From NCBI GenBank assembly GCA_014762625.1, contig JABURQ010000034.1, positions 27,397 through 91,396 of the forward strand: a DNA stretch of 64,000 nucleotides. Direction: 5' to 3'. Made by a program: the position numbers and the translations under genes. Below the pieces are notes generated by a model. The model worked only from the letters and a program-made list of their open reading frames with translations, did no database searches and was not told where the DNA came from. The stretch is from Planctomycetaceae bacterium (lineage in GTDB: Bacteria > Planctomycetota > Planctomycetia > Planctomycetales > Planctomycetaceae). Positions within the stretch are counted from its first letter, which is position 1. The number at the start of each line of letters is the position of its first letter. Positions 1-64,000 of this stretch are shown one piece after another.

Positions 1-6
1 CTGTCG

Positions 7-1401
7 TTGTCTCTGCATGGAACCATCCCATCGTTGGAGGAAATTCGTCAGTTCGAACAAGCCGCTCAACGGAAGCCCGAACAGGAAACCGACCTGCTGA
101 CCCGCTGGACCGAACGTCTGCTCAACGATTCCCGGTTCTCCGACTATTTCTCCGAGCGTCTGGCTCGCAGTCTCGTCGGAACGGATGGTGGACAATTCAT
201 CGTCTACCGCCGAGACCGGTTTGTCGATTGGCTCGCCGAACAGTTGGAAAATCATCGCCCCTGGGACGACATCACGCGCGATGTCATCGCCGACAAAGGG
301 CTCTGGACCGGCAAGCCGGCCGTGAACTTCATCACCGCCGGTGTGGCGGGAGACGATCTCGATCACGAGGAACTGACCGGAAAGACCGTTCGCGCCTTTC
401 TCGGGCAACGGATCGACTGCGCTCAATGTCACGATCATCCTTTCGATGACTGGAAACAGTCCGATTTCGAGGGGCTGGCCGCTTTCTACGGACAGGTCAA
501 TCTCACTCTGGTCGGAATCGAAGACAAGACCTCTCTGGAATACGAAGTGGAAGATCGTTTCACGCTCGAAACGCGCGAAGTGCAGCCCGCCGTTCCTTTC
601 GGTCCCGATTGGCTTCCCGCAGAAGGGACGCGGCGTCAGCGACTCGCCGGCTGGATCACTCACGACGACAATCGCCGCTTTCGCCGCGCCATCGCCAATC
701 GAGTTTGGACGTTGATGTTCGGTTCCCCCTATTTTACGAAGATCGCGGTGGACGACCTCCCCGATCCGCCCGCAGAGCCGGACTTGCTCGATGTGCTGGC
801 GGATGATTTCGCCGCTCACGATTTTGATCTCCGACGCCTCGTCCGCGTGATGGCTGCGACCGACCTCTTTCGCTCGTCGTCCGCTTCCGACGCCGAGACC
901 GATCAGGAATACGAAATTCTCAAGGAATACTGGGGCGTCTTTCCGATGACGCGCTTGCGTCCCGAACAATTGATCGGCTCGATGTTGCAATCCTCGTCAG
1001 TGAAAACCATCGATCAGAATTCGCATCTCCTGTTTCGGGCCATGCGGTTCTTTCGCGAACAGGATTTCGTTCGCGATTACGGCGATCTCGGACCCGACGA
1101 ACTCGACCAGCGATCGGGAACCATCACCCAGGCGCTGTTACGAATGAACGGGAGTCTGACCAGGGAACTGATTGAGGCCAACCCCCTCAATTCGACCGGA
1201 CGCGTGGCCAACTTTTCCGAAAACGATCGCGAATGTATCGAGAACAGTTATCTCGTCTGTCTCACTCGCCGCCCTTCCCCCGCAGAGATGACCTACTTCG
1301 AACAACAGCTCGCAGAACTCGACGGCCAACAACGGACGCACGCCGTCGTCGATCTCTACTGGAGTCTGTTCAATTCACTGGAGTTCTCATGGAATCACTG
1401 A
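7..1401 (+). CDS. DUF1549/DUF1553 (planctomycete PSCyt2/PSD1-type) protein, 5'-truncated by the window edge
   Basis: ORF open from window start; CAQCHDHPFDDWKQSDF motif and RIANRVW / LRPEQL blocks typical of DUF1549/DUF1553; followed by overlapping DUF1501 gene. Confidence 0.8.
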   Translation: MSLHGTIPSLEEIRQFEQAAQRKPEQETDLLTRWTERLLNDSRFSDYFSERLARSLVGTDGGQFIVYRRDRFVDWLAEQLENHRPWDDITRDVIADKGLWTGKPAVNFITAGVAGDDLDHEELTGKTVRAFLGQRIDCAQCHDHPFDDWKQSDFEGLAAFYGQVNLTLVGIEDKTSLEYEVEDRFTLETREVQPAVPFGPDWLPAEGTRRQRLAGWITHDDNRRFRRAIANRVWTLMFGSPYFTKIAVDDLPDPPAEPDLLDVLADDFAAHDFDLRRLVRVMAATDLFRSSSASDAETDQEYEILKEYWGVFPMTRLRPEQLIGSMLQSSSVKTIDQNSHLLFRAMRFFREQDFVRDYGDLGPDELDQRSGTITQALLRMNGSLTRELIEANPLNSTGRVANFSENDRECIENSYLVCLTRRPSPAEMTYFEQQLAELDGQQRTHAVVDLYWSLFNSLEFSWNH

Positions 1402-2657
1402 ATTTCACCACCTCTGCCGTGACTCGACGCGACGTGCTCCAGCTCTCCGCTGGTCTGGGTCTGTCGTTCCTGATGCCGGCTCTCGATCTGAAAGCCGCCG
1501 AAAAACGAGGCACAGAACGGCAGAAATCGGTGATTGTGGTCTGGCTCGCCGGCGGTCCTTCACAACTGGAAACGTGGGATCCGCATCCCGGCACCGAAAT
1601 CGGCGGCCCGACAAAGTCCATCAAGACGAAGATTTCCGGAGCGGAAATCGCGTCTCTGTTTCCCCAGACCGCCGAGCAGATTCATCATCTCAATATCATT
1701 CGCTCCCTGACGTCGAAGGAAGGGGATCACGAACGGGGCACCTATATGCTGAAAACCGGCTACCGTCCCGATCCAACGACGATTCACCCTTCACTCGGGG
1801 CGATTATCACTCAGCAGGCTCCCAACAAAAATCTCGAAATCCCGCAGCACATCTCGTTCGGCGACGGTTCCTGGCCTGCCCGCGGCGGTTATCTCGGCGA
1901 TCAATACGACGCCTTCCGAATCTACGATCCCGGCAACGGGCTGCACAACATGGAAATGCCGGTCGGAGACGATCGGCAACAACGCCGTCTCGGGAATCTC
2001 GAAGTGATCTCGAAAGCCTTTGAGGCCCGACGCCGTCCCGCCGCCAAACTGTCGCTGCACCGAAAAACGCTCGACGACGCCCTCACCATGATGTCGTCCG
2101 AGCAGCTCCAAGCGTTCAAAATTGACGACGAGCCGCAGGCCCTCAAGGACGCCTACGGCGATACCAAGCTGGGGCGCGGTTGCCTCGTCGCTCGACGTCT
2201 GGTGGAGAGCGGTGTCCGGGCGATTGAAGTCTCCATGACCGGCTTCGACACTCACGCCAACAACTACGAAGGGATGCAGACGCAGGCCGAGATCCTCGAT
2301 CCCGGTCTGGCCACGCTCATTCGCGATCTGAAAGAACGGGATCTGCTCGACTCGACGGTCGTGATGTGCCTCGGGGAGTTCGGACGGACGCCGAAAATCA
2401 ACGGCCTCGACGGACGCGATCACTGGCCGACCGGCTTCTCCTGCCTCCTGGGAGGAGGCAGTTTGAAAAGCGGCGTTGTGATCGGCGAGACCGATCCGAC
2501 TGGCGAGAAGAAAGACCCGCAAGATCCGGTCCCGGTCGAGAATCTGTTCACGACGGTGCTGCATCAACTCGGCATCGATCCTCAGAAAGAACTGATCACT
2601 CCCATCGGCCGCCCGATGGCGTTAGCACAGGGAGAATTGATCGAGCCGCTGCTTTAA
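1389..2657 (+). CDS. DUF1501 domain-containing protein (sulfatase-like, Tat-type leader)
   Basis: ATG at 1389 overlaps the end of the upstream ORF; N-term TRRDVLQLSAGLGLSFLMPAL; VVWLAGGPSQLETWDPHPG and LGEFGRTPKINGLDGRDHWP motifs. Confidence 0.85.
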   Translation: MESLNFTTSAVTRRDVLQLSAGLGLSFLMPALDLKAAEKRGTERQKSVIVVWLAGGPSQLETWDPHPGTEIGGPTKSIKTKISGAEIASLFPQTAEQIHHLNIIRSLTSKEGDHERGTYMLKTGYRPDPTTIHPSLGAIITQQAPNKNLEIPQHISFGDGSWPARGGYLGDQYDAFRIYDPGNGLHNMEMPVGDDRQQRRLGNLEVISKAFEARRRPAAKLSLHRKTLDDALTMMSSEQLQAFKIDDEPQALKDAYGDTKLGRGCLVARRLVESGVRAIEVSMTGFDTHANNYEGMQTQAEILDPGLATLIRDLKERDLLDSTVVMCLGEFGRTPKINGLDGRDHWPTGFSCLLGGGSLKSGVVIGETDPTGEKKDPQDPVPVENLFTTVLHQLGIDPQKELITPIGRPMALAQGELIEPLL

Positions 2658-2741
2658 TCGCCAATCAAGTGCTTAAAATGTTTTCGCTGTTTGCCAAAAT
2701 TTGCTCTGTTTTCGTCGTAAGTCCTTAAAGTTTGGAAGTTG

Positions 2742-2812
2742 AGCTTTGTGCAAATCCTCAACTTCGAAAGTTCTCATCTTCGAACGAAACCCGATGGTTT
2801 TGCTCGGTTTTG
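2742..2812 (+). repeat. Dispersed intergenic repeat, copy 1
   Basis: gagcttt..tgcaa..cctcaacttc..aagttctcatcttcgaacgaaacccgatggttttgc.cggtttt; about 70 bp, near-identical to the reverse complement of about 23646-23716. Confidence 0.75.
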
Positions 2813-2855
2813 ACTCCCCTAGGTGCGAATTGTGTTTTTCGCAGGTGTTTGAGTA

Positions 2856-2908
2856 TTCGTTCTTTGTGTTTTGTGCTTGGTCTTTCGTTGCCAAGCACCA
2901 AGAACGAA
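2856..2908. repeat. Long imperfect hairpin inside the intergenic repeat
   Basis: TTCGTTCTT(2856-2864)/AAGAACGAA(2900-2908) outer stem and GTGCTTGG(2873-2880)/CCAAGCAC(2891-2898) inner stem. Confidence 0.6.
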
Positions 2909-3044
2909 ATTCAAATTGCCAAAGATCGAACTCTCTCTACCTATAGGGACTTTGTTGCCAAACGTTTCCAAACAGACAAACGAGTGTCTGGATCGAATCG
3001 ATTGGCACAGTCCGGCTTGTCCGCCAGTGCTTGGAAAAAATGTT

Positions 3045-3670
3045 GTCTCGCGCAGAGGCGCCAAGACGCGAAGATGAAAAATAGAACACGGATAAAACTG
3101 ATGAGACGGAGTTTCACTGATTTTGTGCCGCCGCCGTCAGGCGGCAGGGCCGTAGCTCTCCAACGAACTCCGAACCGTAACTCTGGTAATGACGATCTGA
3201 CAAGGGGAGTTTTGCAGGAATCAGGAGACAGGATACCGTTCAACGGGTAACCGGGGTGACGAAGTCACAATAGGCAATGATTGAACCGCGGATAACACGG
3301 ATCAAAGAAAAGTCTCGCGCAGAGGCGCAGCGACGCAGAGAAATGAGGAGCTGCGATGTTCAGATCGCAAGGGATCGCGCGGTAAACATCCTCCCACAAA
3401 GAATCACTTTCCACCTCAAAAGAGTCAGGAAGATTGGAGCCGCCGACGGAAGTCGGCAGGGGTATTCAGAGCTGATGTTAAATCAGGAAGATAGGAATGC
3501 AGTAAGAATTAAGCCGCGAGCGCGAACTCGCCGGACTTTTGAGTAGAACGCAGATTTCGCGGATTTGAAAATGGTGATCGCGCAAAGCCGCCAAGACGCA
3601 AAGGAAAGAAAAGAGAGAACACGGATAAAACGGAGGACACGGATTGTCACGGAGGATAGAGGCTCGTACG
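3045..3670. repeat. Degenerate low-complexity intergenic repeats ('tctcgcgcagaggcgc..gacgcagag / acacggataaaac' family)
   Basis: Three related copies near 3045-3115, 3312-3346 and 3577-3650; reverse-complement relative near 63766-63800; no coherent ORF. Confidence 0.6.
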
Positions 3671-3797
3671 CAAGCACGTGGATTTGGATAGACCGCGGAT
3701 GACGTGGATAGCCGCAGATTTTCCTTGGGGCTGATCGCTTGCGATGCTGATAGGCGTGCAGCGCAAGCTGCGGAGGCGAGAAGTGTTTTAACTTGGC

Positions 3798-4796
3798 TCA
3801 TGTTAAGATTTGGTTTTTCTGATTTGACTTCTGTTGTTGTCTATTTAGAAATTCCTCGAATTTTTCAACCGTATTGAAGAGGTTTGAAGGTTCCAACTCA
3901 AGTGTTCTCGCAACGAGAAACTCTGTCATTCGTATAAACATTTTTGCATCATCGATTACACTGTCGGTATCTGGAAACATCCCGTAATGTATTAGTCGAT
4001 TTCTGATTCCAGCTAATTCGTTCAATCGTCTATGATCTTTTTCACCGAGCCGGTGCTTGAATGCATAGTTAGTGAGTAGAAACGCGATTTTTTCTACCGC
4101 CTTGGTATTTCGAAGAGCCTTATTTGATAACCATGAATCATTCAGGACAGAAAACAGATGCTCCCAAATGGTCCAGCTTTGTATGAAAGCTGTCTCAACA
4201 GTTATTTGGGCGATCATTGATTTACAAAGCCGTAGATAATGGCCCTTACGATATCTTTCTTTCCAATTATCATCTTGGATAAGTTGAAAAATGCGGCTAA
4301 CCTCCTGCTCGAAACCAACATTGATGCTCAGGTACTCTTCTTCTGATCCACCTGCTTCAGCATACGGAATCGATGTTGCAAGTATCCCACCCCATCTAAA
4401 ATATCGAGGGTCATTGAAAAGCAACGGTTCTGTGTTGCTCGAATCGTCATGCAAAGAAAGCGCAATGTCTCTAGAGGTGAAAATACTCAGAAGAACTATC
4501 AGGTCGTGTAAGATTCCATATTCAATGTCTGGATGAAATAAGACTGATTTTGAAAATGATTCATCACAATGAAGCTGGGCTGTCATTTGGTGTGATCCAG
4601 AGTTCTTTTGTGCTGAGTATGAACCTGTGTGGTCTGAATAGTGGGAGAGACACTTGTATTTTTCTCGATAGTCAGGTTGTTTGATGAAATGGAAATCGCC
4701 GAAGATGAGTTCATCTCTACCCTCTGGGAATTCGAGGTTATATACATCAAATAACATATCTCTGTCCCTTTTCGGTCTTTTATAACCAAGTCCCAT
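3798..4796 (-). CDS. Hypothetical protein with C-terminal HEPN-like region
   Basis: 332-aa ORF; ELAGIRNRLIHYGMFPD contains an Rx4H (RNRLIH) motif; more AT-rich than neighbours. Confidence 0.6.
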   Translation of the reverse strand: MGLGYKRPKRDRDMLFDVYNLEFPEGRDELIFGDFHFIKQPDYREKYKCLSHYSDHTGSYSAQKNSGSHQMTAQLHCDESFSKSVLFHPDIEYGILHDLIVLLSIFTSRDIALSLHDDSSNTEPLLFNDPRYFRWGGILATSIPYAEAGGSEEEYLSINVGFEQEVSRIFQLIQDDNWKERYRKGHYLRLCKSMIAQITVETAFIQSWTIWEHLFSVLNDSWLSNKALRNTKAVEKIAFLLTNYAFKHRLGEKDHRRLNELAGIRNRLIHYGMFPDTDSVIDDAKMFIRMTEFLVARTLELEPSNLFNTVEKFEEFLNRQQQKSNQKNQILT

Positions 4797-5099
4797 CTGC
4801 GTATACCCGCGAAATCGGCGTTAGCTGCGGTCTCATTTTTTACCTATCTCTCGGCAGGGAGGCTCCTGCCCTACAAGAACCCTTCCGGTATTCCTTTCTT
4901 CCTCATTCAAAACCAACCCCACGGTTCGCACAGCGGCTCAAAATCCGTGACACTCCCTTACCTCCGTCTTATCCGTGGCGAATCTTCTTCCCTTCGCGTT
5001 GCTTTGCCACTTCGAGTCTTTGCGTCAAAATAAAAAAAGAGACCGGTGGAAACGGCTTTACTTCTGACTCCCGAATCCTGACGCCTGATTCCTCAGACG

Positions 5100-6503
5100 T
5101 CAGTCTTCCGCACGCGAGCCGTCGCCGCACATCTTCACCATTCGAGGCTCGAACCGGGCCACTTTTTTGACCAGGTCCTGTTGCGCGTCCATCACCTCGT
5201 TGATGTTCTTGTACACGCCGGGAACTTCGTCCGCACCCGCCGAGAGCACCTCGATTCCCTTCTTGGCGAGGTCGTTTTTGACCGCCTTGAAGTTGTAGGT
5301 ATCCTTGGCCTTCCGACGGCTCATCTGACGACCGGCTCCGTGAGACGCCGACGCGAGCGAATCTTCGTTGCCGAGACCGCGAACCACGTACGCCGGGTCG
5401 GCCATCGAGCCGGGAATCACACCCAACACCCCTTTGCCGGCGGGAGTCGCCCCCTTCCGGTGGACGTAGACATCCTCGCCGCGATGGTTTTCCAGCCATG
5501 CGAAGTTGTGGTGGTTTTCGACCTCGGCGACCGCTTCCAGGCCGGCGAGTTCCGCGACGCGACGATGGATCACATCGTGATTGGCGGCGGCGTACCGACC
5601 CATCAGGTTCATGGCGTTCCAGTAGTCCTGACCTTCCTGCGTGTTCATGTCGAGCCACGCCAGACGACCGAGGTCGGCAAACTTGGGAGGGAGGACCGCC
5701 CGCGCCATATCCGAATAGGTGCTGCAGACCGACGCACCGGTTCCCCGGCTGCCCGAATGCGACAGCAGCGACAGATACTCCCCTGCCTTTAGACCGAGGT
5801 CGTCGGCGTCCTCATCGAGGAACAGGTAACCCCATTCGACAAAGTGATTCCCCGAACCCGAGGTGCCGAGCTGTTTCCACGCTTTGTCCTTATTTTCGCG
5901 CGTGATGCGGGTGATCGACCAGTCTTCATCCATGACGTCGTGCCGGGCTTTGCGTTTCATCCCCTGCCCGACTCCGAAGACGGTTCCTTCTTCGAGCGCA
6001 GCGCGGAACGAATCCTTGTGCGAATTGAACTCGTCAGCCGCCAGGTCGTAGACCGTCATCTTCATGCGGCAGGCGATATCCACGCCGACTGCGTACGGAC
6101 AGATCGCGTCCTTCAGCGCGAGGACTCCTCCGATCGGCAGACCGTAACCAAGGTGCGCATCGGCCATCAGCGCACCGCCAAAGGCGTTTGGCATCGAGCA
6201 GGCCTGTTCCATCTGCGCGTGAGCGTTCGGATCGATGCCGTCGGCTCCCCAGGTCTTGTAATCGACCGGCTCCGGGCGCACGAATTCGCGGTCCGCGATC
6301 AATTCCTTCGCCAGGTCGGCGAGATGAGTATGTCCGGTAAACGTGTCTGGATTCTCCACGCACTGCGCCACGACATCCTTGACGTCGATCCGCAACGGTT
6401 TTTCGACGGTCCGGTTGTACTTGGCGATCGACTGCACGGCCTGCAGCGCGATGGGATGACAGTCTTTCGGCACTCCGAGTTTCGCCAACTGACGGGGATT
6501 CAT
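5100..6503 (-). CDS. rtcB: RtcB-family RNA ligase-like protein
   Basis: ADAHLGYGLPIGGVLALKDAICPYAVGVDIACRM, GTSGSGNHFVEWG, SHSGSRGTGA, ENHHNFAWLE motifs. Confidence 0.85.
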   Translation of the reverse strand: MNPRQLAKLGVPKDCHPIALQAVQSIAKYNRTVEKPLRIDVKDVVAQCVENPDTFTGHTHLADLAKELIADREFVRPEPVDYKTWGADGIDPNAHAQMEQACSMPNAFGGALMADAHLGYGLPIGGVLALKDAICPYAVGVDIACRMKMTVYDLAADEFNSHKDSFRAALEEGTVFGVGQGMKRKARHDVMDEDWSITRITRENKDKAWKQLGTSGSGNHFVEWGYLFLDEDADDLGLKAGEYLSLLSHSGSRGTGASVCSTYSDMARAVLPPKFADLGRLAWLDMNTQEGQDYWNAMNLMGRYAAANHDVIHRRVAELAGLEAVAEVENHHNFAWLENHRGEDVYVHRKGATPAGKGVLGVIPGSMADPAYVVRGLGNEDSLASASHGAGRQMSRRKAKDTYNFKAVKNDLAKKGIEVLSAGADEVPGVYKNINEVMDAQQDLVKKVARFEPRMVKMCGDGSRAED

Positions 6504-6776
6504 AATTCACCTCTGTTTTTTTCTGTTCCGTTTCTATTGGAACAGATGACACAGAGAGTCGCCACAGGTTCGTCAGGAGAGCGGATGATGGAGAAGCCGT
6601 CGGGCCGGTTCCACCGGTCATGAGAGAGATCAACGCAAAGTCCCAGAGAGGGAGAGGCATCCAAAGCACGAAGCCTCTCTCTTCGAGTCGGACAGGATCA
6701 AGGATTCTCTCTGAGCGGGTGTTCGCTTTGGGCGGGTGAGAGAGCTGACTGAAGAACGAGTTCCAAAATTTGCATC

Positions 6777-8216
6777 TCAGGTGAGGATGTCTTTGACGAC
6801 GTTTCCGTGCACATCGGTCAAACGGAAATAGCGGCCCTGGTAGCGATAAGTAAGTCGCTCGTGGTCGATGCCGAGCTGATTCAGAATCGTCGCCTGGAGA
6901 TCGTGTACGTGGACCGGTTTATCGACGACGTTCACGCTGTACTCGTCGGTCTCGCCGTAACTCATACCGCCGCGGACACCGCCTCCCGCCATCCAGTACG
7001 TGAAACAGTTGGGATGATGATCGCGGCCGTAGACTTTGTCAGTCAGTTTTCCCTGGCAGTAAATCGTGCGTCCGAACTCTCCTCCCCAGACGACCAGCGT
7101 CTCATCCAGCATGCCCCGCTGCTTGAGATCTTTGAGGAGTGCCGCGGTGGGCTGATCGGTATCCTTGCATTGCGCGGGGACCTGTTTCGGTGCGTTGTTG
7201 TGGGCATCCCACCCCCGGTGATAAAGCTGGATGAAGCGGACGCCCCGCTCCGCCAGACGTCGGGCCAGCAAGCAGTTGTAAGCATACTTTCCGACCTGAG
7301 TTGCTTCGGGGCCGTACATCTCCAGAATATTTTTAGGCTCGCTCTTGAGATCGATTAACTCCGGCACGCTCATCTGCATACGATACGCCAGCTCGTACTG
7401 GGCGATGCGAGTCTCGATCGCGGGATCCTGAATCTGCTCCGCCTGTTGCTGATTGAGTTTCTGCAGGGAATCCAGCATGCGGCGGCGCTGAATCTGGGTC
7501 ATTCCCTGAGGGTTATAGAGATCGAGGATCGGATTTCCCTGACCGCGAAATTTGACCCCTTGGTATTGTCCGGGTAAAAATCCCGCGCCCCATAAGCGGT
7601 TATAAAGTGGCTGCCCCTGTTTGGCGGAACCGTTGGAAGTCATCGCCACAAACGCGGGAAGGTTGGCGTTCTCACTCCCCAGGCCGTAATTGACCCACGC
7701 TCCCATACTGGGACGTCCGGCGATCACTGACCCCGTTTGGAACAGGGTCGCGGCGGGATCGTGATTGATGGCCCCGGTATGCATACTCTTGATGACACAG
7801 ACGTCGTCGATGACTTCACCGAGATGAGGCAGCGTTTCGCTGAGCCAGATGCCGGACTCGCCGTGTTGATGGAACTTGAATTTGCTGGGAGCGACGGGAA
7901 ACGACTTCTGGCCGGAGGTCATTGTTGTTTTTCGCTCGGGCGGATAAACAGAAGTCGGCACCTCTTCGCCAAACCGCTTCGCGAGCCCCGGCTTGTAATC
8001 GAAGAGGTCCATCTGCGCAGGACCGCCCGACTGAAACAGATAGATGACACGTTTGGCTTTCGGAGCGAAGTGAGGTAGACCGGACATGCGCTGCGTGGAG
8101 GCTTGATCGTCCGCATGCAGTAGCGATCCGGCAGCAATTGCCCCCAGCCCCAAGGCACCACCGCCGAGAAATGCACGGCGTGATTGAGAGGTGACGAATT
8201 CATGGCGAGGTGTCAT
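6777..8216 (-). CDS. DUF1501 domain-containing protein
   Basis: SRRAFLGGGALGLGAIAAGSLL leader; FQSGGPAQMDLFDYKPGL; GGEFGRTIYCQGKLTDKVYGRDHHPNCFTYWMAGGG; adjacent to DUF1549/1553 gene. Confidence 0.85.
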   Translation of the reverse strand: MTPRHEFVTSQSRRAFLGGGALGLGAIAAGSLLHADDQASTQRMSGLPHFAPKAKRVIYLFQSGGPAQMDLFDYKPGLAKRFGEEVPTSVYPPERKTTMTSGQKSFPVAPSKFKFHQHGESGIWLSETLPHLGEVIDDVCVIKSMHTGAINHDPAATLFQTGSVIAGRPSMGAWVNYGLGSENANLPAFVAMTSNGSAKQGQPLYNRLWGAGFLPGQYQGVKFRGQGNPILDLYNPQGMTQIQRRRMLDSLQKLNQQQAEQIQDPAIETRIAQYELAYRMQMSVPELIDLKSEPKNILEMYGPEATQVGKYAYNCLLARRLAERGVRFIQLYHRGWDAHNNAPKQVPAQCKDTDQPTAALLKDLKQRGMLDETLVVWGGEFGRTIYCQGKLTDKVYGRDHHPNCFTYWMAGGGVRGGMSYGETDEYSVNVVDKPVHVHDLQATILNQLGIDHERLTYRYQGRYFRLTDVHGNVVKDILT

Positions 8217-8217
8217 T

Positions 8218-10509
8218 TCAATTCTCCGAAATCGCTTCATCGAGATTCAGAATGGTATTGGTGACGAGCGTGTAAGCGGCGAGTTCGACCGGATCGAGCT
8301 GGGGATCGTTCGGTTTCTCACCGATGGTCAACAATTTCTTGGCTGACTGTGGGGTCTCAGAAAACTCGTTCCGATATTGCTCCAGGTCGGAAACGAGGAC
8401 CGATAATTCGTCCGCTTCGGGGCGACGACTTGTGACCATCCGGAAAGCGTTTGCAAGTCGCTCTTTCGGCGTGAGAGCCTCCTGTTTCGAGACTCTTTCG
8501 GCCAGATGGCGCGCGGCTTCCACAAACGTCACATTGTTCATCAACGTGAGCGCCTGCAGCGGAGTTGTCGTATAGTCCGACCGGACGATGCAGGTCTCTC
8601 GGGCGGCGGCGTTGAAGGTCATCATCGTCGGGGGTGGAACCGTTCGTCGCCAGTAGGTGTAAAGGCTGCGGCGATAGAGAGCCTCCCCTGTGTCCTGTTT
8701 GTATTTGGCGTTGGAGATACTGCTCCAGATTCCCGGCGGCATATACGGTTTGACCGAAGGGCCGCCCACTTTCTCATTCAGCAATCCGCTCGTAAACAGG
8801 ACTGAGTCCCGAACGGCGTTCGGCGACAGCCGTTTCCGCGGCCCCCGCGCGAGCAAACGGTTTTCCGGATCGCGCTCCTGCAATTCCGGTGATGAAAATG
8901 AGCGTTGACGGTAGGTGGCGCTGGTCACGATCAGCCGCTGCAGCGCTTTCACATCCCAGCCGCTGTTGACGAATTCTGTCGCCAGCCAATCGAGTAACTT
9001 CGGATGACTGGGATACTCCCCCTGCACGCCGAAGTTCTCACTCGTTTTGACAATGCCGATTCCGAAGTAGTGTTGCCAGAATCGATTGACGGTCACTCGG
9101 GCCGTCAAAGGGTTCTCAGGGGAGGTCAACCAATAAGCGAGCCCCAGTCGATTATCGGGCCACTCGTCGTTCCAGCCTCCGAGAGCCGGCGGAGTTGCGG
9201 GCTGTAAGGACTCGGAGGTGTCGGGTTGATCGTACTGCCCCCGTTCCAATCGATAAGTTGTCCGCGGTGTTTCGAGTTCGTGCAGCACCATGACGGTGTC
9301 GGGGGCTCCCGGTTGCGGTCGGGGGACGGAAGTCTGGCTGATTTTGACTTTCGGAGACTCGGGAACGACATACTCGCGTTCCTCCCCCGAAAGGTGGGGC
9401 CAGTTTTTGGGGACCTTGATGAAAGGAGGGCTGTTGCCGTTATTGGGCCCGAGGCCGGCTTCGTCGATGTTGTTGAAAAAGGCAAACAGACGGTAAAAAT
9501 CTTTCTGTTTGATGGGGTCGTATTTGTGGTCGTGACATTTCGAGCAATTCAGCGTCAAACCGAGAAACACGGTCCCCGTCGTTTCCACCCGGTCCGCCAC
9601 ATACTCCACGATCCATTCGTCGGGGATCGAACCTCCCTCCGAATTGATCCGATGGTTCCGGTTGAATCCGGTCGCGACTTGCGTCATGAAATCGCGGTCG
9701 GGAAGTAAATCGCCGGCCATCTGTTCGAGGATGAACTGATCGAAAGGCATGTTGTTGTTGAGTGACTGAATCAACCAGTCCCGCCAAACCCACATGTAGC
9801 GGAGACGGTCGTTCTGATAACCGTCCGTGTCGGCATAACGTGAGGCCTCCAGCCAATCCAGCGCCATGTGCTCGCCGTATCGAGGGGAATTCAGCAGACG
9901 GTCAACGGCTCTCTCGTAGGCATTTTCAGAAGAGTCATTCAGAAAGGCATCGAGTTCCTCCAAAGTTGGCGGGAGACCGGTCAGGTCGAAACTGACTCGC
10001 CTTAACAAAGTTGCTTTGTCCGCTTCGGGAGAGACCGGCAATCCTTCCCGTTCCAATCTTGCCAGCACAAAATAATCGATCCCGTTCTTCGGCCAGTCTC
10101 GGTCTTTCACAACCGGTAAATCGGGACGAGTCGGCGGTATGAACGCCCAGTGGCGATCGTCTTGCGGCCAGTCCGCCTCCTCTTTGAGCCATTGCTGTAA
10201 TTTCTTGCGATCGCCCGGTCGTAAGCGGCGTTTGGAATCGGGGGGCGGCATCTGCACGTAAGGATCGTCACTCGTCAATCGTTCCAGCATGGTTCCCGAT
10301 TTCAGGATCCCGGCTTCCATTGCGGCGTCCCGGTCATCGAGTCGCAAATCGGCTTCTCGCGCCTTGGCATCGGGACCGTGACAGTGATAACAGGCATCGG
10401 AAAGAATGGGCCGAATGTCTCTGGTGTAATCTAGAGTTTTGTCTTCTGCCTGGAGTGCCGAAGACGTTATCAGAACTGCGACGAGAAGTATGTGTTTGAG
10501 TGGTTTCAT
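8218..10509 (-). CDS. PSCyt1/DUF1549/DUF1553 planctomycete cytochrome-like protein
   Basis: ILSDACYHCHGPDAKAREADLRLDDRDAA; TFDLTGLPPTLEELDAFL-like region; CSKCHDHKYDPIKQKDFY; NRFWQHYFGIGIVKTSENFG. Confidence 0.88.
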   Translation of the reverse strand: MKPLKHILLVAVLITSSALQAEDKTLDYTRDIRPILSDACYHCHGPDAKAREADLRLDDRDAAMEAGILKSGTMLERLTSDDPYVQMPPPDSKRRLRPGDRKKLQQWLKEEADWPQDDRHWAFIPPTRPDLPVVKDRDWPKNGIDYFVLARLEREGLPVSPEADKATLLRRVSFDLTGLPPTLEELDAFLNDSSENAYERAVDRLLNSPRYGEHMALDWLEASRYADTDGYQNDRLRYMWVWRDWLIQSLNNNMPFDQFILEQMAGDLLPDRDFMTQVATGFNRNHRINSEGGSIPDEWIVEYVADRVETTGTVFLGLTLNCSKCHDHKYDPIKQKDFYRLFAFFNNIDEAGLGPNNGNSPPFIKVPKNWPHLSGEEREYVVPESPKVKISQTSVPRPQPGAPDTVMVLHELETPRTTYRLERGQYDQPDTSESLQPATPPALGGWNDEWPDNRLGLAYWLTSPENPLTARVTVNRFWQHYFGIGIVKTSENFGVQGEYPSHPKLLDWLATEFVNSGWDVKALQRLIVTSATYRQRSFSSPELQERDPENRLLARGPRKRLSPNAVRDSVLFTSGLLNEKVGGPSVKPYMPPGIWSSISNAKYKQDTGEALYRRSLYTYWRRTVPPPTMMTFNAAARETCIVRSDYTTTPLQALTLMNNVTFVEAARHLAERVSKQEALTPKERLANAFRMVTSRRPEADELSVLVSDLEQYRNEFSETPQSAKKLLTIGEKPNDPQLDPVELAAYTLVTNTILNLDEAISEN

Positions 10510-10875
10510 GGTTGGGTTGATTCATCTGGAATATGTCTGCTCACAGCTTTGATCTTTAATGAGTATACCGCATTCGGACTCCGGATTCGAAAACGGACCC
10601 ACTGATTCGGGAGGCTTCTCCCGCTGACGACATCAGGAAACGCATATTGTGAGCGAATGATGCCCGAAATGAAGCCCACAGACTGACCTGGGGGGCAACA
10701 AAGAGCAAGATCGCCTGGATCCTTCTGTTGGTCGTGATATAGGAAAAATTCGCCTGGCGACGGCAGGATCTGATATGCTGGAATGCGTCTTTTCCTTCGA
10801 CTTTCGTCACTGAATGGAATTTTGCAACGGATTCCCGAAGTTTCTTCGTCCACAAACAACAGAGGTCGTTTCCAT

Positions 10876-13269
10876 ATGATTCAGCGAATCGCATCAATCG
10901 CTCTGATGCTCGGTTTGATTTCGCTCGCTGTTCGCGCGGAAAACAATCCGCAAAGTGAAACGCTTGCCCCCGTCAAGTCAGTAGAGCATTCCTCTATATT
11001 GACGCTCGTCGAACAGTATTGTTTCGATTGTCATAGCGGAAACGAGCCTTCCGCCGGATTCGACTTGGCCGAGTTGATGAGCGCTCCGGTGACGAGTTCT
11101 ACCGACGATTGGGAAAAAGTTGTCAAAAAGTTAAGGGGCCATCAGATGCCACCCGCCGAGGCTCTGCAGCCACAGGAATCTGAACGTCAATCGGCCTTGA
11201 AGGATCTGGAACGGATTTTAGATCAACATGCCAAAGAACATCCTCAACCGGGGAGAACGGAGACCTTCCGCCGATTGACCCGTTATGAATACAAAAACGC
11301 GATCCGCGATTTGCTCGGCTTGAATATCGACGTGGAGGCGTTGCTGCCCGCCGATGAAGTGAGTCACGGATTCGATAACGTCACCGTCGGAGAACTCTCT
11401 CCCACGCTCCTCAATCGATACATCACCGCCGCGCAGAAAATCAGTCGGCTGGCGGTGGGACGCGCTCCCCAGTCCCCCGGAGGAAAAACTTATCGCGTGC
11501 GCCCCGACGTCACCCAGGAACAGCGTATGCCCGGCCTCCCCTTTGGAACGCGGGGGGGGACTTCGGTGACGCATTTCTTTCCGGTGGACGGCGTCTTTGA
11601 GATTCGTGTCCGCCTGGCGCGAGATCGCAATGAAGCGGTCGAAGGTTTGCGCGAACCACACGAGATGGAATTCCTGTTGGATCGGAAAACCTTGAAGTCG
11701 TTCACGGTCGAGCCTCCCAACGGCAAATCTTCCGGAGACGGTTATCAACAGTCTTCACACGCGAACGTCGATCGGCATCTGGTGGCGAGGGTTCAGGTCT
11801 CCGCCGGTGACCACGATGTCGCGGCCACGTTTTTGAAGCTTCCGAGTTCGCTGCTGGTGACAAAGCGACAACCTCTCAACGTGCATTACAACATGTACCG
11901 CCATCCGCGATTGACGCCCGCCATTTATCAACTTTCGATTAACGGTCCGTTTGAAGTGAACGGTCCGGGAGAGACTCCCAGTCGTCGGAAAATCTTTTCC
12001 TGCCGTCCCGAGACTCCGAAACAGGCAGAAAACTGTGCCCGAAAGATTCTTTCGCGATTGATGCGGGTGGCGATTCGCCGACCGACGACTGAAGAAGATC
12101 TCGAACGACCGATGACATTGTTCCGCGAGACGTTTGGCGAGGAAGGGTTTGAAGCGGGGATCGAAATGGCGCTGAGTTCCATTCTCGTTCATCCCGAGTT
12201 TCTGTTTCGGATCGAGGAAACCCCCGACAATGTTCCAGCCGGCACACCCTACACAATCAACGATCTCGAACTGGCATCGCGGCTGTCGTTCTTTCTCTGG
12301 AGCAGTTTGCCGGATGAAGAGCTATTGACGCTTGCCGAACGCGGTCGTCTCTCCGAGCCCTCAGTCCTCGAACAACAGACACTCAGGATGCTCGCCGACG
12401 ACCGGTCTCAGGCGCTCGTCGATAACTTCGCCAGTCAATGGTTGTATTTGCGTAATCTCGAATCGATCACCCCGGACGCCCGGCTCTATCCCGATTTCGG
12501 AGATAATCTGCGACAAGCTTTCCGTCGGGAAACTGAACTCTGTGTGGCGGAGTTGATTCGCGAAGACCGCAGCGTCCTCGAGTTGCTGGACGCAGATTCT
12601 ACCTATTTGAACGAACGACTGGCGAAACATTACGGCATTCCTCACGTCTTCGGGACGTATTTTCGACGTGTGGATTTGGAGGGAGAAAGCCGTCGAGGGG
12701 GACTGTTGCGCCATGGCAGTGTTCTAACAGTAACGTCGTATGCGACACGCACCTCACCCGTGATTCGGGGCAAATGGATTCTCGAAAACCTCCTGGGAAC
12801 TCCACCGCCTCCCCCTCCCCCGAATGTTTCCACGCTTCAGGACAATACCGTTTCCGCCAAGCTACCCGTGAGAGAGCGACTGGCCCAGCATCGGGCCGAC
12901 GCCGCGTGTGCCAGTTGTCATAACCTGATCGACCCGGTCGGGTTTTCTTTGGAGCATTTCGATGCCGTCGGACGTTGGCGCGATCTGGAAAATGGTCGCC
13001 CCGTTGATGCGACGGGTGGTTTACCGGACGGGCGGGAATTCGTCGGTGTTGACGGTCTCGAAGCGGGACTTCTGGAAATGCCGGATGTTTTCGTCGGGAC
13101 AATGACCGAAAAACTGTTAACCTATGCGTTGGGACGCGGCGTGGAGACACACGACGCACCGGCGATTCGAGAGATTGTGCGAAACGCTGCTAAACACGAT
13201 TACCGGTTTTCGTCGATCATTCTAGGAATCGGCAACAGCACACCCTTTCAAATGAGGATGTCGCCATGA
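10876..13269 (+). CDS. DUF1592/DUF1588/DUF1585/DUF1587/DUF1595 planctomycete cytochrome-like protein
   Basis: CFDCHSG; RRLTRYEYKNAIRDLLGL; SRLSFFLWSSLPDEELL; CASCHNLIDPVGFSLEHFDAVGRWR; translationally coupled to DUF1552 gene. Confidence 0.88.
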   Translation: MIQRIASIALMLGLISLAVRAENNPQSETLAPVKSVEHSSILTLVEQYCFDCHSGNEPSAGFDLAELMSAPVTSSTDDWEKVVKKLRGHQMPPAEALQPQESERQSALKDLERILDQHAKEHPQPGRTETFRRLTRYEYKNAIRDLLGLNIDVEALLPADEVSHGFDNVTVGELSPTLLNRYITAAQKISRLAVGRAPQSPGGKTYRVRPDVTQEQRMPGLPFGTRGGTSVTHFFPVDGVFEIRVRLARDRNEAVEGLREPHEMEFLLDRKTLKSFTVEPPNGKSSGDGYQQSSHANVDRHLVARVQVSAGDHDVAATFLKLPSSLLVTKRQPLNVHYNMYRHPRLTPAIYQLSINGPFEVNGPGETPSRRKIFSCRPETPKQAENCARKILSRLMRVAIRRPTTEEDLERPMTLFRETFGEEGFEAGIEMALSSILVHPEFLFRIEETPDNVPAGTPYTINDLELASRLSFFLWSSLPDEELLTLAERGRLSEPSVLEQQTLRMLADDRSQALVDNFASQWLYLRNLESITPDARLYPDFGDNLRQAFRRETELCVAELIREDRSVLELLDADSTYLNERLAKHYGIPHVFGTYFRRVDLEGESRRGGLLRHGSVLTVTSYATRTSPVIRGKWILENLLGTPPPPPPPNVSTLQDNTVSAKLPVRERLAQHRADAACASCHNLIDPVGFSLEHFDAVGRWRDLENGRPVDATGGLPDGREFVGVDGLEAGLLEMPDVFVGTMTEKLLTYALGRGVETHDAPAIREIVRNAAKHDYRFSSIILGIGNSTPFQMRMSP

Positions 13270-14615
13270 GTTTTATGAAGAAGGCACTACCGAGACGGAC
13301 GTTCTTGCGGGGAACGGGGACGGCTCTCGCGTTACCGCTTCTCGATGCCATGATCCCCTCCATGACCGCCACGGCTGAGACGGCGGCGAGTCCTGAAAAA
13401 CTGCGTCGTCTTGGATTTGTCTACATGCCGATGGGCTGCGACATTTCGAGTTGGACGCCTCCCGGCGAGAAGAAACTGGATGTCCTTTCGCCCAGTCTGC
13501 GCTCGTTAGAAAAAGTAAAGCAGCATGTAACCGCCGTCTCGAATATGGAGTTACAGAACGCCTATCCGGGAACGCACGCCACCTCGAACTCCTCCTTTCT
13601 CAGTGCCGCGAAAGCCAAGAGAACCGAGAGTACCGATTACTATCTGGGGACGACCGTCGATCAGATCGCCGCGAAACAGATCGGGCAATCGACGCAACTC
13701 CCCTCGCTGGAAATGTCGATGGACCTGTTGTCGGTTGTCGGACAGTGCGACAACGGTTATGCGTGCGTCTATCAGAACAATCTCTCCTGGTCTTCGCCGA
13801 CCACTCCCCTTCCCTCCGAAGCCCATCCCCGTTTGGTCTTCGAAACGCTGTTCGGTGAAGGCGGGAGTGCGGAAGAACGAAAAGCGGCTCTCAAGAAACG
13901 GGCGAGTCTGCTCGATTCATTGACGGGGGAAATTCAGCGACTGCGAAATAAGCTGGGACCGCAGGACCGCCAAACCGTGGAACAATATCTCGATTCGATC
14001 CGCGAAGTCGAACGTCGTATTCAACAGGCGGAAGCCGATTCCACGGAGAATCCTCTCCCTGATCTCGATCGTCCGGTCGGCGTTCCCGCGGCGTACGCGG
14101 AACATGCTCGGCTGATGTTCGACCTGCAATTGCTGGCGCTTCAGGGAGACATCACCCGCGTGATTACCTTCCAGTTGGCTCGGGAAACGAGTAATCGAAC
14201 CTACCCCGAAATTGGCGTGAACGATCCGCATCATCCCCTGACCCATCACGGGAACGATCCGGAAAAAATCGCCAAAGTGGCCAAGATCAATCACTTCCAC
14301 GTCTCGCTGTTTGCCGGGTTTCTGGAGAAATTACAAGCCACCCCTGAGGGAGACGGATCGTTCCTCGATCATTCCCTCTATCTGTACGCCAGCGGGATGG
14401 GGCATCCAAACGTCCACCACCCTACCAACCTCCCGCTTCTGGTCTCCGGAGGTGCCGCCGGCAAGATGCAAGGCGGACGACATATCAAGTTCGAAAAACC
14501 GACGCCGCTGGCCAATCTGCACCTGACGTTATTAAACAAGGTCGGTGTGAAACGGGACTCGTTCGCCGATAGCGAAGGAACCGTGGATGAACTCTTCGAG
14601 CCTCTGGATCTGTGA
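13266..14615 (+). CDS. DUF1552 domain-containing protein
   Basis: RRTFLRGTGTALALPLLDAMIPS leader; NPYPGTHATSNSSFL-like region, DPHHPLTHHGNDPEKIAKV. Confidence 0.85.
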   Translation: MSFMKKALPRRTFLRGTGTALALPLLDAMIPSMTATAETAASPEKLRRLGFVYMPMGCDISSWTPPGEKKLDVLSPSLRSLEKVKQHVTAVSNMELQNAYPGTHATSNSSFLSAAKAKRTESTDYYLGTTVDQIAAKQIGQSTQLPSLEMSMDLLSVVGQCDNGYACVYQNNLSWSSPTTPLPSEAHPRLVFETLFGEGGSAEERKAALKKRASLLDSLTGEIQRLRNKLGPQDRQTVEQYLDSIREVERRIQQAEADSTENPLPDLDRPVGVPAAYAEHARLMFDLQLLALQGDITRVITFQLARETSNRTYPEIGVNDPHHPLTHHGNDPEKIAKVAKINHFHVSLFAGFLEKLQATPEGDGSFLDHSLYLYASGMGHPNVHHPTNLPLLVSGGAAGKMQGGRHIKFEKPTPLANLHLTLLNKVGVKRDSFADSEGTVDELFEPLDL

Positions 14616-14626
14616 TCGTTTTTGAT

Positions 14627-16120
14627 ATGACTTTTGAACGCCGACGATTGAAGTTCTCGCTTCGCATGTTACTGGCCTGCGCGATTTTCTTCTGTGCGGT
14701 TGGCAGAGTCGGCCACGCTGAGGAAAACTCTTCTCCCCTGGCAGACGCCATCCAGAACAAACAATGGAAGCACGCGGAACGATTGCTGCAAAAAGATCTG
14801 GAGGTCAACGTCTCTCAGGCCGACGGGATGACGGCGTTGCATTGGGCGGTTCTGTATGAAAAATCGGAGTTGGTCACTGAGTTGATCGACCGTGGTGCCG
14901 ACGTGAACGCTCGAAATCGCTACGACGTTCCGGTCTTGTACCTCGCCTGTCTGAACGGGAACGGTCAAATCGTTAATTTCTTGTTGAAGAATGGAGCCGA
15001 TCCGCATCACGTGTTACGGGGGGGAGAAACCCTGTTGATGACGGCGGCGAGAACCGGAAAACTCGGTCCGGTGAAGGCGCTGATTGCTCAAAAAGTGGAT
15101 GTCAACGCGAAGGATCGTCGCGGCCAGACTGCCATCATGTGGGCCGCTGCGGAAGGGAACGTCGAGGCTGTCGGCGCCTTGATGGATGCCGGAGCCGATT
15201 ATCGAACTCCGCTTGCTTCCGGTTTTACACCTTTGTTTTTTGCGGTTCGAGAGGGAAAACCGCAGACCGTTTTTCGGTTACTGGATGCCGGTTTGGATGT
15301 GAACGAGCCGATGCAGATCAAGCGAGGATCGGGCAAAGGCCCTCGCCGGAGCACGACGCCTCTGTTACTGGCGGTCGAAAACGGACATTTTGAACTGGCC
15401 GCGAAACTGTTGGAAGCGGGAGCCGATCCCAACGAGAAAAGAACCGGGTACACTCCCCTGCACGCTCTCACCTGGGTCCGCAAACCGCTTCGGGGGGACG
15501 GCGATCCACCTCCCATCGGATCGGGGAAAATGAGCAGTCTCGATTTTGCGCGCGTGCTGATCGACAAAGGAGCCGATGTGAATGCTCGCCACGGAAAGCA
15601 TTCTTCCGGAAATCAACGCTTGAATCTCACGGATGCGACTCCGTTTCTAATGGCGGCGGAGACCGGAGATCTTCCCTACTTGAAATTGCTGTTGGGATTG
15701 GGAGCCGATCCGAAGTTGAAGAACGCCGATCAAGCCACGCCTCTTCTGGCGGCCGCCGGAGTGGGAATTCTCGGGAACGGCGACGAATCCGCAGGCACCG
15801 AAGAAGAGGCGATTGCGACAGTGGACCTGTTACTGAAACTGGGAGCCGATGTGAACGCCGTCGACGACCGCGGGAACTCAGCGATGCACGGCGCGGCGTA
15901 TAAAAGTTGGACGAAGCTCGTCCAGTTTCTCGCCGACAACGGATCCGATATTGAAGTCTGGAATCGTCAGAATCGCTTCAAGAGAACGCCGCTGGAAATT
16001 GCGCAGGGGCATCGTCCGGGGAACTTCCGACCTTCGCCCGAAACGACCGCCGCTATTCTCAAAGTGATGCAAACAGCCGGCGTTGAGCCCTCCTCGGAAA
16101 CCAGTCCCAAAAAAGAGTGA
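14627..16120 (+). CDS. Ankyrin-repeat protein with N-terminal signal/TM segment
   Basis: Multiple DGMTALHWAVLYEKSELVTELIDRGADVNARN-type repeats. Confidence 0.9.
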   Translation: MTFERRRLKFSLRMLLACAIFFCAVGRVGHAEENSSPLADAIQNKQWKHAERLLQKDLEVNVSQADGMTALHWAVLYEKSELVTELIDRGADVNARNRYDVPVLYLACLNGNGQIVNFLLKNGADPHHVLRGGETLLMTAARTGKLGPVKALIAQKVDVNAKDRRGQTAIMWAAAEGNVEAVGALMDAGADYRTPLASGFTPLFFAVREGKPQTVFRLLDAGLDVNEPMQIKRGSGKGPRRSTTPLLLAVENGHFELAAKLLEAGADPNEKRTGYTPLHALTWVRKPLRGDGDPPPIGSGKMSSLDFARVLIDKGADVNARHGKHSSGNQRLNLTDATPFLMAAETGDLPYLKLLLGLGADPKLKNADQATPLLAAAGVGILGNGDESAGTEEEAIATVDLLLKLGADVNAVDDRGNSAMHGAAYKSWTKLVQFLADNGSDIEVWNRQNRFKRTPLEIAQGHRPGNFRPSPETTAAILKVMQTAGVEPSSETSPKKE

Positions 16121-16149
16121 CGAAACGCTGGTCCAGCGAGCCCAGGCGA

Positions 16150-17475
16150 TCAACTCAAGCCGTCGAGTCGGCCCGTGCTGTCGACGAACTGTTCCGATTC
16201 CACGCCGAGTGCGTGCAGCATCGAGAGGAACAGGTTCGACATCGGCGTCTTCTCGTCGAAATGCAGATATTGATTGTGGTTGAGTCCGAGCTTGCCGCCG
16301 CCCGCCAGAAGAAGCGGATAGTTCTTGTTCTGATGCGTGCGGCTGTTGCTGCTGCCGTACAGAACCAGCGTCCGATCGAGCAGGTTGCCGTCTCCTTCCG
16401 GAGTCTCTTTCAGTCGCGTCAGAAAACGCGCCAGATTCTCGGCGAGGAACTGGTCGAAGCGACCCAGATTTTCCGGTCCGCCCTTTTTGTTCGCCGCGTG
16501 AGCCAGACCGTGCCAGTCCGCTTTCAGTCCCAATACGCCGGGGAACTTCCGGGCGCGTGACGGACCGTAACTTCCGATCTGATAGGTCGAGATACGCGTC
16601 AGGTCGGTCTGAAACGCGAGGAACTGCAGGTCGTAGATGGTTTTCAGATAATCCTTCGGGGCGTTCTCGTCGGCTTCCAGAGCCAACGAGTCCTTGTCGA
16701 CCGAAGGCAACGGCACGTCGAGCCAACTCCGCGAACGGTCGAGATTCTTCTCGACCTGTCGCACGGACGTTTCGTATTCCGAGAGCTTGCGACGGTCGGC
16801 GACTCCCAGTTTCCGCTGTAACGATTTCGATTGATCCCGGACCAGGTCGAGAATACTGGCGGACGATTCGAGTTGCCGACGATCCTGTTTGCTGTTCGCG
16901 GTCTGACCGAACAGCTTGTCGAAGATCTGTTTCGGATCGGAGAGTGCCGGAATCGGTTGACCTTTCTCAGTGTAAGAGAGTGTCGTCGTTCGAGTGCGCG
17001 GGCCGACTCCTCCATCGGTGGAGAGTGTCAGAGACGGCAAACGCGTCTCCTGTCCGATCTGTTTCGCGACCAGTTGATCGAGGGAGATCGTGTTCTGATA
17101 GGTGACGGGAGCCAAGTTATTCGCCGTCAGAAAGGTGTCTCCCGTATCGTGACCGTTCATCGCGCGACAGCGAGGGTGAGACAAGCCCTGAAAGATGCTG
17201 ACATCCTCCATCAGTGGTTCCAGCGGCTTCAACACATTCGAGAGTTGATATTCTTTACCCGCTCCGGTAGGGAACCAGCCCCACGCCCGATCCTCGGAAT
17301 TCTCTTTCGGCATCGCGATACCAAACGGGAACATGATCGCACACATGCGGCGCGGCAACTCTTTGCCGGCCGCAGCGGTTGCGGGGGCACCCATCGCTTC
17401 CATCCACGGTAGCGCGAGACTGACTCCCGCGGCTTTGAGGGCGGTGCGTCGATTGATGTGCCAGGATTTACTCAT
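16150..17475 (-). CDS. DUF1552 domain-containing protein
   Basis: RRTALKAAGVSLALPWMEAM leader; GDTFLTANNL, VRQVEKNLDRSRSW, DWHGLAHAANKKGGPENL. Confidence 0.85.
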   Translation of the reverse strand: MSKSWHINRRTALKAAGVSLALPWMEAMGAPATAAAGKELPRRMCAIMFPFGIAMPKENSEDRAWGWFPTGAGKEYQLSNVLKPLEPLMEDVSIFQGLSHPRCRAMNGHDTGDTFLTANNLAPVTYQNTISLDQLVAKQIGQETRLPSLTLSTDGGVGPRTRTTTLSYTEKGQPIPALSDPKQIFDKLFGQTANSKQDRRQLESSASILDLVRDQSKSLQRKLGVADRRKLSEYETSVRQVEKNLDRSRSWLDVPLPSVDKDSLALEADENAPKDYLKTIYDLQFLAFQTDLTRISTYQIGSYGPSRARKFPGVLGLKADWHGLAHAANKKGGPENLGRFDQFLAENLARFLTRLKETPEGDGNLLDRTLVLYGSSNSRTHQNKNYPLLLAGGGKLGLNHNQYLHFDEKTPMSNLFLSMLHALGVESEQFVDSTGRLDGLS

Positions 17476-17514
17476 AATGGACTCTCTGTGAAAAGTTTGG
17501 CTCTGTCGGCGCGA

Positions 17515-19970
17515 CTACTTTGTTTGAAAGGACTCCGATTGTACGAATGCCAGTATCAGCGATTTTAGCCGATATTCGGCATCAATGAACTCCGATTTGA
17601 GATTTTCGACCGATTCCCGGTCTCCCAGGTCGAGCGATCGCCCTAACCCGTACGTCATTAAGCGTTTCACGATCGCTCGCGCGAACCATTCGTTCCGCTC
17701 TGCGACGAGATAATGCTGTAATGCGTCGATTCCCTCGATCCTGGTGCCGTTGGGAAGCTCGCTGCTCGCATCGACATTGACGGCGGGACGTTTGCGATGG
17801 GCGGGAATTTTTGTCCTCCAGCGGCCCACCGCATCGAAGTTTTCCAGCGGAATGCCCCACGGATCGATGCCGCGATGGCAGGCGTTGCACGACTGTTTCT
17901 CGCGATGGACGCAAGCTGTTCCTTCAGTGTCAGCTTGGCCAGGTCGGGGCGTTCTGCGTCGAGTTCCGGGACATCGGGCGGCGGTGGCGCGGGGGGTGAA
18001 TCGAGTAAACGATCCAGAATCCAGACCGCCCGTTTGATCGGATGCGAATCCTCGCCGTTCGAATTCGCCAGCAGGTACGAGCCCTGCGTGAGTAATCCGC
18101 CGCCGCGTGGGTTGTCGGCACTGAGCGAGACCGGCACGAATTCCGCAGAGCGTGGGCCTGTGAGGCCGTAATGCTTCGCCAGCGAATAATTCAGCATCGC
18201 CCAGTCGGAATCGAGCAGTTCCAACGCACTCCGGTTCTCTGTCAGCACTCGGCTAAAGTAGTGATGTGTTTCCAGTCTCATCTGCGATTTCAAATCATCG
18301 TCGAAGTCGGGATAGAATTCGGGATTGACGGCGACTCGATTCAAGGCATCCAGATCGAGCCACTGATCGACAAAGTGCTCGACAAACTCCGACGCACGGG
18401 CATCAGTCAGCATTCGTTCCACTTCGCCGGTGAGAACTTCGGGATGATGCAGTTTCTGTTGTGCGGCGAGCCGGAACAGTCTCTCATCCGGCATACTGCT
18501 CCAGAGAAAATACGACAGGCGGGACGCCAGTTCGTAATCGTTTAACGGCTGCGGCTCCCCAGTCCCGGACTCATCACGCTGTTCCACGACATACAGAAAG
18601 TGGGGCGAGACCAGCACGGACGCCAGCGTCTCGCGAACCGCCTCCTCAAACGAGTCACACTGCGGACGAATCACCTCGAACAGGTGTGCCGTCTGCTTGA
18701 CTTCCTCAGAAGTCGCCGGACGACGGAAAGCTTTCGTCATGAATGGTTGGAGAATGTGGCGAATTTTCTGCGTTTCGTCTTCCACCTGATCCGAACCGCT
18801 GAAGATCTCTGTGTGACTCTGCGGCGGCCAACTGGCATAAACCGGTGCGCGGAACTCGGCGGAGACGACCCGCAGCTCCAGCCGCGATCCAAACGGTGTC
18901 GGTGGTTTGGGAGCCTCCAGTGGTTGAAAGACCACTTTGCCTTTCTTCTTTGGCTTCGGTTGCGGCTGAGGTTGGACGTACTGGCGGTCGTCGTAGCGTA
19001 ATTCGTGCCCGTCCGCGTCGAGGAAATCGACCATGACGATCATCCCCTTGAAACCGGAGTTCCCGAACGCGATCGGTCCCGGCTGCGGAAAATCTTCCAT
19101 GCGACCGGTGAACGTCAGCGTCTGCACGCCTCCCCGCACGTCGGCGTCACCGATCACGCCGCGCGGAACGTGAATGATCCCCGGCACGTGTCCCAGAGTG
19201 ACGTGAATTCGCGGCACCGCCCTCCCCTCGGGAATCGACGATTCGACGGTCAGGTTCAGCTCAAACTTGCCGTGTCGCGGGAACTCGTTCAGATCGAGGA
19301 CGAACTCGGGCCGGACCGGTTCGTGGCCGGCAAATTTCCGATTGGGTAAACGCCCCCGCGCGGTCTCGCTCTGAGAGAACTCGTACAGTTTCGGTGGTTC
19401 GCCCGTGACGATCGCTTCCGCCAATCCTTGGCGGGCGGTTTTCAGATAGGTCTCGATCTGCGTGGGGGACATCTCCAGCGTCGAACTGTTATTCCGAAAG
19501 CCCTCTGACGAAGCGGGCTCGGGGGGGAGATCTTTCGCATAGTCCAGATCGACCTCCAGCAGATCGCGCATCGTGTTGGCGTATTCGTATCGCGTTAAAC
19601 GCCGCGTCACCACCCGTCCGTTCCGATATCGTTTGGCGGCGGCCGCCTCGCGCAGAAAACGCTGTAACCAGTCCGAAAGGATTTGACGTTCTTCGGGACT
19701 CGGCTGATCGGAATCCTGGGGCGGCATTTCTCCCGCGCTAATTTGATTCAACACATCGTGCCAGCGTTCGGGATTCTCTGCCGTTACGGGATTGGTCGGC
19801 ATCCGGTCGAAGCGAATCTCTCCCTCTTGCGTGTCCGGTCCGTGACAGTCCATGCAGTATTTCGCCAGCAATGGTTTGATCTGTTGATCGAAGAGCTTCT
19901 CGGTCGATTCTTCCGCGCGAACCGGAAGCGTCAGAGCCAATAACAGGATTGCGAACGACAGAATTCGCAT
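17515..19970 (-). pseudogene. DUF1592-type planctomycete cytochrome-like protein, apparently frameshifted near 17907
   Basis: ORF 17667..20300 (likely ATG at 19970) carries the N-terminal domains; the C-terminal domain CNACHRGIDPWGIPLENFDAVGRWR... continues in another frame to 17515 (ORF 17515..17829 and upstream). Confidence 0.75.
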
Positions 19971-20335
19971 GAAAAGCTCGCGGCAATATTGGAAGGCGGG
20001 ACTTGGGAAGGACAAATCAGCGGAGAGCCATATGATACGGCATTTCAGGCGATAAGACAAAGAGAATCTGTCGACGACCAGATTTCCTGCTCTGTTCAAG
20101 ATTTGGAAAGCGTCAACTTGCCGGGCATTCAGTTCCAGAGGAGCACTTTGGGAACCAGTCCATGGTATCAGTTCCCGATGTTTCAAAAATTTTCTTGTAC
20201 CTGCATCGGCTGTCAGTGATAATACGTTTACGCACTCGTAAGCCGCCATATCGCTACGTTCGAAGAGTTTGAGATACGGCCCATCTCGCCGAGTCCTCAC
20301 AACTTATTGCCCAATTTTTCCGCAGGAGACGTTTC

Positions 20336-22939
20336 ATGCGCCTCGCCTCTCCTTTTTTTGTTTTCTTGACGTCCGCATGGTTGTTACTGGCGAACGTTGG
20401 TCCGGAAACATGCGGTTTTGGAACGAATCAAAACTCTGCGGAAGAGAAGAGTTGCACTTCCCAGGTCTCATCGGAAACGCAGACTCTCACGCCGAAAGAG
20501 CAACGCGAGCGGATGGAGGCCATCCTGAACCAGCCGTGGGAAGCTGATTTCAACAAGGTGCCACTCGGGAAAGTCTTGGAATCGTTCGGCAAGCAATACG
20601 GCATCGAGTTTGTGATCGACCCTAGCTACAAAGACGACATCGATTTGAAAGAACCTATCACGTTGCAGGTGAACCCGGGAATCATGACCGGCAAGTCACT
20701 GTTACGCGAGCTTCTATTGAAGCCTCGGATGTTGGAGTATCATTTTGAAAAATATTCTCTGCTGATTACAAGTGATGAAGCATTTCTGTTCGATCGCTAT
20801 GAGATTGAAGTCTATGGCTGCCAGGACTTGATTGCCGGCTCGGCGAAATTCAATCTCTCCGATCCCCAACAACGCAAGCGGCGCAAAAGGCTCATTCACG
20901 CTCTCGACATTCTGGTTCGACAACCGGAAATGATAGGCGAAAATTCGGAGCATCAATCTAGCCGTCCTTCCGAAGCGCAGCAGAAGGCCGGTGAAACACC
21001 CGGATTTTGGGAGTCAGATGAAGGGGAGGCGTCACCCGAAGAATATGTTAAAGCGGTCGAAGGCTCTCTCATTATTCGTTGCGAATCTGACGATCATGCG
21101 CTAGTGCGTCGTTATCTTCGAATGATTCGCGCCGCCCAGGATGGCGATCAAGAAGTGAAGTCTCTGCGGGATCAATCCGAAATCGCTGCGGAAAAATTTG
21201 TCACCGACGGTCGAAACAGAATCAACGCCATCCTCGATCAGCCGTGGAACATCGACGTTCATCAGGTGCCGTTTCAGAAGGTTCTCGAACAATTTGGCCG
21301 GCAGCACAACCTTGAGATCTTCATCGATCCGCGCGCCGTTGCCGATATCGCTTTGGAAGAACCATTCGACTTACAGATCGAACCGGGCGTGTTCTCCGGG
21401 AGAACGGTTTTGCGTCATTTCGTCTTGGGAGCAAGAGATGCCAGCTATCGCATCGTCGATCACTGCCTGTTCATCATGACCGAGATGGACTATTGGTTTA
21501 CTAGTCACGAAATTACGTTCCATCATTGTCGGGATCTGCTGGAGACACCGGTTAGTTGTGATGACATAGAGCAGCAACGACTGCAAAAACAGGCAGAGCT
21601 TGTCGATGTGCTCTATCAGATGATTCGGAATCCGGAGCCGTATTGGAGCGATAATGGAGGTTCCCCTGAATTGTATTATGAGTTTGTCAAAGCGTTCAAC
21701 GGATGCTTGTGTGTGCAGGCTCGCCCGGACGATCAGGGACGGATACGGAACTTTCTGCACCATCTTCGACATCAGAAAGAGCCTGAGAACAATCGCATCG
21801 AAGCCATTCTCAACAGGCCTTGGCAGGCCGACTTACAGCAAGTGCCGTTGCAGCAAGTGTTCGATCACTTCAGTGATCAGTACGGCTTCAAAATTGTGAT
21901 CGATCCGCGAGCCATTCGGGACATCGATCTTGAAGAACCGATCGATCTGGTGGTCACATCGAACACTATACCGGGAAAGACTGTTCTGCGGGATTTGATT
22001 CTGCGACCTAGGGATCTCTGTTATCGAATCTGCGACGGCGTTTTGTTGATGACTACCTATCAACAGTTCATTGAGTTTCCACTAGAACCCCAAGTCTATC
22101 GATGCAAACAATTGCTCACGACGAAAGATAAGGGATCACGCCGACAACTGATTAAACTTCTCAATAGACTGATCAGCTCCGAAGGTTCACCCGGTTTCTT
22201 TCCCTCCAAAGACTATTACGATGTCGAGTATGTGCGTTTCTTTGATACGTCTATTGTTATTAAAGCCTGTGCTGAAGATCATGAAATGGTATTGGAGTTT
22301 CTCGGGGAACTCGGTCTGTCGTTTGATGAACAAACGGAAGGAATTGTGACGCCTGAGGAATTGGCAGTCCGCAGACAACTGGCCTATCGAGCTCGTGTCG
22401 AAGAGGTTCTCGATCAACCGTGGGAAGCCGACTTTGCAGATGTGCCGCTGGGTGAGGTCTTTGAGACTTTGAGTCAACAAACAGGCATCGACATCCGGAT
22501 CGATCCAATCGTATTTTATGACATCGATCTCGAAGAACCCATCACGTTACAGGTCAAACCCGATCATATTCCCGGCAGATCGATTCTGCAGGATTTTCTG
22601 CTCGAAGAACGCAATTTGCGCTACCGGATTCGCAACGGGTATTTGCAAATCACAACCTGTTGGGAGAACTCCGAGAATGGATACAAAGCACACGCTTACA
22701 ATTGCCAGGATTTGTTTTTGTATTCCGCTGGCAAACACGCCACAGCAAAAGCCATCGTCAAAATCATCAGGGACATGATCTATATTCCCAGTTCGGAGTT
22801 GGACGATTGCGATGCCTGGGAGGAAGCCCCTCATTGGGTGAAGACGTATCGCGGTTGTCTGGTTGTGTACGGCATTCCCGAAGATCATGAACAGGTCAAA
22901 GACTTGCTGCAGAAACTCCGCGACTCGCGGAAGAAGTAA
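20336..22939 (+). CDS. Secreted protein with four tandem secretin_N/STN-like repeats
   Basis: Four copies of R(I/V)EAIL(N/D)(Q/R)PWEADFxxVPLxxVFExFxxQxGxxIxIDPxxxxDIDLEEPITLQVxPxxxxGRxxLRDxxL followed by a conserved CxDLL...VY-type segment; hydrophobic N-terminus. Confidence 0.6.
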   Translation: MRLASPFFVFLTSAWLLLANVGPETCGFGTNQNSAEEKSCTSQVSSETQTLTPKEQRERMEAILNQPWEADFNKVPLGKVLESFGKQYGIEFVIDPSYKDDIDLKEPITLQVNPGIMTGKSLLRELLLKPRMLEYHFEKYSLLITSDEAFLFDRYEIEVYGCQDLIAGSAKFNLSDPQQRKRRKRLIHALDILVRQPEMIGENSEHQSSRPSEAQQKAGETPGFWESDEGEASPEEYVKAVEGSLIIRCESDDHALVRRYLRMIRAAQDGDQEVKSLRDQSEIAAEKFVTDGRNRINAILDQPWNIDVHQVPFQKVLEQFGRQHNLEIFIDPRAVADIALEEPFDLQIEPGVFSGRTVLRHFVLGARDASYRIVDHCLFIMTEMDYWFTSHEITFHHCRDLLETPVSCDDIEQQRLQKQAELVDVLYQMIRNPEPYWSDNGGSPELYYEFVKAFNGCLCVQARPDDQGRIRNFLHHLRHQKEPENNRIEAILNRPWQADLQQVPLQQVFDHFSDQYGFKIVIDPRAIRDIDLEEPIDLVVTSNTIPGKTVLRDLILRPRDLCYRICDGVLLMTTYQQFIEFPLEPQVYRCKQLLTTKDKGSRRQLIKLLNRLISSEGSPGFFPSKDYYDVEYVRFFDTSIVIKACAEDHEMVLEFLGELGLSFDEQTEGIVTPEELAVRRQLAYRARVEEVLDQPWEADFADVPLGEVFETLSQQTGIDIRIDPIVFYDIDLEEPITLQVKPDHIPGRSILQDFLLEERNLRYRIRNGYLQITTCWENSENGYKAHAYNCQDLFLYSAGKHATAKAIVKIIRDMIYIPSSELDDCDAWEEAPHWVKTYRGCLVVYGIPEDHEQVKDLLQKLRDSRKK

Positions 22940-23336
22940 GATTTGAAAAGTAAGAGACTTCTAACAGGATATCCCCGCCGATCCCTCAGGCCGGTTGGGG
23001 GGCGAAGAGTAACTAAGGTCGCCGAGCAATAGCGAGGGCTCAAGACCGAAGGCGGTAGTTGCTATCTCCCCATCATGTGGGGGCGAAATGTGCCAGACTT
23101 CCCGTTCGAGTTTCTCTACGCCGCCGCGCTTTGTGTGAATTTCCGATCCTTGTCCTCAGCGGTCATTGAAACAGTTTTCAGTTTAAAGTGTTGAATTCTC
23201 AGCGTGCTTCGTGCACACCTCGTTTCACAACCTGCAGTCATCTGCTTTGATCGGCGTCATCGGCGTTCCAATTCTTTTGTGGCCGGTGAAACCGGCCCTA
23301 CGGCTACGGCAAATACAAGATTGACCGTGACAATTT

Positions 23337-23460
23337 GTGTGTACCAGAGTTAGCGTTCGGGGTTCTTCGATTTTGGATTCTGGATTTCCGATTTTGGAAG
23401 CCAGTGATCCACATCGCGATCTTTGGCAAGTTGATTATTCGTATTTCGCGCTTTGTTTTT
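23337..23460 (+). repeat. Dispersed non-coding repeat ('taccagagttagcgtt..gattttggaagccagtgatcc..gcgatctttggcaagttg'), copy A
   Basis: Near-identical block recurs at about 63879-63980, on the far side of the island. Confidence 0.7.
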
Positions 23461-23490
23461 TGTCCTTCGGTTTTGGAATCCAAACTGCCA

Positions 23491-23518
23491 AGAACCAAGT
23501 ACAAAGAACCAAGTACAA
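23491..23518 (+). repeat. 14-bp tandem duplication agaaccaagtacaa x2
   Basis: Exact tandem copies at 23491-23504 and 23505-23518. Confidence 0.85.
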
Positions 23519-23645
23519 AATTCCCCATCTCCCGATCACCCCATCCCCCAATCTTCTGATGTGGTTTCACAATTGACTGTAAACGCAGCACAACGGGCCA
23601 TTCCCAGACAGACCTGATTTCAGATTTCGCAGCGGATGGTCCCAA

Positions 23646-23716
23646 AACCGGGCAAAACCATCGGGTTTCGTTCGAAGATGAGAACTTGAGAAGTTGAGGT
23701 CTTGCAAAAAGCTCAT
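23646..23716 (-). repeat. Dispersed intergenic repeat, copy 2 (inverted relative to 2742-2812)
   Basis: Direct comparison with 2742-2812; only a handful of mismatches by eye. Confidence 0.75.
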
Positions 23717-23875
23717 CTTTGAAAACCCTCGGAATTCAGCCATCAGACAGCGGAATTTTTTCCGAACACGAAAAACAAAAAAAGATGGCATCGCGTGAGA
23801 TTCTGCACCACAATACGCCCGAGGATGTATGGCCTCGAAAACGGTCTCCTTCCTCGTGAATAAAGCTCCTGATCC

Positions 23876-26800
23876 ATGTCTGACTCGAACCTCGAATCCC
23901 CATCCACTGACGGAAAACTGATGAGTCCCGGCTTTCTCGGCCTGGTCGCCACTCAGTTTCTCGGCTCGTTCAACGACAATATGTTCCGCTGGCTGGCGGT
24001 GCCGTTCGCGAAACTGGTCATCGATAACGAAGTCGCCCTCTCGCTGGGATTGGTTTGCTTCACCGTGCCGTTCCTGCTGTTGGCCGCACACGCCGGCTAT
24101 CTGGCCGACAAATTTTCGAAACGGAAGGTGATCGTCGCCTGCAAGGTGGCGGAGATTGTGTTGATGACGCTCGGCGTCATCGCCATGGCGATGGGGAATG
24201 TGACCTTTCTCTTTATTGTCGTGGCCATGATGGGAGCCCAGTCGGCGTTGTTCAGTCCTGCCAAGTTTGGGGCGATTCCCGAACTGGTTGGGTCCCAGAA
24301 AATCACCTCCGCGAACGGCGTAATGGCCCTCACGTCGGTGGTGGCATGTGCCGCCGGTTTTATTGCGGGGAACTTTCTGTTCGGTTTCACCGTCAATCCG
24401 GAACTCGGCATCGAAGGAGGAATCACCCCTCTTTATGCGGCGGTGGCGTTAATCGGCGTCGCCGTGATGGGCTGGGGCACCTCGTTGTTCGTGACCCAGA
24501 GTCCCGCTGCCGATCCGGATCAGACATTCCCCTGGGATGCCTTCAGCAACACGGTTCGCGACTTGAAATATCTCGGCGGAAATCGTCCCCTGCTCCGGAC
24601 GGCGTTGGGCATCTCCTTTTTCTGGTTGCTGGCATCGCTCGCACAGATGACGATCGACCCCTTCGTGCTGGAACAACTGCATCTCGATCAGAAAGATGTC
24701 GGCATCTACCTCGGGGTCCTCGTCGTCGGGTTGGGTTTGGGATCGGTGCTGTCGGGTCTGTGGTCGAAGGGGGCCGTGGAGTTAGGGATCGTCCCGATCG
24801 GTGCGGCGATTATCACGGTCGGAGCCGGTTCGCTGGCGATCGTCGGAAGTGTCGTCGAGCAGTACGCCACAATTTCGCTGGCTGGAAAATACAGCGCCTT
24901 TGCCGCCCTGTTTACCTTGGGAGTGGGGGCCGGCCTGTTTAATGTACCGCTGGAAGCCTTCATGCAGCATCGCAGCGAACGGGAAACACGCGGACGCATC
25001 CTGGCCGCAAAGAACTTTATCTCCTTCTCGATGATGCTCGTTTCGGCGTTTCTGTTCTGGTTACTGAAAGGTCAACTCGGAATGGCGGCGGGGAGCATCT
25101 TCATGGTGGTCGCTTTCGCGACGATACCGGTCATTCTGTATGCCGCCTGGTTATTGCCGCAGGCAACGATTCGGGCGATCGTCTGGTTATTGACGCATAC
25201 GATTTACCGCGTGCGGGTGAAGGGATTGGAAAACCTTCCCGAACGGGGCGGAGCGTTATTGGTCGCCAATCATGTTTCGTGGTTGGACGGAATTCTGCTA
25301 TTGTTGGTCTCCTCGCGAAACATTCGCATGATTGCCTGGGCGGATTACGTTCAAGGGGGATTTGTCGGTTGGCTGTCGAAAATCTTCGGCGTGATTCCGA
25401 TCAAGTCGACCGACGGTCCGAAGTCAATCGTCCAATCGTTGAAAACCGCTCGCGAGGCGGTCGAGAATGGCGAACTGGTGTGTATTTTTGCCGAGGGGGA
25501 AATTACGCGAACCGGCGGTTTACAGCCGTTTCAACGCGGTATGATGCAGATCATTAAAGGGACGGGAGCCCCGGTGATTCCCATTTATCTCGACGGGTTA
25601 TGGGGGTCGGTGTTCAGTTATTCGGGAGGCCGGTTTTTCTGGAAGCGGCCTCAACGCTGGCCTTATCCCGTGTCGATTAACTTTGGAGAGAAAATACATG
25701 ACCCCAATGACGTCCACGAAGTGCGTCAAGCGGTGCAACATTTAGGAGTCGAAGCCATGGAAGATCGAAAAGCCGGTATGTTGATCCCTCCCCGCGTCTT
25801 TCTCAGAAAATGCAAACAGAACGGTTCCCGTGAAAAAGTGGTCGACTCAGCCGGAACTTCTCTCACGGGCAAGAAGCTGATCCTGGCGTCGCTGGTGTTG
25901 CGGTCGGTCTTAAGGCGGACGACGTTCGAACCCGGCGAGGAAAAAATCGGCATCTTGTTACCACCTTCTGTCGGTGGAGTGCTGGCGAATACCGCCGTCG
26001 CTCTCGATGGACGTGTCGCTGTTAACTTGAACTACACGATGTCGGATGATGTGGTTTCCTATTGCGTGAAAGAGGCCGGCATCAAGCACGTGCTGACCAG
26101 CAAACGATTTCTGGAAAAGAAACCGACCGAGCTCGAAGGAGCCGAGTTTGTCTTTCTTGAGGACATCAAGGAACAAGCCGGTCTGGGAGACAAACTGACC
26201 GCGGCTCTGATGACGTACGTCGTTCCGGTCCGCCTCGTTGAACGGATACTCGGGTTGCACAAGAAGTCGCCCGATGACCTGTTTTCGATCATCTTCACCT
26301 CGGGTTCGACCGGCGAGCCGAAGGGTGTCATGCTCTCTTATGCGAATGTGATGTCGAACGTCCAGGCGGTCGAGCAAATGTTTCATTTTACCAAAGAGGA
26401 TGTGTTTCTCGGCACACTGCCGTTTTTTCATTCCTTTGGATTCACCGGAACGCTGTGGCTGGTGCTTTGTCTCGACCCGAAAGGCGTTTATCACTTTAAT
26501 CCACTCGACTGTCGCACGATCGGGAAACTCGCTGAAAAGCACAACGTCACGATTACGATGGCGACGCCAACCTTTCTCCGCAGTTATCTGAAACGCTGCA
26601 CGCCCGAGCAATTCCACAAGCTCGATACCGTGGTGGTCGGGGCCGAGAAGTTGCCGCAGGATCTGGCAAAAGCCTTCGAGGAGAAATTCGGTGTCTTTCC
26701 GACGGAAGGTTACGGCACGACCGAATTATCGCCCGTGGCCGCGGTCAACGTGCCGCCAAATCGATCCGGCCCGACGGAACAGACGGCGTGTCGTCCGGGA

Positions 26801-27400
26801 ACGGTGGGCCGCCCCCTGCCCGGCGTTTCGGCACGTATCGCGCATCCGGACACCGGCGAGGAACTGGGGATCAATGAAGAGGGGATACTATGGATTAGCG
26901 GTCCGAATGTGATGTCCGGCTATCTGAATAACGACGAGAAGACGAAAGAGGTGCTCGTCGATCACTGGTACAATACCGGCGACATTGCCAGGATCGATGA
27001 AGAAGGCTTCGTGGAAATTACAGGACGTCTCAGCCGGTTCTCCAAAATCGGCGGCGAAATGGTCCCCCACGTTCGCATCGAAAATGCGTTAGCGAAAATC
27101 ATCGATGAAGCCGCCCCCGTCAGTGAAGAGGACGACAATCCCCTTCCCCGCGTGGCAGTCACTGCTGTTCCGGATGCGAAAAAGGGAGAGCGAATCATCG
27201 TGCTTCACAAACGGCTGACGATTCCACTGGATGAAATCCTGCAAAAGCTGACCGAATCGGGGCTCCCCAATATCTGGATTCCGAGTCGGGATTCGTTCCT
27301 GGAAGTCGAAGAAATCCCGCTGTTGGGGACCGGAAAACTCGATTTGAAGTCGGTGAAAGAGGTTGCGATGCAGAAGTATGCCGGTGTTGCTTCCCGTTGA
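23876..27400 (+). CDS. aas: Aas-like fusion: MFS (lysophospholipid) transporter + PlsC acyltransferase + AMP-binding acyl-ACP synthetase
   Basis: N-term MFS (FLGSFNDNMFRWLAVPF..); NHVSWLDGILLLL and FAEGEITRTGG acyltransferase motifs; FTSGSTGEPKGVMLSYANV and YGTTELSP AMP-binding motifs. Confidence 0.88.
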   Translation: MSDSNLESPSTDGKLMSPGFLGLVATQFLGSFNDNMFRWLAVPFAKLVIDNEVALSLGLVCFTVPFLLLAAHAGYLADKFSKRKVIVACKVAEIVLMTLGVIAMAMGNVTFLFIVVAMMGAQSALFSPAKFGAIPELVGSQKITSANGVMALTSVVACAAGFIAGNFLFGFTVNPELGIEGGITPLYAAVALIGVAVMGWGTSLFVTQSPAADPDQTFPWDAFSNTVRDLKYLGGNRPLLRTALGISFFWLLASLAQMTIDPFVLEQLHLDQKDVGIYLGVLVVGLGLGSVLSGLWSKGAVELGIVPIGAAIITVGAGSLAIVGSVVEQYATISLAGKYSAFAALFTLGVGAGLFNVPLEAFMQHRSERETRGRILAAKNFISFSMMLVSAFLFWLLKGQLGMAAGSIFMVVAFATIPVILYAAWLLPQATIRAIVWLLTHTIYRVRVKGLENLPERGGALLVANHVSWLDGILLLLVSSRNIRMIAWADYVQGGFVGWLSKIFGVIPIKSTDGPKSIVQSLKTAREAVENGELVCIFAEGEITRTGGLQPFQRGMMQIIKGTGAPVIPIYLDGLWGSVFSYSGGRFFWKRPQRWPYPVSINFGEKIHDPNDVHEVRQAVQHLGVEAMEDRKAGMLIPPRVFLRKCKQNGSREKVVDSAGTSLTGKKLILASLVLRSVLRRTTFEPGEEKIGILLPPSVGGVLANTAVALDGRVAVNLNYTMSDDVVSYCVKEAGIKHVLTSKRFLEKKPTELEGAEFVFLEDIKEQAGLGDKLTAALMTYVVPVRLVERILGLHKKSPDDLFSIIFTSGSTGEPKGVMLSYANVMSNVQAVEQMFHFTKEDVFLGTLPFFHSFGFTGTLWLVLCLDPKGVYHFNPLDCRTIGKLAEKHNVTITMATPTFLRSYLKRCTPEQFHKLDTVVVGAEKLPQDLAKAFEEKFGVFPTEGYGTTELSPVAAVNVPPNRSGPTEQTACRPGTVGRPLPGVSARIAHPDTGEELGINEEGILWISGPNVMSGYLNNDEKTKEVLVDHWYNTGDIARIDEEGFVEITGRLSRFSKIGGEMVPHVRIENALAKIIDEAAPVSEEDDNPLPRVAVTAVPDAKKGERIIVLHKRLTIPLDEILQKLTESGLPNIWIPSRDSFLEVEEIPLLGTGKLDLKSVKEVAMQKYAGVASR

Positions 27401-27613
27401 ACCGACAATCGTCGTAAAATGGGTGCGGCAGTCATGTTGGCGAGCTTGACAGTCGCTATCAACAGTGGTACGAATAGGCATATCCGACTTGGAAAAATGA
27501 TTGAAACCGGTAAATTCGGTGAAGATCGTGGCCTCCATTTCCGATGAAAAATGAGATGTCAGGCGAACCACTTTTCTGAACGGTGCGTCTGACTCAAAAG
27601 AAGACCCAACCAC

Positions 27614-27686
27614 GGGGGATTAGCTCAGTTGGGAGAGCGTTTGGCTGGCAGCCAAAAGGTCACCGGTTCGAGCCCGGTATCCTCCA
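27614..27686 (+). tRNA. tRNA-Ala(GGC)
   Basis: GGGGGAT...ATCCTCC acceptor stem, anticodon arm TTTGG-CTGGCAG-CCAAA (anticodon GGC), GGTTCGAGCCC T-arm; CCA not encoded. Confidence 0.95.
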
Positions 27687-27689
27687 CTT
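27642..27689 (+). repeat. attL: 48-bp direct repeat (3' part of tRNA-Ala + ctt)
   Basis: tggctggcagccaaaaggtcaccggttcgagcccggtatcctccactt; exact 48/48 match to 63427-63474. Confidence 0.95.
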
Positions 27690-27706
27690 AACATAAACTG
27701 CTGTCA

Positions 27707-27723
27707 GACCGCATCTTGCGGTC
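27707..27723 (+). terminator. Island-borne hairpin after the reconstituted tRNA-Ala
   Basis: GACCGCATCTTGCGGTC, sharing the GCATCTTGC loop/closing region with the attR-side terminator but lacking a T-run. Confidence 0.45.
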
Positions 27724-27760
27724 ACGAATGTCGAGGCGAGTCAGTCGCTGTAATTGGCTG

Positions 27761-27779
27761 ACTACCCACTTACTACCCA
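27761..27779 (+). promoter_or_regulatory. Candidate integrase arm-type site (left)
   Basis: actacccacttactaccca; identical to 63278-63296. Confidence 0.5.
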
Positions 27780-27849
27780 TTTTTGTTGGATCGTGAGTGG
27801 CGAATTCGTTGAGCGGCCCTGAAACGTTATGTCGTTCAGGAGTCGTATC

Positions 27850-29109
27850 ATGCCTCGAAAATCTCGAAAGAAGCCTGCGTACTCACACCACAAGCCGAGC
27901 GGACAGGCCCGCGTGCGCTTCGGTGGGAAATCCTACTATCTTGGCGAGTACGGTTCTTCCGAAAGCTACGAGAGGTACGAAGACCTGATCGCTAAGTGGC
28001 TGGCTCTGAATGACGACGCGGTTCGCTTCAATCTGACCGTGGACGATCTGGTTCTACTTTTTCTCGAACACGCCAAGCAGCACTATCGAAAAAACGGCCA
28101 ACTGACTTCCGAGTATGAGTGCCTGCGACTCGCCTTTCGGCCTCTCGTACATCAGCACGGAACGACGCGCGTTCGCGAATTTTCCCCGCTTAAATTGAAG
28201 GAGGTTCGCGAATTGATGATTGACGCAGAATACACGCGCAAGAGTATCAACAAGCACGTCGAAAGGATCAGACGACTGTTTCGGTGGGGCGTTGAGAACG
28301 AATTCGTTCCCGATGCTGTCCATTCGGCACTCTGCAAAGTTTCTGGTTTGCAGAAGAATCGAAGTCGCGCGAAGGAATCAACGCGGGTTACTCCGGTTGA
28401 TCAAGAAAGGGTCGAAGCCACCCTTCCCTTTTTGAATCGACAAGTCAAAACGATGGTCAAACTCCAACTGCTGACTGGGATGCGTCCCGGTGAAGTGTGT
28501 TCCATTCGTCCGTGCGATGTTGAAGTCGAAAAAGACGAAGTCTGGGTTTTCACTCCGTCGGAACACAAAACAGAACACCACGAGAAACTTCGTAAAGTCT
28601 TTATCGGTCCAAAGGGGCAGGATTTGTTACGTTCATTCTTGGATCGCGATCCTGAGTCGTTCTGCTTCTCCCCTGCTGAGGCGAACGAAGAACAATCCAA
28701 GATACGGCGAGCCGAGAGAAAGACACCGCTAACGCCGTCTCAGAAAAAGCGAAAGCGAGTCGCGAATCCTAAAAGGACTGCGGGAGCCTTCTATACAAAT
28801 GACTCGTACCGTCGGGCTGTTGTTCGAGCGTGTGAGCAAGCATTTGGGATGCCTGATCAACTCAGAAGCATTTCATCAAAAATGACTACGGAAGAACGAC
28901 AGAAATTGAAGCAAGATGCTTCGGCGTGGCGTGCAGAGCACTGTTGGACTCCCAACCAACTCCGGCATTTAAGAGCGACGTGGCTCGAAGAACAATATGG
29001 TCTCGAAGCTGCACAGGTTGTGCTTGGACATTCCGATCCGCGAGTGACTCGGATTTACGCCGAACGGAACTTGAAAAGGGCTGCTGAAATCATGGCGGAG
29101 GTTGGGTGA
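27850..29109 (+). CDS. Tyrosine recombinase / site-specific integrase
   Basis: LTGMRPGEVCSIRPCDV (Arg), QLRHLRATWLEEQYG (HxxR), VLGHSDPRVTRIYAE (H..Y); adjacent to attL. Confidence 0.92.
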   Translation: MPRKSRKKPAYSHHKPSGQARVRFGGKSYYLGEYGSSESYERYEDLIAKWLALNDDAVRFNLTVDDLVLLFLEHAKQHYRKNGQLTSEYECLRLAFRPLVHQHGTTRVREFSPLKLKEVRELMIDAEYTRKSINKHVERIRRLFRWGVENEFVPDAVHSALCKVSGLQKNRSRAKESTRVTPVDQERVEATLPFLNRQVKTMVKLQLLTGMRPGEVCSIRPCDVEVEKDEVWVFTPSEHKTEHHEKLRKVFIGPKGQDLLRSFLDRDPESFCFSPAEANEEQSKIRRAERKTPLTPSQKKRKRVANPKRTAGAFYTNDSYRRAVVRACEQAFGMPDQLRSISSKMTTEERQKLKQDASAWRAEHCWTPNQLRHLRATWLEEQYGLEAAQVVLGHSDPRVTRIYAERNLKRAAEIMAEVG

Positions 29110-29267
29110 TCACAATTCTGGAACGTCGAAAAAGTTGCCCAACAAAAATATTTTCAAGATTTTCTGACCAGAATATGAGGTAAGTGGGCTTCGGAAATCG
29201 GAGGGAACGCGATCCGGTGGAATTGTGTTTCCCCTTGTTTTTCAGACTCCTGAAGACAGCGTCTGCC

Positions 29268-29333
29268 AACTTGGGTTTAACTCCGGTCGAAGTTGGACCT
29301 GAGTTTGCTCCAAGTTGGTTCTAAGTTGTTATG
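29268..29333 (+). repeat. Three 22-bp iteron-like tandem units (AAsTTGG...)
   Basis: 29268-29289 aacttgggtttaactccggtcg; 29290-29311 aagttggacctgagtttgctcc; 29312-29333 aagttggttctaagttgttatg; degenerate outside AAGTTGG..CT.AGTT core. Confidence 0.4.
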
Positions 29334-29442
29334 TATAAATGGTTTATGCCTCGAAAAAGTTCTTTACTAAGCCGTGGTAATTGTTATGAATCAATATCAA
29401 ACAGATTCAGTTATTACCAATCTTAATTGAGGAATTTTGACA

Positions 29443-29736
29443 ATGATCGACTTAGATGCAGAAACACTCATTTCATTGCCTGAGGCGGCTGAAGCACTTC
29501 CCAACAAGCCGTGCCTGACCACCATGCACCGTTGGCGTGTTGAAGGAATCGCAGGTGTAAAACTTGAGACTCTAAAGATCGGACACCGTCGATACACAAG
29601 CCGAGAAGCAGTTCGACGGTTCATCACAGAGTCCACCGCAGCGTCGGAGCGGGAAGTGATCCAGCCCGAAATGAGTGAGGTGAGCGAAAGAACTCCAGAA
29701 ACGGAGAGACGGCTGCGAGACGTGGGAGTGCTGTAA
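29443..29736 (+). CDS. DUF1580-like DNA-binding protein
   Basis: LDAETLISLPEAAEALPNKPCLTTMHRWRVEGIAGVKLETLKIGHRRYTSREAVRRFI; HTH-type, typical of planctomycete islands. Confidence 0.7.
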   Translation: MIDLDAETLISLPEAAEALPNKPCLTTMHRWRVEGIAGVKLETLKIGHRRYTSREAVRRFITESTAASEREVIQPEMSEVSERTPETERRLRDVGVL

Positions 29737-29839
29737 ATTCGATTGGCAAGTTGGAACAAGTGTACGACGACTTCTATTTCCATTTCGCGACTCTAGAGAA
29801 TTATCCAACGAATGATTCAATCGAGTTCAAGGCAGAGCC

Positions 29840-30067
29840 ATGCAAAGTTCTAATCCCTACTTACCACGAATCAATCGACTGACACCAGAAGAACTCGGCC
29901 AACTTGCTGCTGAGTTCCAGCCGTTGTCGCCCTGCACCAAATGTGATGCATGGGAAGTCCACGTCGAACCTGCCAAACGCCCTCATTGGGGACGACTCTC
30001 CTGTACCACATGTGGGTCACTGCGACGTTGGATTCCCAAGCCTGAAAACCGGCGGGCAGTTCACTGA
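29840..30067 (+). CDS. Small zinc-ribbon-like protein
   Basis: CTKCDAWEVHVE...LSCTTCGSLRRWIPKPEN; two CxxC pairs. Confidence 0.55.
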   Translation: MQSSNPYLPRINRLTPEELGQLAAEFQPLSPCTKCDAWEVHVEPAKRPHWGRLSCTTCGSLRRWIPKPENRRAVH

Positions 30068-30146
30068 AATCAAAGAAATAGACCGGGGCTGCTGTAACAG
30101 TCACCCGGTCTTCTTTTATTCTTACCCCTCGCGAAAGGAAGTAAGA

Positions 30147-32840
30147 GTGTCTACAAACGCATTGTATTCAATTCAGCAGCCAACGACTACCCCGTACTTT
30201 CTTCTTCCAAAGCATCTCGAAGACTTACATAGTTCCGGACTCTCAAATGAAATGATTACTGACTCCGGTATTCATTCGGTGGCTAGCCCATTAGAAATCC
30301 AAAGGATTCTTGGATGGTTGCCTCACGGCGTAGATTCCGCAATGGTGATCCCCTACCGGTTCTCAAATGGATATCCAAGGGGATACTGTCGCTTAAAGCC
30401 CACCGAAACCTTGGTGGATTGCAACGGTCACGGCATCAAATATCTTTCGCCCAAAGACCAGCCGAACCATCTGTACTTTCCTCCGAATCTGTTGCAACAA
30501 CTTGTTCCGGGTGGATTCGTAATAATAACTGAGGGCGAAAAGAAAGCCCTTTGTGCTAGTCAGCATGGATTTCCGACTGTCTCGATCAGCGGAGTGTGGT
30601 GCTTCCGAGACCAACACAAGAAACTGCTCGATGATCTCGAATATCTTGTACACAATGATCTCAGATTATTCATCTGTTTTGATTCCGATACTGGAACCAA
30701 TCTCAATGTTCGCAAAGCCGAAGTCACGCTCGCGAACGAGCTAACTTTGGCCGGAGCCAGTGTCAAAATCATGAGAATTCCGCCTGCGACAGACGGCGGT
30801 AAACAGGGGTTGGACGATTTCATCTGCAACGGTGGACTAAGCCGGGGACAATTGCAGCAAATCATGTTTGAGGCAGAGCCGTGGAAATTTGAGAACGGTG
30901 TTCCTGATAATGGTTACTTCCGCGAAATAGCAGATTGGCGGCAAGAACTTCATAAGATACGAATTGCAGAATGGAAATTCGGTAATCCTCAATTTGATGG
31001 GAGTCCACCCGGATTGGGAAAAAGTTACGCAGATCGTCAATTGATGAAGCTTTCAAACTCGACCCTCACGGTGGTTCCAACGCTCCAAAATGCGAGAGAT
31101 TTAGAGACTGAACTTTCTAGTGGCGGAATTCTCGCGCAAGCGTACCCTGATTTAACGCAAGTAACTTGCCGTAATCATGCGGAAGCAGTTCGCGCTCGAA
31201 AAATGTCTTTACCAGTGACTAAAATTATTTGTCCGCGTTGCCCTTTTAAGCACGATTGCGAACAGGATGGATACTTATCATTAATCAATAAGGCTGGACG
31301 GGAGCCACATTCTATTTGTACCCAGGAACGATTTGCTCGTAACACAGCCTCTCTGAGCCTCAAGCGGGATGTGATTTTCTTTCACGAAGAAGTCCGAAAT
31401 GCGTTCCAGCGTTCTGAGGCAGTCAAAGTCGAGGACTTCATAGCGTTGCTCGACCTGCTTTTTTTTGCTTCAAACTCCAGCCAAGCTCTCGGACTCAAAC
31501 ACGAAGCTCAATTCTTTGATGCGTTATGGAGGACGGTTTGTGAAATTGTCATGTTCTCGCGAAATTGCCGAACCGTCCAGCCGATCAAGACACTCGCCTA
31601 CGCTTTCCCCTCTGCCGACTGGCAACGAAGTCTGTGGAAAAAGATCGAATACTACCGGCAACTTCCTGAGAATAAAGGATTCGTAATAAACGGGACCGCG
31701 CTGCGGACTGTCGTGGACGCCATACAAATGAAATGCGACCTTGTCATACGTCCCGCACGAATGAGTCAAGAAGCCGCTGAAATTATTGTGACATGGAAGA
31801 CGCCGATTCCGGCTGGTCCCAAAATCTGGTTGGCCGATGGCTCAGAGGCACTCCACAATGTGCAGTCCAGTATCGGCTCACTTGTTGTTTCTGATCGCAC
31901 GCCGAAAGGAAAGATTCGACGGCAAAAACTGGTCTGTCAGATTCCCCGAATGATTCGTAAGAAAACCAGTCCTTCAACGGTGAAGAAACTTGTGCGTGAC
32001 GTGCTTTCCCGTCTTCCTGATCACCGAAAAGTCGGACTGATCGTTCATCGTAAGCACCTTTCGGCTATCAAAGAATTGAAAGCAAGGGAGTTTCCTACCC
32101 AAATCCATCGGTTCACTCACTTCCGATCCGGCGAAGACACCGGCTCGAACAGTTGGTTGGATTGCGATGTTCTCATAATCTTGGGAACCCCTTATGTTCC
32201 TCCCAGAGCTATTCAAAAGGAACTTATCCGCCAAGGAAAAATCGAGGCTGCGAATCGAGACGGGCTGTGGGGGGACCGTTTTTGGTACGGTCAATCAATT
32301 GACCAGCGAGCGGTAACGATTTCTTCACGAGGGTATCGCGATCCAGACTGGCATGATGCATACAAATGTGTTGTCCGATCAAAACTGATTCAAGGGATGG
32401 AACGGTCCCGCAGCTATCTTCCCTACGGGATTCCGTTAACGTTGGTTTTCTCCCTCGAACCTTTGGGAATACCAGTTTTCGACAAGAAGTGGTTCAAGGG
32501 AGTCTCTTTAACGGAGTCGAGATTACTCACAGTTCTCAGTCAAGAAGCCCAGAAGGCGGGACTCTCAGGATGGTCGAAAAAAAAATGCAGTGTTGGAATA
32601 GCGGCAACTGATTGTATAAGTAATCCTATACAGAGAGTTGCCGATATTTTTGCCGTTGCGTTCAGCGGGGCTTATTCGATCAATCAGAATGCCCAGCGGG
32701 GTGTTGCCACATCGGTTCTGGCGAAGAAACTGAATGTTTCTGCACGAACAGTCCGGGATCAACTCAAAAATCTGTCTGAGAAGGATTTGGTATTGAGAAT
32801 CGGTAAACGAAGCGGTTGGTTACCCGGAATCGTTGTTTGA
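30147..32840 (+). CDS. DUF3854/TOPRIM-like primase with P-loop ATPase region and C-terminal winged helix (element replication protein)
   Basis: LEDLHSSGLSNEMITDSGIHSV..., MVIPYRFSNGYPRGYCRLKPTE, ITEGEKKALCASQHGFPTVSISGVW (TOPRIM-like), GSPPGLGKSYADRQL (P-loop-like), VLAKKLNVSARTVRDQLKNLSEKDLVLRIGK; GTG start at 30147 preceded by gaaaggaag. Confidence 0.7.
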   Translation: MSTNALYSIQQPTTTPYFLLPKHLEDLHSSGLSNEMITDSGIHSVASPLEIQRILGWLPHGVDSAMVIPYRFSNGYPRGYCRLKPTETLVDCNGHGIKYLSPKDQPNHLYFPPNLLQQLVPGGFVIITEGEKKALCASQHGFPTVSISGVWCFRDQHKKLLDDLEYLVHNDLRLFICFDSDTGTNLNVRKAEVTLANELTLAGASVKIMRIPPATDGGKQGLDDFICNGGLSRGQLQQIMFEAEPWKFENGVPDNGYFREIADWRQELHKIRIAEWKFGNPQFDGSPPGLGKSYADRQLMKLSNSTLTVVPTLQNARDLETELSSGGILAQAYPDLTQVTCRNHAEAVRARKMSLPVTKIICPRCPFKHDCEQDGYLSLINKAGREPHSICTQERFARNTASLSLKRDVIFFHEEVRNAFQRSEAVKVEDFIALLDLLFFASNSSQALGLKHEAQFFDALWRTVCEIVMFSRNCRTVQPIKTLAYAFPSADWQRSLWKKIEYYRQLPENKGFVINGTALRTVVDAIQMKCDLVIRPARMSQEAAEIIVTWKTPIPAGPKIWLADGSEALHNVQSSIGSLVVSDRTPKGKIRRQKLVCQIPRMIRKKTSPSTVKKLVRDVLSRLPDHRKVGLIVHRKHLSAIKELKAREFPTQIHRFTHFRSGEDTGSNSWLDCDVLIILGTPYVPPRAIQKELIRQGKIEAANRDGLWGDRFWYGQSIDQRAVTISSRGYRDPDWHDAYKCVVRSKLIQGMERSRSYLPYGIPLTLVFSLEPLGIPVFDKKWFKGVSLTESRLLTVLSQEAQKAGLSGWSKKKCSVGIAATDCISNPIQRVADIFAVAFSGAYSINQNAQRGVATSVLAKKLNVSARTVRDQLKNLSEKDLVLRIGKRSGWLPGIVV

Positions 32841-32902
32841 TCGACTTGTCTTTGCTTACCGGCACCCCTTTTGACGCAATTCACTTTCGACAAACTGCCG
32901 CG

Positions 32903-32940
32903 AGACCGGGCCGAACTCAAAAAGTGAAGGCCCGGTCTCA
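32903..32940 (+). terminator. Perfect 11-bp hairpin downstream of the DUF3854-like gene (terminator-like, no T-run)
   Basis: GAGACCGGGCC (32903-32913) / GGCCCGGTCTC (32930-32940). Confidence 0.5.
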
Positions 32941-33221
32941 TGTCTCAACCTGGCTCTGCAACCAGCAAGTCGTAAAGGGGGCGTCAGGGGAACAACCAGC
33001 AGGGCATTACAACAATCGAAGCGACTGCTTAGGAAGTGGCAGTGTACTGCGTACACCGTGACTTGCGATTTTCCGGACAACTTCCACACGCTTGTAGCGG
33101 CACAAAGCTATCTTTACCACAAATGCCCTTTCCTTCACCTTCGTAATCACGAACAATTCTGTCTGAATGTGAGGATTTCAAAGTTTCTATTCCGATTTCG
33201 GAAAATCACACGGAGAGAGTC

Positions 33222-33866
33222 ATGGGTAACATGCGATCTGGTCGCTGGCGCAACCACCAGAAGAAGATGCTTGTTGAAGACTGCCTCCAGATTGATATCC
33301 GGGACACTAACGATGAATTCCTGCAATTAGCTGTCGGGAACGGAAAAGTGCACCTTAGAACTAATTCAGGTCAGCCAGTCAGAGAGTCGAGAGGCCAGTT
33401 GTTACCGTTGGAATCAGGTGGGCGATTGCTGATGTTCGCTTTAGAGTTTACCAGCGGATCAGTCTGGCAAGCGATTCCAGTCCTGACTTCAACACAAGAA
33501 TCCGACAGGTCAGAGACTGTTTTTGAATGCCCGTCCGACGGCTGTGACAAACGAGCGAGGAAGCTGTACTTACCGCTGGGCAGAACGCATTTTCTCTGCC
33601 GGGATTGTCACAAACTGACGTACCGCAGCCAGCAGGAACATGATCCGCGCGTCACTCGACTAAAAAAGAACCCGGATCAACTGCTCGCGATGATGGAAGC
33701 CATTGATCCAGCCGATTTCAATTTCTCGAAAGTGCTGCTTCTACGACGTGCCGGAGGGGAACTCTTGGAAGAAATTGACAAAAAATTGCCTGATTACTCT
33801 CTGATGGAGTTGGTGGCCGCCGGGCTGCTTGATGAGCAGAACCTGAAACGTCTCGCGGCCCCGTGA
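33222..33866 (+). CDS. Zinc-binding hypothetical protein
   Basis: FECPSDGCDKRARKLYLPLGRTHFLCRDCHKLTYRSQQEHDPRV. Confidence 0.6.
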   Translation: MGNMRSGRWRNHQKKMLVEDCLQIDIRDTNDEFLQLAVGNGKVHLRTNSGQPVRESRGQLLPLESGGRLLMFALEFTSGSVWQAIPVLTSTQESDRSETVFECPSDGCDKRARKLYLPLGRTHFLCRDCHKLTYRSQQEHDPRVTRLKKNPDQLLAMMEAIDPADFNFSKVLLLRRAGGELLEEIDKKLPDYSLMELVAAGLLDEQNLKRLAAP

Positions 33867-33971
33867 CTCCGTATGGGTAGGTGAACTTACCTCAAATCAA
33901 CTTTGCCAAATACCTGACGGCAGGGTAGGCTTGGGAGAGTTGGATTTACGCCTCCACCGGGTATCTCGAAA

Positions 33972-34472
33972 ATGCCGTATCCCAAGTACATGACAGACGA
34001 AGGGTTGGTGGTTTTTGGGTTTGCCGTTGATTCCGATAACCCCGAACTTTCAAAGAGCAAGCTGTACCCCAACTTATCTGTCAGATACCGCTGTCCCTCT
34101 TGTCATCTTTGGGCAAGCACGATGAAGGGCGGGCGTGGGAAACTTGTCTGCGAACAATGTCACAAAGGAGGGAAGCCAGCCACGCCGTCTTCGCAGTTTC
34201 GCAAGGTGTATGAATGCTGTGGCAAGCAGAACTGCGATACATGGAGGAATATCCTCTCTATTTTGAGAGCGTCGGGAGTGTTAACTGAGAGCCACCACGA
34301 TAGATTTGGCGGCTACGTTGTGGCAGAGCCTCGCCCAGAATGGAGGCAGGATGAAATCGTGGAATTCCATCAAAAGATCAACGACTACTGCGTGAGTAAG
34401 TACGGCGCTCGTCGGGCGGAGTGTGAAACAACTGGCCCAAAGAAATCGAAACTGCCAACACGTAAGAAGTAA
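33972..34472 (+). CDS. Zinc-ribbon hypothetical protein
   Basis: YRCPSCHLWASTMKGGRGKLVCEQCHKGG. Confidence 0.5.
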   Translation: MPYPKYMTDEGLVVFGFAVDSDNPELSKSKLYPNLSVRYRCPSCHLWASTMKGGRGKLVCEQCHKGGKPATPSSQFRKVYECCGKQNCDTWRNILSILRASGVLTESHHDRFGGYVVAEPRPEWRQDEIVEFHQKINDYCVSKYGARRAECETTGPKKSKLPTRKK

Positions 34473-34539
34473 GTGCTTTCTGCCTGTTAGGCCGAACTTA
34501 GTCGTCAATAGAGGCTGAGGAAGATGTGATTGGGAGAAT

Positions 34540-35520
34540 ATGCAACATCAAGGGATTGAGGCTGTCCTAGAATGCCTCCTGAATCGCGGTTTGGGCAATG
34601 AGGACGATACCAAATGGTTCGCAGGTGTCCGCCACGATGATCTGATCAAGGCGTTACTCGATTACCTGAATGCTCATCGTCATTTTTTGGGCTACTGTCA
34701 CATTGATGGTCGTCAAGCATTGAATGATCGTGGTGTGGACGCTGTTATTTCCGCTAGTGGATTCAAGGCTGGTTTTCAGATAAAAAGCCACGTGGATGTG
34801 GCCGAACCAAAATTCGCTGCGAACGTCAAACGACAATTTGCAGAGGCTCTCAGCTACGGACTCGATCACTATTACTTGTTGATTTGTTCTCCCCTGTCCG
34901 ACGAAAACAAAGATTTTCGCATGAAAATCGCTCATCTTCTTAATGAAGTCGCTTTGTATCAAAACATCGTATTTGACGCATATGGCCCGCTGAATACGGT
35001 TACAGTGTTAAAGCATCCTCCAACAGTGTCGCGTGACGAATTACTGATTCGCAAAGCGATTTCAAACGATTGCTTGCATGAGTACGAAAAAGGATACGAA
35101 CATCTTCCAGAAGTTGACGATTTTGAGATTAGAGCGGCAGAAGAAATACTCGATGAGTTTGGGGAAGATTGGTGGGATTCTAAGGCCGGAGCGGAAGCCT
35201 TCGAGAAATTGCAGAAACTCGTTCATCAGAAACAGGCAGAACAATTCACCAGTATCTTCACACCCACTTTACCGCCCGAAATCATACAGCAACGTTTCTC
35301 GTTGATCGTCGAAATCGAGAATCTGCTTTCGCAGTGTCGTCACAGCGAACATTGGAATGATCACAGCGAGTACAAACTTCCCAGTTGGTTGGACCACGTG
35401 CCGGAAGAAATGATCCCGTACACTTCCATTCCAAATCTGTTACGAATTCGCGAGAGCATTGCGGAATTTCTAGCGCGTCACTTGAATACTCCACAATCCA
35501 CGAATTCAGACAATCTCTAG
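34540..35520 (+). CDS. Putative PD-(D/E)XK/Mrr-like nuclease domain protein
   Basis: DRGVDAVISASGFKAGFQIKSH (D...QxK-type active-site signature) followed by a long helical C-terminus. Confidence 0.5.
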   Translation: MQHQGIEAVLECLLNRGLGNEDDTKWFAGVRHDDLIKALLDYLNAHRHFLGYCHIDGRQALNDRGVDAVISASGFKAGFQIKSHVDVAEPKFAANVKRQFAEALSYGLDHYYLLICSPLSDENKDFRMKIAHLLNEVALYQNIVFDAYGPLNTVTVLKHPPTVSRDELLIRKAISNDCLHEYEKGYEHLPEVDDFEIRAAEEILDEFGEDWWDSKAGAEAFEKLQKLVHQKQAEQFTSIFTPTLPPEIIQQRFSLIVEIENLLSQCRHSEHWNDHSEYKLPSWLDHVPEEMIPYTSIPNLLRIRESIAEFLARHLNTPQSTNSDNL

Positions 35521-35647
35521 CGGAGCGTATTCAGATATAGTTCAGCTACCGAAGTGGACATTGGCTTCTTGGCAGCACACAATCCATTCAGCCAGCTTGG
35601 CTCTTTGTGTTGTCTAATTGATGTTCAGTTGATTGCTGGTTGTCGCG

Positions 35648-36349
35648 ATGAACACTCGAATTCACTGCTCCGCTTGTGGCTTTGATCTTTCCGGATTGGA
35701 AACTTCGGATAAGCCCGAACCATGCCCAGAATGCGGAGAGATCAAACGGCATGTTTATGCCAGTATCAAACCTGCCGAAATCAAACTGACCGCACCATCG
35801 GTCAATGCGCGTGCGACGTTCGGACGCGAGAGTTCTTCATTGCTCCTAAAAGGACTTCTAATTCCTGAGAGTAAGACCGAAGAAGGGACTCTGATTCGCG
35901 CCGTTGCACCTGCATGGTTTGAGATCATTCGACAGTTGCGAGAAAACCCCGCAGCCGCTTTCGAGATTCCTCCACGCAAGTGGGAAGAGATTGTTGCCGG
36001 CGCGTATGATGCGGCAGGTTTCGATGAAGTCATTCTCACCCCGGCGAGTGGAGACCTTGGGCGCGACGTAATTGCTGTGAAGCGTGGTATCGGGCAGGTC
36101 CGCGTAATCGACCAAGTGAAAGCATACCAGCCGGGTCATCTGGTCACGGCAAACGATGTCCGTGCGCTGATGGGGGTGCTGGAGCCGGATGGCGCATCCA
36201 AGGGATTTGTCACCACCACTTCTGATTTTGCACCCATGATTGCCTCCGACCCGTCTATTCAACATTTCATCCCGGGACGGCTAGAACTTGTCAACGGTGA
36301 GCAACTTTTCTCTCGGTTGAGCGATCTGGTTCCGAATTCAAGCAAATGA
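35648..36349 (+). CDS. Mrr-family restriction endonuclease-like protein with N-terminal zinc ribbon
   Basis: HCSACGFDLSGLE...CPECGE; WEEIVAGAYDAAGFDEVILTPASGDLGRDVIAVKRGIGQVRVIDQVKAY. Confidence 0.7.
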   Translation: MNTRIHCSACGFDLSGLETSDKPEPCPECGEIKRHVYASIKPAEIKLTAPSVNARATFGRESSSLLLKGLLIPESKTEEGTLIRAVAPAWFEIIRQLRENPAAAFEIPPRKWEEIVAGAYDAAGFDEVILTPASGDLGRDVIAVKRGIGQVRVIDQVKAYQPGHLVTANDVRALMGVLEPDGASKGFVTTTSDFAPMIASDPSIQHFIPGRLELVNGEQLFSRLSDLVPNSSK

Positions 36350-36546
36350 GAACAACGGCGATGAACGAAAACGAATCTGTAGAGAATGCGCACAACTTGC
36401 TTGTCATCGTTCCGTGCGGCAAGAGCAAAATCTGGGACAAGTCGCCGGATCATGGTCCCACACGGGCACGTAATGCCTATACGGGTTCGTTGTTCCGGTC
36501 CATCGAGATTATACGGCGCGATTTTCTGGTGATTGAGTTATCTTGA
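36346..36546 (+). pseudogene. Truncated DUF6884-like (PCGKxK) protein fragment
   Basis: LLVIVPCGKSKIWDKSPDHGPTRARNAYTGSLFRS then abrupt RRDFLVIELS*; ATGA overlap with the upstream Mrr-like gene. Confidence 0.45.
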
Positions 36547-36632
36547 ACGCCAAATTTGGATTCATTTCTACAGATTCATTGTTAGATGGAAAATGATTTC
36601 TATTGGCATCTGCTCTCGGAAAGGTGGCGGTT

Positions 36633-37409
36633 ATGTGGAAGAAGATTGTCTCGGGTAAATGTATTGTCCTGATTGTCATTATGATTTTCATCCTCGGATT
36701 TTTGCCTTGCTATCTCTTGGGACTGGAAGCCTTCGCCCAGTTCGGTGCGGGTTTTGGTTTCATGGCAGCCATCTTCTCTGGGTTCGCGTTTCTCGCAGTC
36801 GTTTGGACATTGCAGACACAATTAAAAGCGTTGGAGCGATCCGAGCAGGCTCACGCAAAGCAACTGGCTGTCGCTCAAACGACGGCGCGGGTTCAGGCTT
36901 TCACTGTCATGGCGGAACTCCATCGTGATTTAGTTGCCAGCGCTCCAGATGGAGATCAAGATCAACATAAACTCCAATCACAATACTACGGAAGCCGTGC
37001 GCTGGACCTTATGCGAGAATTGGGAGAAACCTTCCCCGGCGATCCACACGCTGCGGAGATCGGTGGTTACACCAACCGTGACATAGCAATTGAGTCCCTC
37101 AGACAAGTCGTTTACAACCTAAAAGCCAAATTGGAAAAGGTGCGGGACCAAGGCCGAAATACCAGCGCCAACCATGCAATCGCTGAGGCCGACCGACAGA
37201 TTCGTCAATGGTTTGAAAGGTATAGAGGAAGAATCGACAGCCAACCAATCGAGTCTTGCCTTCCAATGTTGTCCGAAAAACGCACCCGTGTCATTGCAAT
37301 CAAGCCGGACCTGGAAGCATTTTGGGAAAAGACGGACAAACTTGTCGAATGCTTGGAAAAGGCGTTTGAAGCAATTGAGAGTGCGGAGCCTGGGAGTTCG
37401 TCGAAGTGA
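36633..37409 (+). CDS. Membrane protein with two N-terminal TM helices and coiled/helical C-terminus
   Basis: IVLIVIMIFILGFLPCYLLGLEA and FGAGFGFMAAIFSGFAFLAVVWTLQTQ TM segments. Confidence 0.6.
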   Translation: MWKKIVSGKCIVLIVIMIFILGFLPCYLLGLEAFAQFGAGFGFMAAIFSGFAFLAVVWTLQTQLKALERSEQAHAKQLAVAQTTARVQAFTVMAELHRDLVASAPDGDQDQHKLQSQYYGSRALDLMRELGETFPGDPHAAEIGGYTNRDIAIESLRQVVYNLKAKLEKVRDQGRNTSANHAIAEADRQIRQWFERYRGRIDSQPIESCLPMLSEKRTRVIAIKPDLEAFWEKTDKLVECLEKAFEAIESAEPGSSSK

Positions 37410-37657
37410 TCTTAATCTTCGAGTTATCTCAAACCAAACTCCGCGATCAGTTCTGGTCGGACTGAGAGCAGGCGTTCCAACCGACTTCCGTAACAACGCC
37501 TCGCAGAGCGTCCTCTTGTGCGGTAGGATGAGTGTGCCTGTTTTTTTTCGGGTTGGGAATCAGGTCGTTTCCACGGACATGGACGAACCTTTTGATTCTG
37601 TCTTGTATCTTCCCATAAGTATGTACGCACACCCTTTCAAATTGTGAAGGCTTTGTC

Positions 37658-38584
37658 ATGCCTGACTTGACGAGAGATTTCTTGGAAAATTATGGCCTCT
37701 ATCGGAAATACCATTCTCCGGGCATCCACTTTGGGACGAAGAGCGACCTAGACACACCATCGTTGCAGCTTTATTGCAATAGATGTCAAGGCGTGCGAAC
37801 ATTCAATGAACTGGCCATCAATCGGATATTCGCTGATGGACGAAAGCTGTCAGGACTTAGGCACAAGTCAGTCAGCATTGGGGGAAACGATGAGTCTGAT
37901 AATGCCAGATACGGTCGTATTATTGGATTTCACTTCGTTTGTCAGGATTGTAAAGAGGAAGGCGTGAACTATTTGGTTCTCTTCAACGACTCAGAGGACG
38001 AGTCTGTTGACTTTGAGAAACGTGGTCATGTGATTAAAGTTGGACAATACCCTGCGCAAGCAGCAAGCCTGCCACAAGAACTGCGACCGTATCTCAAAGA
38101 GCATGAGGACATTTACAAACGAGGACGCATGTGTGAACTCAATGGTTTCGGACTCGGCGCACTTGCGTACTATCGACGCATCATAGAAAGCATCATCGAC
38201 ACGCTGCTGAATGACCTGACGGTGATCTTTGCAGATGATGACTCCAAGAAGACATACCAACAGGCACTTGTAAAAGTAAAAGAGACAAAGGTACATGTTA
38301 AAAAGATTGAACTCGTCAAGGACTTAGTGCCCGACGTATTGAAGCGCGGTCAGGGCAACCCCTTGGGCTTCTTGCATGAAGCCTTGAGCGTTGGATTGCA
38401 CTCATTGACGGAAACGGACTGTCTCGAAGTGGCGTCTGAAATAAGAGACACGATTGCATTCCTCAATAAACACATCCAACTGGCACGAGAAGAGGCCACT
38501 CACTTTTCAAAGAAGATGTCACGGCTGGAAGAGAAGTTGAGAAAAATGACTTCCCTTGAAGGCAACGATCAGCCCCCGGCCTGA
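37658..38584 (+). CDS. Hypothetical protein, DUF4145-like C-terminal helical region
   Basis: ALAYYRRIIESIIDTLLND...GFLHEALSVGLHSLTETDCLEVASEIRDTIAFLNKHI. Confidence 0.45.
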   Translation: MPDLTRDFLENYGLYRKYHSPGIHFGTKSDLDTPSLQLYCNRCQGVRTFNELAINRIFADGRKLSGLRHKSVSIGGNDESDNARYGRIIGFHFVCQDCKEEGVNYLVLFNDSEDESVDFEKRGHVIKVGQYPAQAASLPQELRPYLKEHEDIYKRGRMCELNGFGLGALAYYRRIIESIIDTLLNDLTVIFADDDSKKTYQQALVKVKETKVHVKKIELVKDLVPDVLKRGQGNPLGFLHEALSVGLHSLTETDCLEVASEIRDTIAFLNKHIQLAREEATHFSKKMSRLEEKLRKMTSLEGNDQPPA

Positions 38585-38818
38585 ATTATGCGCAAAGACT
38601 CTGCACATGTGCGAGCGATTCCTGCATTGCGACCGTTGACAACACTGAAAGACACCTGACTTGCATCGAGGTTCGGGCCGGGAAAACAGGGCGAGGCAAA
38701 TGCGCATTCGTTCCACAGTCAGAGCAGATTTGAAGACGCTGCTCCTCACTCAAACAGCACCATCAAGCAATGCTTGATAGCGATGCAGTTCGCCACCATC
38801 CCGTTTGTGAGTTGGCGT

Positions 38819-38965
38819 CTAGCACTTCTCGTAAGTGATGTCCTGCCCTTTGCCGCAGTTTCCACAAGGGGGAAGCGTGTCGTCATCGTCATCCAGTGCG
38901 ACCGACCAGTTACAATCGGTGCAACAGTAACGCCCTTTTCCGGGTTTTTCTCCGACGTTCTTCAT
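38819..38965 (-). CDS. 48-aa zinc-ribbon microprotein, below the ORF-track size cut-off
   Basis: Manual translation: MKNVGEKPGKGRYCCTDCNWSVALDDDDTLPPCGNCGKGQDITYEKC*; two CxxC pairs. Confidence 0.65.
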   Translation of the reverse strand: MKNVGEKPGKGRYCCTDCNWSVALDDDDDTLPPCGNCGKGQDITYEKC

Positions 38966-39097
38966 TTCGTTCTCCATCTGGTCAGAATGACACGCTCAGT
39001 CGATATGTCATTCTGAACTGAGTCTCCGATTGTGACAAGAACAATTCGCTGAACATCCGAATTTCATCGACATTACCGAATGCCGGGATCGAGGTTG

Positions 39098-39325
39098 CTA
39101 CTTGTCTTTCAACAGCGTCTGTAATGAAACTTCCATTGCTTCTGCAAACCGACGCAGCATTGAAATCTGAGGGTCTCCACTTCGCAAGAATTGAGAAACG
39201 GCCTGCCGGGCAGATGATTGCGAATACCCCATCTTTTCGCCGATCTCTTGGTAAGTCATACCGGACTGTTTCACGCGCTGGCGGACACCTTCCATCACCG
39301 TGTCTTCGATGCGTTCTTTTCCCAT
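39098..39325 (-). CDS. XRE-family HTH regulator
   Basis: VKQSGMTYQEIGEKMGYSQSSARQAVSQFLRSGDPQISMLRRFAEAMEVSLQTLL. Confidence 0.75.
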   Translation of the reverse strand: MGKERIEDTVMEGVRQRVKQSGMTYQEIGEKMGYSQSSARQAVSQFLRSGDPQISMLRRFAEAMEVSLQTLLKDK

Positions 39326-39331
39326 GCAGAA

Positions 39332-39361
39332 ATTTTAACCTTGCTGCTCCAAACATGTCAA
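39332..39361 (-). promoter_or_regulatory. Divergent sigma70-type promoter for the XRE regulator (predicted near-leaderless transcript)
   Basis: Minus strand TTGACA (39361-39356) - 18 bp - TAAAAT (39337-39332); start codon at 39325. Confidence 0.55.
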
Positions 39362-39375
39362 TATAATATTGACAT
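39355..39375. promoter_or_regulatory. Perfect 21-bp palindromic operator ATGTCAATATAATATTGACAT between divergent genes
   Basis: Exact palindrome (10-bp arms, central A); each arm contains a TTGACA -35 box, one per strand. Confidence 0.8.
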
Positions 39376-39397
39376 TCGCAGTCTGCGTCCTTATGAT
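39369..39397 (+). promoter_or_regulatory. Sigma70-type promoter for the ArdC-RuvB-recombinase operon
   Basis: TTGACA (39369-39374) - 17 bp - TATGAT (39392-39397). Confidence 0.7.
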
Positions 39398-39501
39398 ATA
39401 GACGTAGGCTGGTGCCCTGCTGGCACCTTACTGGCGGTCCCTCTCTTTGCTGAGAGTTACTGCCCCTCGCTTTTCGTTGGTCCCAATGCTTGGAGTTACC
39501 A

Positions 39502-40401
39502 ATGCCAGTCGATGTTTACGAGCGTATCACTGCGCGCATTCTCCGAAATCTCGAAGCCGGAACGATTCCATGGCGCAAGCCGTGGGTTGGCGGAGAGGCA
39601 GGTCATCCCCGCAACCTTGCTTCCGGGCATTTCTACCGAGGAATCAATCCTTTTCTCCTAGCCTGCACTCCTTACGAGTCGCCTTACTGGCTGACGTTCA
39701 ACCAAGCGAAAAAACTCGGTGGAAGTGTCCGCAAAGGTGAGAAGTCCACTCCCGTGATCTTCTGGAAGTGGTGGGAGAAGGTGAATTCCAAGACTGGCGA
39801 AAAGGAAAAGTTCCCGCTGCTTCGTTATTACAACGTTTTCAATGTTGCACAGTGCGATCTGCCTTCCGACAAACTGCCCGGCTCTGCGTCGGTTCCGGAA
39901 TTCGCTTTTGAGCCGATTGAGGTGTGCGAGAGGGTCGTATTTGAAATGCCGGACCCTCCCGAAATCTCCCATGAAGGCGGAACCGCCTCGTATCGACCAA
40001 GTGATGATTCCATCCGTGTGCCCAAACCAGAAAGGTTTGAGAAGCCGGAAAGCTACTACGCCACTCTGTTCCACGAGTTGTCGCATTCAACTGGGCATGT
40101 GTCCCGTCTCAACCGTCCTAGCGTCACCTCTCTGATTTCATTTGGGAGTCGTTCCTATTCCAAAGAAGAACTGATTGCCGAAATGGGAGCCACATTCCTA
40201 TGCGGACACTGTGGGATCGAAAACACCGTCATTGAGAACTCTGCGGCGTACATCGCTGGATGGCTCCGCAGTTTGAAAAACGACAAGAGACTCGTTGTCC
40301 ATGCAGCAGCAGCCGCACAAAAGTCGGCTGACTTCATTCTTGGACGCCGGGATTCTGTCGATTGCAAGAGTCAAGAGAAAGAGGAGGTGTCGAATGTCTG
40401 A
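39502..40401 (+). CDS. ArdC-like antirestriction protein (ssDNA-binding N-term + zincin metallopeptidase)
   Basis: DVYERITARILRNLEAGTIPWRKPW; FNQAKKLGGSVRKGEKSTPVIFWKWW; YYATLFHELSHSTGHVSRLNR. Confidence 0.88.
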   Translation: MPVDVYERITARILRNLEAGTIPWRKPWVGGEAGHPRNLASGHFYRGINPFLLACTPYESPYWLTFNQAKKLGGSVRKGEKSTPVIFWKWWEKVNSKTGEKEKFPLLRYYNVFNVAQCDLPSDKLPGSASVPEFAFEPIEVCERVVFEMPDPPEISHEGGTASYRPSDDSIRVPKPERFEKPESYYATLFHELSHSTGHVSRLNRPSVTSLISFGSRSYSKEELIAEMGATFLCGHCGIENTVIENSAAYIAGWLRSLKNDKRLVVHAAAAAQKSADFILGRRDSVDCKSQEKEEVSNV

Positions 40402-41371
40402 AGAACGACCAACTGAAATCCGCGATGCTGCCCCCACATCAATCCGTCACATGATCGGTCAGCAGTCCGTCGTCGAACAAGTCGCCGTCGCACTCGATGC
40501 AGCTTTCACAGATGGCACGCCAATGGATTCAGCATTGATGGTTGGTCCACCCGGGTGTGGAAAAACATTGTTGGCTCATATCGTCGCAAAAGAAATGGCT
40601 TCTGATCTACACGAGGTCTTGGGGCAGACGCTGAAGGGACCAGCGGAGCTGAATGCTCTTCTGCTCCAAGCCAAAGACAGGGATGTCGTTTTCGTCGATG
40701 AAGCACATGAAGTTCCCAGACCGATTCAAACCGCGCTTTATTTGGCACTTGATCAGTCACGTATTTTGTTATCGAACGGAAAAGACGGATCATCAACTGC
40801 AATACCATTGGCGTCGTTCACGCTATTGCTCGCAACGACTGATGAGTATGGGCTTTTGCAACCGCTCCGGGATCGGATGAAACTCAATCTTCGATACGGT
40901 TTTTATTCGTCCAACGAACTGACGGAACTCTTGCTCCGGGCAACCCAGCGATTGGGATGGAAATTAGATGTTGACGTAGTGCCCATGATCGCTATGCGAT
41001 CTCGCGGAACTCCCCGCTTGGGCCTACGGCTTCTGCAATCATGTCGCAGAGTATGTCGGTCAGAAGGCGAGGAAACAATCACGGTTCGGCACTTCGACCG
41101 TGCCTGTGATCTCGAACAGATCGACGACTTGGGCCTCGATACAACCGAACGGCAGTACCTCGAAATACTGGCTGATGGTGCTTTCCGGTTGAATGTCATC
41201 GCCTCAGTGCTCGGACTTCCGGCACGGACAGTCAGCAGCGTCACGGAGTCCTTTCTGATCCGGTCGGGACTGATCGTTAAAGATGACCAAAGCCGGCGCA
41301 TGCTGACAGCGAAGGGCCGGGAGCATCTGCTGAAATCATCTGTAGCCACTCTGGGGGAAAAACATGATTGA
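40394..41371 (+). CDS. RuvB-like AAA+ ATPase
   Basis: MIGQQSVVEQVAVALDAA..., MVGPPGCGKTLLAHIVAKEM (Walker A), DVVFVDEAHEV (Walker B), C-terminal winged helix ending SFLIRSGLIVKDDQSRRMLTAKG. Confidence 0.85.
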   Translation: MSEERPTEIRDAAPTSIRHMIGQQSVVEQVAVALDAAFTDGTPMDSALMVGPPGCGKTLLAHIVAKEMASDLHEVLGQTLKGPAELNALLLQAKDRDVVFVDEAHEVPRPIQTALYLALDQSRILLSNGKDGSSTAIPLASFTLLLATTDEYGLLQPLRDRMKLNLRYGFYSSNELTELLLRATQRLGWKLDVDVVPMIAMRSRGTPRLGLRLLQSCRRVCRSEGEETITVRHFDRACDLEQIDDLGLDTTERQYLEILADGAFRLNVIASVLGLPARTVSSVTESFLIRSGLIVKDDQSRRMLTAKGREHLLKSSVATLGEKHD

Positions 41372-41849
41372 AAATATCCAAACGAAATCTGCTGTCACCG
41401 TTTCCGAAATGGCACGGATGGTAGGACTTTCACGAAGTCGTTTTTATCAATTGCAAGGGACTGCATTTCCGCATCCCGTCTACGACCCGCAGACCCGGCG
41501 GCCCTTTTACACTGCCGAGCAGCAGCAGGTCTGCCTCGAAGTTCTCCGTCGTAACTGTGGCATCGACGGCAAGCCGATCTTGTTTTACGCCAGCGGTCCG
41601 AAGCCTGCTGCCGTGAGGCGCAAGAATCGTAAGTCGAAAGTGAAAACAGAGAAGGCGACAAGTCGCAACTCAACCGTCGTCGAGGGGGTGAAATCTCTCG
41701 GAATGAATTCCGTCTCTGCGCGTCAGGTCGAGCAGACAATCCGAAAACTGTTCCCCGATGGAACCTCCAATGTCGAGCAAGGCGAAGTCATCCGGGCCGT
41801 TTTCGTGGCTCTGATGCGCCAGAATTCGACCGATAATCTGGGCGGATAA
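41364..41849 (+). CDS. HTH DNA-binding protein
   Basis: VTVSEMARMVGLSRSRFYQLQG; ATGA-type overlap with the RuvB-like gene. Confidence 0.55.
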   Translation: MIENIQTKSAVTVSEMARMVGLSRSRFYQLQGTAFPHPVYDPQTRRPFYTAEQQQVCLEVLRRNCGIDGKPILFYASGPKPAAVRRKNRKSKVKTEKATSRNSTVVEGVKSLGMNSVSARQVEQTIRKLFPDGTSNVEQGEVIRAVFVALMRQNSTDNLGG

Positions 41850-41915
41850 GTGACCTTATCCGCCCAATCGAGCCGACAAACTGTCCAATTTGTGTCCACT
41901 TTCTGTAGGTAAGCT

Positions 41916-42827
41916 ATGAAGAATTCGGGCGATAATGTTTTCCGGTGTATCCCGGTCGGTGAAAACGAAGCCGGTCTTGTGAACGAGTTCCTGAATGAGA
42001 ATGACTTCGCGCCGAATACGCGGAAGGCGTTCCGGACCGACCTGCGGAAGTTCGCTCGCTGGTTCGCCACGACGAATGCCGAATCGTTTCGGATCGACCG
42101 TGTGACGGTCCGGGATGTGATCGACTTCCGAAATCATCTTCACCGGAAAAAGGGACAGGCCGTCGCGACTGTGAACCGGGCACTTGTTACAGTCCGCCGA
42201 TTCTTCGACTGGCTGGTCGATCACGATCACGTTGATACAAACCCGGTCAAAGCAGTCAAAGAACTTCGTCGCCAGCAACTCGCACCGAAGGGGTTGGATC
42301 GGAGCGAAGTCCGCAAATTACTCCGGGAAGTCGAACTACGGAATGACACCCGCGCTGGAGCGATCTTTTCCGTGTTCCTTTACACCGGATGCCGGGTCTC
42401 GGATGTCGTGAATCTTGAACTTCCGGATTTGATGATCGGTGAACGTAGCGGTTCCGCGATTTTCCATCACGGCAAAGGCCGCAAGCAGCGTTCCGTTCCA
42501 ATTCCCCTTCCCTGCCGGAAGGCACTACAGGCTTATCTTGAAACCAGACCGCCTGTGAGTTCATCGACGGTTTTCATCGGAGAACGGGGACCGCTCACTG
42601 ACCGGGGCATCCGCGCTTTGTGCGACAAATACGCCGCCGTCTGTGGATTCAAGCTGCATCCACACCTGCTTCGGCACACGATGGCTCACCAGTATCTCAC
42701 TGACAACAGTAACGATCTTGTGGGACTAGCGCAGATTCTTGGTCACGAAAACCTGAATACGACGCGGCGGTACGTCGAGCGAACGGCTGATGATCTTGCC
42801 GAAGCCGCCGAAAACTTGAACTTCTAA
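41916..42827 (+). CDS. Second tyrosine recombinase (XerC/D-like)
   Basis: [33 protein letters not shown] (HxxR), [14 protein letters not shown]. Confidence 0.9.
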
Positions 42828-42838
42828 TGGAGGAATGA

Positions 42839-43129
42839 ATGATCGCACCGCGAAAGAAACCCAGCTTCTCACTTGGTCGAGTTGTCGCCACGTCGGGCGC
42901 ATTGGATGCTCTTGAGACTGCGGGTGACAATCTCTCTGTATTCCTGTCCCGTCACGCCAATGGTGACTGGGGACTCGTGAGTGTGGAAGACGCTGCGATG
43001 AACGATGAAGCACTGCGTCACGGTGATCGCGTCTTGTCGGCTTACAAAACGTCGCTGGGGACAAAACTGTGGATCATCACAGAAGCCGACCGATCTGCGA
43101 CGACGGTCTTGCTGCCGAGTGAATATTGA
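42839..43129 (+). CDS. Small plasmid/island-related conserved protein
   Basis: LGRVVATSGALDALETAGDNLSVFLSRHANGDWGLVSVEDAAMNDEAL...LWIITEADRSATTVLLPSEY, a recognisable mobile-element protein pattern. Confidence 0.65.
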   Translation: MIAPRKKPSFSLGRVVATSGALDALETAGDNLSVFLSRHANGDWGLVSVEDAAMNDEALRHGDRVLSAYKTSLGTKLWIITEADRSATTVLLPSEY

Positions 43130-43224
43130 ACAACTTGCTCATTCGCAAGATGGGAAACGCAAGAGACTGACAGCGATTCAGTCAAATACTTGTGGCACAT
43201 TATCTCTATTCGTAATTGGTCGAA

Positions 43225-43539
43225 TCAGAGGCAGGACTTGAAGATGTCAACAAAACTCTCGACCGCACACTGATGGGGGTTGGCAAGTTCCACCTTCGAG
43301 GTGCGTCCCAGTATGTTGATGTGTGCAAATTGTCCGCAGTTGCTCAGAGACACCGTTCCTACGACACATTTCTCGCCATTGATTGTGGACTCAACCACAA
43401 TTCTCGGTTTAGGCTTATCAACAAAATCCACGCTTGCCTTGTTTCCCAAAGCATCTTGTATCTCCTTTGCTATCGCACCTAAAACCATCTGATGACCCCG
43501 CTCATTCCCCATCGTGGCATCTACTCTTATCTTCACCAC
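43225..43539 (-). CDS. Hypothetical protein
   Basis: 104-aa ORF with natural-looking composition, divergent from the 43968 gene. Confidence 0.4.
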   Translation of the reverse strand: MVKIRVDATMGNERGHQMVLGAIAKEIQDALGNKASVDFVDKPKPRIVVESTINGEKCVVGTVSLSNCGQFAHINILGRTSKVELANPHQCAVESFVDIFKSCL

Positions 43540-43700
43540 TTGAACGTATTCAAAAGAGCCGACCGATTGTAATTAACCGATCCCGCTGCAAGACTCAACA
43601 TTGCTACAGACTGCCTCTCAGCGTATTCTGAGAAAAGCATGACTCAGACCGAACTTGCAACTGAGTTACTTTATCACTCCACTTAGGAGAGCAATCATTT

Positions 43701-43967
43701 CCCGGCCTGTCGAAATCCGGCGGGCCAACTGACAATCTGAAAAACGCGCAAGCGTTTGGTTACTGGTTTCCTCAAACCGCCAACCTGAGCCGAAAGGCTC
43801 TTGATCCAGACTCGGTAACCCAACCTGCGCCCCCGAACGGGGGCGTCGGGCTGGGTGCTGGTCTGGAAGCCCTTGGCGGGGCTGAGGGAACGGTCTCGGT
43901 TTCGGCGTCCCTCTTTGTGTTGCCGAACCCTACCTGAGTGACCAGCCTTCGCAAAGGGAGCGGCACA
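43701..43967 (+). ncRNA. Candidate highly structured RNA / structured 5' leader
   Basis: At least six hairpins, several with GNRA-type loops: AAACGC-GCAA-GCGTTT; GGTT..GGTTT-CCTC-AAACC..AACC; GAGCC-GAAA-GGCTC; CCAGAC..ACCCA..CGCCCCC-GAAC-GGGGGCG..TGGGT..GTCTGG; AGCCC..GGGCT; GAGGGA..TCCCTC. Confidence 0.5.
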
Positions 43968-45689
43968 ATGTCGGAACAAAACATCAAAGCATCCTGCGAA
44001 TCTTGCGGACAAAAGTACCGCGTTCGACCTGAGAAACTGGGACAACGCATCACATGCCAGAAGTGCGGCAATGACTCTATACTGATCGCAGATGCCGCGA
44101 AGCCTGACCCCAAATCACAGGATGCCGAGTTTCAACCTTCGGCTGAACTCAGTCCACCGAAAAAAACCCAGAGTGACGGAGTCGCGTCGAAGCGATCAGG
44201 TGTCGTGACTACTACCCAAAATTATTGGTCGCGTCTTGGCAGTCGCGAGAAGTTGGGTGTGGTTGTTGGAGGAATCGCGTTGGTCCTATTGTTGCGATTC
44301 TTTCTGTTCAACGGACCAAGTTCGACAACCGCCGCCGACTACACATCAGCGGAAGTTCGCGAAATTATTCGATTGCTCAGGGAAGACGACGAGTGCCGCG
44401 ATACTCGGATCAGCGATTTCTCTCGTAATAATAATTCCCTTGAACTTTGGGAGAAGATTTTGGGAAGACCGGTTTCAGTGACGGGACGGGACGACAGCCC
44501 CGACTGGACCTTCGCTACAAAAGACGGAGCCTTGAGCATTCACGTCGGAGTTTATGAGACTCCTGATGGTGTACCTTACGTGGGAACATACACAAATGGC
44601 GAATCTTCTATTGGAATCAACGCAAACGATCCAGTGGACTCCGCTGATCTGAAACGCCGGATATTGAGCATTAAGCAACACATCGACCCGCGTGATAGTC
44701 TGGCATTCCAGCAGGAACTCGAAGAAAAATGGCAACAAGAACAAACCGCTTGGGATGAACAACAGGCGGAAGAAGCTAAGCAGCTTGCTGAGCATTCTGA
44801 TCAGATTCGTGAGGAACTCGAATCGGAGCGGGATCGCGCGGCAGCCGACCAAGATTTCATCGAACTTCGCGATGCGATGCCCGTGGGGCCGGAGAAAAAC
44901 GCGTTCTCAGAAATTCAATCAGATTGGATCGAGCGTCGCACCGCTGTGATTACCAAAGCGAGGAAGAACGGAGCATTGCCAATTCGAGAAGCCGCGTTTG
45001 GGCAAAAGGAGATCGTTCGCGAATTGCCCCTGCCGGATGTTGATGACGTGATCGAGGCACTTCGGAACAAAGCCCCGGTTCCCGTTGATCCAATTGGGAA
45101 CGAGAACAAGACTGAGTCCCAACCAGAGCAAGCCTCGCATAAACCGCCTGACACTGCATCCACGGCTGACAATCCAGCACCAAACAGTGTTCCAGACAAA
45201 ACTGGCAACTCAGTCCCCACGTCTTCTCTCACGCAAACAGCAAACCGACAAGCCGTCTACGAGATCGACATCGGATGGAAGCACGTCTTTCGCGCTGGGG
45301 ACAGAGAAACCTTGGATCGAATTTTGGCTGCAAATCCGGAATGGAGGTTGATACGAACAGCTTTTTCCGGGCTTCAAAAGGAACTCTCCGGGACGGTTCC
45401 TCTCTACCGATATGGTCGAAGAAATGATGGACGGCACACTTACCTAGTCGCGGATCAGACACCAGTTAACGGATTTCAGAAGGAAGGTGATGGTAGCCCT
45501 TTGGTTTGGGTGTGGAGAGACCAGAAGGACGGGACCGTTTCCTTATACCTTCTGGGGGCACCGAAGCGTGATATCCGCACGTTGGCAGTTGGGGAAACTG
45601 AACGCGACCGACTCGTTGGAACTGGTGAATGGCGAGAGCATCGAAAACTCGGGTACGTTTACCCGTCAGAAAATAAGAACCATGACTAA
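43968..45689 (+). CDS. Zinc-ribbon + TM protein, hypothetical
   Basis: KASCESCGQKYRVRPEKLGQRITCQKCGNDS N-terminus; LGVVVGGIALVLLLRFFLF TM helix; long helical/low-complexity region. Confidence 0.6.
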   Translation: MSEQNIKASCESCGQKYRVRPEKLGQRITCQKCGNDSILIADAAKPDPKSQDAEFQPSAELSPPKKTQSDGVASKRSGVVTTTQNYWSRLGSREKLGVVVGGIALVLLLRFFLFNGPSSTTAADYTSAEVREIIRLLREDDECRDTRISDFSRNNNSLELWEKILGRPVSVTGRDDSPDWTFATKDGALSIHVGVYETPDGVPYVGTYTNGESSIGINANDPVDSADLKRRILSIKQHIDPRDSLAFQQELEEKWQQEQTAWDEQQAEEAKQLAEHSDQIREELESERDRAAADQDFIELRDAMPVGPEKNAFSEIQSDWIERRTAVITKARKNGALPIREAAFGQKEIVRELPLPDVDDVIEALRNKAPVPVDPIGNENKTESQPEQASHKPPDTASTADNPAPNSVPDKTGNSVPTSSLTQTANRQAVYEIDIGWKHVFRAGDRETLDRILAANPEWRLIRTAFSGLQKELSGTVPLYRYGRRNDGRHTYLVADQTPVNGFQKEGDGSPLVWVWRDQKDGTVSLYLLGAPKRDIRTLAVGETERDRLVGTGEWREHRKLGYVYPSENKNHD

Positions 45690-46038
45690 GCACTTCGTTC
45701 CCGACCGATCAAATCGCCCCGAATCCAGTGAAGGCCAGTTCGGGACCGTACGAGAAATCCGATCTGAGAAAGAATCGGCCAGCGAACTGGCGGATGGTCG
45801 CCCGGTTGTTTTTGAAATGGCTCTTGTCGATGGATACGACTGCCGTTTCTGCTATTTCTCTGCCGTCGGACTGGAAGACGCGACGTTTGACGAACTCACC
45901 GAACTGCTCAATTCATCCGGAATCTCGTGGCCCGATGAAATCGACGACGGGAAGGTCTACGCAGAAGCAAAACGCATCAAGGATGCTCAGGACCGAGACT
46001 GCTGGGAGTTCCAATTGACGTTTCCACGTTTGGGGTGA
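45682..46038 (+). CDS. Hypothetical protein
   Basis: 119-aa ORF overlapping the end of the upstream gene: MTKHFVPDRSNRPESSEGQFGTVREIRSEKES... Confidence 0.5.
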   Translation: MTKHFVPDRSNRPESSEGQFGTVREIRSEKESASELADGRPVVFEMALVDGYDCRFCYFSAVGLEDATFDELTELLNSSGISWPDEIDDGKVYAEAKRIKDAQDRDCWEFQLTFPRLG

Positions 46039-46072
46039 TGCCGATGAAGAAATCAAATAGGATTGCAGCGGG

Positions 46073-47284
46073 TCACAATTTCAGATATCTGCGAATATCT
46101 TCAGCGTTGCCTCTCTTGCACAATTCTTTGTCGAGAGTTGTTTCAGCAAACAAGAACAAATCCCCACATCCACATTCTTCAAGCAACGAACGCAGTTCGC
46201 TATCGTGTTGAACATCGCTGTTTATGAATGTTTCGATGCAATCCAGTTCTAAATATTCTTTATCACTTCTTTTGAGTCTCAATTTCTTGTAAAGCAGATC
46301 GCCTTCGGGAGTGCCATTCATGGTAAGGAACAAGAAGGTCCTGATCAGAATAGCATCTTCGAGTCGAGAACCAAGTAGATAGCCAATCTTGTAATCTCCA
46401 ACACGGTATTCAATAAGCATGTCCCCATTTTCGGAGTTGACCCGCGCAACTTTGGGATCGTAGAGCGATCTATTTAGAAACTCGCTTAATATCCACTCTC
46501 GATCCTCAGCTTTTTCTGTGATGACTACCCTTCGACGTAGATTATCCAGTGCATGTCTCTGAATATAAACTGGATACAATGCATCATTTGAAAAGCCGAG
46601 TTGTTGACCACTTAATTCCAACCATTTCACTTTCCCAAAGAAATCTTTCTGCCCACACCTAAAGGCATATCGCGCACGCTCACCATCTTGAAACTTTTTC
46701 TTGATCGCTCGTTGGCACCCCAGAGCGACTTCGACCCTCCATTGATTTTTGTAGTCTCGTTTGGATTTGATTTCAGCTTCATAGAGTTGTGTGTCGATGC
46801 CTCCAACCATTAAACAAAATAAGTCGATTCGCATCATAACCTCCCGCATCGCATCCATTGTCACTTCAGAATGTAAACCATCATCGAAAACAGTTCTCAG
46901 CTTCGAGAGTACTTCATTTTCTTTGTCATTCTTTGATGCAGTGTTCCTGATAACTTCCAGTATGGGCTTGACATAGACGCAGAAATCGGTGAACCGGAAA
47001 CTGTCTCCAAGTAAGGAGGAATTAAACGTAGTGTCATTAACAACGGTCTTAACGGCTGAGATCAATTCCTTCGATTCTGGAATCTGCTTAGAGGAAGTTG
47101 CCAAGCAAACTGAAGGTCCGGGGAATCGGGCATTCAGAATTCTGTCTTTTAGCGATGTGTGCTTTATCGTTTCCCAAATCCCAAGTCTCCTGAGAATTGA
47201 CAGATTGATTCTACGCGTCTGCTTCAGTTTCTCTTGTAGTCTATCCCCTTGCTTCTTTTTTCTTTTTTGACGTTTTGACCCCAT
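46073..47284 (-). CDS. Hypothetical protein at the 3' end of the hsd gene cluster
   Basis: 403-aa ORF, AT-rich, no family recognised. Confidence 0.5.
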   Translation of the reverse strand: MGSKRQKRKKKQGDRLQEKLKQTRRINLSILRRLGIWETIKHTSLKDRILNARFPGPSVCLATSSKQIPESKELISAVKTVVNDTTFNSSLLGDSFRFTDFCVYVKPILEVIRNTASKNDKENEVLSKLRTVFDDGLHSEVTMDAMREVMMRIDLFCLMVGGIDTQLYEAEIKSKRDYKNQWRVEVALGCQRAIKKKFQDGERARYAFRCGQKDFFGKVKWLELSGQQLGFSNDALYPVYIQRHALDNLRRRVVITEKAEDREWILSEFLNRSLYDPKVARVNSENGDMLIEYRVGDYKIGYLLGSRLEDAILIRTFLFLTMNGTPEGDLLYKKLRLKRSDKEYLELDCIETFINSDVQHDSELRSLLEECGCGDLFLFAETTLDKELCKRGNAEDIRRYLKL

Positions 47285-47315
47285 TCCGTGCCAATCTCCA
47301 TCTATATCGCTCGGC

Positions 47316-50300
47316 TTACCCTACCCATTCCGCACACAACGTCTCTGCCTGCTCCAAAACTGTCTGCGTCGCAGCATCCTGCAAATCAGGCGGGTAGCCG
47401 TACTTCCGTAGAATCCTGCGGACCACTACCCGCATTTTAGCTCGCACTGTTTCCTTGATCGTCCAGTCAATAGTGGCGTTCTTTTTGACGGTCGTGAGTA
47501 GTTCATGGGCGATGACCGCGAGTTGTTTATCACCCATGACATCCACCGCACTCTCATTTGCGGCGAGAGCATCGTAGAACGCCGATTCATCTTCGTTGAG
47601 TCCGAGTTTCTCACCACGAGACTCCGCCTCCCGCATGTCTTTCGCCATTTCGATCAACTGGTCGATCATTTCCTGAGTGGTGATCGCTCGCTTGTGATAT
47701 TGTTTCAGCGATGATTCCAGCATTTCAGCAAACGAACGCGACTGCACGACATTCTTCTTTCGTCGTGTTTTGATTTCTCCTTTGAGCAGTTTTTTTAGTA
47801 ACTCGACTGCCAGATTCTTTTGAGGTAGGTGCTGAACTTCGGCAAGGAATTCATCATCGAGAATCGAAATGTCCGGTCGTTTCAAACCGGCTGCGGAGAA
47901 CACGTCGATTACTTCATCCCCAGCGGAGACAGCTTTGGAGACCAACTGCCGGATGGCGTGATCCAACTCCGCCGGGTCTTTTTCCCCACCGGATGTTTTC
48001 AGGAACGCGGACCGCACAGCTTGAAAGAATGCGATGTCATCCCGGATACGTTCCGCTTCATCGTGTGCTGGGCAAAGCGCATAAGCCCGTGAGAGATCGT
48101 AAACCGTTCGATTGAATCGTGATTTCCCATCATCGGGATCGGCTTCCAGAATATGTTGCTGCGCTTGAGGAAGCAGTGTCAGCCGTTCGGCAGACTTCTC
48201 TGAATGCCACAGCGACCAATCGAAGCCGTGCAGCATGTCACAGCAGACTTCGTACTTTTCGAGCATCACGGCGACCGCTTCTTCCGTATCAACGGCTGGC
48301 GCGCCTTTGCCTCCACTCTGGGTGTAGGTGTTCATCGCCAATTTTAACTGATCGGCAATGCCAAGATAATCGACGATCAATCCGCCGGGTTTGTCTTTGA
48401 ACACGCGATTGACTCGCGCAATCGCCTGCATCAACCCGTGCCCGCGCATCGGCTTGTCGGCGTACATCGTCGTGAGACAGGGAGCATCGAATCCCGTCAG
48501 CCACATATCCCGGACAATGACGATTTTGAATTCGCTCTCCGGGTCTTTGAAACGTTTGGCGAGTTCTTTCCGCCGGGGTTTGTTCCGAATGTGTGTCTGC
48601 CATTCCAGCGGGTCGGAAGCCGAACCGGTCATCACGACTTTCAGCACGCCTTTATCATCATCTTCACTATGCCACTCGGGGCGGAGTTCGATCAGCGCGT
48701 TGTACAAATCGACGGCAATGCGTCGGCTCATGCAGACGATCATGGCCTTGCCGTCCATCGCTTCTAATCGCTTCTCCCAATGTTGGATCAAATCATCGGC
48801 GATCAGTTTGATTCGCTTGTCTGACCCCACCAGTGCTTCGAGAGCCGCCCATTTGGTCTTTAGCTTCTCCTTCTTGGATTCTTCTTCGCCTTCGGTCAGT
48901 TCTTCAAATTCCGGGTCGAGTTTCGGCAGCAGCGATTCGTCAAGTTCCAGTTTGGCGATGCGCGATTCGTAGTAAATCGGGACTGTGGCTTGATCTTTAA
49001 CCGCCTGCTCGATGTCGTAAATGTCGATGTAATCACCGAAGACGCCCCGGGTGTTTTTGTCACCGAGTTCGATGGGAGTCCCGGTGAATCCGATGAACGA
49101 CGCCTTGGGGAGTGCATCCCGCATGTGCCGGGCGTAGCCGTCGATCATGTCGTACTGACTGCGGTGGGCTTCGTCGGCGATCACGACGATGTTTCTGCGG
49201 TCAGAAAGCATCGGGTAATCTTCGCCCTTTGTTTCAGGGAAGAATTTCTGAATGGTTGTGAAGACAACTCCACCCGACGCCACTTTCAAGAGTTCCTGCA
49301 ACTGTCCTCGATTTTCCGATTGCTGCGGATGTTGCCGCATCAATTCGTAGCAGCGCGAAAACTGACCGAACAATTGATCGTCCAGATCGTTTCGGTCGGT
49401 GAGAACGACCAGAGTGGGATTCTCCATCGCCGGGTGGGAAACCATGCGTCCGGCATAGAAAGTCATCGACAGGCTCTTACCCGATCCCTGAGTGTGCCAG
49501 ACCACTCCGCAGCGGCGATCTCCCGCTTCCGACGATGCCTGAACGGTGGCTCCGACCGCTTTCTCGACTGCATAGAATTGGTGGTATTGAGCGAGAATCT
49601 TGTAGACTTCGTCGCTGTCCGTGTCTTCCTCAAACGCGATGAAGTTTTTCAGCAAGATCAGTAAGCGTTCTTTGTCGAACACTCCCCGGATCAAAACTTC
49701 CAATTCCGTCATCGTGGGTGGGGCTTCGTTTTCACCTTCGATGGATCGCCACGGCTTGAACCACTCCTTCCCAGCAGTCAGCGATCCCGTGCGAGCATTA
49801 AGTCCGTCTGAAATGCACAGAACTTCGTTGTACACGAATAACGACGGAATCTGATCCTTGTAGGTTTGTAATTGATTCCATGCCGACCAGATCGTGGCGT
49901 CTTCACTCAACGCAGCTTTGAGTTCAATGACACAGATCGGCAAGCCGTTGAGAAACACGACCACATCCGGGCGTCGGTTGTGATGTCCTTCCACGACCGT
50001 GAATTGCCTAACGGCGAGAAAGTCATTCTCAGATGGATCGTCGCTGACCAGTCGCACGCGGTCCCCGGCGATGGAACCGTCCGGTCGGTTATATTCAACT
50101 TCGACTCCATCCCGTAGCATCTTGTGAAATGCCCGGTTATTGACGATCAGCGCGGGAGATTCTGGATTGAGGACCTTTCGCAGGGCTTCTTCACGCGCCA
50201 GCTCGGGAATGTCCGGATTCAGTTCGTCGATAGCATCCCGCAGACGGCCCATGAGTACGACATCGTTGTAGGACTGGCGTTCCGCTCCGGGTTCACCGGG

Positions 50301-50396
50301 GGCGATGTCCTGGCCGTGCAGTGTCGAGTAGCCGAGTTCGTCAAACCACGACAGGGCGGCTTCTTCAACGGTATTTTCATTGAATGTCTGGCTCAT
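47316..50396 (-). CDS. hsdR: Type I restriction endonuclease subunit R
   Basis: [22 protein letters not shown] nuclease motif; [51 protein letters not shown]. Confidence 0.95.
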
Positions 50397-51391
50397 TGAT
50401 CTTCCCCCGGCGGAAGATAATCTTCTGGGTCAAGCTGTTTAACTCGGTGCGAGAACACTTCGTGGAATTTGGTGAGAGTTGTGGAAAACCACTCGCAAAG
50501 TTCTGGCCAGCGGTTTTGATCCAAGGGATCAATGTTTTCACGACGAAGAACAATCTGGCTTTCTTTCTTGTCCAGTAATTCTCGCCAGTCTAAAGCCTCC
50601 CCCAGTTCAGTTTCTATTTCGGCTTTTTGTTCCTGTAACAGATGAAAGAACGGTTTCGCGTGTTTCCCGTTAGTCACTGTCGAAACCGCGATCCATTGGT
50701 CGCGAGTATTGATAGCACTCACGAGATAGCAATTGGTGCGTCCCAACGAGTACGTCAACCATGATTGCGGTTGTGGCTTCACGGCGCGGACTGGTCCACT
50801 GATTTCATCCAGACTGTCTTGCAGCATCCGCCAAAACTCTCGTTGTTGAATTCTGGTCTCACTCAAATCACCCTCAGTAATCTTCCGGGCGGCTCCGCTG
50901 ATGGATTTCGTCCAGTCATTCGGAGAGCTAATCACATTGAACTTGGGAGCGACAGGAGATTCACCAATCCGCCACAGTTCGACTTCGAGACCAAAGAATG
51001 TGATGTCCTCGCCCGTCATTTCATTGAGCCAATCCAGTGCGGCCCGATGTTCTTCCGTGAAACGGTGTGCAATCCAGACAATGGTGACGGCGTTCAAACC
51101 GGCGGCGTAGGTGATAAGTTGTCCCAAGTGGGAGTGATCGGTCCGTTCCAGTTGATTCTCGATCAACACCCAATGATCGTTGGCGGTGTCCTTGCAAAGG
51201 ATGTCCGCTCGAAACGGACCGACATTCTTCTCCTGTGCCTCGACTTCGAGATCAATCCCAATGGTGTCACTCAAGAGAGCGATGTTGTCTTCCCTCGCCA
51301 GCCACGGCGTGAAATCCCCGGCTTCGGTCTCCCATACATTGCGGAGATCGACTCGTTCCAGTCGTCCCAAGCTGTTCGTGTTGGTCGTCAT
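50393..51391 (-). CDS. DUF4268 domain-containing protein, coupled to hsdR
   Basis: [78 protein letters not shown] overlap with hsdR. Confidence 0.8.
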
Positions 51392-51554
51392 GGTTCTAGT
51401 GTGATTTGAGGTAAATGTAGATTTTTCAATAACTTGAACGATGAGCGATCCTTACGGATACCGAAGGTGTCTGTCTTTTGTGGAATAACTTGACTCAGGC
51501 CCAAATTAGACCGATACTTCCAATAGCTCATCTACCAATTGTAGAAGGAGTCCC

Positions 51555-51583
51555 GACGCCGTTCCTGCATAAGGTGCGGCGTC
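51555..51583 (-). terminator. Intra-operon hairpin directly after the embedded cassette
   Basis: GACGCCG/CGGCGTC with inner CCT/AGG pairing, right after the stop codon at 51590; no clear T-run on the minus strand. Confidence 0.35.
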
Positions 51584-51589
51584 TGTTAT

Positions 51590-52066
51590 TTATGACTGAT
51601 TGGAGTCTCGTTCCCTTCTCAGTTTTTCAACGGTGTGTGTTCTGTTGGTGGGGAATGCTGTAATCAGCAGGAAATACTTTTTCCTCACTCCCAACACAAC
51701 GATGTATTCTTCATTCACCCAAAGATAAAGCCGCTGCTCACGATTCTTCTTGGTTGTCCACACATCGACAGTGTCTTCCGTTTCATGCTCGATGGTAGGT
51801 CTGATCCACGGCACTCGTTCGCTTCGTCTAAAGTCCGGGGTGCGATCTTCCTCGATGCGTCCCTCGGACACACAATGCCAAAACGTGAACCACTTACCGT
51901 CGTAAGATGTTTCTCGTCGGACGCCGACTTCCTTGCCCTTCAAATGGCATTTTGACTTGATGAAATCGTTTTCAAACACCGCATAGACGGCGTCGATGTA
52001 GTTCTGCCAGTTACCATCGTGATCGTTGAGAGTGATGATTTCGGGAAGCCATGCGGGACTTGTCAT
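51590..52066 (-). CDS. Small hypothetical protein; C-terminus resembles small RNase toxin-type domains
   Basis: ATGA overlap with the DUF3800 gene; RSERVPWIRPTIE...RLYLWVNEEYIVVLGVRKKYFLLITAFPTNRTHTVEKLRRE. Confidence 0.55.
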   Translation of the reverse strand: MTSPAWLPEIITLNDHDGNWQNYIDAVYAVFENDFIKSKCHLKGKEVGVRRETSYDGKWFTFWHCVSEGRIEEDRTPDFRRSERVPWIRPTIEHETEDTVDVWTTKKNREQRLYLWVNEEYIVVLGVRKKYFLLITAFPTNRTHTVEKLRRERDSNQS

Positions 52067-52779
52067 GGGGTCTCTCCCCCTGATCTCCAACGCAACACAT
52101 TGAATTTCGATTCGCGCAACCAAGTGGTATGGTCGAGAGGCCACCCGCGAGTTCGATTTTCCATTCTCTCGATCAATGTCAGTTTGGCCAGACTGGTTTG
52201 AAGGTTGCGCGCTTTGTAACCGATAGCCCCAATCAACAGATCGGCAATTTGCAGAATTGGAGATTCTTCGGAACGAATCGGCTGCACTCGCTTCACAATC
52301 TGCTGACCGAAATCGAAACGACTGTTGGACAGGACTTCGCGCAGCTTGAGTCCTTTCTGATGGCTGTGAGTGTCTTTGATGTCGAGATAAATTCGATAGT
52401 GAGCGTCCGGGTCGATAATCGGTTCCAGCAAAGTGAAGCACATCTTGTAATACCAGTCGTGGTGGTTCTGATTGTATTGTTCGTGATCCAGCATCGACTT
52501 GTCGGGAATAACGACACCGCGAAAATGCAGGTCGTCGTCATCGAAAAAATAGTCAATCAGTTCGCTGTACAATTCAAGCCCACCCGGTGATACCTTCGTC
52601 CATTTCACCTCAAAGTCGTGCGGGACGCGATTTTTCGATTTGATCTCCTGAATACGCTTTGAGATTTGTCCCGTTTTGTTCAGGGGGCACCAGACACTCC
52701 CCAGCACCATCGGTGCGATTCCATCTTTTTCCAGATGACAACTTTCGTCGAGATAGACGTTATAGATGTCCGGCATCAC
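52063..52779 (-). CDS. DUF3800 domain-containing protein (RNase H-like fold family)
   Basis: NVYLDESCHLEKDGIAPMVLGSVWCP; YRIYLDIKDTHSHQKGLKLREVL; ILQIADLLIGAIGYK. Confidence 0.75.
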   Translation of the reverse strand: MMPDIYNVYLDESCHLEKDGIAPMVLGSVWCPLNKTGQISKRIQEIKSKNRVPHDFEVKWTKVSPGGLELYSELIDYFFDDDDLHFRGVVIPDKSMLDHEQYNQNHHDWYYKMCFTLLEPIIDPDAHYRIYLDIKDTHSHQKGLKLREVLSNSRFDFGQQIVKRVQPIRSEESPILQIADLLIGAIGYKARNLQTSLAKLTLIERMENRTRGWPLDHTTWLRESKFNVLRWRSGGETP

Positions 52780-53864
52780 ACCACCTCACCATCATTTGAG
52801 CCAGAATCGAGATTGTGAGGTTTGACAATCACTATGTCGTTTGCGTCTAGACCGTCACGCACGAAGACTTCCGGGGTATCTTCTTCTGGAATACCTTCCA
52901 TCATCAGCAGTGCTTTTGCCTGCTCGAAGGCTTGTTGAATTGACTTGCCGAATCCAATTGCTGAGTAAAACTGTGACGAAAATACTCTCGCAGCTTTATC
53001 TCCGATGGAGTCGTTCATGCCGATGGCAGAATCGACATGCTCGACCACTGCTTCCGCTTGATTGTTGGAATAACAGGTGTTGAAGAAGACCAGCTTGATG
53101 TCACTCGATGATGCTCTCATCACTTGCACGATGGCATCTTTGGAGACGGTTTTGGTGCCACCTTCGTCATTCTGGAAAATTATTTCATCCTGTGAAGAAC
53201 CATGACCACTGAAATGAATGATGCCAGGGTCGTGTTCGTTGATTGCTTGCAAAACATCCATGGGACGTACTGCCCAGCACGAGACAAGTTCGACCGAGTC
53301 GCGATGTTCGGACTTGCGAATCATTTCTTGAATCGCTCTTACTTCTTCATCCAGCCGCAGTTGGTTCTGGTCGAGTGGGTTGGCGGCGAAGAACACAACT
53401 CGGATTTTTTCTGGCAACTGGCTCAATTGGTCAACTCTGGCGATAGTTTCTTTATGGAGAGCGTTATGTTCAGTGACTTGGTTGTTGAGTCTCTGCAACT
53501 GCTGCTCGGACTGTCGAGCAGCAGTTGCTACGGATTGTTCGCGTTTCTTCGCTTCTCGCTGCACTTCTTTGGAGAGAGATTCTTCCGCACGACTCAGTTT
53601 TTTCTGTTCTTGTGCGATCTTTTGTTCAACTGTCGCTACCTTCTTTTCTGTGCTGGCAAGGTCTTTTGAACTTCTCGCTATTTCTCGCATCTTGCTCTGT
53701 ATTGTTGAAGCGTTTCGCGAACGGTTTGCTGATTGGGTAGCTGAGTTGATTTTACCTTGAAGGTCAGCCGACTTCTTGACCAGATTACTTTTCTCTTTTT
53801 GAAGCTGCGCGATCTTTTCGCGGCAGCGTTGAGCATTTCTGCGATGCTGGTCGCTCATTGCCAT
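52776..53864 (-). CDS. CHAT-domain caspase-like protease with N-terminal coiled coil
   Basis: About 150 aa of coiled coil, then IRVVFFAANPLDQNQLRLDEEVRAIQEMI, GIIHFSGHGSSQDEIIF (His), KLVFFNTCYSNNQAEAVV (Cys), DKAARVFSSQFYSAIGFGKSIQQAFEQAKALL. Confidence 0.85.
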   Translation of the reverse strand: MAMSDQHRRNAQRCREKIAQLQKEKSNLVKKSADLQGKINSATQSANRSRNASTIQSKMREIARSSKDLASTEKKVATVEQKIAQEQKKLSRAEESLSKEVQREAKKREQSVATAARQSEQQLQRLNNQVTEHNALHKETIARVDQLSQLPEKIRVVFFAANPLDQNQLRLDEEVRAIQEMIRKSEHRDSVELVSCWAVRPMDVLQAINEHDPGIIHFSGHGSSQDEIIFQNDEGGTKTVSKDAIVQVMRASSSDIKLVFFNTCYSNNQAEAVVEHVDSAIGMNDSIGDKAARVFSSQFYSAIGFGKSIQQAFEQAKALLMMEGIPEEDTPEVFVRDGLDANDIVIVKPHNLDSGSNDGEVV

Positions 53865-55228
53865 TACACCACCCCCTCCGCAATTATCTCAGCGTCAGCG
53901 ACTCGAATCTCTCCCGATAGCAGTTTTGGCAGGAGGGCATCGCGAGTTTCGGCGAGAGTTTGTGATTCCGCGTGATTGTTGTCGGCTTGCTCTGTCAACG
54001 GTGCAACTAAAGACTCAAATCCCTCAAACAATTTGTTCTCGCCAATTGGAGGGCGAATGAAATCGTAATTCTTGATCTGGCCGCCGCTGATGTGAGGTAT
54101 CGACGTTCCCGTCTTTACGGCATCGACATAGAATCGGAATTCGGGATCGCTCACGATTAACCAGACAAAATTCTCTCCGATACTTTCTGCTTGACGTAAT
54201 CTCGCAACCCGTTGGACCAACAGGCAAGGAAGATCGCTCTCGCGCACTCGGACCCAATTCTTCCCCACTTTGGAACCGTCCATTCCGATCAACACATCAC
54301 CCTTTTGGAGCAGATATTCTTCGATACCCGGAGTAACTTCAGGCCAGTACCGTGATTGATTCCCCCAAAAGAACTCGCCTTCTTTGACATTCATTCCGCG
54401 AGCTAATCGGATTCCGGGTGGAGATTCGGAGAAATGTTTGCTCTTGAAGGCAAACCCTGTTTGGAAGTCGATTTCTTCACCCAGAGTGGTTGGCCTCCAC
54501 CCTTCCGGCACCAACTCCCCATCCACATGTTCAAACGAATCCGGGAACAGGGCGGCGGTGTCGGCGTCCATGCCGGGGGGGTGGCGTCCATCGAGTTTGG
54601 CGCGGACCGGATCGAAGTCCACGAACCAGCTTTTGAAAATCGCCCGCGCCATCGCCTCCAGCGTCTCATTCATCCGCCGGTTCAGTTCGATCTTGTCGTC
54701 GAGCGCACCGAGAATCGCCGCAATTGCCTCTTGCTGAGGTAAGGGTGGTAGCGGGATTTCTATTCTATTTATGTCGCGGATGGGGAGTTGAGGTTGTGCG
54801 CTTCCGGTACGAAGTGCATGAACTTGATCTTTGAATGCTTTGGAACGCAAATACTGATAAAGGAACAGTGGCAGGAGTGAATCTGTCTCAGGACGAAAAA
54901 TCACCATACCTGAATTGATGCGGATGTGATCGTAAGGAACAGATTCGTCGTAGTATGCGACATTGCCAACCGTGCCTCTCGTTGTCATTACCAAATCTTC
55001 GCGTAAGAGTTTTCCCTTTCGTAATTTGTTGTCCTTTTCGCTGGAAATAAATTTGCAATCATCGAACCGAAACCCATCAAGCGTTACGTTGCCCGCATTG
55101 AGAAATAGACAATAACCGCTTAATGTAAAATCGGCCTGTTTAGGATAGTTCTTGCCCCTGTCCCCATCTTCGATTTCAATTGGGGCGTCGGCAATTCTAA
55201 GAATTGACCAGCCATTACTATTTTCCAT
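53864..55228 (-). CDS. hsdS: Type I restriction enzyme specificity subunit
   Basis: Two TRD-like halves with [50 protein letters not shown] conserved region; sits next to hsdM. Confidence 0.93.
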
Positions 55229-56789
55229 AACCCAACCCTTTCAGACAGGATCGGATGGCAGTCTCCAGCTTTGATGATTCCTCGAACTGTTCATCAAGCG
55301 TCTTTGTCAGACGTTCCATCTTTTCATTGAACGGTTCATCGTCTTCTTCGAGTTCCTCCGCACCGACATATCGTCCCGGAGTGAGAACGTAGCCGTGAGA
55401 TTTGATTTCCTCCGTCGTGGCGGATTTGCAGAAGCCGGGGATGTCTTCGTATTCGTGATCGCAATCCTTGTCGCCTCGCCATGCGTGGTAGGTGTCAGCC
55501 AGCCGCTGGATTTCTTCGTCCGTCAGTTCCCGATGCACGCGGTCGATCAATTTTCCCAGCTTGCGGGCGTCGATGAACAGCGTCTCGCCAGATCGTTTGC
55601 GGAAGCCTTTCGCCTTTTTGTCCCGTGCGAGAAACCACAGGCAGACCGGAATCTGAGTCGAGTAAAACAACTGCCCCGGCAGAGCGACCATGCAATCCAC
55701 CAGATCGGCTTCGATGATATTCTTGCGAATCTCGCCTTCGCCGGACTGGTTGGAACTCATGGAACCGTTCGCCAGCACGAAACCTGCGATGCCGGTCGGT
55801 GCCAGATGGTGGAGGAAGTTTTGCACCCAAGCGTAGTTGGCGTTCCCTTTCGGCGGCGTGCCGTACTTCCAGCGGACATCCTCCGCGAGTGCGTCTCCGC
55901 CCCAGTCGCTGTCGTTGAACGGGGGATTGGCGAGAACGTAGTCGGCTTTCAAATCCTTGTGCTGATCGCTGCGGAAACTGTCGCCGTGATGCTGTCCCAG
56001 ATGGGCTTCGATCCCGCGAATGGCGAGATTCATCTGCGCCAGTTTCCACGTGGTCGGGTTGGATTCCTGACCGTAGATCGAAATGTCGCCGATCCGTCCG
56101 CCGTGGGCTTCGACGAATTTCTCCGACTGCACGAACATCCCGCCGGAACCGCAGCAGGGATCGAACACCCGGCCCTTGTACGGGGCGAGCATTTCGACCA
56201 GCGTCTGGACGACACAGCGGGGCGTGTAGAACTGTCCGCCCTTCTTCCCTTCGGCACTGGCAAATTGAGACAGGAAGTATTCGTAAACACGACCGAGAAT
56301 ATCTTTCGAGCGGTTTTCTTTGTCGCCCAAGCCGATGGTACCGATCAGGTCGATCAGTTCACCGAGCCGTTGCTTGTCGAGTGCGGGACGGGCGAAGTCT
56401 TTCGGCAGGACACCCTTCAATTGGGCGTTGTCGCGTTCGATGGCAACCATCGCATCGTCGATCAGCTTGCCGATGGTCGGTTGTTTGGCGTTTGCTTGCA
56501 GATGCGACCAACGGGCTTCCGGCGGAACCCAAAACACCCCTTCGGCGAGATATTCGTCGGCACTCTCTGGGTCCGCTCCTTCATATTCGCCTTCCCCCGC
56601 AACCAGCTTCTCGTGGAGTTCGGTGAACGCATCAGAAATGTATTTCAGGAAGATCAGGCCGAGAACGACGTGTTTGTACTCGGCAGCATCCATGTTATTG
56701 CGGAGTTTGTCCGCCGCCGCCCAGAGCGTGGCTTCAAAGCCGAGATTGGCTCCGTTGCTGGACTTCTTTTTCGCTTTCTTCTTCGCCAT
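55218..56789 (-). CDS. hsdM: Type I restriction-modification methyltransferase subunit
   Basis: [54 protein letters not shown]. Confidence 0.95.
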
Positions 56790-57021
56790 TTGGAGTATTT
56801 TCTCTGTATCAATGTAAACCGCCCCGTGGCCGGGGCGGGAAGATGGACAGATGATATTACCAGCGCAAAGAGGCTAAAGCAAAAGTTAGTCGTGAGTTAG
56901 GTCGAAGTTCGGGTTGATTGCCAGAGAGCAACGTCGAATTTTTACTCCGTAAAGTAGCTTTGTGATGATTTCAGTATCACGGCGATGGTAGTTGTTCAAA
57001 TTCAAGCGGGTTGATCGTTGC

Positions 57022-57621
57022 TCAAATCGCGTCAACTAACTGCTTCACAATTTTCTGTAAACCTTCTGAATCTGTTACTCGATCTATCGACACACCAAGC
57101 GTCTTCGCTTGTTTGATTCTTCTGCTGTTTTTCTCCCAGTTATATGGAAGCGATTTGGTGTTCCAACGATAAGGGGTGTGAATGGTCAATTCAGCAGTGT
57201 CCACTCTATCGTCCCGGAGCAAGTGCCACTTGAAGTACTGCGAATAATCCTTTCGGAATTTTGCCCACCCATCCTCGCTTTCATGTGTCAGTAGACCAGC
57301 CGTCAGCAGTGTTTGGCCATCTGTCATTTCCTGACCATCAGGCAAATCAAACAGAACAGAGACATAGGCCATATGTTCCGGATGGTCCTTCGGGGTATAG
57401 CAGCGGAAGAACCGCGTCGGGAACCACTGCATCGGATTTTCGAGACTCTCTGAATTCCCTCCGACGCACAAATTGTACGAAAGTGCCGATTTCCAATTGT
57501 AATCATCAATGAACAGATTCTCGCTTGCTTCAAGCAACAATGCAACGTTGTGACAGAACCGTCGCAAGACATGAAATGTTGCAGCGATTGTTTGGCTATC
57601 ACTTGTTTGTGGTTCACTCAT
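57022..57621 (-). CDS. Hypothetical protein, coupled to an upstream PD-(D/E)XK-like gene
   Basis: ATGA overlap (57618-57621); MSEPQTSDSQTIAATFHVLRRFCHNVALLLEASEN... Confidence 0.55.
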   Translation of the reverse strand: MSEPQTSDSQTIAATFHVLRRFCHNVALLLEASENLFIDDYNWKSALSYNLCVGGNSESLENPMQWFPTRFFRCYTPKDHPEHMAYVSVLFDLPDGQEMTDGQTLLTAGLLTHESEDGWAKFRKDYSQYFKWHLLRDDRVDTAELTIHTPYRWNTKSLPYNWEKNSRRIKQAKTLGVSIDRVTDSEGLQKIVKQLVDAI

Positions 57622-58397
57622 TTTGTGAATTTCCAATCAATGATGGGAACGGTTAAGAGATCGAACCACCGACGCGGGATGGCATCGAATCGCCAATGCG
57701 ACTCACGTGGAACGAATTCAGTCATGGAGAAACCGTGAAAGTACTTTAGCCCCAATCGTTCAGTCAACTCGCACAAATCACTCAGTATTGCAACGTCTCG
57801 GTTCTTACCAAACACTTCTGAAATCTGTCGCCAACTGAGCCATAGTATTTGAGGAGTATCGGAACGGCCCGGCTTTGACAGATAATCTACCACAGACGCT
57901 TGGATTTCTCTTTGAGGAATCCCAACGCTAGCCGTTGTAAAGATGAGAAACGGAGTCGCATCTTCGTGCTTGGCGCGACGAACGAGATTATCCCATTCGC
58001 GGGCGAGTTGATCCTTGGGACGGGTTTCCGATGGGTCTGCCTTCGATGACTTTGGCGAGCGATACTTGGCTTCAATAAGAATTAGCAGATTGCGTTCGCT
58101 CGGCACACGGACTCGGAGAAGCAAGTCAGACTCGCAGAAAATACAGCCGGGTTCGTGAAGCCGTTCCCAAAAGAGATAGTCAATGTCCTCATTTGTGATG
58201 AATGGAGATTGTCGATCCGTATCAATGAGCCAGCGCAATGGTTGTTCGCCATCAGTGGTGCGTGCTTGGGAAAGCAGCGGCAGCAGACCTTGGCTGGGCG
58301 GAAGATAGCGAAGTAAGCCAAAAACATTCGACGTGAGAACATCTTCCATATTCTTTTGTTGGCGCGATAGCTTGCCATGTAATAAAGCCTGCAACAT
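57618..58397 (-). CDS. PD-(D/E)XK nuclease-like protein
   Basis: NMEDVLTSNVFGLLRYLP..., CESDLLLRVRVPSERNLLILIEAKYRSPKSS (D...ExK signature). Confidence 0.6.
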   Translation of the reverse strand: MLQALLHGKLSRQQKNMEDVLTSNVFGLLRYLPPSQGLLPLLSQARTTDGEQPLRWLIDTDRQSPFITNEDIDYLFWERLHEPGCIFCESDLLLRVRVPSERNLLILIEAKYRSPKSSKADPSETRPKDQLAREWDNLVRRAKHEDATPFLIFTTASVGIPQREIQASVVDYLSKPGRSDTPQILWLSWRQISEVFGKNRDVAILSDLCELTERLGLKYFHGFSMTEFVPRESHWRFDAIPRRWFDLLTVPIIDWKFTK

Positions 58398-58468
58398 TAT
58401 CTCGGTGACTCGCTTATTGGACCTTGGATTGTCTCTGGATAATTCACGTTACGATTGCCCTCTTTCAG

Positions 58469-59161
58469 CTACCTTACTCCGACCTTCACCCCCATCGGAG
58501 GATAGCACATGCAGCCCCAGTCTTCGTCGGCACCGTCGTTGATCCACACCAGCAGAAATACCTTCAAGAGATGGTCCATCATCTGGGAGCACCGACGAGA
58601 GGCCGTGCGGTTCAGGGAACTATTGTATGTGGCCGCCCCATGAACGAGTTGGCATCGCAGCAGATAGATTCGCTCGATCAAACGGTCGAGAATCATCGTC
58701 CAGTTGCCTTCATAGTACCAAGTTCTCGAATCGTACTTTGCAGTTTTGGATTTCTTGGCTCGCTTGTTGGATGGTTCTTCCCAAAAGTAACGGCTGAGAT
58801 ATTCGTCATCGTAGATCGAGATTACCAGCGGTTTGTTCTCGGTCAGCGCATCAGCAATGACACTGGTCATATCGAGTGCGATCATCCGATCCAGAAAGCT
58901 GCGCCAGCTTGCGCAATCAGAGACGGGTTCGCGTTTCGATTCGTCCCACTGACCGTACAGAGCATTGAATGCGGTCCACTGACTCAACAGTGCGAAATCG
59001 AGATCGTTTTTCTCGGAAATCTGCTCGGCTCTTTGCATCCAGCTACACGCGCGATGGAATCGGACGTTTGTAGGATGCTGCGGGTCGATTTCATTCAGCC
59101 GTTCTTTGTGCTGTTTCCATTGCCGGCGCAGGTCACGGACAGTGAGGGGTGAGTCGGGCAT
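58469..59161 (-). CDS. HEPN-like domain protein
   Basis: LDFALLSQWTAFNALYGQW...ERIYLLRCQLVHGAATYNSSLNRTASR (Rx4H). Confidence 0.65.
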   Translation of the reverse strand: MPDSPLTVRDLRRQWKQHKERLNEIDPQHPTNVRFHRACSWMQRAEQISEKNDLDFALLSQWTAFNALYGQWDESKREPVSDCASWRSFLDRMIALDMTSVIADALTENKPLVISIYDDEYLSRYFWEEPSNKRAKKSKTAKYDSRTWYYEGNWTMILDRLIERIYLLRCQLVHGAATYNSSLNRTASRRCSQMMDHLLKVFLLVWINDGADEDWGCMCYPPMGVKVGVR

Positions 59162-59416
59162 TATGGCCTCTTTCAAAGTGGAGGTCACCCGCCGTGGTCT
59201 ATCGAAAACTCCCTCAATTGAAAATTCTATTGGTCGAAAGAGTGGATTGCCAGAAGAATGGCAGGGCTACCGCAACTGAGCAGATGGCAGAAGTTTCATT
59301 CGATCAACAAAACCGCTCCCAACTTGGGAGCGGGGAGATGGGATAACTGCACTGTAACGAAGTGGGAAGGCCAGGGCAAAACTTAGGTGTGAAATTACGA
59401 CCATACGTCCGATTGG

Positions 59417-60739
59417 TCACTTTTTTCTGGAAGGACGGCTTTTTCTAATCGCGACGTTGATCTGATCTCGCCGCGCTTCGAGTGCTGAAAGATTCTTCGG
59501 TAAACCGAGAAACTCTCCATATTCGCGGAGCGACTGAACCTGATACGAATTTGCGATCAGAAGATCAAGATGAGGGTCGATCAATCGCTTCATCATGTAG
59601 GCAATCTGTTCTGTATCATCGCTTGCCCTTGCTGCATGGACGAATTGGTTCCGCCGCATCCTGAGAAACTCTAATAGCTCTTTCGGAACTTTGTCATCAT
59701 TGAAAATCCACGTTGCTCGCCTGATGGTTTGATCGTATTTGCCTCCGATAGTGTTCGTGATCTTTTCGAGCATACTCCACATTTGAAGGAAGGCCACATC
59801 GAGATTAGTTTGGTCCAGTGCTTCCGAATACCTGATCACCAGATTCTTGACTTCGGCGGCAAATGGGTGTTTCTTGAATCGACGTGTGGCCCATTTGCGA
59901 TCCTTTTCTAGCTCTTTCCAACCACGTTTCGGTTGGTACAGGCTCGAATCTTCCGAATAAGTCGGTTCGTACCAGTACACATCTACTGCTGGTTTGCCGT
60001 CGAGTTGATGAAGCGTATGAACCGGGCCTGTTGTGATTACCGCAATCGACTTCTGTCTCGTGCCTCCGAGTCGCACCTTCGTCGTGCCATATGTGTCAAA
60101 GAGATTCCAGAGGCCGCGCAGGAGATTTAGTGCGTTGAGTCCAGTATCGGTAGCTTCATGAACACTTCGACCATAGGTTTTGACTTTTACTGTCAAGTAT
60201 TCGGTTGAATTAACATGCTCTTTGAACAATGCTGCGTTCAATTGCTTTGCCAACGCGTCGGGCATCGGGAATCGACTTCGGTTTTTCAATGCAGAAATCC
60301 TACACCCTTCGATCTCAACTGATCTCGCTGGAAACTCCTTCAAGTTGAGTGAGGTAATCAGTGCAAAGTCTTTTGTTGGCTGACGAAAGAAATCTGCTGC
60401 TTGTCGATTAGCATTGGCAATGAATTCTGCTGCGGAAATCGGCTTTGCACCACCCTGCTTTTTGACAACTGCTTTGATTGCTTCACTCACAATCTTTCTC
60501 GTGTCCGTTTCGTTTAGCTCTTTGTCCTCCGGGCCAATAATCGAGAGCAAAGAACTAATCGCAACTTCGTACTGCATTGATGCCAATACGGTTCGGAGGC
60601 CCGATCTCACAATCTTTCCGCAGTTCAAAGAAGTTGCTTCACCAATCTTTGAAAGAAGCACGGTCGGAGCAAATTTCCCATCATCTTTCGTATGAGGACT
60701 TCCGCTCGGTGATCGCCAGAAAGCGTATCTCTTTGCCAC
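59417..60739 (-). CDS. Hypothetical protein with C-terminal Apea/HEPN-like region
   Basis: FLQMWSMLEKITNTI...LLEFLRMRRNQFVHAARASDD (Rx4H). Confidence 0.6.
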   Translation of the reverse strand: MAKRYAFWRSPSGSPHTKDDGKFAPTVLLSKIGEATSLNCGKIVRSGLRTVLASMQYEVAISSLLSIIGPEDKELNETDTRKIVSEAIKAVVKKQGGAKPISAAEFIANANRQAADFFRQPTKDFALITSLNLKEFPARSVEIEGCRISALKNRSRFPMPDALAKQLNAALFKEHVNSTEYLTVKVKTYGRSVHEATDTGLNALNLLRGLWNLFDTYGTTKVRLGGTRQKSIAVITTGPVHTLHQLDGKPAVDVYWYEPTYSEDSSLYQPKRGWKELEKDRKWATRRFKKHPFAAEVKNLVIRYSEALDQTNLDVAFLQMWSMLEKITNTIGGKYDQTIRRATWIFNDDKVPKELLEFLRMRRNQFVHAARASDDTEQIAYMMKRLIDPHLDLLIANSYQVQSLREYGEFLGLPKNLSALEARRDQINVAIRKSRPSRKK

Positions 60740-60821
60740 CTTGTTTTCCTTTGGTCATGTTTCATGTTCGGGTGCGATCATGTTGAGAGCGGAAATGTGT
60801 CCGCGTGGATCACGAACGTCA

Positions 60822-61547
60822 TCAATCATCGAACATTGGGGCTGTCACGAAGTCAATGAACTGCTGGCCGAGCCTAGTTCCCCGCGACTCATAGATTCCT
60901 TGACCTCCCATGTTCGTGTGGTAATTGAAATTTGTGAGCAATCCACGGGTTTGCAGGTCGGAGACGCATTGCTCGATGAAGTCGTCTTCCCCCTGCAATT
61001 CCGGGAATGCGCCAAGAATCATCTTTTGCAGCGTTCCGAGAATGTTGATTTGAACCGGCTGTTTATTGTTTCGCTCGAACCACGCAAGTGGATCAATCAG
61101 CAATTCGAGCAAGCGAATATGCCAGACCGTTAGAGTGTCCACGAACTGAATGAACAATTGCTGCTTCGATTCGTCTGGTGGATTTGGTAGTGCGGCATTC
61201 AGTACAGCGTTTCGCAGAGCGTTTCGCTTGTCCACATTCGCCGTCCGGGTGGCAGTTTGCGATGCGTGAAGGACAGTATCCAGAAATGCATCGTTCTCCG
61301 ACAATTCTTCCATAACACACTGCTGACGTGCTTCCAGATCACGAATGCCTCCTGCTATTTCTTCCATCCACTCGGCCTGTCGCTTCCTCAGCGGAGGGAC
61401 GATCACTGCTTGGAAGAACTCATTCGCTGCACCGCCAACTATTGGTACTGAGGAAACACCAGCGCGAGCAAGTGTATGCAAGGTGTCTCCCGTCGATTCC
61501 TTCGGAGGATCGTAATTTCTTTTTTTGGTAGACTTCTTTTTTGCCAT
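60822..61547 (-). CDS. Hypothetical protein with lysine-rich N-terminus and C-terminal winged-helix-like region
   Basis: LHTLARAGVSSVPIVGGAANEFFQAVIVPPLRKRQAEWMEEIAGGIRDLE... Confidence 0.5.
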   Translation of the reverse strand: MAKKKSTKKRNYDPPKESTGDTLHTLARAGVSSVPIVGGAANEFFQAVIVPPLRKRQAEWMEEIAGGIRDLEARQQCVMEELSENDAFLDTVLHASQTATRTANVDKRNALRNAVLNAALPNPPDESKQQLFIQFVDTLTVWHIRLLELLIDPLAWFERNNKQPVQINILGTLQKMILGAFPELQGEDDFIEQCVSDLQTRGLLTNFNYHTNMGGQGIYESRGTRLGQQFIDFVTAPMFDD

Positions 61548-61776
61548 TTATGCTCTCCGGGCATAATCTCTCGCTGTGGCTTGTGTTCTCAAAGGAATCT
61601 CAGCGGGAACTCCATGCTACTGGAAGGACACAAGAAGCGGAAGTTGGGTCTAAGTTTACCGCAAGTAGAGCATGACTCAGGTGGTATTGGTTGGCAATTG
61701 TAGAACCAATCTGTGAAATGGTGTGTCGATTGAACAACCCTCATTCCGCACCAGTCAGAAACTGGAAGGCTGACGA

Positions 61777-62607
61777 ATGGATGCAGAGCCGCTTACAAAT
61801 GTCATGTACTTGACCTCAGCATACGATGCTGTAACTGAGGAGGGACAATGTCATATCTGTCTTCGGAAGGGTAAAATGACGCAGGAACATATTCCTCCGA
61901 AAAACGCGTTCAACGGATCGACCGCATTGTGGGACCGTCTGGTGATTCCTGAACGTGCCTCTAAATCTGCGCATCAAGTGCGGTTGAGGGGAGGCTTTCG
62001 GGTCCGCACAATCTGCCGGAATTGCAACAACGAACTTTGTTCCCCGTATGCAAACGCATACGTCCAGTTTGTTCGACACCTTGTTGAGTCTCCAAAACTC
62101 TTTGATTCTTCCGGCTCCGCGCGATTGATCCAAATTCCGTGCGACACACTGTTGCTTGCCAAACAGATCGCGACCATGATTCTCGCGATCCAACAACTTA
62201 GTTACGCGAAGCACAATGCTGGGCTTCGTGAGTTCGTTCTCAATAAGGAATCGACGTATCAGCCGAGTTTTCGCGTCTATGCATTCTTGGTACCGGAGGT
62301 TCCGGAAGCAGGTACGATAACTCGCTTTCATGGTCGAGTTGAAACGTTTGCTCCCGGCTACGGATTCTTCGGTGGAGAAATGTCGTGGTTTCCGTTTGGA
62401 TTCGTCTACGCCTCACAGATCGGGCGCAAATATGATTTGAAGCGATTTGAGGACATAACCCGATGGTTTACGATGGCTGATACCACAGATCGCAACCGGG
62501 ATGTGGTGAAACTCCATTGTCGTGTCACTGGTGTTGATTCAATCCAAGGTGGACTTGGAAAGCGTCGAGTCCGGCCCCAGATCGACTACATTGCGAGTGT
62601 TACCTAG
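61777..62607 (+). CDS. HNH endonuclease-like protein
   Basis: GQCHICLRKGKMTQEHIPPKNAF...RTICRNCNNELCSPYANAYVQF. Confidence 0.6.
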   Translation: MDAEPLTNVMYLTSAYDAVTEEGQCHICLRKGKMTQEHIPPKNAFNGSTALWDRLVIPERASKSAHQVRLRGGFRVRTICRNCNNELCSPYANAYVQFVRHLVESPKLFDSSGSARLIQIPCDTLLLAKQIATMILAIQQLSYAKHNAGLREFVLNKESTYQPSFRVYAFLVPEVPEAGTITRFHGRVETFAPGYGFFGGEMSWFPFGFVYASQIGRKYDLKRFEDITRWFTMADTTDRNRDVVKLHCRVTGVDSIQGGLGKRRVRPQIDYIASVT

Positions 62608-62664
62608 CCTCATTTACGTTGAATCAATTCGCGCACATCTTATTCGTTAGCGGAGTAACTTGTT

Positions 62665-63258
62665 ATGGCTTGGTTCCCCAATGCAGGAGCATCGTTGAGA
62701 GTCCCACGTGATCCCAAAATCACGTTTATGACTGTGGATAGAGTTCTCTCCTTGGCTCTGCTCCTGATCAAAAAAAGTGAGGGCGGAGCAGACTCATACG
62801 AACAACTCGAATCACTGATTTACAGTTGTCTTATTTACGATCAATACGCTAATGAGTGGGTTCAGGCAAACAATCTCACGGGCATCAATCAAAGAGAATC
62901 TTGGCTGAGATTGGCTCAACTTCCGGAACTGAACGAGCAGGATCGCAGTCACTTATCACATAGATACCAAAGCAAAATTGTCGGAAACGTGAAGTTATTT
63001 TTGCCTGTCATTTCTCATGATCCTACTCGCAGGCCGAATCCGTCTCCTCAAAGGTATGCCGACCAGTCAACTCAGGAGGTGGAATTAAAACAACTCTCGT
63101 TAGAAGAGTTTATTGAGGTTGCATACACGGTGAGATGTAACCTTCTCCACGGGTGGTACGACGTGACGAACGATTCGCACGCGCAGACCGTGATTTGTAC
63201 TGGTTTGCGGTTCTCTTTGCTCGTGCGCTGGATGGTTCAGAATACGCAATTCCAATAA
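62665..63258 (+). CDS. HEPN-like protein at the right end of the island
   Basis: EVAYTVRCNLLHGWYDVTND (Rx4H). Confidence 0.55.
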   Translation: MAWFPNAGASLRVPRDPKITFMTVDRVLSLALLLIKKSEGGADSYEQLESLIYSCLIYDQYANEWVQANNLTGINQRESWLRLAQLPELNEQDRSHLSHRYQSKIVGNVKLFLPVISHDPTRRPNPSPQRYADQSTQEVELKQLSLEEFIEVAYTVRCNLLHGWYDVTNDSHAQTVICTGLRFSLLVRWMVQNTQFQ

Positions 63259-63277
63259 CTGACGATCCACAGAATCA

Positions 63278-63296
63278 ACTACCCACTTACTACCCA
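63278..63296 (+). promoter_or_regulatory. Candidate integrase arm-type site (right)
   Basis: actacccacttactaccca, identical to 27761-27779; degenerate inverted copy gggtagttcgttggtagt near 63336-63353. Confidence 0.5.
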
Positions 63297-63426
63297 ACTT
63301 CAAACCTGACATGCTCAAAACGGCTGGGTTTTGGGGGTAGTTCGTTGGTAGTATTGCAATCATCGCAAGAGGCGATAGACTCTATGAATACAGGGCTTTT
63401 CGACGTTTTCGTCACGTCCCAAGAAG

Positions 63427-63474
63427 TGGCTGGCAGCCAAAAGGTCACCGGTTCGAGCCCGGTATCCTCCACTT
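63427..63474 (+). repeat. attR: 48-bp tRNA-Ala 3' fragment copy
   Basis: Exact 48/48 match to 27642-27689; lacks the 5' half of the tRNA. Confidence 0.95.
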
Positions 63475-63483
63475 GATGTCATT

Positions 63484-63509
63484 AAACGGCTGCATCTTGC
63501 AGCCGTTTT
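63484..63509 (+). terminator. Rho-independent terminator, likely the native tRNA-Ala terminator displaced by the island
   Basis: ACGGCTGCA-TCT-TGCAGCCGT-TTT, 10-12 nt after the attR copy of the tRNA 3' end. Confidence 0.7.
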
Positions 63510-63878
63510 GCATTTCGACACCAAACTGGGTTTTACCCGGTTTGTCAAAAAATGTCAGTAACCGCTGTATCGAAACGCTTTCCTCCTGATGATACATAGC
63601 GCTCAGACGCGGGTCACAAGCTTCCTCGACGCATGGGAGACAGATTGATGTCAGCCCCCCCCATACCAGGACCAGGGACAAGTCTACCGGTAAGTTTGAA
63701 GTGTTGAGTTTTCAGTATCCTGAATTCTCGTCTGCCTGATTCTGAATCTGTATTCGCTCTCTTATTTTCTCTGCGTCGCCGCGCCGCTGCGTGAGACTTC
63801 TTCACCAAGCTGTGGAGATCCGTTTCGATCGGCATTCCATTCATTCGGCTTACCGAAATTGACCTTGCCGAGGCGTTC

Positions 63879-63980
63879 GTACCAGAGTTAGCGTTATTCG
63901 ATTTTGGTTTTTGAATTCCGATTTTGGAAGTCAATGATCCAGAAGGCGATCTTTGGCAAGTTGGTATTTTGTTAGTCGTC
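63879..63980 (+). repeat. Dispersed non-coding repeat, copy B
   Basis: cgtaccagagttagcgtt..cgattttgg...ttccgattttggaagtcaatgatccagaaggcgatctttggcaagttggtatt matches 23337-23440. Confidence 0.7.
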
Positions 63981-64000
63981 AGTGGTTCGTGGTCAGTTGT

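Follow-up and report, generated by a model that had tools for sequence, protein, structure and literature searches.

By comparison of homologous sequences, positions 43731-43930 on the plus strand of the window (the whole 64,000-nucleotide stretch of Planctomycetaceae DNA analysed here) hold a copy of a new conserved RNA class, outside Rfam 15, that is present in many Planctomycetota. The RNA is about 200 bases long, and it is probably the leader at the 5′ end of the mRNA for the downstream gene, and also a member of a new class of cis-acting transcription attenuators, most likely a riboswitch-like sensor. Comparison of homologues supports two sets of helices, their mutual exclusion, a U-tract, the placement of the RNA before genes and the type of gene that it precedes. 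That the second set of helices terminates transcription, and that the balance between the two folds is regulated by a ligand, a protein or another RNA, we infer. The coordinates of all features are collected in Table 1.

A sequence-only reading of the window had described this region as a dense structured RNA, more GC-rich than its flanks and of no recognised class, and each of its refutation tests (folding against shuffled sequence, covariation, a match in Rfam) came out in favour of a structured RNA. Positions 43690-43970 (+) fold at -134.9 kcal/mol, compared with a mean of -105.1 kcal/mol for shuffled sequences (z = -5.9), and none of 200 shuffles was equally stable; for the core alone, 43731-43930, z is also -5.9. 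The minus strand of 43690-43970 reaches only z = -2.4, so the folding excess is strand-specific. The G+C content is 0.62 in the structured region versus approximately 0.45-0.53 in the flanks. When the window was searched with Rfam 15, the single match was a tRNA elsewhere, and the RNA region gave nothing below an E value of 4.8 with permissive filters; 16 homologous loci likewise gave tRNAs alone.

A BLAST search of the window's own genome found two further, diverged copies (76-82% identity), and there were BLAST matches in 11 of 60 genomes of relatives, the window's own counted. Nucleotide similarity to the best relatives stops at the U-tract (query position 217, equal to 43916). Thirteen copies were aligned, and RNAalifold predicted 52 pairs in them, half of which (26) show compensatory changes. 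A covariance model of the RNA, R1, matches 51 of 171 genomes of the same family, 89 of 399 genomes sampled from the class (with matches in 55 of 188 genera) and 32 of 399 sampled from the phylum, and what had no recognised class is thus a covariance-model family spread across the phylum. Ten genomes with matches in the phylum sample lie outside the class, some with very strong matches (E ~1e-32 to 1e-37) and some with weak ones. Copies number from one to six per genome, with three in the window's genome, and the distribution is sporadic: the RNA is absent from two genomes of the same genus. Searches of plasmids, phages and viral contigs gave no match, and an origin in any of these was rejected on that result.

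Covariation was assessed in a main alignment, A3, and against a tree null in which substitutions were placed by Fitch reconstruction and re-dealt over the columns (40 simulations, 95 non-redundant copies). On the 104 copies of A3, which was fitted to the R1 structure and so favours R1 pairs though not the helix B:C, 95.8% of pairs are standard and 48 of 52 show two-sided changes; counts of alignment cells come from related sequences that are not independent. If the partners are slid by 1-3 columns, pairing falls to 36-48%. At E <= 0.05 against the tree null there are 18 significant pairs, and the R1 model contains 16 of these. The pairs of the upper part of P1 are preserved at 99-100%, and two of these occur in all four Watson-Crick types; hairpin A:B is significant, with 0.07 equal-scoring stacks per simulated alignment. 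G-U pairs occur throughout the helices, which is an RNA-type pairing pattern. The conserved core is aptamer-like and covaries, as that of a riboswitch does.

This comparison also sorts the hairpins that had been proposed by eye. P0, P4 and the three-segment stem at 43805-43867 are recovered among homologues, and AGCCC/GGGCT (43868-43883) is a real hairpin, although it proves to be an alternative to P3. The proposed GGTT/AACC stem enclosing GGTTT-CCTC-AAACC (43758-43785) is replaced by P1 and P3 in homologues, and TGCCG/CGGCA (43921-43965) does not belong to the conserved region. A local GAGGGA/TCCCTC terminator (43884-43913) was rejected, with 85% of cells paired and covariation no greater than in the tree null, and the helix B:C was adopted instead. 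P1, P3 and this long-range helix (43840-43851 with 43899-43911) had been missed.

The helix B:C lies outside the R1 model and has 10 contiguous pairs, which covary and are 98.8% kept in A3 and 98.6% paired in a structure-blind MAFFT alignment; none of 60 simulated alignments contained an equal. Its pair 116-175 appears as all six standard pair types and is unpaired in the first fold, and at columns 101, 112 and 179 the three strands A, B and C vary together. Strand B is common to A:B and B:C. The local hairpin at 43869-43883 is likewise well above the tree null (0.03 equal-scoring null stacks per alignment). A further candidate pairing of 43763-43769, the first 7 nt of the P1 5′ strand, with 43809-43815 is 93% paired, and its covariation is not significant. 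After strand C, the family has a mean of 6.7 T over the next 9-10 nt, and the tract is present in nearly all copies. Because strand C runs into this U-tract, B:C would be the stem of an intrinsic terminator whose 5′ arm is borrowed from A:B, and A:B would be an antiterminator-type helix. Mutually exclusive helices, one of them a terminator-type stem followed by U, are the arrangement of an attenuator, and they are found here with a U-tract that is weak in the window copy.

Table 1. Features of the RNA and its surroundings in the window (plus strand; pairing and two-sided changes refer to the aligned copies)
Feature	Position	Partner	Description
Candidate promoter	43601..43629		TTGCTA (43601-43606), 17 nt, TATTCT (43624-43629)
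GGAG element	43686..43689		Conserved, upstream of core
5′ hairpin	43703..43726		Variable sequence, directly before core
GACAATYTGA element	43731..43740		Single-stranded, conserved; columns 0-9 (e.g. A 89/95, C 85/95, A 92/95)
P0 hairpin	43742..43757		AAACGC-GCAA-GCGTTT; 98.4% paired, 5/5 pairs with two-sided changes
P1, 5′ strand	43763..43774	43883..43894	Readthrough fold
P3	43777..43783	43873..43879	99.4% paired, strong covariation
P4 hairpin	43787..43800		GAGCC-GAAA-GGCTC; 98.1% paired, 5/5 pairs with two-sided changes; GNRA loop in window copy
Long arm	43805..43820	43854..43867	97% (outer) and 90% (inner) paired; 15/15 pairs with two-sided changes
GC hairpin A:B, strand A	43825..43833	43840-43849	96.3% paired, covariation
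Strand B	43840..43851		Pairs with A in the GC hairpin or with C in the long-range helix
Local hairpin	43869..43883		Excludes P3, inside B:C loop; 95.6% paired, 5/5 pairs with two-sided changes
Strand C	43899..43911		3′ arm of terminator-like B:C
U-tract	43912..43921		Directly after strand C; window copy degenerate/weak: TCTTTGTGTT
Downstream gene	43968..45689		573 aa; zinc ribbon at N terminus, one TM near residue 94, DUF5648 domain at C terminus

Upstream of the core, -35/TAnnnT pairs cluster 65-110 nt before the start of the GACAA element across the family, and in the zone from -100 to -50 promoter-like pairs were found in 32 copies, compared with 6.5 in shuffles. The candidate promoter of the window copy matches at 8 of 12 positions and was missing from a stricter scan. 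GGAG peaks 20-60 nt before the core, with 73 occurrences in two 20-nt bins versus 2-11 per bin elsewhere. The presence of GGAG correlates with CUCC in strand C, with which it might pair, at p = 0.001 with kinship ignored. Most homologues have the 5′ hairpin, with unrelated sequences and a paired fraction of up to approximately 0.78 at its arms. By inspection, no consistent start codon or ORF follows GGAG across the homologues; a leader peptide looked convincing in two of them, the others had no start codon, and the idea was rejected.

The sequence-only reading had left open whether this was a riboswitch-like leader or a stand-alone noncoding RNA, and the placement of the copies, the short gaps to the gene and the upstream promoter-like sites favour the leader. 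Of 102 copies, 72 are followed within 100 nt by the start of a co-directional ORF of 100 aa or more, versus 16 of 102 on a mock opposite side, and with ORFs of at least 60 aa the number of copies with a co-directional downstream gene is 83 of 102. This is the co-directional proximity to a gene of an attenuator leader. A stand-alone, trans-acting small RNA, with its own promoter and with B:C plus the U-tract as a constitutive 3′ end, which has spread together with the genes or uses their intergenic space, would fit the RNA's own promoter-like sites and terminator-like end, the one to six diverse copies per genome and the end of similarity to the best relatives at 43916. We nevertheless consider it unlikely. 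Among 89 downstream ORFs of at least 80 aa, 42 start no more than 20 nt from the aligned RNA end, a gap too short to hold a promoter of the gene's own, so that transcription of these genes has to pass the U-tract. Moreover, co-directional placement and a bias toward membrane proteins are unexpected for such an RNA, and conserved competition between A:B and B:C would be purposeless in a constitutive terminator.

The bias toward membrane or exported proteins is seen in 63 of 83 downstream proteins, which have a TM or signal segment, versus 26 of 94 control ORFs (p = 1e-10), an enrichment that may be overstated since the control ORFs were chosen mechanically. An N-terminal CxxC..CxxC zinc-ribbon pattern occurs in 14 of the 83 and in 2 of the 94 controls. 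The link to a zinc-ribbon membrane protein, proposed earlier for the window's locus, turns out to be general: all three copies in the window's genome lie before genes whose products have a zinc ribbon at the N terminus and a single TM starting at residue 77-105. The window's gene has the best Zn_ribbon_4 match of its whole genome, yet this match is under the Pfam cut-off. Across the family, the downstream domains are diverse, with GYF_2 in 10 of 76 proteins (4 of 77 among control ORFs), LuxR-type domains in 6, zinc ribbons, DnaJ and dynamin, and these targets do not indicate one metabolite. PADLOC matches were scattered over the downstream proteins with nothing in common (no control set was used), and a theme of defence genes was rejected. 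A more specific proposal, which we regard as possible rather than probable, is that this is a new riboswitch class of Planctomycetota in which the core holds both sensor and terminator and the whole RNA refolds, and which would sense a signal tied to the envelope and control dispersed membrane-anchored proteins of zinc-ribbon, GYF_2 and similar kinds.

Several arrangements of RNA and gene stand out among the loci. One locus (L064, G141:C35) has in tandem an RNA, a gene for an exported protein of 375 aa, a second RNA and a gene for a zinc-ribbon protein of 650 aa, each gene with its own leader. Another (L131, G445) carries two copies in the same direction 490 nt apart (4052-4261 and 4752-4953), possibly a tandem switch, and in a third (L051, G083) copies at 4018-4221 (-) and 6483-6694 (+) lie on opposite strands about 2.3 kb apart. 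In several of six loci (L047, L048, L049, L070, L079, L084), a short ORF starting MTNG follows the RNA and a co-directional conserved membrane-protein gene lies upstream of it; the target in this group may be a small protein. P4 is missing from six others (L150, L151, L166, L167, L168, L169), which form a coherent subfamily whose target is a small helix-turn-helix protein of about 107 aa of LuxR/sigma-r4 type.

The calculated energies bear on whether the two sets of helices are truly alternatives. Taken as single helices, B:C has the lower energy in 93 of 95 copies (-20.0 versus -15.1 kcal/mol for A:B), and shuffled strand C with B gives -10.8 kcal/mol. When complete folds are compared, readthrough has the advantage over stop, by about 17 kcal/mol. 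Local and global fold preferences thus oppose each other, and the outcome would rest on the order of folding or on a bound signal. Since nearest-neighbour energies favour readthrough, kinetics or a ligand would have to bring about the stop fold, or else B:C may be added to the first fold as a pseudoknot. The same energies make plausible a constitutive pseudoknotted leader in which B:C coexists with P1, P3 and the long arm and whose role is mRNA stabilisation, protein binding or the setting of translation, with no conditional termination, but we judge this quite improbable, because A:B and the local hairpin that competes with P3 both covary and would be needless in one static fold, and because a U-tract follows strand C in nearly all copies.

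With the RNA taken as an attenuating leader, RNA polymerase would start about 100 nt upstream, and two complete folds would be open to the nascent RNA. Readthrough would go with P1, P3, P4, the long arm and A:B; strand C would then stay free and the gene would be transcribed. In the stop fold, strand B would leave A and pair with C just before the U-tract as an intrinsic terminator, at the cost of P1, P3 and the long arm; the local hairpin would form and the first 7 nt of the P1 5′ strand would probably pair with 43809-43815. A signal, which may be a small molecule, an ion, a protein or another RNA, would favour one fold over the other and thereby set the level of the membrane-anchored protein.

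The T-box sequence element is UGGNACCGCG, and a local CUUGGACCGCG stretch in the RNA resembles it. T-boxes (RF00230) are likewise large leaders with a terminator/antiterminator switch, and this identity was rejected: there is no Rfam match, and the tRNA-pairing UGG is not invariant (third position G in 44, A in 23 and T in 18 of 95 copies). The targets also differ, those of T-boxes being tRNA-ligase and amino-acid genes. A 2008 survey found no T-box in its one planctomycete genome (PMC2494555). Terminating riboswitches, especially the HMP-PP (thiS) riboswitch with its terminator-embedded aptamer, are alike in the 5′ leader, the structured core and a terminator made from core strands (PMC6478431); the present RNA differs in that it has no Rfam match and precedes genes for diverse membrane-anchored proteins rather than a metabolic pathway. 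Leader-peptide attenuators of the trp type share the three strands of which the middle one pairs either way, whereas here inspection found no consistent upstream ORF after GGAG. The only lead found in the RNA-discovery literature was the Rhodopirellula-1 motif (Weinberg 2010), which that study placed in Planctomycetes and Proteobacteria, rated probably cis-regulatory and called "ambiguous" as an RNA, and which has no Rfam accession (PMC2864571); compared by description only, it differs from the heavily covarying family here. The later discovery papers found in that search do not mention planctomycetes.

Large new RNA classes with such covariation are seldom found. The regulatory RNAs of this phylum appear to have received little study; the RNA-discovery papers searched barely mention Planctomycetota. 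It is unusual that the terminator lies inside the conserved core, which makes both folds legible from evolution; expression platforms are normally too variable (PMC13273304). Targets with a membrane anchor and small N-terminal adaptor domains would offer a handle on planctomycete envelope proteins of unknown function.

That the RNA is part of a mobile or selfish RNA-plus-gene cassette, or a recombinase landing site whose structure serves recombination as a single-strand hairpin target, is very improbable: the sporadic distribution with its two same-genus absences, the tandem locus and the triple-recombinase elements inside the RNA in two genera speak for it, but the copies in the window's genome have diverged to 76-82% identity, an unsystematic look noted no terminal repeats around copies, plasmids, phages and viral contigs hold no match, only two copies contain the trio and the pairing is of RNA type, with G-U pairs throughout.

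These elements, with three adjacent tyrosine-recombinase genes, split strand B at the same place in both genera (L063:4194-7730 in G033; L175, approximately 6850-10370, in G031). In L063, the three proteins are 412, 317 and 360 aa long, and all match Phage_integrase. The 6-nt target of the element, CGYCGG, is found again in inverted orientation beside the palindrome TTATGGARAGCTTTCCATAA, and the element resembles the RIT (recombinase in trio) elements (PMC3414803). In the window itself, 40400-42827 holds in a row the genes for a RuvB-like AAA ATPase, a small HTH-like protein and a tyrosine recombinase (Phage_integrase), and a type I restriction-like gene, recognised by eye, lies at 47316-50396; together they look like an accessory island.
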